From positions 1 through 44,688 of IMG/VR virus record IMGVR_UViG_3300028536_000003: DNA of 44,688 nt; one strand, given 5' to 3'. The position numbers were made by a program, and so were the translations under genes. Numbering within the stretch: the stretch's first letter is position 1; every line of letters starts with the position of its first letter. Below are positions 1 through 44,688 of this stretch, one piece after another. This DNA comes from a virus. Below the pieces are notes generated by a model. The model was not told the origin of the DNA. It saw only the letters and a list, made by a program, of their open reading frames with translations, and did not search any database.

Positions 1-160
1 TGGCGCGGCCTCGAACAGCGGCGACAGTGGCGCGGCCTCGAACAGCGGCGTCAGTGGCGCGGCCTCGAACAGCGGCGTCAGTGGCGCGGCCTCGAACAGC
101 GGCTACAGTGGCGCGGCCTCGAACAGCGGCTACAGGGGCGCGGCCTCGAACAGCGGCGAC
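1..160 (+). repeat. 27-bp in-frame tandem repeat, left part
   Basis: The unit agtggcgcggcctcgaacag plus cggcgac is repeated about six times, differing almost only in the last codon (GAC, GTC or TAC); one unit starts AGG instead of AGT. The array continues at 44589-44688. Near-identity at DNA level points to recent expansion or slippage; 27-bp changes keep the reading frame. Confidence 0.97.
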
Positions 161-355
161 AGTGGCATTGCGGCCGATTTCTCCGGCACTGGCCGCTCTC
201 GTTCCTGTGCCAATGGCGCTATCGTCTGCGTTAACCGCGACGATGAAGGAAACATCCGCCATATCCGCGCCTCGAAAGTCGGCGAGAATGGGATCAAGCC
301 GGATGTCTGGTATGTACTGGACGATGCGGGTGACTTCGCGGAGTGGACGGAATGA
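1..355 (+). CDS. Repeat protein, C-terminal part (continues from 44226)
   Basis: This is the downstream end of the gene that opens at 44226; the codon frame begins at base 2. It encodes six nearly identical nine-residue repeats, SGAASNSG followed by D, V or Y, up to about base 160. A globular C-terminal segment follows, ending with the pattern IRASKVGENGIKPDVWYVLD and a TGA at 353-355. Phage proteins with an N-terminal YKGF/CRGF domain, tandem Ser/Ala/Asn/Gly repeats and a C-terminal IKPDxWYxLD block form a known uncharacterised family (I recall it as DUF7666). The short-period repeats suggest a stacked beta-roll or collagen/YadA-like rod, which is inference. Merging the 44-base terminal overlap restores one uninterrupted frame of 257 codons. 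Confidence 0.85.
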   Translation, partial: GAASNSGDSGAASNSGVSGAASNSGVSGAASNSGYSGAASNSGYRGAASNSGDSGIAADFSGTGRSRSCANGAIVCVNRDDEGNIRHIRASKVGENGIKPDVWYVLDDAGDFAEWTE

Positions 356-468
356 ATTCGTCCATCGACGCCCTATTACTCGCCCTCACCGCCCAATCCA
401 TCGTCCTGCTCGCCGATTCGGAATTCCTGCTGCGGCTGGCGGTTGAGAGTTTGGAGAGGTTGAAGTGA
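352..468 (+). CDS. Small hydrophobic protein, 38 aa
   Basis: The ATG overlaps the stop of the repeat protein (ATGA), and the stop overlaps the next GTG. The product begins MNSSIDALLLALTAQSIVLL, a mostly apolar stretch that could sit in a membrane as one helix, and ends in a charged ESLERLK tail. I do not recognise a family. The evidence is the exact overlap at both ends within a tightly coupled operon. Confidence 0.5.
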   Translation: MNSSIDALLLALTAQSIVLLADSEFLLRLAVESLERLK

Positions 469-632
469 ACCCGAAATATTACGCCGACCTAGCTCTCTCC
501 GAACTCCGCGCCGCCGATAGAGCTATGCGCTTGTACGGCCCGTTTGCCAGTCGTGGCGTCAGATCGGCATGTGTTCAGCGAGCCCAATTCTACATCGGCA
601 TGGCGCGGTTTCGGATGGAGGGTGGAGAGTGA
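465..632 (+). CDS. Hypothetical protein, 55 aa
   Basis: GTG start overlapping the previous TGA, and GTGA overlap with the next gene. The product is soluble and Arg/Ala-rich (ALSELRAADRAMRLYG), probably helical. No family is recognised. It is called because translational coupling accounts for both ends and no longer frame competes. Confidence 0.55.
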   Translation: MNPKYYADLALSELRAADRAMRLYGPFASRGVRSACVQRAQFYIGMARFRMEGGE

Positions 633-928
633 GTAAGAAATTGACAGACCGCGAGAAAGTTATCCGGCGGCTATATGCGCTGTCGAATGGGGACAATCCA
701 GCACGCCCATTAAGTGGGATCTGCGCCGAAGCTGATCGAGCTACTGGCAATGACTTCTGCATCATCGCATTTAAGGCGACGCAGGAACTGTACGGTACTT
801 GTTATCCGATTTCGGAAATGGTTGGCTGGTCGGAATATGGATTAGACGGCATGTGGTCTGGCGAACGCGGAGAACTGAGGCGCACTCTCGCCGGTTTTGT
901 TGCCGCTTACATGGAGCTAGGCGAATGA
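629..928 (+). CDS. Hypothetical protein, 99 aa
   Basis: The frame is open from 569, but the GTG at 629 overlaps the preceding stop as GTGA, the rule in this operon, so I place the start there. The product starts MSKKLTDREKVIRRLYALSN and has a basic helical N-terminus and an acidic end (YMELGE). There are no catalytic or metal motifs. Function unknown. Confidence 0.7.
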   Translation: MSKKLTDREKVIRRLYALSNGDNPARPLSGICAEADRATGNDFCIIAFKATQELYGTCYPISEMVGWSEYGLDGMWSGERGELRRTLAGFVAAYMELGE

Positions 929-1164
929 AATCCCTCACAGAAATACTGGGCGCCTATCCGATCCACTCCGACATCCGCCGCCAGCTATCCGAAGAGTTGG
1001 CCGGGATGGAGGGGGATGCGGGGAGATATGGTTATTTGCGCAATGATCCGCCTTCTGAACTTTGCGTTCGCTATTGGGCATATCTTGCCGAGGATAATAT
1101 TTATGTCGATGGTTTCAATCTGGATATGGCCATCGACGCCGCCATCGCCGAGGTGAGCCAATGA
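925..1164 (+). CDS. Hypothetical protein, 79 aa
   Basis: ATG at 925 overlaps the upstream TGA. The small acidic product (MKSLTEILGAYPIHSDIRRQ...) is predicted to be soluble, with alternating helical stretches. No family recognised. Its ATGA junctions with both neighbours indicate the polycistronic early message. Confidence 0.7.
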   Translation: MKSLTEILGAYPIHSDIRRQLSEELAGMEGDAGRYGYLRNDPPSELCVRYWAYLAEDNIYVDGFNLDMAIDAAIAEVSQ

Positions 1165-1241
1165 GCAACGTAATGTGTTGGGCCATCCTCGGCGCCATCA
1201 GTCTGATGTTTTGCTTTGGGTTGCTCGGGAGGTTTTTTTGA
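1161..1241 (+). CDS. Tiny membrane peptide, 26 aa
   Basis: The 26-residue ORF overlaps both neighbours by four bases. Almost the whole sequence (MCWAILGAISLMFCFGLL) is one hydrophobic helix followed by GRFF. Its 3' end carries the GGGAGG Shine-Dalgarno of the next gene. The role may be membrane insertion or only translational coupling. Confidence 0.45.
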   Translation: MSNVMCWAILGAISLMFCFGLLGRFF

Positions 1242-1633
1242 GCGATTTAACTGGGGTAAAAGTTGGCGATGAGGTTCTGCTCATTCAGTCGCGGTGGAAC
1301 CGCGAAGATGAGAATCTGAAAAAGTCTAATATCAAAGTTTCCCGCGTCGGCCGGTTGTATTTCTATGCCCAAAAGAACGAATGGTGGGAATTGAAGTTCG
1401 GCATCAAGACAGGCATCTGTGATGGTACAGGGTTATATACCGAATGCCATCGCGACGAAGCCGCGTACGAAGCATCGAAACAAGCCAAGGCTGCCGCTGA
1501 AAAAATAGCGGAATCCTGGCGCGAATTTAAGACGATGATTGATCGGCAATATAGTTCTATCCCGCCGAATCTTACGCAGAACCAGATCGACAATATGATG
1601 CGCTCTCTAAAGAACGCAATAGGCACGCCATGA
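1238..1633 (+). CDS. Hypothetical protein, 131 aa
   Basis: I chose TTG 1238 because GGGAGG lies just upstream and it overlaps the preceding TGA; the frame is open further upstream but without a ribosome site. The N-terminal half looks beta-rich, like a small SH3-type barrel (MSDLTGVKVGDEVLLIQSRW...). The second half is a lysine/alanine helix (residues about 75-105). No enzyme motif. Function unknown. Confidence 0.7.
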   Translation: MSDLTGVKVGDEVLLIQSRWNREDENLKKSNIKVSRVGRLYFYAQKNEWWELKFGIKTGICDGTGLYTECHRDEAAYEASKQAKAAAEKIAESWREFKTMIDRQYSSIPPNLTQNQIDNMMRSLKNAIGTP

Positions 1634-1680
1634 TAACCCCTCCCCAAGTAACCGAACTCTTCATCTGGAGTGCCGCATGA
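1630..1680 (+). CDS. 16-aa bridging mini-ORF
   Basis: Sixteen codons (MITPPQVTELFIWSAA) run exactly from an ATGA overlap with the upstream stop to an ATGA overlap with the downstream start. It may keep ribosomes on the message and couple the flanking genes rather than make a functional peptide. It also holds the only possible ribosome site for the gene at 1677 (CTGGAG). Confidence 0.35.
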   Translation: MITPPQVTELFIWSAA

Positions 1681-1901
1681 GCATGAATCTAGGAACGCCC
1701 GTCACCGAACTGGAACTCAGCCACGGCCATTACAACGCAGCTTATATGGCCCTGATGTTTCCGAATGGCATCGGTAGCAAGCAAGAGCGGATACCGATGC
1801 GGCCCGGAGTTATTGACGTGCGCCTATTCGCTTATACGCTCGATGTGAGCAACTGGCAGACCGGCGCTCAACCATCAACCGAACAGGAGAAGGGAAAGTG
1901 A
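1677..1901 (+). CDS. Hypothetical protein, 74 aa
   Basis: ATG at 1677 lies 8 bases after CTGGAG. The product has a folded-looking N-terminal 60 residues (ELELSHGHYNAAYMALMFPN) and a charged, disordered tail ending EQEKGK. It lies immediately upstream of, and overlaps, the exonuclease gene, so co-expression with the recombination module is likely. No family recognised. Confidence 0.65.
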   Translation: MSMNLGTPVTELELSHGHYNAAYMALMFPNGIGSKQERIPMRPGVIDVRLFAYTLDVSNWQTGAQPSTEQEKGK

Positions 1902-2734
1902 CCGCACAGTTGACGTTCGCCGAGTACAAGGCATCGCAGGGAGTGAACTGGTCCAGCCTCAAGCGGCTCCGCGAATCCCCGCTCAAATATCGCTATGGCG
2001 CCGAAGCCCTGGACGTGGACACGACCTATCGCGCCATGGGTCGGGCCGTGCATGCGCTGGTATTCGAGCCGCAGTTGTGGGAGCAGGATTTCGCCATCTA
2101 CGAAGGCGGCGACCGGCGCGGAAAGGAATGGCAATCCTTCAAAGAGGCGAACGAGGGCAAGACCATTTTCAAGCCGAATGAGATTTCGGATATTCTCGGG
2201 ATGTCCAATGCGGTCCTCTCCAACGAACTTGTCGCGCCCTATCTGGAAGGCGGCGTATTCGAGCAGTCCGTGCAGTGGACCGATCCAAAGACCAGCATCA
2301 AATGCAAGGGGCGTCTGGACTGGAACAACAAGAGCATGGGCGCCCTACTGGATCTGAAAACGTCCACGACCATAAACCAGTTTCGTTTTGGCCGCATTGC
2401 CGCCCGTCTCGGCTATCACGTCCAGCTTGGCGGCATGTACTACGATGCCCTGCAACACGGACTCGGCTGGGAGCCGCAGGAAGTCGCGTTCATCGTTGTG
2501 GAATCGTCGGCGCCGTATGAAGTCGCCTTCTTCTACATGGACCCGGATGACCTGTTCTGCGCCCAAGAGGAAAAGGACGAGTTGTTGGCCCGCCTGAAAA
2601 TTCACCAAGAGGCTGATATTTGGCCCGGTGCTTATCCGGCAAAGCAGCGGTTGTTGCTGCCGGAATACGTTTTCGGTGATGGCGACGAAGAGGACCCTAC
2701 TGGCCTCGGCATTGTGTTCAATTCAGGAGTATGA
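1898..2734 (+). CDS. PD-(D/E)XK exonuclease, RecE/exodeoxyribonuclease VIII type
   Basis: The 278-residue product has the layout of the RecE C-terminal nuclease family (PF12684-like). VNWSSLKRLRESPLKYRY is near residue 17, GRAVHALVFEP follows with conserved His52, GRLDW contains Asp141, the catalytic LLDLKTS contains Asp152 and Lys154, and YHVQLGGMYYDAL (about 173-185) carries the motif-III Gln/Tyr. Such enzymes are Mg-dependent 5'-3' double-strand exonucleases that expose 3' tails for annealing during phage recombination. GTG start overlaps the upstream TGA. The next gene is probably its single-strand-binding partner. Together with the RusA-like resolvase this suggests recombination-dependent concatemer formation. 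Confidence 0.9.
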   Translation: MTAQLTFAEYKASQGVNWSSLKRLRESPLKYRYGAEALDVDTTYRAMGRAVHALVFEPQLWEQDFAIYEGGDRRGKEWQSFKEANEGKTIFKPNEISDILGMSNAVLSNELVAPYLEGGVFEQSVQWTDPKTSIKCKGRLDWNNKSMGALLDLKTSTTINQFRFGRIAARLGYHVQLGGMYYDALQHGLGWEPQEVAFIVVESSAPYEVAFFYMDPDDLFCAQEEKDELLARLKIHQEADIWPGAYPAKQRLLLPEYVFGDGDEEDPTGLGIVFNSGV

Positions 2735-2735
2735 C

Positions 2736-3410
2736 GTGGACTATCGCGCATTGATTCAAGGCGAATTCATCAAGGCAACTGACTTCGGGGTCGGTGACGT
2801 ACCGGCGCAACCAACATGGACGATGAACCGAATCGCCATTGAGAAGTTGGAATCCATGAAGGCAGGCGACAACGAGGACGATGCGCCGAAAAAAAAGAAG
2901 AACAAAGGCATCATCTTCTTTGCTGAATATGAGCGTGGCTGGGTTACAAATTCCACCAATCTACAGTGCATCGCTGGCATGTTCGGCAATGAAACCGAAA
3001 GCTGGCTCGGCAAGCGCATCACCATGTTTTCTACGCCAGTCCGAGTCGGAAAGACAATGGAGCCGGGCATCCGGCTGGTCGGCAGCCCCGATATCGACAA
3101 GGAAATAGTGGTAATGGTCAAGCTGCCGCGCCGCAAGCCGATCCCGATGAAGATGCAGGCAACGGGACGGAAACAGGCCACTCCCGTCCCCCAAGCCCGC
3201 ATCGTGGACCTAACCGCAGAAGGCTTTGCAGCGGCCCGCATTGGCGATAACGAGGCCGAGCGCAGCCAGTCCCTGGCCGAATGGTGGAAGGGCCTGACAG
3301 CAGCCGAGAAAGGCGCCATGAAGCCAGTCCTTGACGACGAATTGAAGCCGCTGGCAGTGAAGGGGCCGAAAGTAGCTGGCGCGCCTGACGATCCGGCTGA
3401 ACATTTTTAA
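2736..3410 (+). CDS. Putative ssDNA-binding/annealing partner of the exonuclease, 224 aa
   Basis: The frame is open from 2628, but GTG 2736 two bases after the nuclease stop is preceded by CAGGAG, so the extra upstream codons are probably not used. Residues about 55-130 contain a basic PKKKKNK patch, then a beta-rich segment with ESWLGKRITMFSTPVRVGKT and GIRLVGSPDI. That WxGKxxxxxxxPVxxxGK...GIR layout is one I associate with OB-fold-like phage proteins encoded next to exonucleases. The C-terminus is Ala/Lys-rich. The SSB or annealing role is inferred from position and pattern; I see no RecT or Erf signature. Confidence 0.6.
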   Translation: MDYRALIQGEFIKATDFGVGDVPAQPTWTMNRIAIEKLESMKAGDNEDDAPKKKKNKGIIFFAEYERGWVTNSTNLQCIAGMFGNETESWLGKRITMFSTPVRVGKTMEPGIRLVGSPDIDKEIVVMVKLPRRKPIPMKMQATGRKQATPVPQARIVDLTAEGFAAARIGDNEAERSQSLAEWWKGLTAAEKGAMKPVLDDELKPLAVKGPKVAGAPDDPAEHF

Positions 3411-3437
3411 CCCACCGCAGTAAGGAGATTCAAAGCT

Positions 3438-3668
3438 ATGAAAGAATCAGAAAAGCAGTACGCGAATCAGGCAACTGGCGGTTGCGATGCCAGCCCGAAC
3501 GTCTGTGTCCGCGAATACACGCCAAAGGAAATTCTCGGGCAGAAGATCGAACAGGCTGAAGTCGAATTGCGTGATCTGCGGGCGCTGCATGCCGCACTGC
3601 CCGACGCCATGGCATATCCGGCTGAGCGTCTGCTGCGTCGCCTGATCCGCAAGTCGTTTGGTGATTAA
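3438..3668 (+). CDS. Hypothetical protein, 76 aa
   Basis: A good Shine-Dalgarno (TAAGGAG, about 3421-3427) precedes ATG 3438. The N-terminus is polar (MKESEKQYANQATGGCDASP); residues 30-55 form a likely coiled coil (QKIEQAEVELRDLRALHAAL); the C-terminus is basic. The stop overlaps the next ATG. Function unknown, possibly an adaptor or dimerising protein. Confidence 0.75.
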   Translation: MKESEKQYANQATGGCDASPNVCVREYTPKEILGQKIEQAEVELRDLRALHAALPDAMAYPAERLLRRLIRKSFGD

Positions 3669-3985
3669 TGGACGCCACGACTCGCAAAATCCATGATGCA
3701 GCGGTCAAGGCGTTCGTAGATCGCGGCTTGCTGATTGAGGCCGGATTCGTCGGTCTGCGCATGAGCGTAATTCCGCCCGATGCTTCCGAAGTTCAGATAA
3801 CGGAAATGCGGACTGCCTTCATGGCCGGCGCACAGCATTTGTTCGGAAGCATCATGACCATGCTGGACCCGGACAGTGAGCCGACCGAGCGCGATATGCG
3901 CCGTATGGAGCAGATTCACGACGAGCTTGAAGCCTATCGAAAGGAACTGGAATTGCGAGTTTCTGAGCCGGGCCGCAAGCAATAA
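3668..3985 (+). CDS. Conserved phage hypothetical protein, 105 aa
   Basis: Starts at ATG 3668, overlapping the preceding stop by one base. It contains the block EMRTAFMAGAQHLFGSIM followed by LDPDSEPTERDMRRMEQI, a pattern I recall from small helical phage proteins common beside recombination genes. It is all-alpha by composition with an acidic middle and a charged end. No catalytic residues stand out. Confidence 0.8.
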   Translation: MDATTRKIHDAAVKAFVDRGLLIEAGFVGLRMSVIPPDASEVQITEMRTAFMAGAQHLFGSIMTMLDPDSEPTERDMRRMEQIHDELEAYRKELELRVSEPGRKQ

Positions 3986-4009
3986 TACACCACCACACAG
4001 GAGTACCGC

Positions 4010-4291
4010 ATGACCAAGAAGAAAGAAACCCCGCCGCCGTCCGGCAATTCCACCGAACCGACGCCCGCAACCGGCAAAGGAAGCCGGCCGCGTAAAGCGA
4101 AGGTGACTCAGCCAGCATGGTATCGCGCAGACATTGGCGACACGTTCCGCCTGATCGAAGAAGATAGCCCCGAGGCAGTGTCCGCCAAGATCGTTACCGT
4201 CCGGACTGCCACGCCACATGATTTCGTAAAAGCCGGCGAACAGGGCATCAGCCTAGAATCCAAGAACCTGGGCGGCTCAGTCGCCGATTAA
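4010..4291 (+). CDS. Hypothetical protein, 93 aa
   Basis: CAGGAG lies at 4000-4005 ahead of ATG 4010. The first 35 residues are Lys/Pro/Thr-rich and probably disordered (KKKETPPPSGNSTEPTPATG, then a basic RPRKAKVTQ). Residues 36-93 look like a small compact beta domain (WYRADIGDTFRLIEED). A terminator-like hairpin follows its stop. The basic tail could contact nucleic acid; that is a guess. Confidence 0.75.
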   Translation: MTKKKETPPPSGNSTEPTPATGKGSRPRKAKVTQPAWYRADIGDTFRLIEEDSPEAVSAKIVTVRTATPHDFVKAGEQGISLESKNLGGSVAD

Positions 4292-4299
4292 CAACTACT

Positions 4300-4326
4300 C
4301 CCCGCCTCTGAATGGGGCGGGGTTTT
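4300..4326 (+). terminator. Intrinsic terminator-like hairpin
   Basis: CCCCGCC (4300-4306) pairs with GGCGGGG (4316-4322) around a 9-base loop and is followed by TTTT. It sits between 4291 and the Shine-Dalgarno GGAGGA of the next gene, so it may attenuate rather than fully stop the message. Confidence 0.7.
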
Positions 4327-4335
4327 GGAGGATTT

Positions 4336-4539
4336 ATGAGTAATAGTTCCGGCAGCAAGCAAGCATCGTTTCCAATCATTGGTCTGCTCGGCATCGTGTT
4401 CGTCGCCCTGAAACTCTGCGGCGTCATCGGCTGGTCTTGGTGGTGGGTGACGGCGCCGTTTTGGGGTGGCTTGGCATTGGCGGGCGCGGTGTTGCTCGTT
4501 GTTTTTGTTGCCAGTGTGATCATGGCGGCGCTGGAATGA
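4336..4539 (+). CDS. Two-helix membrane protein, 67 aa
   Basis: GGAGGA at 4327-4332 places the start at ATG 4336. After a polar 11-residue N-terminus there are two hydrophobic helices (about 12-32 and 42-66), joined by the Trp cluster GWSWWWV. Small phage membrane proteins with LKLxGVIxWSWWWVxxPxW are common and are often labelled 'transmembrane Fragile-X-F protein'. Their role is unknown. Expected in the host inner membrane. Confidence 0.8.
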   Translation: MSNSSGSKQASFPIIGLLGIVFVALKLCGVIGWSWWWVTAPFWGGLALAGAVLLVVFVASVIMAALE

Positions 4540-4610
4540 AGCGCCGGGACCGCAACAAACGCCGCCGCAGACGCGAAGTCATCCAGAGTAAGGGGCATAG
4601 AATCTCATGA
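4536..4610 (+). CDS. Very basic 24-aa peptide
   Basis: ATGA overlap at both ends. The product begins MKRRDRNKRRRREVIQ; half its residues are Arg or Lys, so nucleic-acid binding is plausible. It could equally be a coupling ORF, but the extreme charge between two membrane-protein genes is notable. Confidence 0.4.
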   Translation: MKRRDRNKRRRRREVIQSKGHRIS

Positions 4611-4777
4611 GCATGGACACAGAAACCCGCTACTACAAACCGGCGACGCATTGCATTCTCGGCGTCGTGCGCATCGGTCATATCGAACGGGAAGTTGCTA
4701 TCTTCAAGCCTACTCCACCAATCGCTCTCTATCGCAGTGAGCCGATGTCTAAGGATGCGGTGGAGCAGGCGAAGTGA
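4607..4777 (+). CDS. Hypothetical protein, 56 aa
   Basis: ATG 4607 overlaps the previous stop; an in-frame ATG at 4613 is an alternative. The product MSMDTETRYYKPATHCILGV... is short and mixed alpha/beta, with no membrane segment or motif. The stop overlaps the GTG of the next gene. Unknown function. Confidence 0.55.
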   Translation: MSMDTETRYYKPATHCILGVVRIGHIEREVAIFKPTPPIALYRSEPMSKDAVEQAK

Positions 4778-5031
4778 AAATCATCGCCATCATCACCGTC
4801 TCAATCGTCGCGTTTATCGTCCTGCTATTCCTATTCGGATACTTCTACCGCTGGGCGCTGGATATGGGATATTCGGATAACAATTTCACATTCAAGCGGC
4901 CGGTATGTGCTGCTTTCGGCGTTTTTCTTTTCGTGATTTCGGTAACTTCTTCCTTTGGGGCTTGTCTTTCTATTCCGTTGGATAGGTTGGGGAAGGCTCA
5001 GAGGATACAGGCGGCAGGAGAGGCGAAGTGA
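4774..5031 (+). CDS. Two-helix membrane protein, 85 aa
   Basis: GTG start within the GTGA overlap. Residues 2-27 are a strong hydrophobic helix (IIAIITVSIVAFIVLLFLFG) and residues about 46-67 a second one, separated by a polar loop with aromatic residues; the tail is charged. Probably an inner-membrane protein. It does not resemble the holin of the lysis block. Role unknown. Confidence 0.7.
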   Translation: MKIIAIITVSIVAFIVLLFLFGYFYRWALDMGYSDNNFTFKRPVCAAFGVFLFVISVTSSFGACLSIPLDRLGKAQRIQAAGEAK

Positions 5032-5480
5032 CCACTAGCGCGGAGTTGTGGAAGCGATTCAATAGCCATGCTCCGGTAAATGAACGAGCGCGTATTACAG
5101 GGGCGTATCGCTACAATTGTCTACGGGTTCTAACCGAGGACGCAATCGCTGCCCTCGAAGCCGTTGAGGCCAAACCGCAGCAGTTGGCTTACTTGAATGG
5201 CTATCAGATCAAGGCGCTACTCGATTTCGTTGACAGCGAGGATGATGCCGAACTGTGCATCCAATGGTTCCGTGAGTGCCCACCGGATGACGATGGTTTG
5301 GCAATGCCGGAAGGTCTATGGACCTACTTCGCTGAATATCCCGAAGAGGGCCGCATCTATCTGCCGGAAACTGCTGAAGCCCTCACCCCGCCGCAGGAGA
5401 AGTCCGGTGGAAAAGAGTCAGGTCGCGCCGAAGACGACATCAGCGATGTTTCCGATTTCGATTTTCCTTGCGGGTATTGA
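5028..5480 (+). CDS. Acidic hypothetical protein, 150 aa
   Basis: GTG start overlapping the upstream stop. The acidic soluble protein has a folded region over residues 1-115 (ELWKRFNSHAPVNERARITG, later WTYFAEYPEEGRIYLP) and a Ser/Gly/Glu-rich tail ending DVSDFDFPCGY. The aromatic acidic C-terminus resembles partner-binding tails such as those of SSB proteins, but this is a weak likeness and no fold is recognised. Confidence 0.7.
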   Translation: MTTSAELWKRFNSHAPVNERARITGAYRYNCLRVLTEDAIAALEAVEAKPQQLAYLNGYQIKALLDFVDSEDDAELCIQWFRECPPDDDGLAMPEGLWTYFAEYPEEGRIYLPETAEALTPPQEKSGGKESGRAEDDISDVSDFDFPCGY

Positions 5481-5483
5481 ATC

Positions 5484-5870
5484 ATGAACGACGAACGCAA
5501 GCCTCTGGCGCCGGATCGGATGCGATTGACAAAAGCCGAAGTAGGGGCGCTCATTGAGGCGTGTAATTTCCGTATAGCCGGGGATATTGACGACCTCACG
5601 CATTATGAAATCGCAGCCCTAAATCGCGCTCAAGACAAACTCTGTGGCGCAGAGAACGATGCTCCAGACGACGCGGCCTGGTGCCTTAGGCAGTGCCGCT
5701 TGCTCTGCCCGCCTTCGCACGCGGTGGTTCCGGTTGAGCCGACCGTTGCCATGTCTCAAGCTGGATGGAAGGCCCGCGATGGAATATTTTCAGCAGATGC
5801 ACATATGGTGAATGCCCCGGCGGCTTGCTATCGCGCCATGTTGAAAACGGCGATGGAGGAATCGAAGTGA
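5484..5870 (+). CDS. Hypothetical protein, 128 aa
   Basis: ATG 5484 follows the previous stop directly. The first 60 residues are helical and charged (MNDERKPLAPDRMRLTKAEV). Four cysteines lie at about 54-74 (KLCGAE, WCLRQCRLLC); their spacing could bind a metal, but no ligand set is complete by eye. The C-terminal half reads like a small-molecule or nucleic-acid-related phage orphan. The stop overlaps the next GTG. Confidence 0.7.
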   Translation: MNDERKPLAPDRMRLTKAEVGALIEACNFRIAGDIDDLTHYEIAALNRAQDKLCGAENDAPDDAAWCLRQCRLLCPPSHAVVPVEPTVAMSQAGWKARDGIFSADAHMVNAPAACYRAMLKTAMEESK

Positions 5871-6085
5871 TCGAAATGCGCTATGCCTTGCGGCCGGATA
5901 CCAATACCGATCCGCCGAGACTTCAGTATCGATTTATCCAGCCGTGCACTGATGCCAGCGGCGCGCTTTGTCCTGGCGAATGGACTGACTGGCGGGATGT
6001 GCCGCGTGTCGTCGTCTCAGATATCGCAGTCGCCTCCCGCAAACCAGCCGCAGACGATTCCAACGTGACATGTCTTGACATATGA
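5867..6085 (+). CDS. Hypothetical protein, 72 aa
   Basis: GTG 5867 is chosen for its GTGA overlap, although the frame is open from 5765. A beta-rich fragment (MIEMRYALRPDTNTDPPRLQ, then GEWTDWRDVPRVVV) ends in a short disordered tail. Its stop codon lies inside the -35 to -10 region of the promoter at 6075, so this gene closes the first transcription block. Confidence 0.65.
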   Translation: MIEMRYALRPDTNTDPPRLQYRFIQPCTDASGALCPGEWTDWRDVPRVVVSDIAVASRKPAADDSNVTCLDI

Positions 6086-6095
6086 CATGACATGT
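6066..6095 (+). promoter_or_regulatory. Operator-like TGACAT array
   Basis: TGACAT occurs four times in 28 bases (6066, 6076, 6083, 6088). GACATGTC at 6067-6074 is a perfect palindrome, and ACATGTC (6068-6074) forms an inverted repeat with GACATGT (6089-6095). The array spans the -35 box and spacer of the promoter at 6075-6103, the usual place for a repressor to block polymerase. Confidence 0.65.
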
Positions 6096-6103
6096 TATAT
6101 AAT
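6075..6103 (+). promoter_or_regulatory. Exact-consensus sigma-70 promoter
   Basis: TTGACA (6075-6080), a 17-base spacer and TATAAT (6098-6103) match the bacterial consensus at all twelve positions and the optimal spacing. Transcription would start near 6110, giving a leader of about 24 bases with AGGAGG before ATG 6134. It should be very strong unless repressed. Confidence 0.92.
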
Positions 6104-6133
6104 GCGATCACCAGATACAATCAGGAGGACGAA

Positions 6134-6583
6134 ATGCAAAAGGTGATTGCAAGCGGAATGGGTTGTACGGACGGGATTATATGGCGCAAGGCATGGTCCT
6201 ATAATCTAATTGTCACCGACTCCGGCCGTTCTCAATCTCGCCGTCCTAAGCAGACGAACGACTGTACAGTACGGGCATATGCTCTGGCATTCGGTATTCC
6301 ATATGATGCAGCCTACGACCAACTAGCAGGCGCGGGTCGTAAGTGCGCAAAGGGGTTCAATTTAAAGAGCCTTAAAAATCCACAATTACAGTGGACCGCA
6401 TATCAGGCGATTAAGGATGTGCCGCGTATCACTATTTCAGACTTTTGCGCAGAACATCAAACAGGACGCTGGATCATTCGAGTATCCAAGCATGTAGTCT
6501 GTGTTATCAATGGTGTACTGCATGACACCCACCAAAGCAATCCCTGTAAATGCGTTTATGGAGCCTGGGAAATACTGCCGTGA
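6134..6583 (+). CDS. Papain-like/C39-like cysteine protease-fold protein, 149 aa
   Basis: AGGAGG at 6123-6128 selects ATG 6134 over the upstream ATG at 6092, which lies in the promoter. Residues about 38-60 read KQTNDCTVRAYALAFGIPYD, with a Cys at the start of a helix. Near the end GRWIIRVSKHVVCVINGVLHDT supplies a His and Asp. NDC...H...D is the order of the catalytic triad in papain-fold phage proteins that I recall as conserved but uncharacterised. Whether it is an active protease, a deubiquitinase-like enzyme or a binding fold is unknown. As first gene after a consensus promoter it is expected to be abundant early. Confidence 0.7.
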   Translation: MQKVIASGMGCTDGIIWRKAWSYNLIVTDSGRSQSRRPKQTNDCTVRAYALAFGIPYDAAYDQLAGAGRKCAKGFNLKSLKNPQLQWTAYQAIKDVPRITISDFCAEHQTGRWIIRVSKHVVCVINGVLHDTHQSNPCKCVYGAWEILP

Positions 6584-6744
6584 AAACCAATGCCGAATAT
6601 AAAGCCGATGAGCGCGAACGAATGCGCGCTCGTGGATATGTTCTCCGCCATCTCTGGGTCCACCCTGAAGATTGGGAACGAGTTAAGAAATACATTGCGG
6701 CCATTCGCCGTCGCCGGGAATCAGCCGCAGACGAGGGGAATTGA
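6580..6744 (+). CDS. Small basic helical protein, 54 aa
   Basis: GTG 6580 overlaps the previous TGA. The pattern ERMRARGYVLRHLWVHPEDWERVKKY (basic helix, beta strand with Trp-Val, acidic turn, helix) is that of many small proteins with a ribbon-helix-helix-like core, often DNA-binding or antitoxin-like. It could autoregulate the TGACAT promoter, but nothing here proves it. Confidence 0.65.
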   Translation: MKTNAEYKADERERMRARGYVLRHLWVHPEDWERVKKYIAAIRRRRESAADEGN

Positions 6745-6745
6745 A

Positions 6746-6841
6746 ATGAGCAATAAACTTTCGGCATGGTATGAACGCGGCCCAGACAATCTGTCCGCTT
6801 GGGCCGCTGCATGGAAGAAGTTTAAGGAGAACGCGAGATGA
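6746..6841 (+). CDS. Hypothetical 31-aa peptide
   Basis: ATG 6746 lies just after the previous stop, and its TGA overlaps the next ATG. The product MSNKLSAWYERGPDNLSAWA is amphipathic with four tryptophans in 31 residues. Unknown role; the coupling on the downstream side supports translation. Confidence 0.5.
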   Translation: MSNKLSAWYERGPDNLSAWAAAWKKFKENAR

Positions 6842-7350
6842 CCGACCACAAGCCGCAGGAACCGAATTGCCGATGCGTATATTGTGAATGGACGCGCGCT
6901 TCAAACACAGATAGCGCCCCGGTCGCCGATCCGCAGCCCTCATCTGAGTTCGACAACATGGACCGCACGGAATTGCTGCGCGTGGTCCTACGATATGCGG
7001 AGGAATTGCAGCGATATGCTGAGCAGCCCGAACGCCAGCGCGGAGGGGAGGCGGGGCCGGTGGCTGTAACGATCGAATTCAGCGAAAAGCATCCGCTCGG
7101 CATTCATTGGCTCAATTTGGCTCACCCGCCAGCACCGGGTATGAAACTTTATGTCAGCCCGCCTGCCGCTCAGCCCCTCCCAGCAGGCGGGGTGGATGAG
7201 AACGATACATTCGATAAATGGTGGACCGATGGCGAACAGTTGGAAGTAGCGCGATCCGGTGACGGCTTAGTCGATGAATATTCGGCAGCGAAATCGGCAT
7301 GGCTTGCCCGCAGCCGGCTCTCGCGGGGTGAGGGGAGGGAGGCAAAGTGA
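6838..7350 (+). CDS. Ea22/Ead-like phage protein, 170 aa
   Basis: AAGGAGAACGCGAG precedes ATG 6838. The N-terminus has a possible zinc site (CRCVYCEW, residues 11-18). Residues 40-65 form a helix, and residues about 98-109 contain PAPGMKLYVSPP. A G-x-K-L-Y-x-x-P motif preceding a variable end is typical of the modular early proteins often annotated Ead/Ea22-like. The C-terminal part (NDTFDKWWTDGEQLEVA) also recurs in such proteins. Biochemical role unknown. Confidence 0.7.
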   Translation: MTDHKPQEPNCRCVYCEWTRASNTDSAPVADPQPSSEFDNMDRTELLRVVLRYAEELQRYAEQPERQRGGEAGPVAVTIEFSEKHPLGIHWLNLAHPPAPGMKLYVSPPAAQPLPAGGVDENDTFDKWWTDGEQLEVARSGDGLVDEYSAAKSAWLARSRLSRGEGREAK

Positions 7351-7637
7351 ACCAAGTCCAAATAAGCGGCAAGCTATACGACTGCCGCGATACAGCGCAG
7401 AGATTCTTGCGCACACGCTATAAGCCGACCATGGACTCATTGAGTCACAATATCAAGCGAGTTGCCGAAGTCAAGAAGTGCTCCGCCTTAGAAGCTGCAA
7501 CGTTGCTTGGCAATGAAGCAAAATTTGATGATCCGATTCTTTCCGTCATGATCCTAGCCGCTTATGTTGAAATGGTTGAGCCGAGCGCCGATGCCGCCCT
7601 CGCCTCCGACGCTGCGCAGGGGAAGTATGATGTCTGA
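7347..7637 (+). CDS. Hypothetical protein, 96 aa
   Basis: GTG start in the GTGA overlap. The product is predicted mainly helical (TMDSLSHNIKRVAEVKKCSA, SVMILAAYVEMVE) and ends in a short acidic/Ala tail. The stop lies inside the start region of the next ORF. There are no recognisable motifs. Confidence 0.65.
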   Translation: MNQVQISGKLYDCRDTAQRFLRTRYKPTMDSLSHNIKRVAEVKKCSALEAATLLGNEAKFDDPILSVMILAAYVEMVEPSADAALASDAAQGKYDV

Positions 7638-7797
7638 GAACAATTGCAAGCATCCAGATCTAGCTAAATTCGCTTTCCTGATCCATGACTGTCCAAACAT
7701 GAAGTTGAAGGAAAATGACACCGACATGGATCGTGAATACTATGAATGCAAAGTCTTCGGTCTGTGCGACTGGCTGGATTATGAGGAAATGAAATGA
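7627..7797 (+). CDS. Cys-containing hypothetical protein, 56 aa
   Basis: ATG 7627 or 7630 (ATGATG) after a GGGGAAG site. Cysteines at about positions 7, 23, 42 and 48 with a histidine at 8 could bind one metal ion (NNCKHPDL, HDCPNM, YECKVFGLCDW). The acidic C-terminus overlaps the next gene. The zinc-binding idea rests only on Cys spacing. Confidence 0.6.
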   Translation: MMSENNCKHPDLAKFAFLIHDCPNMKLKENDTDMDREYYECKVFGLCDWLDYEEMK

Positions 7798-8123
7798 CCG
7801 CCGCGCCCGTCGTGCTTACAAAAGATTTAGCCCACTACCTGGTCGAAATAGTCTTACCGCAACCGGATTCTAACTCTGCAGCAGATTATGTCTGTGCGTA
7901 CCATGCCATCTGCGATATTGCATCCGGCGCCATGGTCTGCAAGGTGGCAGATGAATGGCAATCAATGTTTACGGTTCCGGATTGCGATGATGAATTATGG
8001 TTCTGCCGTGGCGATACCTTTGAAGGGCCGCGACCGCCGCGCATGGATGACGTGGACTATTGGGATTGGTGGTGTTATGCCGAACCGCCAATTCTGCCGA
8101 GCATGCGAGCCGCCGCCAAATGA
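7794..8123 (+). CDS. Hypothetical protein, 109 aa
   Basis: ATGA overlap at both ends. The acidic protein is rich in Trp, Asp and Cys, especially MDDVDYWDWWCYAEPP near the C-terminus. It may be a compact alpha/beta domain; no family is recognised. The strongly acidic aromatic patch could mimic nucleic acid, which is speculation. Confidence 0.65.
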   Translation: MTAAPVVLTKDLAHYLVEIVLPQPDSNSAADYVCAYHAICDIASGAMVCKVADEWQSMFTVPDCDDELWFCRGDTFEGPRPPRMDDVDYWDWWCYAEPPILPSMRAAAK

Positions 8124-8329
8124 CCTACTCCATCACAACCCTAGACACTCTCCACACCTGGCGCTGGTCCACCCTCTCCAACGGCGCCATGTCCCTAGGC
8201 AGTCGGCCGAATACGACGATGACGGGGAGGGAGCTGGATCGGTTTAAGCAAATGGAGGGATTGGGGCTGACGGAGTTGGAGCCGGAGAACTGGAATAAGC
8301 GTTTGACGATTGAGGGGATGACAAAATGA
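8120..8329 (+). CDS. Hypothetical protein, 69 aa
   Basis: ATG 8120 overlaps the upstream stop. The sequence begins MTYSITTLDTLHTWRWSTLS, continues with a Ser/Gly/Thr loop and ends in a helix (GRELDRFKQMEGLGLTELEP). No motif. It belongs to the same coupled series and precedes two tiny membrane ORFs. Confidence 0.6.
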   Translation: MTYSITTLDTLHTWRWSTLSNGAMSLGSRPNTTMTGRELDRFKQMEGLGLTELEPENWNKRLTIEGMTK

Positions 8330-8433
8330 AATACGTTGCTTTAGTGATATGCGCATTGATTGCCGCATTCATGTCCTATACCGATTCGGACGGATGGGGC
8401 TGGTTTATTCTGCTCGCCCTGCTACTGGTATGA
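8326..8433 (+). CDS. Small membrane peptide, 35 aa
   Basis: ATGA overlaps on both sides. Residues 3-17 (YVALVICALIAAFMS) and 25-35 (GWFILLALLLV) are hydrophobic, with a short acidic turn between, like a membrane hairpin. Function unknown. Confidence 0.5.
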   Translation: MKYVALVICALIAAFMSYTDSDGWGWFILLALLLV

Positions 8434-8528
8434 TCGCCGGCCCCGCCTGCATCCTATACTTCGCCTTCGTCATGTGGCTGGTTTTGCGCGATGAGGATTG
8501 TGGGGATGAGGGAGCGGGAGTAGACTGA
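8430..8528 (+). CDS. Small membrane peptide, 32 aa
   Basis: Last ORF of the + operon, with ATGA overlap to the previous one. One hydrophobic helix (PACILYFAFVMWLVL) is followed by an acidic tail (RDEDCGDEGAGVD), suggesting the C-terminus stays in the cytoplasm. It is followed after about 70 bases by a strong terminator. Confidence 0.5.
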   Translation: MIAGPACILYFAFVMWLVLRDEDCGDEGAGVD

Positions 8529-8596
8529 TTGCGGCGCTTGGAAGGATGCCAGTCGCTATTCGCCTAGGGTCTACGCTAGTTCCTGCGATACGGACA
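8529..8596. other. Short non-coding stretch, nothing identified
   Basis: This segment lies between the last + gene and the terminator stem. CTAGGGTCTACGCTAG near 8560-8580 is weakly symmetrical. I see no gene, promoter or repeat that I can support. Confidence 0.5.
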
Positions 8597-8629
8597 AGCC
8601 CTGCTCGGTGCAAGCGAGTAGGGCTTTTT
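8597..8629 (+). terminator. Terminator of the + early operon
   Basis: AGCCCTGCTCG (8597-8607) pairs with CGAGTAGGGCT (8615-8625) around a 7-base loop with one mismatch and is followed directly by a T-run. It closes the operon that ends at 8528. Confidence 0.9.
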
Positions 8630-8660
8630 ACTTCTATCGACATATAGTAGAATTTATCTA

Positions 8661-8735
8661 TGTGAAGGTCAGTGGTTCAAATCCACTCGTGAGACCCGCG
8701 AGGGCCATGACGTAGCTCAGCGGTAGAGCATCACG
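8661..8735 (+). ncRNA. tRNA-like RNA with permuted halves (3' half first)
   Basis: The order is reversed relative to a tRNA. 8661-8665 TGTGA (anticodon-stem 3' strand) comes first. It is followed by variable loop AGGTC (8666-8670), T-stem AGTGG/CCACT around canonical loop TTCAAAT (8671-8687), then 3' acceptor CGTGAGA (8688-8694). A CCC-GCGA-GGG hairpin (8695-8704) leads to the 5' side. There 5' acceptor CATGACG (8706-8712) and TA at positions 8-9 precede D-stem GCTC/GAGC around loop AGCGGTA (8715-8729), A26, and TCACG (8731-8735). TCACG pairs with TGTGA at all five positions (one G-U), and both arms have textbook loops. The acceptor pairs well only at CGT/ACG next to the T- and D-arms and then carries mismatches. 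No anticodon loop is encoded contiguously. It is either a functional permuted tRNA-like RNA or two tRNA remnants. Confidence 0.6.
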
Positions 8736-8737
8736 CC

Positions 8738-8780
8738 CCGGCGCACCACGCTTTCGATAGTCTCTGGTGCGTCGGTTTTT
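8738..8780 (+). terminator. Terminator after the tRNA-like RNA
   Basis: CCGGCGCACCA (8738-8748) pairs with TGGTGCGTCGG (8765-8775) over eleven positions with one G-U, and TTTTT follows. It begins two bases after the tRNA-like 5' half, so that RNA would end here. It also faces the 3' end of the late operon. Confidence 0.88.
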
Positions 8781-9444
8781 ACCCAAAAACCCACTTCAAA
8801 ATCGAATCCCACCCAATCTCATGCCCCGTCTTAACGCCCAGTACGGCGATGACGAGGATCAGCAGGATCTTGCCACTCACTGCCTCCCAATTCTTCTGCA
8901 CCATGCCCCAGACGAACTTTGACGCGGCGTGCCAGAAATCGGACCAGCCTTTGGATGAGATGTATTGCTTGCGCAGCCAGGGCAGCAGCTCCTGCAACTG
9001 GCTCTGCGTATCTTGGATCAAGTCGAGCTGCTTAGTCTGAGCGGTCAGGACATCGGTCTGCTCGCCCTGCATTTTTATGATCTTGGCATTGTCGGCCTCG
9101 TTCTTTACAGCCGACGATTCACAGCCGACGATGTGGCGGTCGATCTTGCGCAGGGCCTTGTTCAGCGTCTTGCCCTGCGCCACTGTCTTTTCCTCAAGCG
9201 CCGATAGCCGGGCTTCCGAATCGATATTTTCGTTCCGGCGCGCCGCCTTCCGTCTCTCCGGCCCTGCAAACGGCTTCACGGCAGACATGGCGTATTCCTT
9301 CAATTGTGAGAAACGGACAGGGAGACGCTGAGTCCAGGCAAGCGCCAATCCAGCAAAAGCGAAGCCGGACGCAGACTCAAACCCCAGCACCGGCACTACG
9401 GCCGCCGCTGCGAGGGCGCCTGCGACGATCAGGGGCGCGGCCAT
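8779..9444 (-). CDS. Membrane-anchored coiled-coil protein of the lysis cluster, 221 aa
   Basis: Two hydrophobic N-terminal helices (about 1-37, MAAPLIVAGALAAAAVVPVL...) are followed by a basic stretch (GPERRKAARRN). A long coiled coil (about 75-160, including QTKQLDLIQDTQSQLQELLP) leads to a C-terminal transmembrane helix (GKILLILVIAVLGVKTG). It is the last gene of the late operon, overlapping the previous gene by 16 bases, and may start instead at the internal MSAVKPF. Position and topology resemble haemolysin XhlA- or spanin-like accessory lysis proteins, but there is no clear match. Confidence 0.65.
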   Translation of the reverse strand: MAAPLIVAGALAAAAVVPVLGFESASGFAFAGLALAWTQRLPVRFSQLKEYAMSAVKPFAGPERRKAARRNENIDSEARLSALEEKTVAQGKTLNKALRKIDRHIVGCESSAVKNEADNAKIIKMQGEQTDVLTAQTKQLDLIQDTQSQLQELLPWLRKQYISSKGWSDFWHAASKFVWGMVQKNWEAVSGKILLILVIAVLGVKTGHEIGWDSILKWVFG

Positions 9445-9809
9445 GGCTTCACCAGGCCAAAAGCCAAGAGCGCCAGAGAGGCCGCCAGGATCGCCGCATA
9501 GGGCTTGATCCCGACAACCCCCGTACAGAGCATTGATCCGCCGGGCGCGGGATCGTCAAATGTTGCGATGCGGCAAACTGCCGACTGCCAGTCCTCGCTA
9601 TAGCCCCAGAGACAGGCCAGCGCCCAAAAGCCGATTTGAGGGCCATAGTAGAGCAGCAGGCCGCATAGGGTCATGCCAAGGATGGCATTCCCGATCCGGA
9701 ACACGCGGGCCTGTATATCGGGCTGGAACGCAAAATAGCCCCAATGTGCGCCGGCAATGGCGCCCAGAAGGGCTATCAGCGGCATGGTGATGTTAGGGCG
9801 GATCGTCAT
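9429..9809 (-). CDS. Multi-pass membrane protein of the lysis cluster, 126 aa
   Basis: ATG 9809 is chosen: the frame continues upstream to 9920, but that part overlaps the preceding gene and is basic noise. Hydrophobic segments lie at about 8-25 (MPLIALLGAIAGAHWGYFAF), 38-65 (AILGMTLCGLLLYYG...) and 100-120 (YAAILAASLALLAFGL). Two cysteines in a loop (SAVCRI, GSMLCTG) could be periplasmic. Next to the 3TM holin it may be an antiholin or second holin; unproven. Confidence 0.6.
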   Translation of the reverse strand: MTIRPNITMPLIALLGAIAGAHWGYFAFQPDIQARVFRIGNAILGMTLCGLLLYYGPQIGFWALACLWGYSEDWQSAVCRIATFDDPAPGGSMLCTGVVGIKPYAAILAASLALLAFGLVKPWPRP

Positions 9810-9978
9810 GCCCCGGGCCACCGCCGGATTCAGGAACGGGAGTTGGTGCCGGTACCGGCACAGGTGCCTCATGCTCAAACAGCGCCTCGAAATCATGGCC
9901 GAGCGCCTTGACTTCATCAATCGCTTTCTGGAACAAGGTCTGCGCTTCGGCAGACAGATTTTTGAGAGTCAGGTTCAT
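9793..9978 (-). CDS. Hypothetical protein with Pro-rich tail, 61 aa
   Basis: ATG 9978 heads a helical 40-residue segment (MNLTLKNLSAEAQTLFQKAI), then a Pro/Val/Ala spacer (APVPVPAPTPVPE) and GGGPGHDDPP. The upstream open frame to 10149 lies within the holin gene and is rejected. A flexible Pro-rich arm in a lysis cluster is compatible with a spanin-like role, but no lipobox or membrane anchor is present. Confidence 0.6.
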   Translation of the reverse strand: MNLTLKNLSAEAQTLFQKAIDEVKALGHDFEALFEHEAPVPVPAPTPVPESGGGPGHDDPP

Positions 9979-9988
9979 GGTAAATATC

Positions 9989-10483
9989 CTATTTGCCCGT
10001 TTTCGCCGCCATGAATTGCGCCATGGCAGGCATGATGTTCTGGATGGCGCGCTCGCCAAAGAAAAATCCCAAAACAAGGAAATTGATGACCCAAAAGGCT
10101 GATTGCATCCGGTCGCCGTCGAGTTTCCAGAGGCCGCTGAATACCTCAAAGTCCATGAAGGCGACGAAGTACGAGAATAGGGGCCGGAACGCGCCTCGTA
10201 GCAGCAGCAAGATCGGCCCGATGAGCGGGATACCCTTCAGGTCCGAAGCCGTGCCCTCCGAATCCTTGATGCGCTGATTCAGATTTTGTTCCGCCTCATT
10301 GGCCGCAGTATTGGCCGCCAAGGTGCGCTGCATTTCGATCTGCTGCGCGGCCATCTGAATATTGGCTTTTTGCTCCGGCGATAGATTCGGCGGCAGGTAA
10401 GCTTCGATGCCCTTGATGATTTCACCAGCGACCCCGGCAATACCGCCCGTTTCGCTGTTTACGATGTCTCTGATGATGCCCAT
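9989..10483 (-). CDS. Holin, GTA-type 3TM family
   Basis: The 164 residues match the layout of the GTA_holin_3TM family (PF11351-like). An amphipathic N-terminus with LPPNLSPEQKANIQMAAQQI (helix) is followed by a first apolar segment (GIPLIGPILLLLRGAFRPLF), an internal segment SYFVAFMDFEVF, and a last helix (SAFWVINFLVLGFFFGERAI). Holins assemble in the inner membrane and release or activate endolysin at the time of lysis. It lies between the lysozyme and other small membrane genes, as expected of a lysis cassette. Confidence 0.82.
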   Translation of the reverse strand: MGIIRDIVNSETGGIAGVAGEIIKGIEAYLPPNLSPEQKANIQMAAQQIEMQRTLAANTAANEAEQNLNQRIKDSEGTASDLKGIPLIGPILLLLRGAFRPLFSYFVAFMDFEVFSGLWKLDGDRMQSAFWVINFLVLGFFFGERAIQNIMPAMAQFMAAKTGK

Positions 10484-10492
10484 TTGAATCTC

Positions 10493-10942
10493 CTATTGCC
10501 AAGTGCCACTTTCAATCTGCACCGCCAACCGCTCATAGCGGTTATGCAACTGCTTATAAACCAGCGTCGTGCGCAAATCATCCGTAGCGCCAGTCCAGTT
10601 CTTGGCCCGCATCAGCGCCAAGAATTGCGTGAAGTGCGACAGGCCAACAACGCCCAAGTTAAAGCCCATGTTCACCAGAACACCGCAGCGAGGACCTTGC
10701 GCGCCGTCGAGATTCGTCCACCATGGCACGTAGGTATCCAGCAGATCCCAGACGTGATGCAGATCGGCACTGAATAGCTGATCGCACTGCGCGTCTGTGA
10801 TACCGGCGGCGAATTGCGACGGAATAACGGCGCCGAGCAGATGGCCAATGCCGATGGTCCATAAGCCCTTCGTATCCTTATAAGGCGTTAGGGACTTGCC
10901 CTCATCGCGGGCCAACTGCTCTTCTATATTGGAGATCGTCAT
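10493..10942 (-). CDS. T4-type lysozyme endolysin (GH24)
   Basis: The 149-residue protein cleaves the MurNAc-GlcNAc bond of peptidoglycan. The catalytic triad spacing of T4-type lysozymes is visible: Glu14 in RDEGKS, Asp23 in PYKDTKG and Thr29 in WTIGIGH. The C-terminal lobe contains FNLGVVGLSHFTQFLALMRA. There is no signal or SAR segment at the N-terminus, so the enzyme should need the adjacent holin to reach the cell wall. ATG 10942 overlaps a 16-codon mini-ORF that links it to the tailspike gene. Confidence 0.95.
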   Translation of the reverse strand: MTISNIEEQLARDEGKSLTPYKDTKGLWTIGIGHLLGAVIPSQFAAGITDAQCDQLFSADLHHVWDLLDTYVPWWTNLDGAQGPRCGVLVNMGFNLGVVGLSHFTQFLALMRAKNWTGATDDLRTTLVYKQLHNRYERLAVQIESGTWQ

Positions 10943-10989
10943 GGCCTATGCGGGTCGATTGACAGGACTTGTTCTAGGGTGGGGAGCAT
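10939..10989 (-). CDS. 16-aa bridging mini-ORF
   Basis: Sixteen codons (MLPTLEQVLSIDPHRP) start in a TGATG overlap with the tailspike stop and end in an ATGA overlap with the lysozyme ATG. It exactly fills the gap and may pass ribosomes from the abundant tailspike message to lysozyme. A peptide function cannot be claimed. Confidence 0.35.
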   Translation of the reverse strand: MLPTLEQVLSIDPHRP

Positions 10990-13007
10990 CACATATCTGC
11001 CCTGATCGCCAGCGCTTGATAAGGATCATTACCGGTATTGTTGACGTAAAACCGGAGCGTCATATCTGATGCGAAGGTAATTGCGGCTGGCGATGCTGCT
11101 GCCAAGTTGACATGATTCGCGCCGATGATTGTTGCGCCAATGCCGACAGTGATATTGGCCGAAACCGACGCCGATCCAGAGCCGACATTCAAAAGTGAAA
11201 TTTCAGCCCAAAATCCAGTTTGTCCGGCTACAAAAGCGGGGATGCCCGTGATCGAAATCAGATCCACCGTATTGCTACCTTGCAGAACGTTGAAACGCAT
11301 CGCCCCGGCAGCGGCGGCAGTCGCCTGAATGCGTCCGTTTAACTTTATGATCTGCGACTGATTGAAGCCGGGATTTCCGGTGCGCTGTACAGATTGCGCC
11401 GGCAGCGTAACCGAAAAGGAAAGTTGCTCTCCGCTGCCTCCGGTATACGGCGTCAATGTCGGGGCCGTATCCAAGGCGCATCCAACCGGCTTGATTGCCT
11501 GCGATAAATTGCTAGGCGCAATCAACTGACTCCACATACTTACGCTGTAATCCACATTATTGCGGACTACAGCGCCGCGCAAACTATTCGATCCAAGGAT
11601 AGTTGCAAGGCTTGCCGTGGAATTGATCTGCGAAAAATCAATCAACAGAGAGTCCGAAGAAAGCGTACCCACGGGAAAGCTGCTATTTGCCCTGAATCCC
11701 AAAATCTTACTGCCGGGCGCAAATAGCGCGCTGATAGCGGCTCCGGAATCAATCTCCACCCGCTGGGCAATAATTGGCGAACCCACGGACGGCAATGTGT
11801 TCATGACATATCCCGGGTTGCCGAGATTGAACGTGCCTTTTAAGCTGCAATCGTTTGAACCTGTGCCGGCACTGATATCGTAAGCAGAGCATCCGGCCGA
11901 AGCACCATTGTTTTGCTCGACGCGCCAGCCCGAAGAACGGACAGCGTTCGATCCCATAAAGCCGGAAGCCAGCCGAATGGCTGCGCCTCCGCTAACCAGC
12001 CCCAGGAACCCGGTATAAAGCCCGAAGATTTCCAGTGACTGGCCGCCGCCGTAGTCGATGCCACTAGCAACATTGGCCACTCCTGCGCGAGTGGGATTAA
12101 CCACGCAAGTGCATGAATAGATGTACTGCTGTGTCGAATCAGTCACAGCAAAAATCGTCTGGAACTTGCTTGAAATTCCGGGCGCAGCAGTGGCCCCGAT
12201 ATACATTAACTTGACGCCGTTGAGAATAAACTCGCAGGATCGGAACGCAATTAGGTCAGAGTTCGCGGCGACAGTTCCGAAATTTGCGAAGTATCCTGTA
12301 AAGCAGCAATTCTCAACCGTGATGCCTTTAGAGGAAACTGGCCCGCTGCCTCCAGTAGTGGCGTACGTCCATAGCGCCGCCGTAGTTGCCAAGCCGCCGA
12401 CGCCTTGAATGGTGAAGTTGCGGAAATGAGCGCGGGATGTTCCGGTGCAATCGAGCGCCGGAAACGCCTCATTCATCATGCAGATAATCTTGGAGGCGTA
12501 CTTGTTTTCTCCATCAATTCCCAAGGCGGTCGTAACTGTTGAATTCGTGCTGTAGTTCAACGATTTCGTATGAGCATAGGCTCCGGCCGGTATGAATGGA
12601 ACTTTTTTGCTAGTCATCGCATATGCGAGACAGTTATTAATCGCGGCTGCGTTATCAGTTCCGATCCATGCATCAGTTCTGGTAATGGCGCTTGAAGCCG
12701 CTAGAGCCAAAGTTCCAGTTGTCCCGCTCGTTACCGTTGCAACCGTAGTGATTAGGTCTACGCCGGCAGCGCCGGCAATGGGGATGCAGATAGCCTTTCC
12801 CACATCGGCCGATGTTAGGGTATAGCCGCTGAATCCCGTAAAACCAAGGCCCACGGTTGTAGTGATGCCAACCTGCTGGGCATCGCCGATAGCCCCAAAG
12901 TCCGTAATGCTAATTTGCTCTGCGATCTTGGCGGACAACAGGCGCCCAACCCACCCCGCAATAGGATAAAGAGCATCGTTGAGGATTTGGCGGACTGTAT
13001 TTGCCAT
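10989..13007 (-). CDS. Tailspike / receptor-binding protein, beta-helix type
   Basis: The 672-residue protein begins with a short virion-binding region (MANTVRQILNDALYPIAGWV). The segment ISITDFGAIGDA that follows is the classic entry motif of phage pectate-lyase-like tailspikes. After it come repeated Gly/Asn/Ser-rich rungs (AAINNCLAYAMTSKKVPFIP, IDGENKYASKIICMMNEAFP, FRNFTIQGVGG) typical of a right-handed parallel beta-helix. The last 170 residues read as a beta-sandwich trimerisation or binding domain (RMNVLQ- and NITVGIGATI-like strands). It probably binds and may cut surface polysaccharide; catalytic acids cannot be picked by eye. It lies directly before the lysis genes. Confidence 0.85.
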   Translation of the reverse strand: MANTVRQILNDALYPIAGWVGRLLSAKIAEQISITDFGAIGDAQQVGITTTVGLGFTGFSGYTLTSADVGKAICIPIAGAAGVDLITTVATVTSGTTGTLALAASSAITRTDAWIGTDNAAAINNCLAYAMTSKKVPFIPAGAYAHTKSLNYSTNSTVTTALGIDGENKYASKIICMMNEAFPALDCTGTSRAHFRNFTIQGVGGLATTAALWTYATTGGSGPVSSKGITVENCCFTGYFANFGTVAANSDLIAFRSCEFILNGVKLMYIGATAAPGISSKFQTIFAVTDSTQQYIYSCTCVVNPTRAGVANVASGIDYGGGQSLEIFGLYTGFLGLVSGGAAIRLASGFMGSNAVRSSGWRVEQNNGASAGCSAYDISAGTGSNDCSLKGTFNLGNPGYVMNTLPSVGSPIIAQRVEIDSGAAISALFAPGSKILGFRANSSFPVGTLSSDSLLIDFSQINSTASLATILGSNSLRGAVVRNNVDYSVSMWSQLIAPSNLSQAIKPVGCALDTAPTLTPYTGGSGEQLSFSVTLPAQSVQRTGNPGFNQSQIIKLNGRIQATAAAAGAMRFNVLQGSNTVDLISITGIPAFVAGQTGFWAEISLLNVGSGSASVSANITVGIGATIIGANHVNLAAASPAAITFASDMTLRFYVNNTGNDPYQALAIRADM

Positions 13008-13036
13008 TTAAGAATCTCTCTGATTACTTCTAGCCT

Positions 13037-14101
13037 TCAAAATTGGAAGCCTTCAGCGTTCACCGAGCAAGTGCCGCCGCCTGTAACTCCGGTCAGAGTC
13101 ACCACAATAGCTGTTACCGAAGCAGATGCCGGGATCGGCTGCGCGAAAGACCGCACCTTAGCACTCTGTACCAAAGTGGCCTGAGTAAATTCGTAAGTCT
13201 GCGATCCAGTTATGATCCCGGAAATAACAATGGTTGTATTCGCCGCCGTAGTCGCTTCTGCAAGGCAAGTCACATCGAACCCGGTTATATAGGTAGTCTT
13301 GCTCGCTGCCGAGGCTAGCGTAGCGACCACATTGGAAGTGCTAGCACCATTCGCGCTAGCCGTGATCGGCGTCCCGGTTGCAGTCATGGCAACGCCAGCA
13401 ATTCCGGTAGTAAATCCTGCGGATCTCGCTCTGTCGAAAGAGGTGCCGTTGAAAATTTCCGGATAACTACTGGTGTATAAGGATTGCTGCGAGCCACCCG
13501 CATCCGCAGGTGGATTAATCAAAGGACCATTTACGCTATTGGAGGCAAACAACGTCACGGCAATAGACCCGCGAGTACCAAGTTGAATATCGCCGCGCTG
13601 TCCATTGGTCAGAGTGGGTGCCGTGGTATTGAATACGCCACCGACGCCTACCGGATTTCCTACGGCCGTAGCACCAGAGGCGGCAGCACCGACAACAATC
13701 TGATTTCCGGCTGTATCTGTGGTAATCGTCCGCGCATTCGTTCCATCACTGCCGGCTTGGAGGACGGGATTTCCAGCTACAGCAGACCCGGCCGCACCGG
13801 CGCCGACAACGGGAACATTTACGTTGTTGGCAAGCACTACGGGGATAGACCCTGAAGCCGTGGTTGCCCCCAAGTTGAGAGCTACCCCGCCGAATTCCAG
13901 ATAGACTGGCCAGCCATTCGCGGCAGTGTTTGGAGTCCCCTGGTTAGCGGTAGTGGAGCCGCCCCCGCCCGCCGCAGGAGGACACGGATTCCACGTTGCT
14001 CCTGTATCCGAAGAACAGTAAGTATTCGACGGAGTGGCTGCTAACACATTCCCTGAAACAGAAAGAAGGGCGAGCAGTACAACGAATTTGATTTTATTCA
14101 T
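13037..14101 (-). CDS. Secreted-type tail/fibre-like protein, 354 aa
   Basis: ATG 14101 overlaps the previous stop as TGATG, and the product starts with a clear Sec signal peptide: basic MNKIKF, hydrophobic VVLLALLSVSGNVLA, cleavage after Ala near residue 21. The mature part has two Cys (CSSDTGATWNPC), a Gly/Ser linker and a long low-complexity Ala/Gly/Thr/Val beta-rich body (ARTITTDTAGNQIVVGAAAS). It ends with a jelly-roll-like C-terminus containing two Cys. Phage structural proteins rarely carry signal peptides. It could be exported to the periplasm or surface rather than assembled in virions. Confidence 0.75.
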   Translation of the reverse strand: MNKIKFVVLLALLSVSGNVLAATPSNTYCSSDTGATWNPCPPAAGGGGSTTANQGTPNTAANGWPVYLEFGGVALNLGATTASGSIPVVLANNVNVPVVGAGAAGSAVAGNPVLQAGSDGTNARTITTDTAGNQIVVGAAASGATAVGNPVGVGGVFNTTAPTLTNGQRGDIQLGTRGSIAVTLFASNSVNGPLINPPADAGGSQQSLYTSSYPEIFNGTSFDRARSAGFTTGIAGVAMTATGTPITASANGASTSNVVATLASAASKTTYITGFDVTCLAEATTAANTTIVISGIITGSQTYEFTQATLVQSAKVRSFAQPIPASASVTAIVVTLTGVTGGGTCSVNAEGFQF

Positions 14102-14652
14102 CACAATACCATCCATGCGGGAAGGAGCTTGTTAGCCTTCAAATGAGTCGATGCCCCTTGAAGGGTTAAAGAAAGCGGTGCAAATGGGCCGCAAAAAACG
14201 TCAGACCCGCCGCCAGCGTTGAGGACGATGTTCACGGGGTTGGCGGACGCATCTGTTTTGAAGATCAGGTATTCAAATCCATTCGGTACGCCCGACAATG
14301 CAGGCACATCGAAATTAACTGTCCCGGCCGTGGCGTCGATATAAACTACAACAGAAAGAGCGCCACTCGATCCCGCTCCCAATACTCCCCAGTGTGTCGG
14401 GTCTAGCGGAGGCGCAGTAACGGCATTCGTGACCGGAGAAATGCAGATGTACAGTCCGCTATTCACCGTCGAATATCCCGGGTAAACCACGTAATCATTG
14501 ACGGCGTAATTTCTACCGAAAACAAAACTGCCCCGGTCACTGAAATTGTTTAACCCAAATCCGTAAAAAACGAAGTCGTTGACGGCCTGCACCCACGGTT
14601 GGTCCATAACCGTGTTTTTATCAATCACCAGACCAAGGCTATCCGCGCTCAT
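14101..14652 (-). CDS. Tail-associated binding protein, 183 aa
   Basis: I start at ATG 14652 (TGATG overlap with the upstream stop) rather than 14673. Residues about 45-90 contain NYAVNDYVVYPGYSTV, then LYICISPV and DPTHWGVL, a Y-x-x-G/D-x-V...Y...P...W layout like small carbohydrate-binding modules of the CBM5/12 type found in phage tails. The remaining residues are beta-rich. It lies between the ATP-grasp gene and the secreted-type protein, upstream of the tailspike, so a host-recognition or baseplate role is likely. Confidence 0.65.
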   Translation of the reverse strand: MSADSLGLVIDKNTVMDQPWVQAVNDFVFYGFGLNNFSDRGSFVFGRNYAVNDYVVYPGYSTVNSGLYICISPVTNAVTAPPLDPTHWGVLGAGSSGALSVVVYIDATAGTVNFDVPALSGVPNGFEYLIFKTDASANPVNIVLNAGGGSDVFCGPFAPLSLTLQGASTHLKANKLLPAWMVL

Positions 14653-15968
14653 CAGTACACCCAATCCTTGCAATAGCCATGCTCTTGCAGTTGCGGAAGT
14701 TCATCCTTCAGCCGTTCGCCGATGTCGGTGCGATAGAATGGCGAATTTGGCATACTCACCTTTCCGATGTTCTTGTAGGCTTTCTTTACAGCCTTCGATA
14801 CGCTATCGGCACAGCCAGAAAAAACGGCGACGTAATCACCAGCCGAAACCGGAATTTCGGCATCAACAATCTTATTGCCATCCATCGTCGGCGCGACTCC
14901 CATCATTACCTCTGCCAAGTGCGTGTCGGCTTGGTCTACATCCTCAAGGTGATATATCGGGTATCCGTAAAGCTCTTTGTTCGTGGCCTTGGAATAAGGA
15001 AAGTCCGGTATCGCCATAACGACCCCAGCAACAACCTCCCAATCCACCATCAAAGAACTCTTTCCGTTGCACAAATCAAGCATCCAGTTTGCCACATCAC
15101 CATGATGCACGGAAAACTGAAGTTTTAGGGTTGGATCGCCGGGGCGCGCCGTCCACTCCAAGGGCCAGCATTGGCCATGTTCGTCCATGATCGCTGCCAC
15201 GTCGATATAGCCGATATGGCCCATTGCCATCAGAATTCCCTCACACGGCTTTAACAGGTAATCGGCAAGGGCGGAATCCGGCACATATTTGGCGATTGTG
15301 CCCATTTCCCCGGTAGAGGGTCCGAGTTCTCCATTGAACAGCTTTTTATGCTCGAAATTTTCCAGCCAATACGGCAGAAATCCTTGCGGTCCGATCCACC
15401 CGCCAACGGCAATTTCAACGCCTGGAACGAATTCTTGCAGAATAAACGAATCCTTTAGCTTCCCCAGTTCCTTCCACCGGGTTAACTGAAAGTTCATGTC
15501 GGCGGGATCTTTCGAGACGTAGGAAAGCGCCTTGTTTGGCTCATCGCCATTCGGTTTCGAGACATACCGCTTCCCCGTTTCCCGGACAAACTTGATGGCT
15601 TCGTCGTAGTCATCGAAAGTTTCCCCGGGGATCGTGTCAATGCCGCACTTTTGGAAAACGCCCTGCCCAAACTCCCGGTCCAATTCCAGCCGCGACGACT
15701 GATAGGAGGGGCCGAATACGCATCCGCCCTTTTTCCGGTAGGCGTCCAGTTCCTTTAGAAAGTCGGTGTTATCCGTCAGAAAAACCATATCCGACCATTG
15801 AAGATGCGGCTTCCAGTCCTTGACCATATCGGCAAACCCCTCGCCGATCTTGGAGCGATGGCCGTCATCCTCTGGCTTGATATACCACTTGACCGCGTGA
15901 CCGTCCTCAAGGGCGCGTATGGCGAAGTCCAGGCCCGCGCCGAATCCGTCAATGATGAGGATGTTCAA
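14652..15968 (-). CDS. ATP-grasp enzyme, PurD (GAR synthetase)-like
   Basis: The 438-residue protein has the full order of a phosphoribosylamine-glycine ligase-like ATP-grasp protein. It starts with a nucleotide-fold N-terminus (MNILIIDGFGAGLDFAIRAL), followed by a lid with ATP-binding Lys in KRYVSKPNGDEPNKA (about 132-146). LQEFVPGVEIAVGGWIG and NGELGPSTGEMGT match the GEE-x-S and GPNTGGMG motifs of PurD, and PLEWTARPGDPT matches its metal-binding FNxRFGDPE block. PurD joins glycine to phosphoribosylamine; this homologue diverges and may ligate another amino acid to an amine. It sits inside the virion operon, not with nucleotide genes. The start is TTG (position 15968) with AAGG upstream. 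Confidence 0.8.
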   Translation of the reverse strand: MNILIIDGFGAGLDFAIRALEDGHAVKWYIKPEDDGHRSKIGEGFADMVKDWKPHLQWSDMVFLTDNTDFLKELDAYRKKGGCVFGPSYQSSRLELDREFGQGVFQKCGIDTIPGETFDDYDEAIKFVRETGKRYVSKPNGDEPNKALSYVSKDPADMNFQLTRWKELGKLKDSFILQEFVPGVEIAVGGWIGPQGFLPYWLENFEHKKLFNGELGPSTGEMGTIAKYVPDSALADYLLKPCEGILMAMGHIGYIDVAAIMDEHGQCWPLEWTARPGDPTLKLQFSVHHGDVANWMLDLCNGKSSLMVDWEVVAGVVMAIPDFPYSKATNKELYGYPIYHLEDVDQADTHLAEVMMGVAPTMDGNKIVDAEIPVSAGDYVAVFSGCADSVSKAVKKAYKNIGKVSMPNSPFYRTDIGERLKDELPQLQEHGYCKDWVY

Positions 15969-16063
15969 CTGTGATAGCCTTCAACTATGGAATTTCTTGT
16001 ATCCATAGTAATACGTTCGTCGGTGGTCGTCCTGCTGATGGTCGCAACAATCCCGTTCCGCAT
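15965..16063 (-). CDS. Possible 32-aa ORF before the ATP-grasp gene
   Basis: The ORF begins MRNGIVATISRTTTDERITM and its TGA overlaps the TTG start of the ATP-grasp gene. It fills an otherwise empty 120-base gap in the late operon. No motif, and no good ribosome site, so it is only a candidate. Confidence 0.3.
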   Translation of the reverse strand: MRNGIVATISRTTTDERITMDTRNSIVEGYHS

Positions 16064-16091
16064 GGCGGCTGAACGACTGCCAGACAGTAGG

Positions 16092-17747
16092 CTACGGCGC
16101 CTGTTGCTTCTGCGCATTGACAAATAGCTCCGGGAAGATCAGCCGCAGCATCGCTTTGTTCTTTTCGTCTCTAGCCGCCGCCCGAATCTGCTGAACGGAC
16201 GCAGTTGGAGCGCCCTTGGGGACTTGGCCGAACATGTTCAGATAGGGTTTTGAAGTGGCCGCAGCCCGCAAGCCGGGGCGCAGCAACATGGACGCTGCCG
16301 CTTCGGCCATTGCGCCGGGATCGCCTGCCAATGCCCGGCCGCCGCCGATCAGCATGGCCGCGCCGGCATCCAACGGGGAAACCTCCTGCTGAATCCCAAC
16401 TTTCTCTGGCGACTGAGCCATTTTCGGGAAGGCCTTGCCGAAAGAGGCCGCTTCCTTCAGCTCGGCAGTTAATGGGCGCCGTGACATGATGCCCGCCAGC
16501 TTGGTAGCGGATACATGCCCGGTAACCGGGTTGAGCGCGGCCTGCACGTCATAGGATTGCGCAATCAGCTTACGGGAGGCTCGCCAATCGTCGCTGAGCG
16601 CTTTCTGCCCATGCTTGGCTAGGTTGTCCTCCACCATCTGGTCAATCGCATCAGCGGCCTTTTTCTGGGCCTTGCCGAGTGCGAGCTTTTCGGGGTCGAT
16701 GCGGTTGGCGTAGTTGGCATTGCCGTCGAAGCGCAGTTTCTTGCTCAGCGCAATCGCTTCGTTGGGGGACATCGAATCGACGGACAGCCCTTTTATCAGA
16801 CCGTCGATCTTTTCGTTTTTGATGAGAGAGGGGAAGGACTTTGCAGCCGCCGCCCACTCTCCGCCGAGTTTGGAGATGCTGTCCTTGTAAGCCTGATTGG
16901 CCTGGAACGGAAGTGGCCACGCGCGGATGTCCTCATAAGCCTGTCCGCCATCCTGTCGCAGCTTTTCCAAAGACTGCGCAGTGATCGGTTCATCTTTCGG
17001 CAATCCAAGTGCCTGCTTCGCTAGTTTGTCAGTGTTCTCTTGATTGATGGCCGAGAAGCGCTGCTGTAGCTTGATTTTTCCGCCGACTCCCTCAACAATC
17101 TTGTTGAGCGCGGAAGGGTTGGCCATGCTAGCGGGGACGCGATAGCCGGCCTGTTGCGCGGCCTGAATAGCGGCATCGTCCCCGGCCCGCACGGCCTGAC
17201 GGGCGGCTTGTCGAGCCGCTGACCGCACGGCAAGGGCGCTGATACTAGCGGCCACTCCTTCTCCAACATACTTGCCGAGTTGTCCGCCTGCCGCCCCCAG
17301 CGCAACGTTTTTGGTTCTCGATTCTCCGTCCCGTACCGGCTGCAAAGCCCCTAGACCGCCACCGATCAGGGCGGCTCCTGCGGCAGTGTTCGCCCCGGGA
17401 ATGAACGCAGTCGGCACGGCAGCAGCAACGGTCCCGGCGATGTCGCCGATCTTGCCAGCCTTGGAACCCATCAAAGCCTGGTCGGCCTCCTTAGTCTCTT
17501 CAAGGGTCGTCTTGCCGCCTGCAATCTGTTTGGCCCCCTCATAAAGATCATGCATACCCTTGCCGACGCCGACTAGCAATCGCTCTCCGGTTCCCATTTC
17601 AGCCAGAGTAGCTTCGGCGCCTTTTTGAGCCGCTGTTTTGTGAATGTCAGGGAAGTTCTTTTGAATGGCCGCAGCCATATCCTGCTGACTCATGCCGTCA
17701 GGGAATTGCAGGTTCCCGACGCCCGGAACGGCAATGGTCTGACTCAT
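16092..17747 (-). CDS. Large DNA-ejection (internal virion) protein, 551 aa
   Basis: The N-terminus AVPGVGNLQFPDGMSQQDMA is a short motif that I recall from phage internal virion proteins and related virion peptidoglycan-hydrolase fusions. An Ala/Gly-rich apolar stretch follows (about 100-165, AGTVAAAVPTAFIPGANTAA), typical of proteins that insert in the envelope on ejection. Then come long charged helices, such as EKLALGKAQKKAADAID. It overlaps the upstream gene by ATGA. It is probably released with the genome to form part of a trans-envelope conduit, like P22 gp16/gp20; no lytic-transglycosylase motif is seen. Confidence 0.75.
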   Translation of the reverse strand: MSQTIAVPGVGNLQFPDGMSQQDMAAAIQKNFPDIHKTAAQKGAEATLAEMGTGERLLVGVGKGMHDLYEGAKQIAGGKTTLEETKEADQALMGSKAGKIGDIAGTVAAAVPTAFIPGANTAAGAALIGGGLGALQPVRDGESRTKNVALGAAGGQLGKYVGEGVAASISALAVRSAARQAARQAVRAGDDAAIQAAQQAGYRVPASMANPSALNKIVEGVGGKIKLQQRFSAINQENTDKLAKQALGLPKDEPITAQSLEKLRQDGGQAYEDIRAWPLPFQANQAYKDSISKLGGEWAAAAKSFPSLIKNEKIDGLIKGLSVDSMSPNEAIALSKKLRFDGNANYANRIDPEKLALGKAQKKAADAIDQMVEDNLAKHGQKALSDDWRASRKLIAQSYDVQAALNPVTGHVSATKLAGIMSRRPLTAELKEAASFGKAFPKMAQSPEKVGIQQEVSPLDAGAAMLIGGGRALAGDPGAMAEAAASMLLRPGLRAAATSKPYLNMFGQVPKGAPTASVQQIRAAARDEKNKAMLRLIFPELFVNAQKQQAP

Positions 17748-19030
17748 TTGAATTTGCCCGTCTTAGGGTCGTAAGTCAGATCGGGCTTCGCATTCGGCGC
17801 AGCGGGCTTCGGGGCATCCGCAGGGGCGTCCCCGCTTGCCGACTTCCGGATGCGCTCGGCAATTGCGTCGCGCTGATCCTTATACGACTTCTTTTTGTTC
17901 TCCATGTCGTTTTTTGCAACATCGACAACGGCCTTGATCTGCCCCGTATTGAAGTACGGAGACAGAATCTCGGAAGCCTCGCGGCGTGCATCTACGGTAG
18001 AACCCTGCGCGCCCGTTGCCCCCCCGATGATCTTGGCGTACTCGTTTGCGCCAGTAAGTAGCGCCGCCACATACGGAGGAATATCCTTGTCACCAAATGA
18101 CGCCTCTCCCTTTTCCACCCATTTATTGACGAAAGGACCAAGATTGGGAACAGCCGCAGGAGCAAGCTGCAAAGCCCGGTCCAAATTCTTGATGGCAGTG
18201 TTCTCGAACGCTTCGGAGGCATCGGCAATCTTCGTGATGTTGTTGAGCGACGCTTGATCGGCCTTGATGCTGGCGGACGTGGCTTGCGAACCGGCAGCGC
18301 CGCCGTGGTCCTTCTGCTTTTCGGCAATCTTGGACATCAGCGCGGCACGGCTGGCATTGTCTCGATACATCGGCGGCATCTTGCCATCATGCGCAATCGC
18401 CCAATCTGCCCAATAGTCCAGAGTATCGGGGTCCAACTTATTGACAGAGCTTCCGGACGACTGCGCTTTATGCTCAGCATTCTCCAAACGGCGTTCTGAG
18501 ATGTCTGCCATTTTCTCTTGATGCGCGGCCATGGCATCATCCTTCTTCGCCTGCTCTGCCTGCTTGGCGAACTGGATCTGATCCCTGATCGGAAGCATTG
18601 CCTTGGCGCGCTGGTCGATCAGCGGCTTGGCACTGGCAAAATCTGGCGGCAATCCGACGAATGCAGTTGGGTCGCGTTGGCGCGCCGCTTCATACGTCTG
18701 CTGGTCCGTAGCCGACAGGAGATTCCGCCCCGCATTCTCTGCCTGCGCCTGCACAGCATCGGCGGTCTGTTTCTGCGTCTGCGCTTCCTTGGACTTCAGC
18801 GCAATCGACTGGCCCGACAGTTCGGCGGCGAGAGTGGGGGAGTAGCGGAAAATGTCGTCTGCCAATTTCTGATACTTGTCGGCGGCCGGCATCTTCGGGT
18901 CGATTTGGGCAGCATCCTGCTTCAGCAGTGAGTCAAGCAATTGCGATTGCTTGTATGCCTGCTGCTGCTGGCCGAACTGGACGCCTTGCTGATAGTCCTG
19001 AACGATTCCTTCAAGCCCCTGCGCCATCAC
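17744..19030 (-). CDS. Ejection protein, coiled-coil rich, 428 aa
   Basis: The N-terminal 60 residues are Gln-rich (GIVQDYQQGVQFGQQQQAYK), followed by long helices with heptad character, for example KQTADAVQAQAENAGRNLL and KKDDAMAAHQEKMADISERR. The C-terminus is Pro/Ala/Lys-rich and disordered. Size, composition and place between two other ejection-type genes match P22-like internal proteins. The start is ATG 19030 or the adjacent 19027, overlapping the preceding gene by 20 bases. Confidence 0.7.
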   Translation of the reverse strand: MMAQGLEGIVQDYQQGVQFGQQQQAYKQSQLLDSLLKQDAAQIDPKMPAADKYQKLADDIFRYSPTLAAELSGQSIALKSKEAQTQKQTADAVQAQAENAGRNLLSATDQQTYEAARQRDPTAFVGLPPDFASAKPLIDQRAKAMLPIRDQIQFAKQAEQAKKDDAMAAHQEKMADISERRLENAEHKAQSSGSSVNKLDPDTLDYWADWAIAHDGKMPPMYRDNASRAALMSKIAEKQKDHGGAAGSQATSASIKADQASLNNITKIADASEAFENTAIKNLDRALQLAPAAVPNLGPFVNKWVEKGEASFGDKDIPPYVAALLTGANEYAKIIGGATGAQGSTVDARREASEILSPYFNTGQIKAVVDVAKNDMENKKKSYKDQRDAIAERIRKSASGDAPADAPKPAAPNAKPDLTYDPKTGKFK

Positions 19031-19616
19031 TGCCTCCTTTCTGGTCTAGCAGGCTATTGATGAGCGCCCAAAGACCGCCGCTTGCTGCTGTAGAACTTGC
19101 GGCAGTGCCTTTGGATGCGCTGCCGCTTAGAAGGCTGCCGAGGCCGCCCAAACTAGTGATGCCGGTCCCGGCACCAGTGCCGCCGCCGTCTACTGAGGCT
19201 CCCAAAGTGGAGCCTCCGACCTGTGAAGCCGTGGCGGTGCCTGCGCCAGACCCGCCACCGCCGCCGATTGACCCGCCGAGCAGTCCGCCGATCTGAGCGC
19301 CGCCAGCACCAAACAGGGAGCCGATGGCGCCGCCGGCAGCGGACCCAGCCGTGGCACCGCTAGCGCCGTCGCTCTGAATCGGCGTCTGGCCGGTCTTACC
19401 GTCATAGACGCCTTTCCGCGCCTCATGCTGCAACCACTCCTTTGAAGCAGCACTGGCGAGTCCGCCGACGCCGGGCACGAACTGAAGGGCGGCCGGGCCT
19501 ACCTTGGACTGCATCCCCATGGTCAGGTAATGCTCGGCCCATTTGTGAGGGTCTTTGAATAGGTCCGTTCCTCGCTTGATCGAGAATTCGGAGCCTAGGT
19601 CTTGGAGCCAGCCCAC
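19011..19616 (-). CDS. Gly-rich ejection-module protein, 201 aa
   Basis: Residues 1-65 are a helical domain (MGWLQDLGSEFSIKRGTDLF... FVPGVGGLASAASKEWLQ). The remainder is a Gly/Ala/Ser repeat region, for example GGAIGSLFGAGGAQIGGLLG, able to cross or line membranes. It ends in a hydrophobic SGGLWALINSLLDQK. Such sequences are common in proteins packaged in podovirus heads and ejected ahead of DNA. Function inferred from composition and neighbours. Confidence 0.65.
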   Translation of the reverse strand: MGWLQDLGSEFSIKRGTDLFKDPHKWAEHYLTMGMQSKVGPAALQFVPGVGGLASAASKEWLQHEARKGVYDGKTGQTPIQSDGASGATAGSAAGGAIGSLFGAGGAQIGGLLGGSIGGGGGSGAGTATASQVGGSTLGASVDGGGTGAGTGITSLGGLGSLLSGSASKGTAASSTAASGGLWALINSLLDQKGGSDGAGA

Positions 19617-19618
19617 CC

Positions 19619-20185
19619 TTACGCCTCAATACCGAGGCCGGGATCGGACGGATAGGGGGTGTTGGAAACGCCGGCACTACCCTGACCGCCGCCAAACAGG
19701 CCGCCCAAACCGCTGAATAGGCCGCCGCCACTACTGCCCGAGCCGCCGAACATGCCCAGAAGGCCGCCAATGCCGCCCAGCGTGTTGCTGGCCTGCCCAT
19801 AGGCCCCTTGCTGGGCTTGAAGCCCTACAGCGGCATAGGCGGGATTTCCAGAGGCCAGCGAGGCAAGATTGCCAAACTGCTGCTGGTAGGTGCTTTGCGC
19901 CAGACCTTGGCCGTATTGAGTTAGAGCAGAGGCGGTATTACCGGAATCGAACATGCCTTTCGCGGCCGAAGATCCCTGAACGGCTTGCTGCCCCTGCTGA
20001 AGCTGAAATTGATAACCCGGCGTGCTGGTAACCGAACTCGGGTTACTAACCAGAGAATTCAGCATTTGCGCATATTGCGCATCATAAGGCTGATTCGGGG
20101 AGCTGTAAGTCGGGTTATTTCCCGAAACGCCGCCGCCGCTCCCGCCGCCTAATACGCTGCCAAGGGCGTTTGTGATGAAACTCAT
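19619..20185 (-). CDS. DNA-transfer (ejection) protein, 188 aa
   Basis: The central block TPGYQFQLQQGQQAVQGSSA followed by SGNTASALTQYGQGLAQSTY matches a widespread phage DNA-transfer/injection protein pattern (PGYxFxLxQGxxAxxxSAAA...SGxxxxALxxYGQ). Gly-rich hydrophobic tracts flank it (LGSVLGGGSGGG; LGGIGGLLGMFGGSGSSGGG). By analogy with P22 gp7 it is packaged and ejected into the cell envelope. Overlaps the acetyltransferase gene by ATGA. Confidence 0.8.
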   Translation of the reverse strand: MSFITNALGSVLGGGSGGGVSGNNPTYSSPNQPYDAQYAQMLNSLVSNPSSVTSTPGYQFQLQQGQQAVQGSSAAKGMFDSGNTASALTQYGQGLAQSTYQQQFGNLASLASGNPAYAAVGLQAQQGAYGQASNTLGGIGGLLGMFGGSGSSGGGLFSGLGGLFGGGQGSAGVSNTPYPSDPGLGIEA

Positions 20186-20616
20186 AAGGCTTTCTCCATG
20201 ATCGTACCGCTCTTTAGGTAGCCTAGGCGCTCCAACAGGGGGGTGATGTCACGTTTCTGCCTGCTCTCAATATAGATGAATTCTATACCTATTGCACCTA
20301 GCATAGTTTCTGCGAATGAAATTAGACGCCTGGCATTCGGTAAACTCCTGCTTTCCGGAGTCAAAAACAGGGTGCAGCCAGCCTCTTTCCGGGAAGAGCG
20401 GATCGGGTTTCGGCAGATGATGGCCCATAGATAACCGACCAATTCCTGTTCTCGGGCCGTAATCAGCAGCAGAGTCCCGCCCTCGTTCAATTGCCGCATA
20501 ACGGGACAATCGACGGTTTCGTCGCTGCCCTCCTCCCCTACAGCCGCATAATGCGCTGCAAACAGGGACCGCAGCTCAGGCTCAGCGGCAGCCCAAGTCT
20601 CAACTTGGAGTTTCAC
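20182..20616 (-). CDS. GNAT-family N-acetyltransferase-like protein, 144 aa
   Basis: The fold order fits GNAT. EQELVGYLWAIICRNP (about 56-71) is strand-4-like, LFLTPESRSLPNARRLISFA (about 83-102) is the CoA-binding region followed by a helix, and IEFIYIESRQKRDITPLLER... GYLKSGTIMEKAL is the C-terminal part. The pyrophosphate loop is imperfect (no Q/RxxGxG/A), so activity is uncertain. Small GNAT-like genes recur in podovirus tail/ejection clusters; their substrate is unknown. Confidence 0.7.
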   Translation of the reverse strand: MKLQVETWAAAEPELRSLFAAHYAAVGEEGSDETVDCPVMRQLNEGGTLLLITAREQELVGYLWAIICRNPIRSSRKEAGCTLFLTPESRSLPNARRLISFAETMLGAIGIEFIYIESRQKRDITPLLERLGYLKSGTIMEKAL

Positions 20617-20912
20617 GCGGCTACCGTGGCATCAGTGCTATAAACCCGCCAACTCCCGGTCGACCAATAGACGGGAACACCAGTTCCGGCGCCTGCGCCC
20701 TCGCCAACTTTCCGGCCGTTCGTGGCGTAGGCCAAGGCGCCCTCTGTCCCTGCTGGCAATGAGGCTACAACGTACGAATTCAAAAGCATGCCGCCCGCAA
20801 ATAGCGCGATTAGGGCATTGACCGCCGTCCGCACATCACGGAACCATGCCTGCCAGATATTATCGGTAAATTGCGACCCAGTAGTCCCGGGCGGCCCTAG
20901 GGGACTAATCAT
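20613..20912 (-). CDS. Small tail/neck-associated protein, 99 aa
   Basis: ATGA overlaps both neighbours. After a helical start (DNIWQAWFRDVRTAVNALIA) the protein contains YVVASLPAGTEGALAYATNG and RKVGEGAGAGTGVPVYWSTG, ending SWRVYSTDATVAA. This closing module is frequent in phage tail or fibre-related proteins that form a small beta domain. It follows the gp10-like protein, so it probably belongs to the tail tip. Confidence 0.7.
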   Translation of the reverse strand: MISPLGPPGTTGSQFTDNIWQAWFRDVRTAVNALIALFAGGMLLNSYVVASLPAGTEGALAYATNGRKVGEGAGAGTGVPVYWSTGSWRVYSTDATVAA

Positions 20913-22765
20913 TCGCCAACCTGAAACACAACTTCAATCGCATCAATACGCGCTATCTGCCCCGCGCCGTTAGGAATGCCAACTTGCCACGACCGGCGCC
21001 GCGACTGCCCTAAGTTTCTGGTTACCGGCTGCTGGTAAGCCATATTGATCTGACGCGGCGCGGTGAAAGTTCCTCCCTGCGCATCATTGTCGCTATAAGA
21101 AAGAGTGGCGTTAAACGCGACTCCCATCTGATCGCAAACCAACGTAACGGAACCCCATTGCTTGTAATTGCTGATCCCAAAGTCCATTGGCTTCGTAATG
21201 ACAAATCCGGTGTACGGCTGCGAAACATCCCCGTACCCAAGATCGGCGCCGGGTATGTTTTCGACTTTCATCAAATAGAAGTGCTGGCTATTGGCGTCGT
21301 ATCCAATTGAATAAGTCGAGTTGTTTAGAATACTGACATTGGTCAACGTGTTGTTGTTGACTTCGGTAGGATTTGGCTGCCATACATACCAAAGTTGCGC
21401 AGTCAGATCATATACAAATACAGTGGAACTAACCTCCGTAGTTATAGCAAACGACAGATGCCCCATGAAGGTAATGAATTTGGCGTTGACAACGCCGGAC
21501 ATCCCAAGAGACCGCTCAACAATCGGCACAGAAATGCGCTGTGGCGCTAGCGCGGTTGGTGACACCATATAGACTGGGAAAGCCGGATCTGTAGTGCCTG
21601 TCGCATCCGGGGGACCGACCCATCCCATGTACTCATTTGACGTTGCGACGCACTGAGAGCTTACGGCCCCGATGCCAAATGCTGCATTGATGATCGGCGC
21701 TACCGATGATCCATTTGTCGCGCCAGTGACGTAAAAGTACCGCAGTTGATCGGCCCCGAACGCGACAAGATAATCATTGTGGACTGCGAGTGTTACGGCA
21801 GTCGTAGCGGTATTAAGGAACGCCTGTACAAAGGCATCATCCTGCCAATTGGAGTCATCCCCTGGATTGCTGTTGAAAATATACCCTTGATCATTTAGGA
21901 CAAATTGATAGCTCAGCAAAGAGACTGCGCTTAGTGGATATGTAGCCGCCAGGAGGCCGCGATAATCAACGTTCCAAATATCCAATGCCCCTGTATCTGC
22001 ATTGATCAGGACCAGAAACGATGACGGAGAATTTTCGTACGGCTGCACGAATAGACCCTGCTCTTGGGACCAAGTTAAATTAAATGTGGCCCCGGTCCCT
22101 GTTCCCCCGGTAACCGATACTGGATTTGATGGAATTCCGGTATACAGAGCGGTCTGAACGAATGATGCGGTAAGGATTGCTCCGCTTCCATCAACGGTAT
22201 CAACCCGGATCCTTAATGCGGCCGTAAATGGCTGAGCGCTTCCGCCCACAACCGTTAGTACGTCCCCAGAGGTATAGCCAGTTCCTGGGGTGACTATGGT
22301 TTCGATTCGGACGGACAAATTATAAAATCCAACAGACGGAGAAAGGCGCGCGCCTAAAGGCGGCGCGTTGGTGGATCGATCTATAAAGAAGGACCCGACT
22401 TGAGTTTGGTGCGTTAAGTCATAGACCGCCACTACATAGTCATTAAAAACTGGCGTTGCAATATCAAAGCCGTGGTATATCCAAGCCGCATACGTAATTG
22501 TTTGATTTGGGTATAGCGCCGCTGCATTGGCGTAAGTGATGGGGAAAACCAGCAATTGGTCGATTATGATCGGGCCAATCGCGGGGAGTCCGGACGGAGA
22601 AAAAGCTCCCATATCCTGCGTGAACTTGATTGACGGACGGGCCATGAATGCTTTGCGTGCCGTGGACGGGTCAATGATGCCGTCTACGATAAATCCGAAC
22701 TGCGGATCGTAGTTTTCGACCAAGCTAACCCGCTCGGTTTTCTCAACTGGCTCAGGAGGACTCAT
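20909..22765 (-). CDS. P22 gp10-like tail hub / packaged-DNA stabilisation protein
   Basis: The 618-residue beta-rich protein has repeated blade-like segments (LVLINADTGALDIWNVDYRG, YMGWVGPPDAT, VFVYDLTAQLWYVWQPN, SYSIGYDANSQHFYLMKVEN). This is the look of the beta-propeller tail-accessory proteins of P22 (gp10) and T7-like nozzles. It follows the gp4-like gene with an ATGA overlap, the same order as in P22. It should plug the portal complex after packaging and form the tail hub. Confidence 0.8.
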   Translation of the reverse strand: MSPPEPVEKTERVSLVENYDPQFGFIVDGIIDPSTARKAFMARPSIKFTQDMGAFSPSGLPAIGPIIIDQLLVFPITYANAAALYPNQTITYAAWIYHGFDIATPVFNDYVVAVYDLTHQTQVGSFFIDRSTNAPPLGARLSPSVGFYNLSVRIETIVTPGTGYTSGDVLTVVGGSAQPFTAALRIRVDTVDGSGAILTASFVQTALYTGIPSNPVSVTGGTGTGATFNLTWSQEQGLFVQPYENSPSSFLVLINADTGALDIWNVDYRGLLAATYPLSAVSLLSYQFVLNDQGYIFNSNPGDDSNWQDDAFVQAFLNTATTAVTLAVHNDYLVAFGADQLRYFYVTGATNGSSVAPIINAAFGIGAVSSQCVATSNEYMGWVGPPDATGTTDPAFPVYMVSPTALAPQRISVPIVERSLGMSGVVNAKFITFMGHLSFAITTEVSSTVFVYDLTAQLWYVWQPNPTEVNNNTLTNVSILNNSTYSIGYDANSQHFYLMKVENIPGADLGYGDVSQPYTGFVITKPMDFGISNYKQWGSVTLVCDQMGVAFNATLSYSDNDAQGGTFTAPRQINMAYQQPVTRNLGQSRRRSWQVGIPNGAGQIARIDAIEVVFQVGE

Positions 22766-23496
22766 GGCCGAGTCGTGGACCCGGAAGTAGAGCCGCGACG
22801 ATCAGGGGCAAGCGAAACAGACGCCCACTCGCGATCCCAATCCTCCATCATCTGGATGTACATTTGCGACTTCTTTTCGATCTGATCGGCCTTCTGCGGC
22901 GGCGTCTGATTCTCCAACGTAGTTTCAGCGGCCAGGCCCCAGCGTAAGCACTGATACCATTCAGACGGAAAGTCGAAATTGTCGGTGAGGCTGTTCAGGT
23001 CCGAAATGTAACGCCGGATCGGAGCTTGAATGATGAAGTTGGCGGCAGTGTTGGCGTCCGGCGTGACGTACACGTAAAAGATGCCGTTGGGGATCAGATC
23101 GTCATAGAAATAGTTTGACGGCTGTCCGATATCCTGCTTGTTTCCGAGAGTCAGGTAATCGTATCTAGCCATCTTGAACAGCTCATAGGAATTGTTCGAC
23201 TGAAGGTTTAGAACGGTCGGCGCATCTTCAATCCGGAGCGGTCGGTCGGCGGTTACGTCGGCGCCGCTAGGACCAATGCTATAACTCGTCTTGTTGGCTT
23301 GAAGCGGAATAGTGATGTTCTCAATGGTCCAGAGCTTTATGCCACGGCTAGACCATGCCTTGATCATGATGTTTAGGGCTTCCAGCATGTTGCTGAGCTT
23401 GGTTGAATCTGCCGTCTGCGTATAGTCTAGCCAGCCCTGAAGGCGAAGGGCCGAATTGATGATGGTTTGCGCGTTGGCGTTGTAAGTAGTGCTCAT
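22762..23496 (-). CDS. P22 gp4-like tail accessory factor
   Basis: The 244-residue protein contains SALRLQGWLDYTQTADSTKL and the helix EALNIMIKAWSSRGIKLWTI. It continues with FPSEWYQCLRWGLAAETTLE and a C-terminal helix that contacts the portal in P22 (MYIQMMEDWDREWASVSLAP). These are the features of the head-completion/tail-accessory family. It attaches below the portal after DNA packaging. No lysozyme activity is suggested. It overlaps the genes on both sides. Confidence 0.85.
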   Translation of the reverse strand: MSTTYNANAQTIINSALRLQGWLDYTQTADSTKLSNMLEALNIMIKAWSSRGIKLWTIENITIPLQANKTSYSIGPSGADVTADRPLRIEDAPTVLNLQSNNSYELFKMARYDYLTLGNKQDIGQPSNYFYDDLIPNGIFYVYVTPDANTAANFIIQAPIRRYISDLNSLTDNFDFPSEWYQCLRWGLAAETTLENQTPPQKADQIEKKSQMYIQMMEDWDREWASVSLAPDRRGSTSGSTTRP

Positions 23497-23864
23497 GGTC
23501 CCAGTATCGGAGAGGGCATATCTTCGCCGGAATTATCGGTTGGGACAGTATCATCGTCTACGCCGATTGGCACAAGCCCGACGATGGCGCACCCTGCCAC
23601 GGCGTACCCAGCAATAGCGGACCTTCCTTGCAGCGTGCAAATTTGATGGCCAAAGATCGGGGGTGGAAGCGGTCGCGTCCAAGGCGGCGTTTGCTGGTCT
23701 GGGATGCCGCGCACGAAGTCTTGAGGCTGGCGAATTTCCCAGTCCGGTTGACAGACGTATAGCCCATCCCACCGCAGTTTTAGTTCGCTAGCCTTGTACT
23801 TGAACCCGCAAACATCGCAGACTGCATCCCAATCCCCGCTCTTCCACCAATCTGCGCGGCCCAT
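23493..23864 (-). CDS. Zinc-ribbon head protein, 123 aa
   Basis: The N-terminus reads SGDWDAVCDVCGFKYKASEL, then LRWDGLYVCQPDWEIRQPQD and PDQQTPPWTRPLPP. This block is highly conserved in many podo- and siphovirus genomes next to head-completion genes. CxxC plus a later Cys suggests a metal site. The C-terminal 40 residues are apolar Gly/Ala/Ile. Structural role unknown. Confidence 0.8.
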   Translation of the reverse strand: MGRADWWKSGDWDAVCDVCGFKYKASELKLRWDGLYVCQPDWEIRQPQDFVRGIPDQQTPPWTRPLPPPIFGHQICTLQGRSAIAGYAVAGCAIVGLVPIGVDDDTVPTDNSGEDMPSPILGP

Positions 23865-23872
23865 TGTTCACC

Positions 23873-24286
23873 TTACTTCCAGATCTTCAGGAGTTCCAGA
23901 GTCAGGGTGTAATTTGCGGGGGTTCCGGTGGAAAACCCGGTAGTTGACAGGCCAATGCTGCCAGTGGGGCTTGTGGCATTGTTCTGCTTGGCTCCGAAAC
24001 GGGGCCGGTAATTCACGTCCAGGCGACCGTTGAATGTCTCAAACAGGAGGGGTGCCGAGGCGTCGAAGAACAGGGAGATTTCCAAGCCATCGGAGCAATT
24101 GCCGATGACGCGCAGTACCCGAAGCTCCTTGGCTTTGTAAGTGTTATCCGGATCGGTAAATCCCAGAGTCGCCGGGTTGACGACGACCCCATAAGCCTGA
24201 TCCGATGCGGTAAGGACGCCGATCACGTCAACGACAACGTTAACCGGGCCATCTTCCCGAACGACGACTGACTGACTGTTCGCCAT
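23873..24286 (-). CDS. Virion-associated beta-rich protein, 137 aa
   Basis: Begins MANSQSVVVREDGPVNVVVD. Alternating strands over the whole length (YKAKELRVLRVIGNCSDGLE, LEISLFFDASAPLLFE, ANYTLTLELLKIW) suggest a jelly-roll or Ig-like decoration domain. It starts by overlapping the last base of the preceding gene. No annotated relative is recalled. Confidence 0.65.
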   Translation of the reverse strand: MANSQSVVVREDGPVNVVVDVIGVLTASDQAYGVVVNPATLGFTDPDNTYKAKELRVLRVIGNCSDGLEISLFFDASAPLLFETFNGRLDVNYRPRFGAKQNNATSPTGSIGLSTTGFSTGTPANYTLTLELLKIWK

Positions 24287-25014
24287 CAGAATCCGCTAAA
24301 GACCAAGGGGCGCTCCACGGCGCCAAGCAGATGGTCAACCGTCATGGTCTTGGCGGCAGAAGCGCCGGCGGATATTGAGACGGCCGGCGCCAGCAAAACT
24401 CCAGTGAGCTTGGTGCCGATGACAATCTGAGTGAAGTACTGATCGTTCAGATACACGGCAACGGTGTCCACGCCGTTGAATACAAACCCCATGGTCACAT
24501 AGGTGGCGTTAACCAAGGCGGCCGGAAGCGTCAGGATGGTGGTGCTGGTAACGGAATCCGCCACATCGGCGTAGTTCAACGTCCAAACCGGGGTGGCGCT
24601 GGAAGTCTTGTTGATCCAGATGCCATCAGTCGGCGCCTGAGTCGTGACGGCATTGACCATACCGAACTGAAGACGGCTCAGCAACACGTCCGATGCCTTG
24701 AACGCGACACGGAACCACATCTTCTGGCCGGCCGTCAGGACAAACGGGCAAACGGCGTTCTGCATGACCACAAGATCAGTGCTGGTGGTGCCCGTGGTGA
24801 GTAGGACCGTTCCACCGGCAGCAGCCGGATTTGTCACGGCTCCGGAGTCGTTGGCGGTGATGGTATAGAGCGCCGCCTGATAAAACATGAAGTCGTCAAA
24901 CATCGTCTGCATGATCGCCGGATCGATCATCCGGAACGTATGCAGATTGAAGTTCGGCGGCTGCGAGGAAACGCCCGCGTTGTAGACGGTCGGCCGCTGT
25001 AGATTCTGGGTCAT
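24286..25014 (-). CDS. Structural protein downstream of capsid, 242 aa
   Basis: The N-terminal 50 residues contain NFNLHTFRMIDPAIMQTMFD. The rest is a Thr/Val/Ala beta-rich body with LPAALVNATYVTMGFVFNGV and VAVYLNDQYFTQIVIGTKL, reminiscent of lectin/concanavalin-like sandwich strands. Position just after the major capsid gene suggests a decoration or fibre protein of the head. Unproven. Confidence 0.65.
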   Translation of the reverse strand: MTQNLQRPTVYNAGVSSQPPNFNLHTFRMIDPAIMQTMFDDFMFYQAALYTITANDSGAVTNPAAAGGTVLLTTGTTSTDLVVMQNAVCPFVLTAGQKMWFRVAFKASDVLLSRLQFGMVNAVTTQAPTDGIWINKTSSATPVWTLNYADVADSVTSTTILTLPAALVNATYVTMGFVFNGVDTVAVYLNDQYFTQIVIGTKLTGVLLAPAVSISAGASAAKTMTVDHLLGAVERPLVFSGF

Positions 25015-25017
25015 GGT

Positions 25018-25146
25018 TTAACCCTGCCCGATCATCTTCTTTGGCTTCGGCATAAACCGGGGCTTGGCCGTGCCTTTAGGCTTGGTCAGGTTGGTGGGGA
25101 AGCCGCTGTACTTGCCTTCCTTCACTGCGCGAACTTTCTTGTTCAT
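25018..25146 (-). CDS. Very basic small protein, 42 aa
   Basis: The open frame extends upstream into the capsid gene, but ATG 25146 with GGGGAGC just upstream is the reasonable start. The product MNKKVRAVKEGKYSGFPTNL... has about 12 Lys/Arg and ends KPKKMIGQG. Small basic peptides of this type follow capsid genes in many phages. DNA binding inside the head is possible. Confidence 0.65.
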   Translation of the reverse strand: MNKKVRAVKEGKYSGFPTNLTKPKGTAKPRFMPKPKKMIGQG

Positions 25147-25147
25147 G

Positions 25148-26065
25148 TTAGCTCCCCTGCGTGCCGAACAGGCCGCGCGGGTCGGACCAGCCCGGAACAT
25201 AGCGCTCCGTGGCCTTCGCCATCGCGTTGGTGGTGGAAAAGTCGTTGTCCTGAGTAAACTGCAACGGCCGGCGCTGGTAGAATTTCATGGCGTCAGTGCA
25301 GTTGGTACGGATGAACCAAGCCGTCGAGGACGAGAAGTAGTGGTTGACGTGCACGCCCTTGGGGAACATGCCGATAGCCGCTACGACGTTGACATCGTTG
25401 TTGGCGGTGCCGGTCTGAAACACCGACTTGACGATGCGCTGCGCTTGGAAAAAGTTGCTTGGGCTGACCAGAAGATGGGTAGATTTCAGGGCGGCCAGCA
25501 ATCCGCGATCATTCGTGACCTGCATGATCTGGATGCCCAGATTCTCGATTGCCGCCTCGGACAGCGTGGAACTGACGGTGAGCTGGTTGCTGAACGTGCC
25601 GCCCGAAGTATTCGGGTGCGCGGTGCCGATCAGAGAGACACCATCACCGCCAGTGAAGGCGCCGTTGAAGGCGCGGTTGTAGATCTGCGAGCAGACGTTT
25701 TCCTTGGTCTGGTGCATCGAAATGGCCAAGGACTGCGCGCGCTTGCGGGACAGGCTCTCGTACAGGTTGTCCTCAAGCTCTTCCTCGGTCACGATGTAGC
25801 CGGAACCGTAGACGGTGTGGACATACCGGCTCTCATAGCCCTGAAAGGACGAATCGTAGTTGATGGACTGTCCTTCGGGCTTGACGGTCGCCAAGCCGAA
25901 AGTGACATCCTGCACGTCGATTTCGTAGTTCTTGTCCGAAGTCATGATCTCGAAGAGATTCACATACTCCGGCTCATGTTCCGCGTAGACATCGCCAAAC
26001 CATGCGGCAACACCGGGCCAAAGGGCGCGGGGATGTGAGCCTGTATTGATAATTCCGCCAGCCAT
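25148..26065 (-). CDS. Major capsid protein
   Basis: The 305-residue protein has the character of an HK97-fold capsid subunit. The N-terminus is NTGSHPRALWPGVAAWFGDV; YVNLFEIMTSDKNYEIDVQD follows, then the long-helix region (YIVTEEELEDNLYESLSRKR, AQSLAISMHQTKENVCSQIY). A middle segment GVSLIGTAHPNTSGGTFSNQ is a capsid signature in several podoviruses, and LLVSPSNFFQAQRIVKSVFQ belongs to the A-domain. No protease gene is present and the N-terminus shows no delta domain, so processing is not expected; scaffolding comes from 27273-28136. Confidence 0.87.
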   Translation of the reverse strand: MAGGIINTGSHPRALWPGVAAWFGDVYAEHEPEYVNLFEIMTSDKNYEIDVQDVTFGLATVKPEGQSINYDSSFQGYESRYVHTVYGSGYIVTEEELEDNLYESLSRKRAQSLAISMHQTKENVCSQIYNRAFNGAFTGGDGVSLIGTAHPNTSGGTFSNQLTVSSTLSEAAIENLGIQIMQVTNDRGLLAALKSTHLLVSPSNFFQAQRIVKSVFQTGTANNDVNVVAAIGMFPKGVHVNHYFSSSTAWFIRTNCTDAMKFYQRRPLQFTQDNDFSTTNAMAKATERYVPGWSDPRGLFGTQGS

Positions 26066-26081
26066 TTCTCAGTTCTCCCAG

Positions 26082-26687
26082 TTAAGCGCCGACAGTGCCG
26101 GTGCCGCCCTTCAGTTCGTGGTTGTTGAAGATGACGTACCAGCGGCAGAAAGCACCGAAGGCGTTCTGACCATCGGCGCGGGCGCCAACGATCTTGCAGG
26201 GGTACGTCGCATTGCCGCTGGCGAAGCTGGACGACAACAGGACCGTGGCGGACACCGGATTGCTGGCCGGGGACGGCGCGGCAACGGTGAATTCAGCGTT
26301 CTGGCCGACCGCAGCGGCCACCAGATTGCCGGTGGTGATGCCGTCGTCGGTAACCTCGAAAATCACGTTCGGGTCATCGACCACCAGCGCATAGAACGCC
26401 TGCGCCTTGGTTGCCGGGACGGAAACCTGATACGGGGTGCTGATATTGGTGTAGAACCCGACAATGACGCCGCGAACCGGGCCGACGCCGGGGGAGGCGG
26501 TGACCTTGACGATCTGCTGATAGAAATTGGTGGGGTCCGCGCCTTCGGTGGACTTGACGACATCGCCAATGTAATAGGCGTTGCCATCCGTCGAAGGGAT
26601 GTAGTAGAGGCGAGCCTGACCGGACCAGTTGGCCCCGGTGATGGTGCTTACAGGGCTGAAGCCGTTCGGGCGATTGACATTTGCCAA
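26082..26687 (-). CDS. Head decoration/structural protein, 201 aa
   Basis: Begins MANVNRPNGFSPVSTITGAN, typical of phage head-associated proteins encoded just before the capsid gene. Beta-rich with Ala/Val/Thr surfaces (VSVPATKAQAFYALVVDDPN, VIFEVTDDGITTGNLVAAAV); ends GGTGTVGA. Likely trimeric decoration or cement; the precise role is inferred only from place and composition. Confidence 0.7.
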   Translation of the reverse strand: MANVNRPNGFSPVSTITGANWSGQARLYYIPSTDGNAYYIGDVVKSTEGADPTNFYQQIVKVTASPGVGPVRGVIVGFYTNISTPYQVSVPATKAQAFYALVVDDPNVIFEVTDDGITTGNLVAAAVGQNAEFTVAAPSPASNPVSATVLLSSSFASGNATYPCKIVGARADGQNAFGAFCRWYVIFNNHELKGGTGTVGA

Positions 26688-26702
26688 GGGGAAATCTCCA
26701 GT

Positions 26703-27230
26703 TTATGCATTGGTGGTCCGCTCCATTTTGATACCGCTCTTGGGAATGTAGGTGCGGCCTTTCGCGTCACCATCACGCTCGCCGCGACTTTCATCCCCGC
26801 CCAAAATGGCGTCATCTACCTTGTCGCAATATTCCTGGATAATCGCCTGATCTTCTTGGTACCACTCTTCCTTGATTTTCATCAAGTAGGAGTACACGCC
26901 GCCAGCTTCATTCCGGCCATGGACTCGTTTGATGCGGGTATCCCCGCCATCTGATTCCTCGGCCGCGCCGTAGTCCGATGCATTCACGAATTCATAATCG
27001 GCATCAAGGAATTCGTGCATTTTCGGCTCGTCCACCCAACACAGGTGGAACCCCGGCAGCTCGCGTGCGTTCAACTTCCCTTTCGGCAGGCTCAAGCTTC
27101 TCTCGCGCCGCCTCTGTGAAATCTCCCGCTGTGCAACGGTACGAACAACAGGCTCTTCATTTTCGACACCGGAAGCCCTCTGACCCCGGATTCCGGGAGG
27201 GCGTCCACGTCTTCGATTTGAGTCTGTCAT
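26703..27230 (-). CDS. Head-assembly-associated protein, 175 aa
   Basis: A basic, disordered N-terminus (MTDSNRRRGRPPGIRGQRAS) contains an AT-hook-like RGRPPG. The core LPGFHLCWVDEPKMHEFLDA with DYEFVNASDYG and VYSYLMKIKEEWYQEDQ recurs in phage genomes between scaffold and capsid genes. The RGRPPG may bind DNA minor groove. A promoter-like TTGACA site lies directly upstream. Confidence 0.65.
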   Translation of the reverse strand: MTDSNRRRGRPPGIRGQRASGVENEEPVVRTVAQREISQRRRERSLSLPKGKLNARELPGFHLCWVDEPKMHEFLDADYEFVNASDYGAAEESDGGDTRIKRVHGRNEAGGVYSYLMKIKEEWYQEDQAIIQEYCDKVDDAILGGDESRGERDGDAKGRTYIPKSGIKMERTTNA

Positions 27231-27236
27231 GATTGT

Positions 27237-27265
27237 TTTATCCTATAAAAAAAGAGTTGTGTCAA
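27237..27265 (-). promoter_or_regulatory. Internal late-operon promoter candidate
   Basis: On the minus strand TTGACA (27265-27260) is followed by a 17-base spacer and GATAAA (27242-27237). Initiation about 7 bases on would fall at the ATG of the gene at 27230, giving a nearly leaderless message. It would raise transcription of the head genes including major capsid. Confidence 0.5.
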
Positions 27266-27272
27266 GTTTTAC

Positions 27273-28136
27273 TCAATAGAAGGCGTCGGGCGGGGCGTAT
27301 TTGATATACGACTCTCGGCTCTTGACCATGCCCTTGCTGATGAGTTTGTCGCACGCCTGCTGAAATTCCGGTCGCATCTTCTCGAATGACTTTGGGCCTC
27401 CCGTTGCCTGCCGCTGCGCGTTGGCGCCTTCAAACATGGGCGTCTTCCCGTTGCCATTTTTGCGCCCGAATTTCTCCGGGTATGCGCGCATCGTGCGGTC
27501 GCGGATTTTGCTCAGGAAATCGTCTGCGGCCTCCGGAGAGGCAACCGGGTTGAAGCCCTGCTTCTTGAGCGTATCGGCAACGGAGTCCGCAAAGGACTTC
27601 AGTTCCGGATCTTCGTTGTACCAAGTCGCTTCATCATTGTGCCGCTTGACCACGGCCTGGATTTCGGGCGGGATTTGCGGTGCCCTGCGTTCCTCCTGCC
27701 TCGGTGCCGGCGCTTCGATTTCGCGCAGCTTGGCGTCAGCAGCATCGAATGCATCGGGATCGTTGTTGCGCATGGCCTCCCGGCGTTCGGCGCGCAGAGA
27801 TTCGACGGCGGCAATCTTGGCCCGCTCTTCGATTCCGGTCATGAACTGCTTGGAAGCGTTGATGACTTCCTTGGATTCATCCAACTCGCGCTGCACTTTG
27901 GTCAACTGCTCCTGCAACTGCCGGTTCTCAGCCCGGGCAATCGGGATATAGTCGTCGGCGCGCTCATTCCACTGTTCGGCAGGGCGCCACTTTTCGGGGT
28001 TTCCCTTGAACTTTTCCTTCGGCATCCAGCCGGAACGCTGGGCGCGCACTTCCGCTTCGGTCGGGCCTTGATGTTGCTGTTCGTCGCCGTGGTCGGCGTT
28101 ATCGGGAATCAATTCTTCCGGTAGTGCGTTGTTCAT
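27273..28136 (-). CDS. Scaffolding protein
   Basis: Highly charged, Gln/Glu/Lys/Arg-rich and helical over 287 residues. It carries GWMPKEKFKGNPEKWRPAEQ, a motif common at the start of podovirus scaffolds, then a long coiled coil (NRQLQEQLTKVQRELDESKE). The C-terminus is basic (RTMRAYPEKFGRKNGNGKTP to the end), as needed to bind the capsid inner surface. Located between the GroES-like and capsid genes. Confidence 0.8.
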   Translation of the reverse strand: MNNALPEELIPDNADHGDEQQHQGPTEAEVRAQRSGWMPKEKFKGNPEKWRPAEQWNERADDYIPIARAENRQLQEQLTKVQRELDESKEVINASKQFMTGIEERAKIAAVESLRAERREAMRNNDPDAFDAADAKLREIEAPAPRQEERRAPQIPPEIQAVVKRHNDEATWYNEDPELKSFADSVADTLKKQGFNPVASPEAADDFLSKIRDRTMRAYPEKFGRKNGNGKTPMFEGANAQRQATGGPKSFEKMRPEFQQACDKLISKGMVKSRESYIKYAPPDAFY

Positions 28137-28522
28137 TCGATATCTCCAAAGCTGCCTTGTGCCCGCGCAACGGCGGTTTCCTCTTCGCTCATGGTGAGAA
28201 TGGCGCCGATGTCCAAATCATTAAGCAACCGATAAACGCGGCCGCCGAATTTGTAATTGAGTCCGCTATAGCGAGCGAACAGAACGCGGTCGCCGGTATC
28301 GCACCATTTGAACGGCTGATCTGCCCAAGCGCCGGGTCCGATTTCGACTACGACCCCGCTTTCCTGCGCTACCTGCTCGCGCTCTTTCTGGGTCTTTGGT
28401 CGGACAAGTTTGCTGCCGGCAAAGGTATCCGATACGACATCCGGCATGACCAAGATACGGTGGCCGCCTGGATGTATGCCGATGTCAACAATCGGCGGTT
28501 TGAATTCATGCGGCTTCTGCAT
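28133..28522 (-). CDS. GroES-like co-chaperonin (Cpn10)
   Basis: The 129 residues carry the Cpn10 pattern: HRILVMPDVVSDTFAGSKLV (strands and the mobile-loop region), KEREQVAQESGVVVEIGPGA, then GDRVLFARYSGLNYKFGGRV and VYRLLNDLDIGAIL (the VLxxxYxGxxxxxxxxxYxxxxxxDIxA end). It should cap host GroEL and change the cage for capsid folding, as T4 gp31 does. Lying between portal and scaffold it is timed with head assembly. It overlaps both neighbours (17 and 4 bases). Confidence 0.85.
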   Translation of the reverse strand: MQKPHEFKPPIVDIGIHPGGHRILVMPDVVSDTFAGSKLVRPKTQKEREQVAQESGVVVEIGPGAWADQPFKWCDTGDRVLFARYSGLNYKFGGRVYRLLNDLDIGAILTMSEEETAVARAQGSFGDIE

Positions 28523-28757
28523 GGTCGGCCTCCGGCTCGATGTCGGCGGCTTCGCAAAGCCCTTCGTAGGTCATGGCGATGATCTTGGCCGCCATGAGCG
28601 CCTGCCCAGCAGTTCGGTCTGCCACGCGTTCGGTTTGGTAGCCGTCGTTAAGCCAGTCCTCCGATGCCCGCTCCACCTGCGCCCGCATCCCCTCCTGCAG
28701 CGCTCGCGTCACCGGATGCTCCTGCCACTGCTTGAACTGCTCCCGCTTTATTTCCAT
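28506..28757 (-). CDS. Conserved head-cluster protein overlapping portal 3' end, 83 aa
   Basis: Begins MEIKREQFKQWQEHPVTRAL, a helical pattern (K-x-W-x-x-H-P-V-T-x-x-x) that I recall from small proteins encoded after phage portals. The first 36 codons lie in another frame within the portal gene, an overlap of 110 bases. The overlapped portal end is Gly/Ala low-complexity, suggesting one frame was adapted to the other. Start alternatives (Met24) would still overlap by about 41 bases. Confidence 0.65.
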   Translation of the reverse strand: MEIKREQFKQWQEHPVTRALQEGMRAQVERASEDWLNDGYQTERVADRTAGQALMAAKIIAMTYEGLCEAADIEPEADHAEAA

Positions 28758-30864
28758 CGTCTTTCTCCGTCATGCCTTGAACCATTTGGTGAAGTATCTT
28801 TGCCGCCTCTACCATGCCTGTTTGTTTCATCTTTGCCGCGCCAAGTTCGATATTGAGCATTTCGACCACTTGGCCCAAATGCGCCGCATCGCCCTTCTTT
28901 GCTTCCATGGAAGCTTTGGCTTCCAATTCCATGATTTTCGCCGCGTTCAAATCGATGTCTTGCAGCAGTGTTGCGATCCTGATCTTGGCGTCTAACTGGA
29001 AGGTCATTTCCTTCAACTGCTGCGCCTTCTGCTTGATTTCGATTTCCATCAACTTCGGATTCGGTGCCGGTGGAAGCGCATGCGGCCCCTTCGGGTCCGG
29101 CATTACCTTGTCGATGCCAACGATCTGGTATGCCTCCATGTAGGCGCGCTTGACCTCGTACATGTCGCACTGAGCGCCGGGGATGCCGGATGCACGAAGC
29201 AGGGCTTCGGCGCGCTGCATCCTGACCGCATCCGACATGACATAAGGATCAGCCGAAGGCCGGACAGATTTTTCGTCCTCTTCATAGTCCTGCGGCTGAG
29301 CGTTGAAGGGGTTGTCCGGCATTTCGTCTAGATAGATGCTATTCAGGACGTAGAGTTTCCGGAACTCATTCTTCATGGCACGATGCGTACGCTTGAAGAT
29401 GGCGCCGAATACGCGCAGGCCGTTGGCTTCCGCAATCTGCGAGGTGGATGCCGGTGTGTTCTGCCCGGGAGTCTGACCGACCTGAATGTCCGTGGCGCCG
29501 GCAACGCGCTCGCCGTAGTTGATGAGCAAGTTCAGAAGTTGGAACAGGACATTCGACGGCTCCCGCACCGGCAGAGGCACGATATTGTTTTTCAATTCGG
29601 CGCCGGGGGAATCCACCTGTTTCCATTCGTTTGGCTTGAAATACATCGTGCCGCCGCGAATCTTGATGCCGCGCCCCAAGAAACCGCCGGATGTGTTGGA
29701 CATCGTTCCGGAGTCGATCAATTGATTGATCAGGGTGCTGGTCGCTTCATTCAGATGGCCTAGAAGCAGACCGAAGCCGACATCATAGAAGCCGCCATCG
29801 AACGCTGGTATGAACGGATACTTTGTGAAGCAGTGCACCGGCTCAATCCGCATGATCTGTGGAATCTTGCCTTTCGGCGTCTCGGCCCGGTAGCGGGCAA
29901 GCGACTGCCGATTTTCCAGAGTGACGCGTTTGGATGTGAAGCGAGCCACGATGCGCTTGACGATTCTGGACTGACGGTGAACCGTGACCACGTAGGGTTC
30001 TTTGTAGCCGTCTCCGTCCAAGTCCTCCCATCGGTGTTGCTCGACAAACTCACGCGGCGCGGACTTATCGGACAACGGCGGTTGTGTGCCCTGCGATGTG
30101 TTGCGGGTCACGCTATTCTGGTTGTCTACTGCGGTCGTGCTATCCGGCGGGATCGGTATATCTCTGAAAATTGCAAGGACTTCTCGCTCGTAGATGTCGT
30201 TATCGCTTAGCTTGATCTTGTGGCTGATACGGGATGCTGTCTCGAACGATTGCGTCCAGTAATCGACCACAAGATTTTCCGGCATGACCAGCCGGGATAC
30301 GTTCTTTCTGGTCAGCGGGTCGAAATAGGATTTTTTGAAGGCATCGCCCATGATGGCCTGTACCAGCATGGCCTTATCCTGATTGTCCTCCCACGTCTCG
30401 TCCTCTTCCTCAAGCTGCCAGGTCATGTGCTTGGAAATCAGCTTGCCGCGCACGTTCTTGGCGCCGTCAGGGTCTGGGCCGTAGGTTCGATACTCGACAA
30501 TTTCCCCCGGCGGCATCAGCAGGGCATAGGCCCGCGCATGCCACTGGAGTGCAGCGATGGTGATCAGCGGAAACTTTACCGATGAAGCACCCGGCCAAGG
30601 AAAGGATTTTTCCTCTACGACTTGGCGGGTTACTTTGATTGCTTCGTTGTTGCGTCGGTCCCACTCGACGCGGGAGTTTTCATCTAGTTCCAGCTCATCG
30701 CAGACGCGCTTGCCCAGATCCATCAGCCAAGCATCGTCCAGCATGTCGCAGACGTTGGGGGACTGAAGAATTTCTTCTAGGTTCAGCTTTGGCGATTCGG
30801 ACGGCCCGGTAGCGTTGGCCTGACCGTTTACGGGAACGTTGACGACGCCTTGTTTTTCTTTCAC
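28648..30864 (-). CDS. Portal protein, 738 aa
   Basis: A large P22-class portal. LMDLGKRVCDELELDENSRV is near residue 50, FPWPGASSVKFPLITIAALQ near 90 and WQLEEEDETWEDNQDKAMLV near 150; QVGQTPGQNTPASTSQIAEA sits around 475-495. A C-terminal helical barrel/coiled-coil stretch (EIKQKAQQLKEMTFQLDAKI, AKASMEAKKGDAAHLGQVVE) precedes a Gly/Ala tail. Twelve copies should form the DNA channel at one capsid vertex and dock the terminase and gp4-like protein. It overlaps the upstream gene by ATGA. Confidence 0.92.
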   Translation of the reverse strand: MKEKQGVVNVPVNGQANATGPSESPKLNLEEILQSPNVCDMLDDAWLMDLGKRVCDELELDENSRVEWDRRNNEAIKVTRQVVEEKSFPWPGASSVKFPLITIAALQWHARAYALLMPPGEIVEYRTYGPDPDGAKNVRGKLISKHMTWQLEEEDETWEDNQDKAMLVQAIMGDAFKKSYFDPLTRKNVSRLVMPENLVVDYWTQSFETASRISHKIKLSDNDIYEREVLAIFRDIPIPPDSTTAVDNQNSVTRNTSQGTQPPLSDKSAPREFVEQHRWEDLDGDGYKEPYVVTVHRQSRIVKRIVARFTSKRVTLENRQSLARYRAETPKGKIPQIMRIEPVHCFTKYPFIPAFDGGFYDVGFGLLLGHLNEATSTLINQLIDSGTMSNTSGGFLGRGIKIRGGTMYFKPNEWKQVDSPGAELKNNIVPLPVREPSNVLFQLLNLLINYGERVAGATDIQVGQTPGQNTPASTSQIAEANGLRVFGAIFKRTHRAMKNEFRKLYVLNSIYLDEMPDNPFNAQPQDYEEDEKSVRPSADPYVMSDAVRMQRAEALLRASGIPGAQCDMYEVKRAYMEAYQIVGIDKVMPDPKGPHALPPAPNPKLMEIEIKQKAQQLKEMTFQLDAKIRIATLLQDIDLNAAKIMELEAKASMEAKKGDAAHLGQVVEMLNIELGAAKMKQTGMVEAAKILHQMVQGMTEKDDGNKAGAVQAVAGASGDASAAGGDAGAGGAGIGGLA

Positions 30865-31268
30865 GTCACACGGCCCATGGCTTCACACAGGGATACGCAA
30901 TTCATTTCGTAGTCGGCCCAGTCAACGCCTAACGCTTCTGCCATGGGCCGCTCAATGACCTCTTCGGCGAAACGGTGCTCGGCATGATAAGGAGCCGCCG
31001 GGTCATTACCCGGTTCGGCCTCAGGATTGGTATTGACGGCCTCCCAAGCGATATCGAAAGCCATGATTTCCGGTTCAGGAATGCCGCGATGCAGGCAGAC
31101 AAAAGACTCAGCCAGTTCGTGCATGACCACCAGCAATTCTTTGCGCCAGTTACCCATTTCGGTGACGCGGACCTGAAAAGTCCCGTCCGGGTCTTGCCAG
31201 TAGTCGCCGATGGTGTCGTAGCGCTGCTCGGACTGAGGAATGGCCCGAATGTTGATATTCAGACTCAT
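30861..31268 (-). CDS. Conserved phage protein with HELAE motif, 135 aa
   Basis: Contains LVVMHELAESFVCLHRGIPE (about 46-65) and later AAPYHAEHRFAEEVIE. HExxE plus a downstream His pair resembles a metal-binding, zincin-like arrangement without the canonical HExxH; I recall a phage family of this pattern near terminase/portal genes. It has not been assigned a function as far as I know. ATGA overlaps on both sides. Confidence 0.7.
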   Translation of the reverse strand: MSLNINIRAIPQSEQRYDTIGDYWQDPDGTFQVRVTEMGNWRKELLVVMHELAESFVCLHRGIPEPEIMAFDIAWEAVNTNPEAEPGNDPAAPYHAEHRFAEEVIERPMAEALGVDWADYEMNCVSLCEAMGRVT

Positions 31269-31474
31269 AGGGCTTCAAACTCATTCTTCAGTCTGCCCAA
31301 TTCTTCTTTGTCAGAAGCAGAGATTTCCGACAGCCATCTATCAGCCTGTTCTTGGGTGATGACCCCATCGCTAACCATTTCCGAGAACGGCGAGCTATAC
31401 ACTAATGCTTTTGAATTTAGGCGCGCCATTCTCTTCAAAATAGCGCTCGCCTTATCGTAAGTTTCGGCCTTCAT
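31265..31474 (-). CDS. Hypothetical helical protein, 69 aa
   Basis: AAAGGA precedes ATG 31474. The all-helical acidic protein (MKAETYDKASAILKRMARLN, then DGVITQEQADRWLSEISASD) is without catalytic motifs. It lies between terminase and portal, so a head-morphogenesis accessory role is possible. Confidence 0.65.
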   Translation of the reverse strand: MKAETYDKASAILKRMARLNSKALVYSSPFSEMVSDGVITQEQADRWLSEISASDKEELGRLKNEFEAL

Positions 31475-31530
31475 TATCCTTTCCTATTACCTGATTTCAT
31501 GAATATCCCACAAGTAATAGTTTTCCGCAA

Positions 31531-32994
31531 TCATCCGCCGTATCCGCAGACGCCGCGCGCATATTCCTGCGGCCGGTCGCGCTCGATGTCCTCCTGTTCT
31601 ATTTCCACATCGGTAGAGGACTCCGATACCTGATCGGCCATCATGCCGAACTGAGACATGCAATCGACCTGATCATCATGTTTGGACTTCGGAAACCGTG
31701 TTATTTCGTCCTCGAAAATCGCCCACCAATCGGCGTCCTTGTCGAATAGCCAGGAACCGGACTTGAGCATGGCCTGCACGCCCTTGCTGCGCGCTATCTT
31801 GTCCTGCCCTACCGGCTGCGGCACGGCATGGATGTTCAGGAATATTTGCCGCTTCTGCATTTCTGCATTGAGAAACGGGCTAATTGATTTCTCAATCGTG
31901 CCGCCTTCGATGATGAATAGTTGGGGATCGTAGATCTGCTGAATGTCGAACAGCTCGCCAACTATTTCCAGTCCGTCGATACGGGCGCGGCGGCAATCGA
32001 CCAAGGACCAGATGCCATCCGCACCTACGCCGGCCACCAGCATGACGGTCCAGTCACCGTGGCTGCGCTTGGTGATGGCGAGATCACAGGACACATAGAA
32101 GGTGCGGCCGCGCTTGACCTGAAAGAAGCGATGATCCTGTTCCGTCATCGGCCGCAGCCAATTCTTTTTGAATAGGGTGACGGAGGCGTCTACCGGGTCA
32201 TTCAGATATTCCTGCGCGTAGCCTTCCAGATTTCCATCTGCGGCGAACTCGGAGCGGATGGCAAGTAAACGTTCCTTGGGGAACATTTCTTCCCATAGGA
32301 TGGCGCCGAAGTCCGGGCTATGGGCCGCATAGCGTTTGCTGTTCCAGAGGGCGCGCTTGAGCAGGTTTTCCAGCAGTGAATCGGTGTGCAGGATGGTGCC
32401 GATGATGCGGTACTTGGTCTTTCGGCTGCCGACCTGCAAAAGCGCATTCTGAAACCAGCGCTTGAACTTTCGGCGGCGGTCCGGGTTCTCCACGGACTCG
32501 TCGGTTTCCATGTCGTCCCCGATGACCCGATCCGGACGACGACCGCGCCACTTGATGCCGCGAATCTTCTGTTCGGCGCCCTTGCCTAGAAACCGGAAGA
32601 TGCCGTTAGTGCATCGGACGATGATTTCGGTTTCGGTCTCCTTCAAAAACTCCGGCTGGAAGTCCTCTTTGATCGCCTCGTTTTCCTGTAGCTCCTTCTT
32701 CAGCTCGCCGATGAAGTTCTTGACCAACTCTTCGGTGGCGGTGACGATCAGAAAGAACGAGGCTTCGCCGAATAGGGCTTCGGCCAAGGCGGCGGCAAAG
32801 GTGATGCTGGTCGATTTCGCATGCCCGCGCGGAGCAGCCAAGGCGCCTTTGCTGATCGGAGCGCAATACCATTCCCACCATTCCTGGTGACAGGTTGGGA
32901 TCGATACAGAATCGTCGTAACGGTCCAGCAGGTATTCGCGGACGAATCCTTCAATGACCTGTGCGTCTATACCGCCGTATTCTTCTTCACTCAA
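31531..32994 (-). CDS. terL: Terminase large subunit
   Basis: The 487-residue packaging motor and nuclease starts at TTG 32994, in frame with MSEEEYGGID and overlapping the previous ORF by 8 bases. A Walker-A-like PRGHAKST lies at residues 55-62 and Walker B VIGDDME at about 157-163. The coupling segment RIIGTILHTDSLLENLL follows. The RNase-H-like nuclease has FYVSCDLAITKRSHGDWTVM (Asp304), FIIEGGTIEKSISP and a final Asp in KSKHDDQVDCMSQF. Works with the small subunit at 33160 and the portal; headful packaging would fit a map with no defined ends. Confidence 0.93.
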   Translation of the reverse strand: MSEEEYGGIDAQVIEGFVREYLLDRYDDSVSIPTCHQEWWEWYCAPISKGALAAPRGHAKSTSITFAAALAEALFGEASFFLIVTATEELVKNFIGELKKELQENEAIKEDFQPEFLKETETEIIVRCTNGIFRFLGKGAEQKIRGIKWRGRRPDRVIGDDMETDESVENPDRRRKFKRWFQNALLQVGSRKTKYRIIGTILHTDSLLENLLKRALWNSKRYAAHSPDFGAILWEEMFPKERLLAIRSEFAADGNLEGYAQEYLNDPVDASVTLFKKNWLRPMTEQDHRFFQVKRGRTFYVSCDLAITKRSHGDWTVMLVAGVGADGIWSLVDCRRARIDGLEIVGELFDIQQIYDPQLFIIEGGTIEKSISPFLNAEMQKRQIFLNIHAVPQPVGQDKIARSKGVQAMLKSGSWLFDKDADWWAIFEDEITRFPKSKHDDQVDCMSQFGMMADQVSESSTDVEIEQEDIERDRPQEYARGVCGYGG

Positions 32995-33163
32995 GCAGCG
33001 CAGACGGAGGGAGTTTTCCGTCCCTCAGCCAGCGTAGGGTTCCGATGGCGACGCCGGCCTTCAGGCGGATGTAGGACTTGCCGGGCGGGATGTTCTTTTG
33101 GATGTGTTCCAAGCGGGCGATTTCATCGTCGAGGGTCTTGATAGGGATTTCGCGGGTTATCAC
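32987..33163 (-). CDS. 58-aa protein between terminase subunits
   Basis: GTG 33163 overlaps the TerS stop and the ORF end overlaps the TerL start. The product MITREIPIKTLDDEIARLEH has a helical middle and a basic end (LKAGVAIGTLRWLRDGKLPP). Small ORFs at this place are seen in some phages, but no function is known to me. Translational coupling of TerS to TerL is the least speculative role. Confidence 0.55.
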   Translation of the reverse strand: MITREIPIKTLDDEIARLEHIQKNIPPGKSYIRLKAGVAIGTLRWLRDGKLPPSALLE

Positions 33164-33720
33164 TGCTCAGTGCCGCCCACCACCTTGAGCGCCCCAGCCT
33201 TCGCCTTCTCCCGCAACTTGTTCGCCATGTTCTCCCGCGTCTGCGTCTTGTTGGCGCGGATGCTGGTCGGATTGCCCATCGCGGTCTGCCGCTTGTCGAA
33301 AGCGATTGCGGCAATAATGGCCGCGTCCTTGCCGGTGACCATCACGCGCTGCGGTCCGTCCTTGGTCATGACCTCGTTCCCGTTCTCAAGCCGATCAAGA
33401 ATGACCTCTTGCGCCTTCAACTGGATCTGCGAGAACCCCGCGACCATTTCCTGTGAGTAGAACTTGCGCGCCGCCGATACGGCAACCGGCCACCAATCGG
33501 AATTGACCCATTGGTAGAAGGTGGTCAGCGGAACTTTTACTTCGATGCTGGTTGCCTTGTTGGTGCCCTTGAGCAACCAGACCGAGGCGCAATGAATCTT
33601 GAACTCCCGACTGTATGAATCCCGCTCGGCGGTCGTCGGATCATTCGCGGCTCCGACTCGACTGTTGGTATCCGGGATGGGGGACAGGTCCAGTTCGGCG
33701 TTGTCAAAGATGTCGGTCAT
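33160..33720 (-). CDS. terS: Terminase small subunit
   Basis: ATG 33720 is preferred over the longer open frame to 33798, which overlaps the upstream gene. The N-terminal half has a helix-turn-helix-like stretch (ATSIEVKVPLTTFYQWVNSD) for binding the packaging site. A central helix (VAGFSQIQLKAQEVILDRLE) and a basic C-terminus (SIRANKTQTRENMANKLREK) follow. Position immediately before TerL supports the call. Confidence 0.8.
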   Translation of the reverse strand: MTDIFDNAELDLSPIPDTNSRVGAANDPTTAERDSYSREFKIHCASVWLLKGTNKATSIEVKVPLTTFYQWVNSDWWPVAVSAARKFYSQEMVAGFSQIQLKAQEVILDRLENGNEVMTKDGPQRVMVTGKDAAIIAAIAFDKRQTAMGNPTSIRANKTQTRENMANKLREKAKAGALKVVGGTEQ

Positions 33721-33721
33721 G

Positions 33722-33901
33722 TCAGTGCACGGAATCCCATTGTTCTTTTGGGCGCAGCGGCTCTTCGTAGTCCATGAACGCGATATACGGTCCGCCATAG
33801 ATCGTCCGGTCCATGTACTCCTTCCGGATTAGGTACTGAGAGACCGCCCGAATCGCTCGCCGGTTACGTAGTTCGCGGATAAACCTGCAATCTCGAATCA
33901 C
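33722..33901 (-). CDS. Hypothetical protein, 59 aa
   Basis: GTG 33901 overlaps the preceding TGA and is preferred to ATG 33979. The sequence MIRDCRFIRELRNRRAIRAV is basic and helical, followed by YGGPYIAFMDYEEPLRPKEQ. It ends two bases before the TerS ATG. Unknown function; possibly DNA binding. Confidence 0.6.
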   Translation of the reverse strand: MIRDCRFIRELRNRRAIRAVSQYLIRKEYMDRTIYGGPYIAFMDYEEPLRPKEQWDSVH

Positions 33902-34269
33902 AGCCTCACCTCCACCATCAAATGCACACAAGCCGGCGTATTCGTCCCAGGCGGCATCAGCAAAGTCTGCACCTTCCACCGATCCGCCGCGTATCCGAAC
34001 CTTGCGCCAGCAATCGGGTTCACTGGACGGTAGTTATAGCCTGAAGCGACGCCGGCAAACAAGCCGGCCTGCCAATGTACGCCCCAATCGTGACCGATGG
34101 CGGCATAGTTGGACTCGCGGCCTAGGCTGTTGCGAAATGCGCCTAGTTGCACATTGTACGCACTGCGCTCGCATTCGATACCGATGCCGAACGTGTTGTT
34201 GTTTGGGACTGCGCCTGTGTGTACCGACCATAGGTGTGCTACTGCCCAGACTGCGCTGCATAGTTGCAT
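33898..34269 (-). CDS. Putative exported beta-barrel-like protein, 123 aa
   Basis: ATG 34269 follows AGGAG (minus strand) after a longer but unlikely upstream frame. The N-terminus MQLCSAVWAVAHLWSVHTGA is apolar and may act as a short signal. The rest is aromatic/Gly-rich with strand-like segments (NVQLGAFRNSLGRESNYAAI, WQAGLFAGVASGYNYRPVNP, AGARFGYAADRWKVQTLLMP). The AFRNS...GxxxGYNxRPVxP pattern recurs in phage proteins of unknown function. Outer-membrane or periplasmic superinfection control is possible; first gene of the late operon. Confidence 0.65.
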   Translation of the reverse strand: MQLCSAVWAVAHLWSVHTGAVPNNNTFGIGIECERSAYNVQLGAFRNSLGRESNYAAIGHDWGVHWQAGLFAGVASGYNYRPVNPIAGARFGYAADRWKVQTLLMPPGTNTPACVHLMVEVRL

Positions 34270-34615
34270 TTCCTGTACTCCTTCATTGCCTGTGCCGATA
34301 GTACGCCTGAGTTGAGGGGAAGAAAAGGCGCATTGGAAATTTTCAGCAAGACAGGAGAGAGGGTCTGTCACATTTTCACCGAATTAATTTTCCCCTCCCC
34401 CGGGGTCAGAAAACCGCCGGCCAGGTTTCCCGGCAAAACGTCTGCTCAGGCCCAGACCTTGACGCCTGATCCTGCCGGCCTCGCGTCTGGCACTTACCCC
34501 AGACGTTACCGTTCGTCGGTTTTGATCGGGGCCAATAATCTTCTACTGCGGATAATGGGGCGTTATGTTAAGTATAAATAACTATCGTCATGCGGTTATT
34601 AATAGTTTTTGTTAA
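34270..34615. other. Non-coding stretch with paired CGTCTG hairpins and AT-rich tract
   Basis: No convincing gene. CGTCTG (34439-34444) faces CCAGAC (34452-34457), and CGTCTGG (34484-34490) pairs with CCAGACG (34499-34505): two hairpins sharing one motif. From about 34555 to 34620 the DNA is AT-rich (taagtataaataactatcg and gttattaatagtttttg), a possible unwinding element. The late promoter should lie in 34270-34939. Confidence 0.55.
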
Positions 34616-34774
34616 TTATTGGCGGTCCTCGAAGCCTGCAACTGTCTCTGCGGCCAACACATCGTACAAGCCCCTGAGATGACCGTGGCTGCACGAATAC
34701 ACATCTGCGCTACCCATGCCGCACCCAGCACCATTGCATCGATCTTGTCGCAAATGCGGAGGTTGTCGATTCAT
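34616..34774 (-). CDS. Possible 52-aa Cys/His protein
   Basis: An ORF from ATG 34774 gives MNRQPPHLRQDRCNGAGCGM, then YSCSHGHLRGLYDVL. Three Cys and several His could bind zinc. There is no clear ribosome site, and it lies in the putative origin, so it may not be translated. Confidence 0.35.
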   Translation of the reverse strand: MNRQPPHLRQDRCNGAGCGMGSADVYSCSHGHLRGLYDVLAAETVAGFEDRQ

Positions 34775-34820
34775 ATCTAACGGGGTTTGAGAGGGCGACT
34801 CTGCACCCTCCAAAGCCAAT

Positions 34821-34929
34821 CTTGTAGAGACTTGTAGAGGGTTTCACATTAACGGCGTATATACGCAACTATACGTGTTCGCGCGTGGTATACGTCTCTA
34901 ATATCAAAGTCTCTACAACCCTCTACAAG
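34821..34929. repeat. Paired inverted CTTGTAGAG repeats; replication-origin candidate
   Basis: CTTGTAGAG occurs at 34821-34829 and 34831-34839, one helical turn apart. Its inverse occurs at 34911-34918 (CTCTACAA) and 34921-34929 (CTCTACAAG), also 10 bases apart. The four sites are mirror-symmetric about position 34875. Between them is the perfect palindrome GCGTATATACGC (34855-34866) and TATACGT-like elements. The block lies just downstream of the D5-type primase-helicase and next to AT-rich DNA. It could be an iteron-type origin, a regulator site or a processing structure. Confidence 0.7.
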
Positions 34930-34939
34930 AATTTACAAG

Positions 34940-36424
34940 CTATTGATTTAAAAGGTCGTATTTCTTGAGGTCTATACCGAATGCTGTCGGATAGCCTCCA
35001 TAACTGGCACATCGGATGCCACGACTCTCCAACTTCTCTTTGAAGCTCTCCTGACTAATCACGTACTCGCCTTGATTTGTGGCATAGGCCGAATAGCTCT
35101 TATAGAGCGCTGAAGTTCGTCCGCGTGATTTCGCATCCCTTGTGCATTCTTGGTCGATCCATACGGCCAAGGTGTCTTGCTGAGACAAATACTCCGCTGT
35201 AGCGTCTTGGACACACTTCGGGGCCTTCAACCCTATTTCCAGCCACTCCAAGCAGCCTTCAACACACCACCGCAATATCCCGTCATGCTCGGCTTCAAGC
35301 TTCAGGATCAACTTGGGGTCTCGATCCTCTGGCGGGATCGTGTAGGTGAACGGGATCAAGTTCATGCGGGCTTTAATCGCCTCATCCACATTCCGTAGCC
35401 GTGGCTTATGGTTCCCAGCGATAATAATCTTGAACTGTGGTACGAACTCAAAGAAATCTTGCCGCATGAACCTGGCGCTGATCTTGTCGCCTCCAGTGAG
35501 CGCCTTAATACGCGACTCAGCCCAGCGCTTGCCCTGTTCCGTCTCCTGGGCGCAAACCATCCGGGCGCCCATCAATCCGGCAAGTTCTGTGGGGTGCTTG
35601 GTCCCTTTATCCTCGGTAAATACGTCCATTCCAGCAGTTTGCGTGTAATCTCCTAGAACATTTTGCAAAACTGAAAGAAAAGTACCCTTGCCATTGCGCC
35701 CAGTGCCATACAAGAAGAACATTGCATGATCCCGCGTGCTGCCGGTCAGACAATATCCGCAGATGCGCTTCAGGAACCCTTCAAGCTCTCTATCTCCCTG
35801 CGTAACAACATTAAGGAAGCCCAGCCATGCCGGACAGTCGCCGCCTAAAGATGCCCCGGTGACTTTTGTAAGATGTTCGGTTCTTTCGCTCGGCCTTAAC
35901 ACCCCACTGGTTAAATCAATAATTCCGGATGGAGTATTAAGCGCCCAAATGTCTTGGTCCCACTGATCCGGCTTTGATGCGTGCACCCTGGATGCTTTGG
36001 CGATCTTCTCAACATTGGAAATCGTCTTGGCTGAGCCGTAAATCAGCGGCACTATCGCCCGTTGCCTCTCTGAAATGGATTTATCGTAAGTCGCAGCATC
36101 TGCAATGCGCGTGCAGGTCTTTTTAATAAGGTCATAGGCCAAAAGCGTGTTATCCCGGCGCCATCGGATCCCATCCCACTCCATCCAGCGGCCCCATTCG
36201 CTTACATATTTCAAGGAATCTGCTTTTGATTCCGCGAATTGATTGGCCGCCGAAACTTCCGTGTATTTGGCTGGAAGGGGTTCTTCGTTAGGGTCAAATG
36301 GCGGCGCATGTTCTCGCGCCTCGGTGCCTCCTACAACGCGGGGTTTCCGCGCCCGTTTCGGCTTATCCGCAGCTTGAGGGGTTGCATCAGTGCCGCCGGT
36401 TGCATCAAATGGCGGTTCATTCAT
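34940..36424 (-). CDS. D5/P4-type primase-helicase (SF3 ATPase)
   Basis: The 494-residue protein starts with a disordered basic tail (KPKRARKPRVVGGT), then the D5_N-like helical region (TKVTGASLGGDCPAWLGFLN, CGYCLTGSTRDHAMFFLYGT). The SF3 Walker A GTGRNGKGT lies at about 240-248. MVCAQETEQGKRWAESRIKA and KIIIAGNHKPRL (sensor region) follow, then FTYTIPPEDRDPKL and a C-terminal winged-helix-like part (SALYKSYSAYATNQGEYVIS). No archaeo-eukaryotic primase domain is visible at the N-terminus, so the host primase may be used. It probably opens or extends the origin. ATG 36424 overlaps a leader mini-ORF. Confidence 0.88.
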   Translation of the reverse strand: MNEPPFDATGGTDATPQAADKPKRARKPRVVGGTEAREHAPPFDPNEEPLPAKYTEVSAANQFAESKADSLKYVSEWGRWMEWDGIRWRRDNTLLAYDLIKKTCTRIADAATYDKSISERQRAIVPLIYGSAKTISNVEKIAKASRVHASKPDQWDQDIWALNTPSGIIDLTSGVLRPSERTEHLTKVTGASLGGDCPAWLGFLNVVTQGDRELEGFLKRICGYCLTGSTRDHAMFFLYGTGRNGKGTFLSVLQNVLGDYTQTAGMDVFTEDKGTKHPTELAGLMGARMVCAQETEQGKRWAESRIKALTGGDKISARFMRQDFFEFVPQFKIIIAGNHKPRLRNVDEAIKARMNLIPFTYTIPPEDRDPKLILKLEAEHDGILRWCVEGCLEWLEIGLKAPKCVQDATAEYLSQQDTLAVWIDQECTRDAKSRGRTSALYKSYSAYATNQGEYVISQESFKEKLESRGIRCASYGGYPTAFGIDLKKYDLLNQ

Positions 36425-36447
36425 AAAACTGACTTATTCTTATTCAA
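36421..36447 (-). CDS. 8-codon leader mini-ORF of the primase-helicase
   Basis: On the minus strand AAGGAG (36461-36456) stands 8 bases before TTG 36447. The ORF reads TTG-AAT-AAG-AAT-AAG-TCA-GTT-TTA-TGA and its stop overlaps the primase ATG (ATGA). The primase itself lacks a Shine-Dalgarno at normal distance, so re-initiation from this leader may be how it is translated. Confidence 0.35.
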   Translation of the reverse strand: MNKNKSVL

Positions 36448-36620
36448 AGCGAAGGCTCCTTATGGCCTTCACCCTTTCGGCGTCAGCCTCTCATGTAAAT
36501 CAGCTACTACCTGCGACCCCGCGATGCCCCTGAGAGGGTAGGGCGGAATTGCGGACTCCTGGGCGGCGAAGGGGATCAGCCTTCAGCCGCAGGGTTCACC
36601 GACACGGTTTTATTCTATTC
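36448..36620 (-). promoter_or_regulatory. Structured 5' leader of the primase-helicase gene
   Basis: About 175 gene-free bases on the minus strand hold several stems. CGGC(T)GAAGG pairs with CCTTCGCCG (36589-36564), CCTCTCA (36493-36487) is complementary to TGAGAGG (36537-36531), and GAAGGC (36470-36465) faces GCCTTC (36456-36451) with AAGGAG partly in the loop. I do not recognise a riboswitch class. Translational control of the primase is a reasonable guess. Confidence 0.45.
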
Positions 36621-36800
36621 TCACTTCAAGCCGCATTCAACTCTAAATCTCCGAATCGCCGCCTCATACTCCTGCACCGTAAACTCCATCCCAGCGCGCG
36701 CCTCGATCCAATCCCGGCGCATATCCTCGAACCGGAGTGCCTTCTGTAGGTCGATCTGGCTGCATCCGGCGCGCGGCTTCTGCTTGAATTGGCGCCTCAT
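36621..36800 (-). CDS. Small basic protein, 59 aa
   Basis: ATG 36800 overlaps the preceding stop (ATGA), preferred to the longer frame from 36887. The protein is Arg-rich and helical (MRRQFKQKPRAGCSQIDLQK, then FTVQEYEAAIRRFRVECGLK). Possibly nucleic-acid binding; no family recognised. Confidence 0.6.
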   Translation of the reverse strand: MRRQFKQKPRAGCSQIDLQKALRFEDMRRDWIEARAGMEFTVQEYEAAIRRFRVECGLK

Positions 36801-37120
36801 GGCAATTTCAGCCCGTCGAGCCAATGCGTATTGCGCATTCCGCCGCGCTGCCAGTCGCCGAGTTCTTCGTCTTTGTCGCCAAGCCATAGGCCTAAATTGC
36901 CGGTAACGGTCAACGTCACCACTTCTACATCTATGGGTGGATCACGGTCGCTAACCCAGCGGATAGCCGGAGTCGTATAAAGTTCGGCGCCATTCGGGAG
37001 TGAATCCAGCATCTGCAATTGGCCGGGGCTTGTTACCATCAACGAGTACAACCCATCATCGTGCCGTTTGAGGAATGCAACAGGCGATTGATCAGTTGCT
37101 GGAACTTCTTCGTTATTCAT
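36797..37120 (-). CDS. Ea22/DUF551-like early protein, 107 aa
   Basis: ATG 37120 is used because it overlaps the upstream TGA; 37126 is an alternative. The N-terminus has SPVAFLKRHDDGLYSLMVTS and LPNGAELYTTPA (the G-x-x-LYTxP motif of Ead/Ea22 proteins). The second half, RWVSDRDPPIDVEVVTLTVT and ending NTHWLDGLKLP, is like the DUF551 domain (WxSDxxPPxDxxVL...THWxPLP). A natural fusion of two small phage modules. Confidence 0.65.
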   Translation of the reverse strand: MNNEEVPATDQSPVAFLKRHDDGLYSLMVTSPGQLQMLDSLPNGAELYTTPAIRWVSDRDPPIDVEVVTLTVTGNLGLWLGDKDEELGDWQRGGMRNTHWLDGLKLP

Positions 37121-37536
37121 GTCCAAGCCTCAATTCGTACGGCATATTGTTTCGGTTTTCCACGCTCCTGCGCATATTGCCAAGACACACGCGGGTCATT
37201 GTCCTTGATGCCCATTCGATCCGCCAAACCATCGCGCAAAGCCTTGCAAGCTGATTGCATGTTATCGCCATCGAGAGAGCGCGGGGCAATGCGGATGATT
37301 TGGACTGTACATGGCAACTGTACCGAATCAATCTCCGTTTCGGCCCCCGCCGCGCGATGAACTTTAGTGCGTTTCGATTTCTTGCTCCAATGCTCGCGCA
37401 GATTGGCTACCGAATCCAGGCGCAACGGAAGCTCCACCGAATAACTTTGAAAACTTCTGAAATTCTGCTGCTTGGGATCGGCAATCCGTTTCTTATACGC
37501 TGCGTACTCCGCTTCCGACCATCGCGCGCTAGCCAT
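37117..37536 (-). CDS. rusA: RusA-family Holliday-junction resolvase
   Basis: The 139-residue product fits RusA-like proteins: LPLRLDSVANLREHWSKKSK (core strand and conserved N-x-R-x-HW), LPCTVQIIRIAPRSLDGDNM (acidic pair Asp89/Asp91), SACKALRDGLADRMGIKDND (Asp112/Asp114) and VSWQYAQERGKPKQYAVRIE. Metal-binding Asp residues cut four-way junctions, resolving recombination intermediates before packaging. The frame is open to 37758 but ATG 37536 gives the family length. It lies in the replication operon. Confidence 0.83.
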   Translation of the reverse strand: MASARWSEAEYAAYKKRIADPKQQNFRSFQSYSVELPLRLDSVANLREHWSKKSKRTKVHRAAGAETEIDSVQLPCTVQIIRIAPRSLDGDNMQSACKALRDGLADRMGIKDNDPRVSWQYAQERGKPKQYAVRIEAWT

Positions 37537-37570
37537 TTCCAATCTCCCGCCACGATTTAGCGGCCATGGG

Positions 37571-37858
37571 TTAGGGTGTCGATGGGGCGGCAGACACTTG
37601 CATAACCGGAATATCTTCCAGCACTTCAATGCTGCCGTCCTTATTGACAATGACTTTGCCGGCAATCCAGCCCTGCACCAAAGAGACAATAGCCAGATAT
37701 TCCTGACTCGGCGTCTTGGTGATTTCCTGCCCCGGTCGATAATATTTCCAGACACCATCCCGCAGCGGTTTCGGCAGCTTGAACCAATGCGGAGCGCATC
37801 CCCACATCTTCGGAGGAACCTGTTTATTGCATCCGGGCCAATGGCAAGTATGGCTCAT
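37571..37858 (-). CDS. Conserved Cys/His phage protein, 95 aa
   Basis: The N-terminus reads MSHTCHWPGCNKQVPPKMWG, then CAPHWFKLPKPLRDGVWKYY and RPGQEITKTPSQEYLAIVSL. C-H-x-PGC...C-x-x-HW looks like a small zinc knuckle. This motif series is strongly conserved in proteobacterial phages and prophages, often near replication genes, yet has no known function. Confidence 0.8.
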   Translation of the reverse strand: MSHTCHWPGCNKQVPPKMWGCAPHWFKLPKPLRDGVWKYYRPGQEITKTPSQEYLAIVSLVQGWIAGKVIVNKDGSIEVLEDIPVMQVSAAPSTP

Positions 37859-38076
37859 TCTTCCCCCTCAAAGTAATTTTCGACGCAGACTTCGCAAATT
37901 GGGCCATCTATCTGATCTTCCGAATTCAGACCGAAACGTTTGCAAAGAGCTATGGATGATGTACTGCCGAGTGCGAATGTCTCACCTATTGCAGACCAGC
38001 GCGCAAATTTTCCACAACCGCGAGGACGAGCATTTCGGACAGCGCGCTCTACTAATGCAGTATCAGAAATATCCAT
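37855..38076 (-). CDS. Hypothetical protein, 73 aa
   Basis: ATG 38076 forms a TGATG overlap with the upstream stop, so the longer frame (38223) is not used. MDISDTALVERAVRNARPRG is followed by CGKFARWSAIGETFALGSTS and a final CEVCVENYFEGEE. The C-x-x-C at the end plus two earlier Cys might bind zinc. Similar RGCGKxxRWxxV...SxxLCxxFGLNPD sequences occur in phages; role unknown. Confidence 0.7.
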   Translation of the reverse strand: MDISDTALVERAVRNARPRGCGKFARWSAIGETFALGSTSSIALCKRFGLNSEDQIDGPICEVCVENYFEGEE

Positions 38077-38342
38077 CACTCCCTCCCCGCAACGCCGTCT
38101 GTTTCGGTGGGTGCATCTGGCCCAAACATCCAGTGTGTAGGCGTCCAACCTAAATCCTTTTCGACGCTGCACATTTCTTTCTTGTCGTCGTAAGTGGTCC
38201 AGCCGAATTCCTCGTTCCACCATGAATCCGGGATACGGATTGCATATGACTTGCCGTCAACGAATGTATCCTCTCGTACTGCCCAAAGATCAATAAAGAA
38301 TCTATCTTTCGGCGCACTCTCAATCGGCTTCCACTCGTTCAT
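38076..38342 (-). CDS. DUF551-family protein, 88 aa
   Basis: Starts MNEWKPIESAPKDRFFIDLW and ends near GWTPTHWMFGPDAP, the diagnostic W-x-PI-x-x-AP-x-D and THWxxxxxxP blocks of DUF551 (PF04448). This small beta-rich domain is common in early regions of phages; its function is unknown. No membrane or metal motif. Confidence 0.85.
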   Translation of the reverse strand: MNEWKPIESAPKDRFFIDLWAVREDTFVDGKSYAIRIPDSWWNEEFGWTTYDDKKEMCSVEKDLGWTPTHWMFGPDAPTETDGVAGRE

Positions 38343-38363
38343 CTCGCCTCCCTAAACTCTGCG

Positions 38364-38687
38364 TCACTCTTCATAACATGTGTGTCCATATCCGCCGAAG
38401 TCGCGGGTTTGGCGGGCGGATCGGTAGGCTGATTCAGCTTCACCGGCCCACCAGTAATAGAATGCTCGGATATCCGCGTCCGTGTGATCGCGGACCATGC
38501 GGGCCATCTTCCAGAAGGTGCGAGCGCGCCTCATATCGCCTAGATAGGAAGCTATGGTCTGAGGGTGCAATTCCATCATCGGCACGCCATAGCCGCGTTG
38601 CCAGTACCAAGGGATACCATGCGCCAGATCTGGACGTGGCAGAATATCGGGAGGATTGGCAGCAGCGAGGCGGCGGGGCAAGCTCAT
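38364..38687 (-). CDS. Hypothetical protein, 107 aa
   Basis: ATG 38687 overlaps the helicase stop. Aromatic and Arg-rich: HGIPWYWQRGYGVPMMELHP, then ASYLGDMRRARTFWKMARMV and ADIRAFYYWWAGEAESAYRS. Probably a compact helical protein. Gene coupling suggests a helper of the helicase, but nothing in the sequence proves it. Confidence 0.65.
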   Translation of the reverse strand: MSLPRRLAAANPPDILPRPDLAHGIPWYWQRGYGVPMMELHPQTIASYLGDMRRARTFWKMARMVRDHTDADIRAFYYWWAGEAESAYRSARQTRDFGGYGHTCYEE

Positions 38688-39769
38688 ACAACCACCGTAA
38701 CTCGGTCAGACGCTCGTGTGATGCCCGTATACAAATGCCGCTGCGCATCTTCACGGAATGTAGCCGACTCATCGAATAGCATCACATTAGGCCACTGAGA
38801 GCCTTGAGCTTTGTGAACCGTCAAAGCATAGCCAAAATCGAACTCGTCTGACTCGCGCCGTTCCCAATATTGCAAACTCTTTTCCTTGCCCTTAAAAAAT
38901 TCCTTTCGTACCATCACAGATACTTGCTTGTCGCTTCCTTCCGGTTTCAATGCCATTATCATATCTTTACCGGATTCCTCTGCCTCTAGAGTTTTCCAAA
39001 GTGATCCATTGAGCAGGCCTTTTTCGCGGTTATTACGCAAGCAAACCAGCTTGTCACCCGTCATCGGGTAATCGCCTGCAAACCATTTCAATTCACGGAT
39101 ACGCTTATTCAGACTGCGGCGCGTGTTGTTCATGCCGCATAGCACTTGATCGGCGTCCGCCACCATCCGCTGTCCGACACGGCTACGCGGAATCACACGG
39201 CTTTCACCATAGGCGCCGTATTGCAAAATATCACCGGCACGAATATCCATACTCATGCGAATGATAGGATTGTCAGCGGCCTGACGGTGAATTTCCGACA
39301 GCATGAAGTCGGGATTTTGCGCGGTGAAAAATCCGGTTCCTTTGACGGGCGGCAACTGGAATGGATCGCCAATGACCAAGACTTTTTTGCCGAATGAGAG
39401 AATATCCGCGCCAAGTTCATCATCCACCATTGACACTTCATCTACGACAAGCACGTCGGCGTCGCGCATTAGGCTTTCGCGGTTCAACTTGAAAATCGGC
39501 TGCCCGCGTTTTTCCTGCTCAAATTTGTAGATGAGACTATGGAGTGTACTGGCTTCGGCGCAGCCTTTAGACCTCAAGACGAGGGCTGCTTTGCCGGTGA
39601 ACGTAGCGTATAAGACTATGCGCGCCATCTGCTGCACTTCTTTGGCAATCGTCGTCTTGCCAGTACCGGCGAAACCAAAAAGACGAAATACCTGATCGGA
39701 TTTATTTCCAGCCTTTAGCCATTTTTCAATTTCAGCCAAGGCATCAGATTGTTGCGCCGACCAACTCAC
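38684..39769 (-). CDS. SF1 DNA helicase, RecD/Dda type
   Basis: The 361-residue helicase shows all main SF1B motifs. Walker A GFAGTGKTT lies at residues 32-40, followed by the Ia region YATFTGKAALVLRSKGCAEA, Walker B VLVVDEVSMVDDE and motif III LVIGDPFQLPPVKG. The late SH3-like/UvrD_C_2 end is DFGYALTVHKAQGSQWPNVM and LYTGITRASDRVTVVV. It resembles T4 Dda and RecD2 without the long N-terminal domain. A 5'-3' translocase for replication or recombination fits. GTG start overlaps the previous TGA. Confidence 0.92.
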   Translation of the reverse strand: MSWSAQQSDALAEIEKWLKAGNKSDQVFRLFGFAGTGKTTIAKEVQQMARIVLYATFTGKAALVLRSKGCAEASTLHSLIYKFEQEKRGQPIFKLNRESLMRDADVLVVDEVSMVDDELGADILSFGKKVLVIGDPFQLPPVKGTGFFTAQNPDFMLSEIHRQAADNPIIRMSMDIRAGDILQYGAYGESRVIPRSRVGQRMVADADQVLCGMNNTRRSLNKRIRELKWFAGDYPMTGDKLVCLRNNREKGLLNGSLWKTLEAEESGKDMIMALKPEGSDKQVSVMVRKEFFKGKEKSLQYWERRESDEFDFGYALTVHKAQGSQWPNVMLFDESATFREDAQRHLYTGITRASDRVTVVV

Positions 39770-40500
39770 AATTCCGCCTCATCCTTCCCGCGCGGGATAG
39801 AGGTTTTGGGAACATGCCCATTCGGGGAAGTTGGTTTATATAGAGCATCGAATGGAGTCCACCCCAAGTTTAGCCTATTGATTATCGTGGGCGCCTTTAT
39901 GCCGCTTTTCCGAGACCATTGAGCCATGCTCAATTTTTCTCCCTCAAATTCAAGATAGCGGTTTCTTGATGTATTGTTTTGTTGAGTTATCGCATCAGCG
40001 AAATAGCAATTGGACGGGCCATAATCTTTAGTGCCATTTTTTCTTTCTATTGAAAGCCCAAGCGCATACCCATTCTCTGAAGCCCATTTATAGAAGACAG
40101 AACGAATATGCCACTCCGAGCAGACGCCTATTCCTTTAGCGCCGTAATATTTGAAATGATCGCATTTTTGGTTGTAACACCGCCTATGCATATTGCTGAA
40201 TAGAATCGATAATTTTTTCCCATACTGATATGGGATGCGGCGCCTTTCTCTTGCTTCTTTACAGTTATTAGCGTGGGCCAGTTTTGCCAAGCAACCACAG
40301 CTTTTTTGGGATCTTTTGCGCAGCCGCCAACTAGTTGTCAGTGCAGAGCCGCCGCATTCGCATTTGCAAAACCATTTGATATGCGTTCTGCCCTTGGCGT
40401 TCTTTTCTCTAACCATTTTTACAACGGTAAGAAGCCCATAGATTTTGCCGGTCTGATCTAAAAAGTCAGATCTCATTTCGGGCAATTCCATTTCGTTCAT
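39766..40500 (-). CDS. HNH/AP2-type homing-endonuclease-like protein, 244 aa
   Basis: Layout of free-standing phage homing endonucleases: TGKIYGLLTVVKMVREKNAK, then WFCKCECGGSALTTSWRLRK and QKSCGCLAK (zinc knuckle C-x-C-x-C...C-x-C). LFSNMHRRCYNQKCDHFKYY, GAKGIGVCSEW and LSIERKNGTKDYGPSNCYFA form the HNH-like core (x-IERxNxxxxYxPxNCxxA). A C-terminal NUMOD-like helix-turn-helix (LSMAQWSRKSGIKAPTIINR) follows. It separates the Cro module from the helicase as a mobile insertion would, though it keeps ATGA overlaps. Likely nicks or cuts competing phage genomes. Confidence 0.75.
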   Translation of the reverse strand: MNEMELPEMRSDFLDQTGKIYGLLTVVKMVREKNAKGRTHIKWFCKCECGGSALTTSWRLRKRSQKSCGCLAKLAHANNCKEARERRRIPYQYGKKLSILFSNMHRRCYNQKCDHFKYYGAKGIGVCSEWHIRSVFYKWASENGYALGLSIERKNGTKDYGPSNCYFADAITQQNNTSRNRYLEFEGEKLSMAQWSRKSGIKAPTIINRLNLGWTPFDALYKPTSPNGHVPKTSIPRGKDEAEL

Positions 40501-40655
40501 TTCTGCCCCCGAGAAACACGCTTATCTTTGGCTTTAGCCTCTAACTCTCTGTACAAATCCACGCATGCACGGACGATACGCGACTTTTCTGCCGGATCAG
40601 TTGCCGTTTTCAGTTCCTGCAACAGACCGTGCAATTGTTCGTTGAATTCGATCAT
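40497..40655 (-). CDS. Small helical protein, 52 aa
   Basis: ATG 40655 overlaps the Cro stop and its TGA overlaps the next ATG. MIEFNEQLHGLLQELKTATD is acidic/helical, the end basic (LEAKAKDKRVSRGQK). It may be a small partner of the regulator; unrecognised. Confidence 0.6.
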   Translation of the reverse strand: MIEFNEQLHGLLQELKTATDPAEKSRIVRACVDLYRELEAKAKDKRVSRGQK

Positions 40656-40846
40656 TTCGCCTGTCTCTGCGCTAGTCTAACCGCCTCAGTCACCCGATCC
40701 GCACGCAATAGGGCGGCAATCACACGATCCTCAATACGAGGCGGCAGTTCATCCGGCCAGCCATATATAGCCTGATGCTTAATCCCAATGGCCTGAGCCA
40801 GATTCAGGACTGTCCCGAAAAACTTGATAGCGCGCGCTTTCTCCAT
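40652..40846 (-). CDS. Cro-like repressor (P22 Cro/YdaS type)
   Basis: I start at ATG 40846 (64 aa) because the longer frame to 40969 runs through the promoter region. KARAIKFFGTVLNLAQAIGI with KHQAIYGW and DELPPRIEDRVIAALL is the pattern of P22-Cro-type HTH proteins (FGTxxxLAxAIGIxxQAIxxW..xPxxxxxRI). It should bind the dyads in 40847-40984 and repress its own promoter and the divergent one. First gene of the early/replication operon. No CI-sized repressor is found nearby. Confidence 0.85.
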   Translation of the reverse strand: MEKARAIKFFGTVLNLAQAIGIKHQAIYGWPDELPPRIEDRVIAALLRADRVTEAVRLAQRQAK

Positions 40847-40880
40847 AATCCGAGTATGCCAGCAGGATAATGCTTGCGCA

Positions 40881-40909
40881 ACTATAGTTAAATTGTCCGA
40901 ATAGAACAA
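40881..40909 (-). promoter_or_regulatory. Promoter of the cro/replication operon
   Basis: On the minus strand TTGTTC (40909-40904), 17-base spacer, TATAGT (40886-40881). This leaves a leader of about 30 bases before the cro ATG. Each box matches consensus at four or five positions. Confidence 0.65.
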
Positions 40910-40920
40910 TGAAATATGCT
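40893..40920 (+). promoter_or_regulatory. Promoter of the divergent + operon
   Basis: TTGTCC (40893-40898), 16-base spacer, TATGCT (40915-40920). It overlaps the minus promoter and its -10 touches the CTTGCAA dyad, so both directions could not be used freely at once. Confidence 0.5.
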
Positions 40921-40984
40921 TGCAAGTGCAATTGCAAGGCGATAGGATGGCCTCACTGAAGTGATGCATATCTACGGAGCGCCC

Positions 40985-41134
40985 ATGAAGACCGAAAGCC
41001 AGTTAGCCGAGAAAATCGAAGCCTGCCGCCGAGCGATGGTGGATGCGGCAAATTCCGGTGATTACGAAGCGTATATCTACGCCGAGGACTTGCTGCTCGG
41101 CGCGGAACAGGATATGTACGAACTCACCGCATAA
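40985..41134 (+). CDS. Small helical protein, 49 aa
   Basis: First gene of the + block; ATG 40985 follows GGAG (40976-40979). MKTESQLAEKIEACRRAMVD continues as one or two acidic helices (DYEAYIYAEDLLLGAEQDMY). No motif; could act as a small regulator or antirestriction-type acidic protein. Confidence 0.6.
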   Translation: MKTESQLAEKIEACRRAMVDAANSGDYEAYIYAEDLLLGAEQDMYELTA

Positions 41135-41168
41135 TCACTGAAGAAGCAGAACGAATTGGAGAAGGCAG

Positions 41169-41396
41169 ATGGCGAAGAGTGTTACATGGCGCATTTGGAG
41201 CAGAAAACGGAATGCCTATTTCTCCGATTTCGTAGTTGATGACCGCAGCCATACCCACGGGGAGTGGGAGGATAAAGCGCATCGCGCGAAATCATTTTCT
41301 ACCTTTGATACCGCAACTTTATTCATGCGCTCGTTATCGTATGCGGATTGCGAGAAAGTCTCGGAATACGAAGTATTGGAATGCACCGCCGCCTAA
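41169..41396 (+). CDS. Hypothetical protein, 75 aa
   Basis: GGAGAAGG at 41158 precedes ATG 41169. Basic aromatic start (MAKSVTWRIWSRKRNAYFSD), His-rich middle (DRSHTHGEWEDKAHR), then YADCEKVSEYEVLECTAA. Small alpha/beta protein, unrecognised. Confidence 0.65.
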   Translation: MAKSVTWRIWSRKRNAYFSDFVVDDRSHTHGEWEDKAHRAKSFSTFDTATLFMRSLSYADCEKVSEYEVLECTAA

Positions 41397-41419
41397 CCGC
41401 CCGCACTGAGGGAGTAGAA

Positions 41420-41647
41420 ATGAACCGCCAAGCAAACGTCCATTCAACAGTGATCGAACAGGGCCATTCCATTCTCTGCATCGACTACTGGCTCTCCCCT
41501 TTCGACGCCGATGACTTCGATATCCGCCGAGTTGAAATGCTCGGCGACAAGAGGGCGCGGAATCTGCTGGGCGCGTGTCAGAGGCACAAACCGTGGATGG
41601 ATTTGTGCGTGGCGGCTGTTGTGAGGCAGATCGGTATCGACGGGTGA
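41420..41647 (+). CDS. Hypothetical protein, 75 aa
   Basis: GAGGGAG lies just before ATG 41420, preferred over 41348 which overlaps the preceding gene. MNRQANVHSTVIEQGHSILC is followed by IDYWLSPFDADDFDIRRVEM and a basic helix. No family. Couples by GTGA to the next gene. Confidence 0.65.
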   Translation: MNRQANVHSTVIEQGHSILCIDYWLSPFDADDFDIRRVEMLGDKRARNLLGACQRHKPWMDLCVAAVVRQIGIDG

Positions 41648-41925
41648 GCACTGTTCTGGTCAATGGCGAGATTCTAGCCAAGCGCGGCGTGTTCAAGGCG
41701 TTCCGCGAATGGATCAATGCCACGTATTCCGATCAGCATATGTTTGCTCTTCAGAATAAAGGAATTTGGCGTGCCGGTGATCGCAACCAATACGGCAATC
41801 GTACCCGTCTCTATGGCGATTGGCTCTACCATCAAGATCGCGGCATGTTCAATGAATGGCTCTGGCGTGCTTTGCAGGGGCGAGATTGCGAAGGATTCGA
41901 TTACAAAGCATGGCTGGCCGATTAA
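41644..41925 (+). CDS. Hypothetical protein, 93 aa
   Basis: GTG 41644 in a GTGA overlap. Aromatic protein: VFKAFREWINATYSDQHMFA, TRLYGDWLYHQDRGMFNEWL, ending DYKAWLAD. Many Trp/Tyr/Phe and Arg suggest a small stable fold. Similar sequences occur as early phage orphans; function unknown. Confidence 0.65.
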   Translation: MSTVLVNGEILAKRGVFKAFREWINATYSDQHMFALQNKGIWRAGDRNQYGNRTRLYGDWLYHQDRGMFNEWLWRALQGRDCEGFDYKAWLAD

Positions 41926-41952
41926 CCGACACCACCGCAGCACGAGGGGAAA

Positions 41953-42300
41953 ATGATGAGTGAACATACAGCGACGCCGTGGCATGTGGGCCTGCATAAC
42001 CGCGTAATCGGCGCTACGAGTCAAAGAGTCGCCCTGTGCGATGACAACGAACTGACGGCAGGTTCTGCGAACGCGGCCTTCATCGTCACAGCCTGCAACT
42101 CCCACGCCGCCCTCACCCAGCAGCGCGACGAACTGGCGGCGGCTTTGGAATTCTATGCCGATTCAACTCGCTATCAGGGGCCGAATCAGCGGGCGAATGG
42201 ATCGGATAAATTCACGCAAGAGGGCCAGCCATACCGCATGGATGCAACACGAGACGGCGGAGACATCGCCCGCGCCGCACTGGCCAAGGTCAAGCCGTGA
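41953..42300 (+). CDS. Early phage protein of the TPWHxG / ANAxFIVxACN type, 115 aa
   Basis: GAGGGGAAA precedes ATG 41953 (or 41956). The blocks ATPWHVGLHNRVIGATSQRV and GSANAAFIVTACNSHAALTQ, then QRDELAAALEFYADS, form a pattern very common in phage early regions and usually left as hypothetical or Ead/Ea22-like. The tail is polar and variable. Role unknown. Confidence 0.78.
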   Translation: MMSEHTATPWHVGLHNRVIGATSQRVALCDDNELTAGSANAAFIVTACNSHAALTQQRDELAAALEFYADSTRYQGPNQRANGSDKFTQEGQPYRMDATRDGGDIARAALAKVKP

Positions 42301-42476
42301 GCCGCCATCTTCCTGATCCAGTCGAATTAAGCGAGAGCCGAATCGACAGGCTTGAAGCTCTCTATATCGATGACCGGACCTGCATGCTCTGTCAGAAGCG
42401 CGTGGATTACGAACTGATATGCATGAGTCATGATGGGCCGGCCATGTGCGAAGAGTGCGCCGGTATAGCACCATGA
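42297..42476 (+). CDS. Small zinc-finger protein, 59 aa
   Basis: GTG 42297 overlaps the upstream TGA. Residues 27-56 contain TCMLCQKRVDYELICM and AMCEECAG: two C-x-x-C pairs separated by about 20 residues, a treble-clef or ribbon-like zinc site. Charged helical N-terminus. May bind DNA or a host protein. Confidence 0.65.
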   Translation: MSRHLPDPVELSESRIDRLEALYIDDRTCMLCQKRVDYELICMSHDGPAMCEECAGIAP

Positions 42477-42568
42477 CCCACCTCTTCGCCGCCTACTTCA
42501 TCGCCACCGCTATCACCTTCTACGTGCATGTGTTGCGGGATATTCGCACGCAAGACCGGACCCGATAA
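42473..42568 (+). CDS. Single-span membrane peptide, 31 aa
   Basis: ATGA overlap with the previous gene. MTHLFAAYFIATAITFYVHV is one hydrophobic helix, followed by a basic cytoplasmic tail (LRDIRTQDRTR). It is the last gene before a strong terminator. Unknown role. Confidence 0.5.
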   Translation: MTHLFAAYFIATAITFYVHVLRDIRTQDRTR

Positions 42569-42593
42569 ACTCCCCCTGTCGGTTCCGATGATT

Positions 42594-42618
42594 GGCCCGG
42601 CTTTGTCGGGCCTTTTTT
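42594..42618 (+). terminator. Strong intrinsic terminator
   Basis: GGCCCG (42594-42599) pairs with CGGGCC (42607-42612) around a 7-base loop and is followed by TTTTTT. It ends the + operon and its U-run overlaps the stop codon of the convergent minus gene. Confidence 0.92.
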
Positions 42619-42805
42619 ATTTTGGCGCCAGATCTACCCGGTATTCTCTCTCGAATTCACGACAAGCCCGCTCCCACTCCGCCTGCGCCTTAGTCCAGGC
42701 GGAATCAGGCAATGCACCGCGCTCTCTCAGATCGCGGGCACGGCGGTAGACTTCGGCGGCTTGGTCGTGGGCGGTGAGGTGGGCGGAGTTATCCGGCACC
42801 GACAT
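42617..42805 (-). CDS. Hypothetical helical protein, 62 aa
   Basis: ATG 42805 overlaps the end of the zinc-ribbon gene. MSVPDNSAHLTAHDQAAEVY and RRARDLRERGALPDSAWTKA then QAEWERACREFEREYRVDL: highly charged, fully helical. Its TAA sits in the T-run of the convergent terminator. No function recognised. Confidence 0.6.
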   Translation of the reverse strand: MSVPDNSAHLTAHDQAAEVYRRARDLRERGALPDSAWTKAQAEWERACREFEREYRVDLAPK

Positions 42806-43133
42806 TCTCCGCAAACATCCGCGCTGACTCCGGCCCGGCATAAACGAAACCCGCCGAACCCGCCGAACCCGCCGAACAGAATAACGATCCGCGCCTATGG
42901 TTAAACGGGTATCCGTGACAGCTACAGGTCGTGTCCTTGGCTTCCTTGCCGCTGGATCGGTACTTGTCTACGCACAGATGTCCGTCGCATGCCGGACACT
43001 TGGCCCACTTGCGGATGACGTACTGATCGGGATGTTTAGCGCGGTGGAAACGATGGCCGTACAAGCGGCAGTTGCGATGACGGCAGCGGACGGAATATCC
43101 GCGCTTATATCTGACGCCGCGCTGGACTCTCAC
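42789..43133 (-). CDS. Zinc-ribbon protein, 114 aa
   Basis: GTG 43133 overlaps the previous stop. The N-terminal half is very basic (MRVQRGVRYKRGYSVRCRHR, NCRLYGHRFHRAKHPDQYVI). It is followed by KCPACDGHLCVDKYRSSGKE and TTCSCHGYPFNHRRGSLFC. At least eight Cys and several His suggest one or two zinc sites. The C-terminus holds a GSA tripeptide repeat encoded by three 9-bp units. It follows the adenine methyltransferase and may share its DNA target. Similar basic zinc-ribbon proteins accompany phage methylases, but the function is unproven. Confidence 0.68.
   Translation of the reverse strand: MRVQRGVRYKRGYSVRCRHRNCRLYGHRFHRAKHPDQYVIRKWAKCPACDGHLCVDKYRSSGKEAKDTTCSCHGYPFNHRRGSLFCSAGSAGSAGFVYAGPESARMFAENVGAG
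42849..42875 (-). repeat. 9-bp tandem repeat, three copies
   Basis: The unit acccgccga is perfectly repeated three times and encodes (SAG)3 in the zinc-ribbon protein. Such short perfect repeats can change copy number by slippage without shifting the frame. Confidence 0.9.
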
Positions 43134-43231
43134 GGTTTCCAGAGTCCGAGCCACCAAGCGCCCGCCAACACAAGCAGAACTATGGCGGTTGCGGCGCAGA
43201 TGATGGCGCAGACGGTTAGGGCGAGGATCAT
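43130..43231 (-). CDS. Single-span membrane peptide, 33 aa
   Basis: ATG 43231 overlaps the methyltransferase TGA and the stop overlaps the zinc-ribbon GTG. MILALTVCAIICAATAIVLL continues VLAGAWWLGLWKP, one long hydrophobic helix with a Trp-rich end. Its exact overlaps within the operon support translation. Confidence 0.5.
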   Translation of the reverse strand: MILALTVCAIICAATAIVLLVLAGAWWLGLWKP

Positions 43232-43680
43232 GCGGCCACCAGTCGAGTTTCATGCGCACCAGGTCCGCGCCAGACCACAATGCAACTATCGCAAGATCCG
43301 GTGAAGCCGCCGCGCGTGCCGTCGAGCCTCATGAACGAAACGCGCTTACGGATGCATCTTACCTCTACCGCCTCACCGATCACGCAGGAATGCCACCAAT
43401 CGCCTCGGCAACGGAACGGGATCAAGGCAACGACGATCTTACCGGGCCGCGCCTCGGCTCTCATGCGGCGTACACACGGCGCTAACTTGTGGCCATAGGG
43501 CGGATTTGCAAATATGACTTGTCCGTCCCATTGTTCAGGCGCTAAGGCATCCTTCAAATAGCGCGGCACTCTCTTGGTTTGTTCGTCGGCAAAGGCGTCC
43601 AAGTCGAACCCGAACTCAGCATGCAACGGATCGAATATCTCCGGCGGCGTCTGCCACCGCTCTTGCTGGTTGTCGGTCAC
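43228..43680 (-). CDS. dam: Phage Dam-type DNA N6-adenine methyltransferase
   Basis: GTG 43680 (GTGA overlap) gives 150 residues. WQTPPEIFDPLHAEFGFDLD is the family opener (TPxxLFxxLxxEFxFDLDA) and NPPYG at 59-63 is the catalytic DPPY-type motif. IVVALIPFRCRGDWW and a C-terminal GSCDSCIVVWRGP follow. It belongs to the small phage Dam family (PF05869-like), which methylates adenine in short sites using SAM. It likely protects phage DNA from host restriction. Confidence 0.88.
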   Translation of the reverse strand: MTDNQQERWQTPPEIFDPLHAEFGFDLDAFADEQTKRVPRYLKDALAPEQWDGQVIFANPPYGHKLAPCVRRMRAEARPGKIVVALIPFRCRGDWWHSCVIGEAVEVRCIRKRVSFMRLDGTRGGFTGSCDSCIVVWRGPGAHETRLVAA

Positions 43681-43928
43681 TTCGGCATTCCCCAAGTCAT
43701 CACCGGGATTGGCATTGCGCAAAGGAATTCAACGTAAGCGCGACCTTTATCGGTCAGGTGCCATTTCGGCTCCTGAGTGGGGTTCACCTCAAGCAATTGC
43801 ATATCGGCCAGTTCAATAATAAACGGCTTTTCGGGGATACTACCGGCATCAATTCTGCCCGCTTCATTCTTGAAGTCGTCTGGCGAATATAAATAGTGAA
43901 GCATGATGCGGATTTGGAAGGGGCTCAT
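43677..43928 (-). CDS. Conserved winged-helix-like phage protein, 83 aa
   Basis: ATG 43928 overlaps the regulator stop, preferred to the upstream start. MSPFQIRIMLHYLYSPDDFK, FIIELADMQLLEVNPTQEPK and WHLTDKGRAYVEFLCAMPIP give the helix-helix-wing plan of a small winged HTH. The closing LTxxGxAYVxxLxxxPxPV...MP is very common in phages. Possibly a regulator accessory. Confidence 0.75.
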   Translation of the reverse strand: MSPFQIRIMLHYLYSPDDFKNEAGRIDAGSIPEKPFIIELADMQLLEVNPTQEPKWHLTDKGRAYVEFLCAMPIPVMTWGMPK

Positions 43929-44116
43929 TTTGGCAACCAGGCCTTGGGGATTTCGACTTTCTGGCGCATAAACCAATCCCGCATCCGCATCATCCCCTCT
44001 TCCGGTAACTCGTCCATTGCCAGCCATTTATAGAGTGTGGGGCGACTGATGCCGAGCGATTCGGCGGCTAATGCCTTATTGCCCTGAAAGTGCGAAACGA
44101 TGCGATCTGGATTCAT
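43925..44116 (-). CDS. Cro/CI-like HTH regulator, 63 aa
   Basis: MNPDRIVSHFQGNKALAAES followed by LGISRPTLYKWLAMDELPEE is a complete Cro-type helix-turn-helix (turn LGISRPTLYKW). The rest is a short helical dimer segment. It faces the + strand gene at 44226 across a 109-base control region with CGTAAA sites, its probable operators. It is the second regulator of this type besides 40846. Confidence 0.83.
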   Translation of the reverse strand: MNPDRIVSHFQGNKALAAESLGISRPTLYKWLAMDELPEEGMMRMRDWFMRQKVEIPKAWLPK

Positions 44117-44122
44117 GGCCGG

Positions 44123-44151
44123 AATCTACCACGTAAAAATAATTGCGTAAA
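44123..44151 (-). promoter_or_regulatory. Promoter of the HTH/methyltransferase operon
   Basis: Minus strand: TTTACG (44151-44146), 17-base spacer, TAGATT (44128-44123). Both boxes match consensus at four positions. The leader would be only about ten bases, so translation may be nearly leaderless. Confidence 0.45.
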
Positions 44152-44182
44152 GGGCTTGACAGTGACGCGTAAATGGATTTAC
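44131..44182. promoter_or_regulatory. CGTAAA operator set
   Basis: ACGTAAAAAT (44131), GCGTAAAGGG (44145) and GCGTAAATGG (44168) are direct copies. The last forms a perfect dyad GTAAAT-GG-ATTTAC (44169-44182). They cover both divergent promoters, as expected for autoregulation by the HTH protein at 44116. Confidence 0.65.
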
Positions 44183-44185
44183 AGT
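44156..44185 (+). promoter_or_regulatory. Promoter of the repeat-protein/+ early operon
   Basis: TTGACA (44156-44161), 18-base spacer, TACAGT (44180-44185). The -10 overlaps the GTAAAT/ATTTAC dyad, so it should be repressible. Leader of about 35 bases to ATG 44226 with GGAGAAGAG. Confidence 0.55.
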
Positions 44186-44225
44186 TGGTCCTACACACCG
44201 CCACCCAACGCAGCCGGAGAAGAGA

Positions 44226-44688
44226 ATGAATGAGGGGAAGGAAGTCGTAACCAGTTACAAGGGCTTCGATGCGGACATGAAGTGCCGTGGATTCGCCTAT
44301 AAAGTCGGCGAAACCTATACGCATGCCGGCACAGTCTCCAAATGCAATTCCGGTTTCCATGCCTGTGCCTATCCGCTGGACGTGCTGGCCTATTATCCCG
44401 CAGCCGGTTCCAATTTCGCCGTGGTCGAACAGGCCGGCACTTTGGATCGCGCCACGGACGATTCCAAGATTGCCAGCTCGTCCATCAAAATCACGGCTTC
44501 CATCGGTCTGCCGGGACTCATCAAGGCAGCGATTGAGTACACTTTCAGCCGAGTAAATCCGGCAGTAGGCGATAACAATAAGGCCGACAGTGGCGCGGCC
44601 TCGAACAGCGGCGACAGTGGCGCGGCCTCGAACAGCGGCGACAGTGGCGCGGCCTCGAACAGCGGCGACAGTGGCGCGGCCTCGAACA
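44226..44688 (+). CDS. Repeat protein, N-terminal part (continues at base 1)
   Basis: GGAGAAG precedes ATG 44226. The first 120 residues are a globular domain: VTSYKGFDADMKCRGFAYKV, TYTHAGTVSKCNSGFHACAY, PLDVLAYYPAAGSNFAVVEQ and SKIASSSIKITASIGLPGLI. These are the hallmarks of a common but uncharacterised phage/prophage family. From residue 122 the nine-residue SGAASNSGD repeats begin and run off the end of the window. With the C-terminal part at 1-355 the whole protein is about 257 residues, depending on repeat number. It is the promoter-proximal gene of the early + operon. Confidence 0.88.
   Translation, partial: MNEGKEVVTSYKGFDADMKCRGFAYKVGETYTHAGTVSKCNSGFHACAYPLDVLAYYPAAGSNFAVVEQAGTLDRATDDSKIASSSIKITASIGLPGLIKAAIEYTFSRVNPAVGDNNKADSGAASNSGDSGAASNSGDSGAASNSGDSGAASN
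44589..44688 (+). repeat. 27-bp in-frame tandem repeat, right part
   Basis: Three full units and one partial, all ending GAC where complete. The last 44 bases are identical to bases 1-44, and aligning them keeps the reading frame (position 44645 = position 1). The true copy number may be larger than the sum seen if an assembler collapsed the array. Confidence 0.97.

Follow-up and report, generated by a model that had tools for sequence, protein, structure and literature searches.

Positions 8661-8735 of the window, as we call the whole 44,688-nucleotide stretch of phage DNA that was analyzed, hold the parts of a tRNA in permuted order: the 3′ strand of an anticodon stem is followed by a five-base variable loop, a T-arm, a 25-nt hairpin, TA, a D-arm and the 5′ strand of the anticodon stem (Table 1). 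From the sequence, we give about even credence to the view that this unit is a stripped, Ro60-less offshoot of a class of permuted tRNA-like units present in other phages, with its tRNA elbow intact. It would then be a tRNA-derived module in which the T-arm, a closed hairpin and the D-arm are held by an anticodon-type stem. Its acceptor is imperfect, and the basal stem that binds Ro60 is missing along with the anticodon loop, both either lost or never acquired. Descent from the permuted class, most likely the origin of the unit, is favored by its layout, its undamaged arms and its anticodon stem; the state of the acceptor and the lack of a basal stem and of Ro60 speak against its still belonging to that class.

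Table 1. Features of the permuted unit and its flanks in the window
Feature	Position	Strand	Basis
Intrinsic terminator upstream of the unit	8596..8626	+	terminator scan
CTATCGA, left arm of a 7-bp inverted repeat enclosing the unit (right arm TCGATAG, 8754-8760)	8634..8640	.	repeat search
Predicted hairpin CATATAG/CTATGTG, 8641-8647/8658-8664, 10-nt loop	8641..8664	+	minimum and centroid fold of 8628-8785
TGTGA, corresponding to the 3′ strand of an anticodon stem (tRNA positions 39-43)	8661..8665	+	sequence; 5/5 pairs with 8731-8735
AGGTC, five-base variable loop (44-48)	8666..8670	+	sequence
T-arm AGTGG-TTCAAAT-CCACT, 5/5 pairs	8671..8687	+	sequence; descriptor scan; inside YrlA match
Acceptor-equivalent hairpin, gap CGTGAGACCCGCGAGGGCCATGACG (25 nt)	8688..8712	+	fold and pair count
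TA (8713-8714) and D-arm GCTC-AGCGGTA-GAGC (8715-8729), 4/4 pairs	8713..8729	+	sequence; descriptor scan
A (8730, equivalent of A26) and TCACG (8731-8735), anticodon-stem 5′ strand (27-31)	8730..8735	+	sequence; 5/5 pairs with 8661-8665
Terminator-like inverted repeat 8738-8748/8765-8775, then TTTTT	8738..8780	+	repeat search; sequence

Every element named by the original prediction was found in its place when the window was read, and the five-pair anticodon stem that it had proposed does close, with one G-U among its pairs. The spacings within each half match what we take to be those of a canonical tRNA. By the numbering that we assume, the bases of the elbow and core are also present (G18-G19 in the D-loop, U54-U55-C56-A58 in the T-loop), as are the partners of the tertiary contacts U8/A14, G15/C48, C13-G22/G46 and U12-A23/A9. 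Because these contacts could form, a transcript would most naturally act by mimicking a tRNA corner: enzymes that act on the tRNA elbow could bind or modify it, and it would be neither chargeable nor able to decode. To judge by their letters, the T-arm and the D-arm are too perfect for chance; what chance could account for is the bringing together of two tRNA halves. On either side the tRNA-like letters go no further than the anticodon stem, which counts for the offshoot reading, and no canonical anticodon loop or partner strand was found upstream by an arm search or downstream by reading the sequence. ARAGORN called no tRNA gene in the window, and Rfam at gathering level gave no match in its region.

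The hairpin in the acceptor position is capped by CCC-GCGA-GGG (8695-8704) and sets CGT (8688-8690) opposite ACG (8710-8712). In the strict acceptor register one more pair forms, for a total of 4/7, in line with the weak pairing at CGT/ACG plus scattered positions that had been pointed out earlier. The best fold of the hairpin, CGTG-G-CCC/GGG-C-CATG with two bulged A, has a free energy of -8.4 kcal/mol. Compared with shuffles of its own letters it gave a z of -0.96, against a mean of -3.45 for permuted units, which mostly have 6-7 acceptor pairs and which, for the comparison with hairpins of tandem junctions, had been pre-chosen for at least five.

Enforcing the T-arm, the D-arm and the anticodon stem yielded -21.9 kcal/mol versus a free minimum of -22.9, which we counted for the offshoot reading; with the strict acceptor register imposed, the tRNA-like fold reached only -19.0 kcal/mol, which we counted against it. 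The 77-nt module had a z of -0.83, with 39/200 shuffles equally stable. Longer stretches gave z values of -2.18 and -2.36, each matched in stability by 3/200 shuffles, and both include the terminator hairpin. The T-arm was broken in the free folds of the 77-nt module and of 8628-8785, one longer fold retained three of its pairs, and the pair probability of the T-stem was 0.17-0.30. In the fold of 8628-8785 the anticodon stem was displaced by the hairpin predicted just upstream, which competes with the TGTGA/TCACG pairing.

Dozens of permuted T-then-D units were found in other phages. A scan of viral contigs for a T-arm followed, after a gap of 12-42, by a D-arm gave at least 120 stretches. Among the matches listed, 20 after deduplication (19 and the window) had no overlapping tRNA call, and 18 of them showed 5-7 acceptor pairs in a fixed register; the window had 4, and L071 had 2, being complementary when its sequence was read with the register shifted by one base. 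By sequence, a T-then-D arrangement that lacked a tRNA call was nearly always a permuted unit in that sample.

Pairing was compared across 26 of these units, hand-picked at one unit per record. Left out were doubtful units (such as L014, L050, L059, L089, L090, L093, L099 and L117), any additional unit from a record already represented, and near-duplicates (L139 and L143 among them). Acceptor positions 67-72 were paired in 21-26 of the 26, with 5-6 pair types each and against shuffle means of 10-12, a covariation inflated because acceptor pairing was among the grounds for choosing the units; position 66 hardly varies and is hence uninformative. The anticodon pairs had played no part in the selection. 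Pairs 27-43 and 28-42 were kept in 26/26 and 25/26 units, with 4 types each and shuffle maxima of 19 and 17, and pair 29-41 in only 14/26 (shuffle maximum 16). The acceptor and the outer anticodon pairs covary across the phage permuted units.

The window shares with such units (for example those of Caulobacter phage CcrPW [L058] and Xanthomonas phage Olaya [L150], L120, L078 and L112) the order of its parts, canonical T- and D-loops and anticodon-stem strands that pair across the unit. They differ from it in having mostly 6-7 acceptor pairs, often a full anticodon arm, and flanks that pair with each other (mean z -2.7 in the 26 units, with 13/26 below -2). The full-length YrlA model matches several phage units with their flanks. 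A self-splicing or BHB-like motif had been considered for the phage flanks and was replaced by a Y-RNA basal stem because the full YrlA model fits L120 together with its flanks.

The Ro60 domain TROVE was detected in 9/24 and 5/11 listed unit records, that is, in 14/35 including the doubtful ones and the window's relative, and in 0/24 control records with ordinary tandem tRNAs (Fisher p 3e-4); many unit records are fragments, which makes the absence of TROVE from a given record weak evidence. In phages CcrPW and Olaya, unannotated units lie upstream of a gene annotated as “hypothetical protein”, the product of which matches TROVE and a Ro60 vWA domain above cut-off. By eye, several Y-RNA- or permuted-tRNA-like units apparently stand in a row at L150:2520-3128 (Olaya) and L152:1280-2140 (CcrPW).

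The recognized architecture to which the window's layout corresponds is that of YrlA RNAs (RF02553; PDB 6CU1). The original prediction was right about the permuted order; it is the YrlA order that provides the precedent, not the algal permuted tRNA genes or the permuted tmRNA that it had named. YrlA RNAs are described as being 90-150 nt long. Their 5′ and 3′ ends form a long stem that binds Rsr, and a further domain looks like the D, T and acceptor arms; dihydrouridine and pseudouridine are made in YrlA by DusA and TruB, and YrlA tethers PNPase (PMC8394870). The Y RNA of 6CU1 is reported elsewhere to superpose on tRNAs by way of a circular permutation (PMC11472068), and a third source considers that the YrlA tRNA-like domain might, as one possible role, inhibit an anticodon nuclease competitively (PMC7790460). 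Phage Ro60 is mentioned in two articles (PMC7824862, PMC7765460). The unit in the window has the T-arm, the closed acceptor-type hairpin and the D-arm in the same order, a circular tRNA permutation. It differs from YrlA in that no end-to-end Ro60-binding stem was found and no Ro60 in the record, in its imperfect acceptor and in a score far below the gathering level.

In Rfam's evalue mode, YrlA was the only family reported, at 8663-8733 and model positions 23-85 of 114, with 22.7 bits and an E of 0.024 for 601 bases searched; the gathering score is 69 bits. Phage permuted units scored about 19-48 bits, all below gathering, including those from TROVE-carrying records. The junction of two complete ordinary tRNAs in L043 reached 30.5 bits, and we therefore discarded the YrlA score as support for the window unit, as it does not discriminate.

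This failure to separate the window from a real junction favors the main rival to the offshoot reading, which we regard as somewhat unlikely: that the unit consists of the fused remnants of two ordinary tRNAs from a lost array, one having kept its 3′ half and its successor the 5′ half, with anticodon-stem strands that match by chance. Ordinary tandem junctions have the same sequence of T-arm, about 20 nt and D-arm, and the top-ranked phage blast match covering both halves was such a junction, that of tRNA-Ile and tRNA-Met in Erwinia phage ChrisDB (75.8% over 65 nt, E 0.03). The absent basal stem fits two remnants, as does the acceptor, since at least 4 of 7 pairs formed in about 41% of cross-combined tRNAs, making the window's 4/7 chance-like; 4/7 is also the commonest value in true junctions (20/71 among the matches listed). 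The unit departs from tandem junctions in lacking the outer halves and CCA and in having a paired anticodon stem, although the missing CCA after the first half says little, CCA being shown by 596/906 phage tRNAs as cut out by ARAGORN.

Several observations speak against two remnants. Five anticodon-stem pairs of five occurred in 3/391 tandem junctions fitting the descriptor (0.8%), in 2369/120,756 cross-combinations of the halves of 348 unique phage tRNAs (2.0%) and in 4/150 adjacent phage tRNA pairs (2.7%), that is, in about 1-3% of cases; the figure of under 1 percent given in the original prediction ranges from about right to a little low. In 34/391 tandem junctions the gap hairpin equalled or exceeded the window's in stability, and 1/391 combined this with a complete anticodon stem. 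C1 and A72 are each present in about one phage tRNA in nine (98/906 and 107/906), which we counted for the offshoot reading. Moreover, both truncations would have had to land exactly at the edge of the anticodon stem, and no trace of the outer tRNA halves was found on either side.

A genuine YrlA Y RNA, served by a host-encoded Ro60 (Rsr) through an overlooked basal stem such as 8634-8640/8754-8760, seems improbable to us. The module does match the YrlA model, but the Rfam match is limited to the part of the model given above. The enclosing 7-bp repeat was equalled by 32/2000 shuffles; it is possibly a closing stem, a weak candidate that chance may have produced. Its right arm sits within the loop of the downstream terminator-like repeat, and pairing between the two flanks was no better than in shuffles (z +0.16). 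TROVE (PF05731) had no match in the window record at E 0.001 or at E 10. It is likewise missing from 21/35 unit records of other phages, which speaks for the YrlA reading. The window's own record is probably a near-complete circular genome cut within a repeat, to judge from its ends: 1-180 and 44560-44688 belong to one array of a 27-bp repeat in the same gene, with a terminal identity of 44 bp. With both ends in this repeat-bearing gene, little of the genome is likely to be missing, and Ro60 is probably truly absent.

The surroundings are those of a compact unit placed between rightward and leftward open frames. The terminator that the original prediction saw just upstream was recovered by the terminator scan, and the repeat search located the second terminator-like repeat where it had been placed, two bases past the unit; the scan lists the upstream one alone, as the 16-nt loop of the 8738-8775 repeat exceeds its limit. 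The proposed TAGAAT box is present at 8648-8653, but a promoter scan of 8300-9100 returned no site. Elsewhere in the record, 14652-15968 (-) matches GARS_A (ATP-grasp, PurD-like) in Pfam above cut-off, with GARS_C just below, and 33898-34371 (-) has a PHROG match to a PagP-like protein (lipid A acylation) in a phage.

A single relative was found, IMGVR 3300012924_000155 (loci L002, L126, L131 and L137), and it is identical over the whole unit, so that TGTGA/TCACG yields no covariation signal. It was also the only match to a pattern in which the tRNA-conserved bases and a portion of the anticodon stem were fixed. No match was obtained by blast of the 301-nt region against phages, in the plasmids searched for the unit or, with a first exact pattern of the unit, in bacterial genome contigs. 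A search with 9989-10483 brought no relative, and L132-L136 are distant lysozyme relatives. In the named phages that come closest in terminase and portal (MW202796, OK172329 [1-50000 of 50121] and MW202785), the descriptor detected no such unit; its one row in MW202785 lacks canonical arms.

The unit lies within a block, at about 7801-9100, that is 94-100% identical to the relative, while the rest of that record is mostly diverged or unalignable, with some shorter stretches at 77-100%. The shared block suggests a recent exchange between the two phages. It would also agree with a scar of an attachment site or of recombination, in which tRNA pieces taken up by a former integrase now lie in a recombination block. 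We hold this to be very improbable: the window record has no tyrosine integrase match, and an exact pattern of the window's D-arm, anticodon-stem ends and variable loop matched no intact bacterial tRNA in genome contigs (one genome per species). The attP reading was set low for these two reasons, and an att core would not be expected to yield the permuted order.

Circularly permuted tRNA genes of algae and archaea have been reviewed (PMC3978253); among titles and abstract openings of open-licence PMC papers, a scope outside which subscription papers and preprints fall, none reported permuted tRNA genes in phages. The window unit resembles those of red algae and archaea in that the 3′ half precedes the 5′ half, and differs from them in having no anticodon loop or complete arm after joining and an acceptor of 4/7 rather than seven pairs. 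A functional permuted tRNA gene, whose product is closed into a circle by ligation and cut open in the acceptor loop, is scarcely credible despite the layout and the complete anticodon arms of other phage units, and the processed tRNA of the original prediction is likewise unsupported, given the lack of a canonical anticodon loop on either side, the 4/7 acceptor and the lack of a match to RtcB or a T4 Rnl1-type ligase in the window record, although a host ligase could serve. RtcB and Rnl1-type ligases were found in only 3/30 and 1/25 of the records searched and are not general to the permuted class.

Several features of the phage units were noted in passing. Among the 45 units outside the window, 20 have a complete 5-pair anticodon stem with a 7-nt loop, U33 and a purine at 37, as the best of 18 registers per unit in a search made without a shuffle control. 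In 17 of the 20, the 3′ half supplies two or three stem bases, placing the break inside the anticodon stem. Fifteen of the 20 are, by T-arm start, L006 1783, L018 3028, L031 5901, L043 1415, L058 385, L061 7224, L076 2730, L078 1666, L100 3365, L109 8162, L112 2772, L114 5887, L120 1914, L138 5335 and L144 292. Their anticodons span many amino acids, ATT and ATG looking unusual. By sequence, these units look like permuted tRNAs set within Y RNAs.

Two flank types, named after inspection of the sequences, recurred: ACAGCRA upstream with a trailer containing GTT or CTG (L018, L031, L102, L109 and L114), and ATGCTTATTTCT upstream with an AGCT..CC trailer (L006, L024 and L112). A unit of Enterococcus phage PEf771 (L151:1480-1610) looks like the ACAGCRA type. 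TROVE had no match in the eight records in which the two types were defined, and units with ACAGCRA or ATGCTTATTTCT flanks may have a different partner protein.

Other unusual tRNA-like RNAs were seen in the same material. Normal-order tRNA-like sequences without an ARAGORN call, some with inserts in the anticodon region, occur in Littlefixvirus, a group of Pseudomonas phage (L146:1462-1677 and L147:1422-1531); a CTGATGAG motif upstream of them is suggestive of hammerhead cores. At L038:1730-1879, in a tRNA-rich viral contig, a match to permuted tmRNA (RF04321, 80.1 bits) overlaps a stronger one to cyanobacterial tmRNA (116.6 bits). GOLLD RNAs lie near tRNAs and T-then-D arrangements in viral contigs at L014:5852-6267 and L112:9181-9694.

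A bolder reading, which we consider doubtful, is that permuted tRNA genes form a wide class in phages, for the most part unannotated, and that many of them have a full anticodon arm, with the break inside the anticodon stem, and Y-RNA-like stems on their flanks. The window unit would then be a minimal descendant of that class, reduced to the elbow, independent of Ro60 and retained as a tRNA decoy. Under the offshoot reading, a relic is just as possible. Should the RNA be produced and maintained, a small phage would have a Ro60-less mimic of the tRNA corner, the Y-RNA tRNA mimic in its simplest form, and with it a natural experiment on the elbow by itself as a decoy, a modification sink or an RNA stabilizer. 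The wider phage class, covarying by sequence and in many cases equipped with anticodons, poses the question of whether its members would be tRNA-carrying Y RNAs or tRNA genes that require ligation.

Follow-up and report, generated by a model that had tools for sequence, protein, structure and literature searches.

The window, i.e. the whole 44,688-nucleotide stretch of viral DNA analysed here, encodes on its minus strand a 438-residue PurD-like protein (Table 1). The gene is real, and the plus-strand frame at the same positions contains several stops. Its TTG is the likely start codon, as originally predicted, because the aligned relatives start at the same residue, TTG is also the start codon in 10 of the 154 relatives for which a start was called, and a GAAGG sequence is present 9 nt upstream. 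The predicted setting between ejection and host-recognition genes was also found, with ejection-type proteins encoded at 16092-20185 on one side and a tailspike gene on the other. A Pfam scan of the 58 ORFs of the window revealed no second purine gene among the families listed (25 of 26), in line with the earlier reading.

Table 1. Genes of the window considered in this work (positions are those of the window)
Feature	Position	Strand	Basis or remark
Lysozyme/endolysin	10493..10942	-	PF00959, 4.7e-13
Pectin-lyase-like tailspike, 672 aa	10989..13007	-	phrog_32881, 2.4e-9
359-aa protein, signal-peptide-like N-terminus	13037..14116	-	Sequence; no family match
190-aa protein, next downstream of the ligase gene	14101..14673	-	ORF list; overlaps the ligase gene by 22 nt; no family match
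PurD-like ATP-grasp ligase (predicted), 438 aa, TTG start	14652..15968	-	Homology, AF2 model, alignment
Large internal/ejection protein C-like, 551 aa	16092..17747	-	Similar to 'putative internal protein C' of Xanthomonas phage PBR31
Internal/ejection protein B-like, 428 aa	17744..19030	-	Cluster 27 of the synteny table
DNA-ejection protein, 188 aa, cassette A position	19619..20185	-	phrog_598, 5.2e-7; synteny cluster 2
GNAT acetyltransferase of the cassette, 144 aa	20182..20616	-	phrog_1249 (acetyltransferase), 2.6e-8
Portal protein	28648..30864	-	phrog_1216, 1e-13
Small HExxE protein, 135 aa	30861..31268	-	Homologue of a recurrent PurD-like neighbour; overlaps the portal start by 4 nt
Terminase large subunit	31531..32994	-	phrog_38, 1.3e-76

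Both ends of the contig (1-166 and 44585-44688) carry an identical 27-bp tandem repeat. It is thus probable that the contig breaks off within a single array, at which point the genome may be close to complete or closed into a circle. A GroES/Cpn10-like Pfam match (PF00166, 1.2e-9) probably corresponds to the ORF at 28133-28522 (minus strand), which adjoins the portal gene; an annotated chaperonin 10 is likewise encoded near the portal gene of the Manatee Spring phage MW202796.

The PurD-like ORF was predicted with exact coordinates, and profile searches agree with its assignment. The protein matches Pfam GARS_A (1.9e-10), with a GARS_C match under its own threshold and GARS_N unmatched in the same scan. 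The NCBIfam purD profile (TIGR00877) gave an E-value of 3.2e-26, but the score of 92 bits is under the 288-bit cut-off. A phmmer search of the PDB yielded 2.8e-21. Judged from these sequence matches, the homology with PurD is far beyond chance. The protein has no PHROG match. Its AF2 model (pLDDT 93.2, pTM 0.91) has the ATP-grasp fold, and together with the ATP-binding Lys and Glu residues described below it places the protein in this superfamily. In a structural search of the PDB the best 15 matches were all GAR synthetases, with E-values down to 2.3e-31, followed, well behind, by biotin carboxylases and by PurK and PurT, which belong to the same superfamily but are weaker structural matches (about 1e-17 vs 1e-31). 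A structural search of BFVD returned only generic ATP-grasp proteins and no full-length PurD-like protein.

Residues kept and changed relative to PurD

We used the substrate-contacting residues reported for Aquifex PurD (PMC8880213) and transferred them by profile alignment. The ATP residues Lys143, Glu192 and Lys214 of the Aquifex enzyme are kept in the window protein as Lys138, Glu185 and Lys208, and Glu100 is kept as Glu95, the carboxylate-binding Arg287 as Arg275, and the metal-binding Glu as Glu271. The second member of the metal-binding Glu-x-Asn pair, Asn285, is replaced by Thr273; this residue is Thr in all relatives and Asn in 18 of 18 canonical PurDs. The proposal that the protein retains the ATP-binding and metal blocks of GAR synthetase thus holds for the ATP residues and the metal Glu, and fails for the metal Asn.

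A comparison of the glycine and phosphoribosylamine pockets with those of PurD had been suggested; run by alignment, it showed that both sites are changed. The acidic glycine ligands Asp212 and Glu292 are replaced by Glu206 and by Leu, Thr, Cys or Ala at position 280, respectively, and Lys103 by Arg98. The Gly of PurD at position 221 is replaced by Glu and the Tyr at position 256 mostly by Asp, and the N-terminal GGREHA loop is absent from the window protein and its relatives. At these changed positions, 18 canonical PurDs differ from 93 relatives with almost no exceptions. The PurD signature R-[LF]-G-D-P-E-x-[EQIM] (PS00184, as given in PMC3261824) is not matched either, the corresponding sequence being R-P-G-D-P-T-L-K in the window protein and R-P-G-W-P-L in most relatives. 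What the ligase shares with PurD (TIGR00877; PDB 2YS6, 2YW2 and 1GSO) is whole-length homology, the fold, the ATP-grasp residues, the carboxylate Arg and a C-terminal R-x-D-I-[GA] motif; it differs by these substitutions, the missing loop and a score under the curated cut-off.

None of the 66 non-redundant phage relatives retains the GGREHA loop, the two acidic glycine ligands or the metal Asn of PurD, and Lys138, Glu185, Lys208, Glu271 and Arg275 are invariant in all 66. The key positions are fixed save for some variation at 142, 146, 256, 278, 280, 288 and 350. The same five residues are kept in 69 cellular relatives. A catalytically dead structural protein with a retained fold would be in keeping with the location in a virion operon, but the invariance of these residues in both sets makes it very improbable. 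The gene is also under strong purifying selection, with dN/dS values of about 0.03-0.16 across 14 pairs.

In our phylogenetic tree, canonical PurDs are split from all other sequences with full support. A true PurD, scoring above the cut-off, is also encoded in 26 of the 42 cellular genomes that hold a relative. In at least six small genomes the relative is the sole PurD-type match, although a PurD missing from an incomplete genome is weak evidence by itself. That the window protein is a genuine GAR synthetase, encoded by an auxiliary metabolic gene for purine synthesis, would agree with its fold and family match and with viral purD genes reported as such (PMC11097641, PMC11360552, PMC12043954). 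Nevertheless, the low purD score, the unmatched GARS_N, the changed glycine-site and N-terminal loop residues in every member, the frequent presence of a true PurD alongside and the occurrence of relatives in small genomes where no PurD match exceeds the cut-off make this extremely improbable. The conclusion that the gene of the window is not a purine gene, which the original prediction had anticipated, is well supported by the changed substrate sites, the coexistence with true PurD and the tie to virion genes. Comparable proteins were described in haloarchaea, where the 'extra' PurD-like proteins Hlac_1553 and rrnAC0307, devoid of GARS_N, of the Asp of R[LF]GDPE and of a normal N-terminal loop, were judged not to be GAR synthetases (PMC3261824). 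Going by this description alone, their losses are similar to those of the window family, but they are cellular proteins with no noted link to virion genes.

Relatives in viruses and cells

A viral scan with the window protein as sole query found nothing, whereas a two-sequence profile was successful. With a profile of twelve relatives, we found that at least 529 IMG/VR contigs encode members of the family. They are located in the structural module, most often directly after the ejection-protein genes. In the branch to which the window belongs, the gene order is head-completion protein, gp10-like protein, often a GNAT protein, ejection proteins A, B and C, then the ligase, followed by fibre and lysis genes. 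The ligase gene and the large ORF upstream of it share exactly 4 nt in 98 of 156 loci, and in 37 of 66 when redundancy is removed; the window differs in that a 123-nt gap separates the ligase gene from the protein C-like gene directly upstream. The C-termini of the upstream ejection proteins were considered as a ligation substrate and ruled out, as they are not conserved; their Glu/Gln-rich ends probably result from the 4-nt overlap and the ribosome-binding sequence.

In one freshwater lineage, all 25 loci of sufficient length carry the ligase gene. Prophage carriers of the gene include Paraburkholderia, a culturable host. The cassette of Xanthomonas phage PBR31 is the same but has no ligase gene, which indicates that this ejection machinery as such can do without the ligase, and that the gene belongs to the core of some lineages and is missing from others. 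Of note, an acetyltransferase is encoded at the same cassette place in PBR31. Divergent relatives adjoin the portal gene (two loci) or connector genes (one locus) instead. Near one of the portal-adjacent relatives (L324, 1739-2975), we noted by eye a ParB-like gene and a gene similar to Mom-type DNA-modification acyltransferases. Another relative (L374, 7995-9302, and L387), on a contig of 73 kb, has small unknown genes beside it and is not part of any obvious structural module.

The overlap with the last ejection-protein gene suggests translational coupling, which would suit an enzyme that is itself packaged and ejected and acts on a host target right after entry. However, no targeting feature was found in the ligase and the portal-adjacent versions fit less well, making this quite unlikely.

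Between the window and MW202796, the ligase (42%), terminase (41%) and portal protein (44%) are conserved to similar extents, and ejection proteins B and C are unrecognisable. The ligase gene carries no annotation in the deposited MW202796 genome. A gene of its tail region (MW202796.1, 34127-34372) is annotated as 'ubiquitin'.

The cellular relatives are patchily distributed: a relative is encoded in 9 of the 145 genomes from one candidate-phylum group and in 7 of the 149 from the phylum of a Planctomycetota member, and no conserved operon was found at their loci. In the tree, viral sequences connect the phage branches with the cellular ones, and the cellular clade nests among viral clades when the tree is rooted. 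Transfer from virus to cell is nevertheless a tentative reading, as a topology with all viral sequences together was not rejected (p-AU 0.06). One candidate-phylum genome carries two tandem PurD-like genes. A lysyltransferase-like LPG_synthase_C/GNAT gene is present near the PurD-like gene in five cellular loci, which is insufficient to assign a role from this neighbour. SET-domain-like genes were seen by eye in two loci, one of them among these five.

Recurrent HExxE neighbour and proposed function

The small HExxE protein of the window has no significant Pfam or PHROG family. Its homologues adjoin PurD-like genes in a candidate-phylum bacterium, in three Micrarchaeota loci, in a prophage and in two viruses. 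In loci anchored on the HExxE gene, a PurD-like gene is present in 32 of 80 viral cases. After removal of near-copies, 15 of 16 pairs lie within 773 nt, mostly within 42 nt and on the same strand, with the gene order reversed in two. Among the 42 whole genomes, four encode the HExxE protein, and in three of these about 0.8 kb at most separates its gene from the PurD-like one. The pair is located after the ejection genes in four loci and between the terminase and portal genes (roles assigned by eye) in three; the window has one gene of the pair at each of these places. Anchored on the ligase, the association is weak, as only 3 of 207 loci have an HExxE gene no further than 10 kb away, indicating that the partner is optional or often encoded elsewhere.

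His50, Glu51, Glu54, Asp72, His98 and Glu106 are invariant in the HExxE family. The structure model (pLDDT 95.6) gave no significant match in a PDB fold search (best E-value 0.53). From the HExxE motif and weak matches that include several zincins, our guess is that this protein is a zincin-like metalloenzyme. One can then imagine a two-gene 'write and erase' module in phage structural operons, in which the PurD-derived ligase and a zincin-like hydrolase would reversibly tag a virion or host molecule, with the candidate-phylum bacterial and archaeal copies descending from viruses; we consider this scenario unlikely.

In the window, the ligase gene lies in the interval that follows the last ejection gene and precedes the tailspike gene, and a lysozyme gene is found downstream. 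The corresponding interval of P22 carries superinfection-exclusion and immunity genes. The ligase might thus be a late host-envelope enzyme that modifies a cell-wall or surface precursor, aiding lysis or excluding other phages, which would explain the proximity of tailspike and lysis genes. Cell-wall hydrolase lookalikes, identified by eye between the HExxE and ligase genes of three loci, are consistent with such a role. It is nonetheless rather unlikely, as the coupling is to ejection or portal-region genes and not to lysis genes, the HExxE-ligase pairs between terminase and portal genes lie away from lysis genes, and the closest PDB matches are GAR synthetases and not D-Ala ligases.

With its PurD fold, conserved ATP site, changed substrate sites and fixed place in virion operons, the protein is very likely a catalytic ligase other than a GAR synthetase, expressed with virion genes. 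The changed PurD substrate residues and the virion-gene setting in hundreds of viruses indicate that this uncharacterised ligase probably joins something other than the PurD substrates. The explanation that we favour as a whole, at slightly better than an even chance, is that of an active, PurD-derived ATP-grasp carboxylate-amine ligase distinct from GAR synthetase and synthesised late, alongside the virion proteins. Going by its ATP-grasp homologues, it would use ATP and Mg to convert a carboxylate held by Arg275 to an acyl phosphate, and this would in turn be attacked by an amine other than phosphoribosylamine; the alteration of both the glycine and phosphoribosylamine sites argues that both reaction partners differ from those of PurD. 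The ligase would be made together with ejection or portal proteins, and this late co-expression favours as its most likely target a virion component, for instance a protein of the ejection apparatus or the connector, or else a small molecule required in assembly or entry. In some members it may work with the small HExxE protein, probably a metal-dependent partner. A virion component as the target is a tentative proposal, somewhat short of an even chance. Late expression is also typical of lysis and host-modifying genes, so a late operon position is no proof of a virion target. The PBR31 cassette with no ligase gene and the relative outside the structural module also count against the favoured explanation. 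As for the original suggestion that an amino acid may be ligated to a component of the cell wall, the tail or the DNA, such a putative reaction is compatible with ATP-grasp chemistry and with the gene position.

Surveys of snow, ocean and vents have counted viral purD genes as auxiliary metabolic genes (PMC11097641, PMC11360552, PMC12043954), and genes of the present family may be mislabelled as purine-metabolism genes. If some of the survey genes belong to it, the inference of auxiliary metabolism is wrong for those. The family is found on at least 529 contigs and is mostly virion-adjacent in the loci examined, yet the window protein has no PHROG and would be read, if at all, as purD. In the literature covered, mostly outside subscription journals, we found no published PurD-like phage ligase in virion operons. 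The proposed function would link phage assembly or genome ejection with covalent chemistry, a connection of which little is known, and a defined enzyme and a candidate partner are now at hand.

Other ligases of these superfamilies are encoded by phages. The phage amidoligase and ATP-grasp clusters (Iyer 2009, as cited in PMC10580990) are, as far as that citation goes, similar in that their substrates are unknown. The LUZ24-like phage UFV-P2 also encodes an ATP-grasp protein (291 residues), but its gene belongs to the early region, where amidoligase and amidotransferase genes are found nearby, and not to the virion module (PMC3890496).
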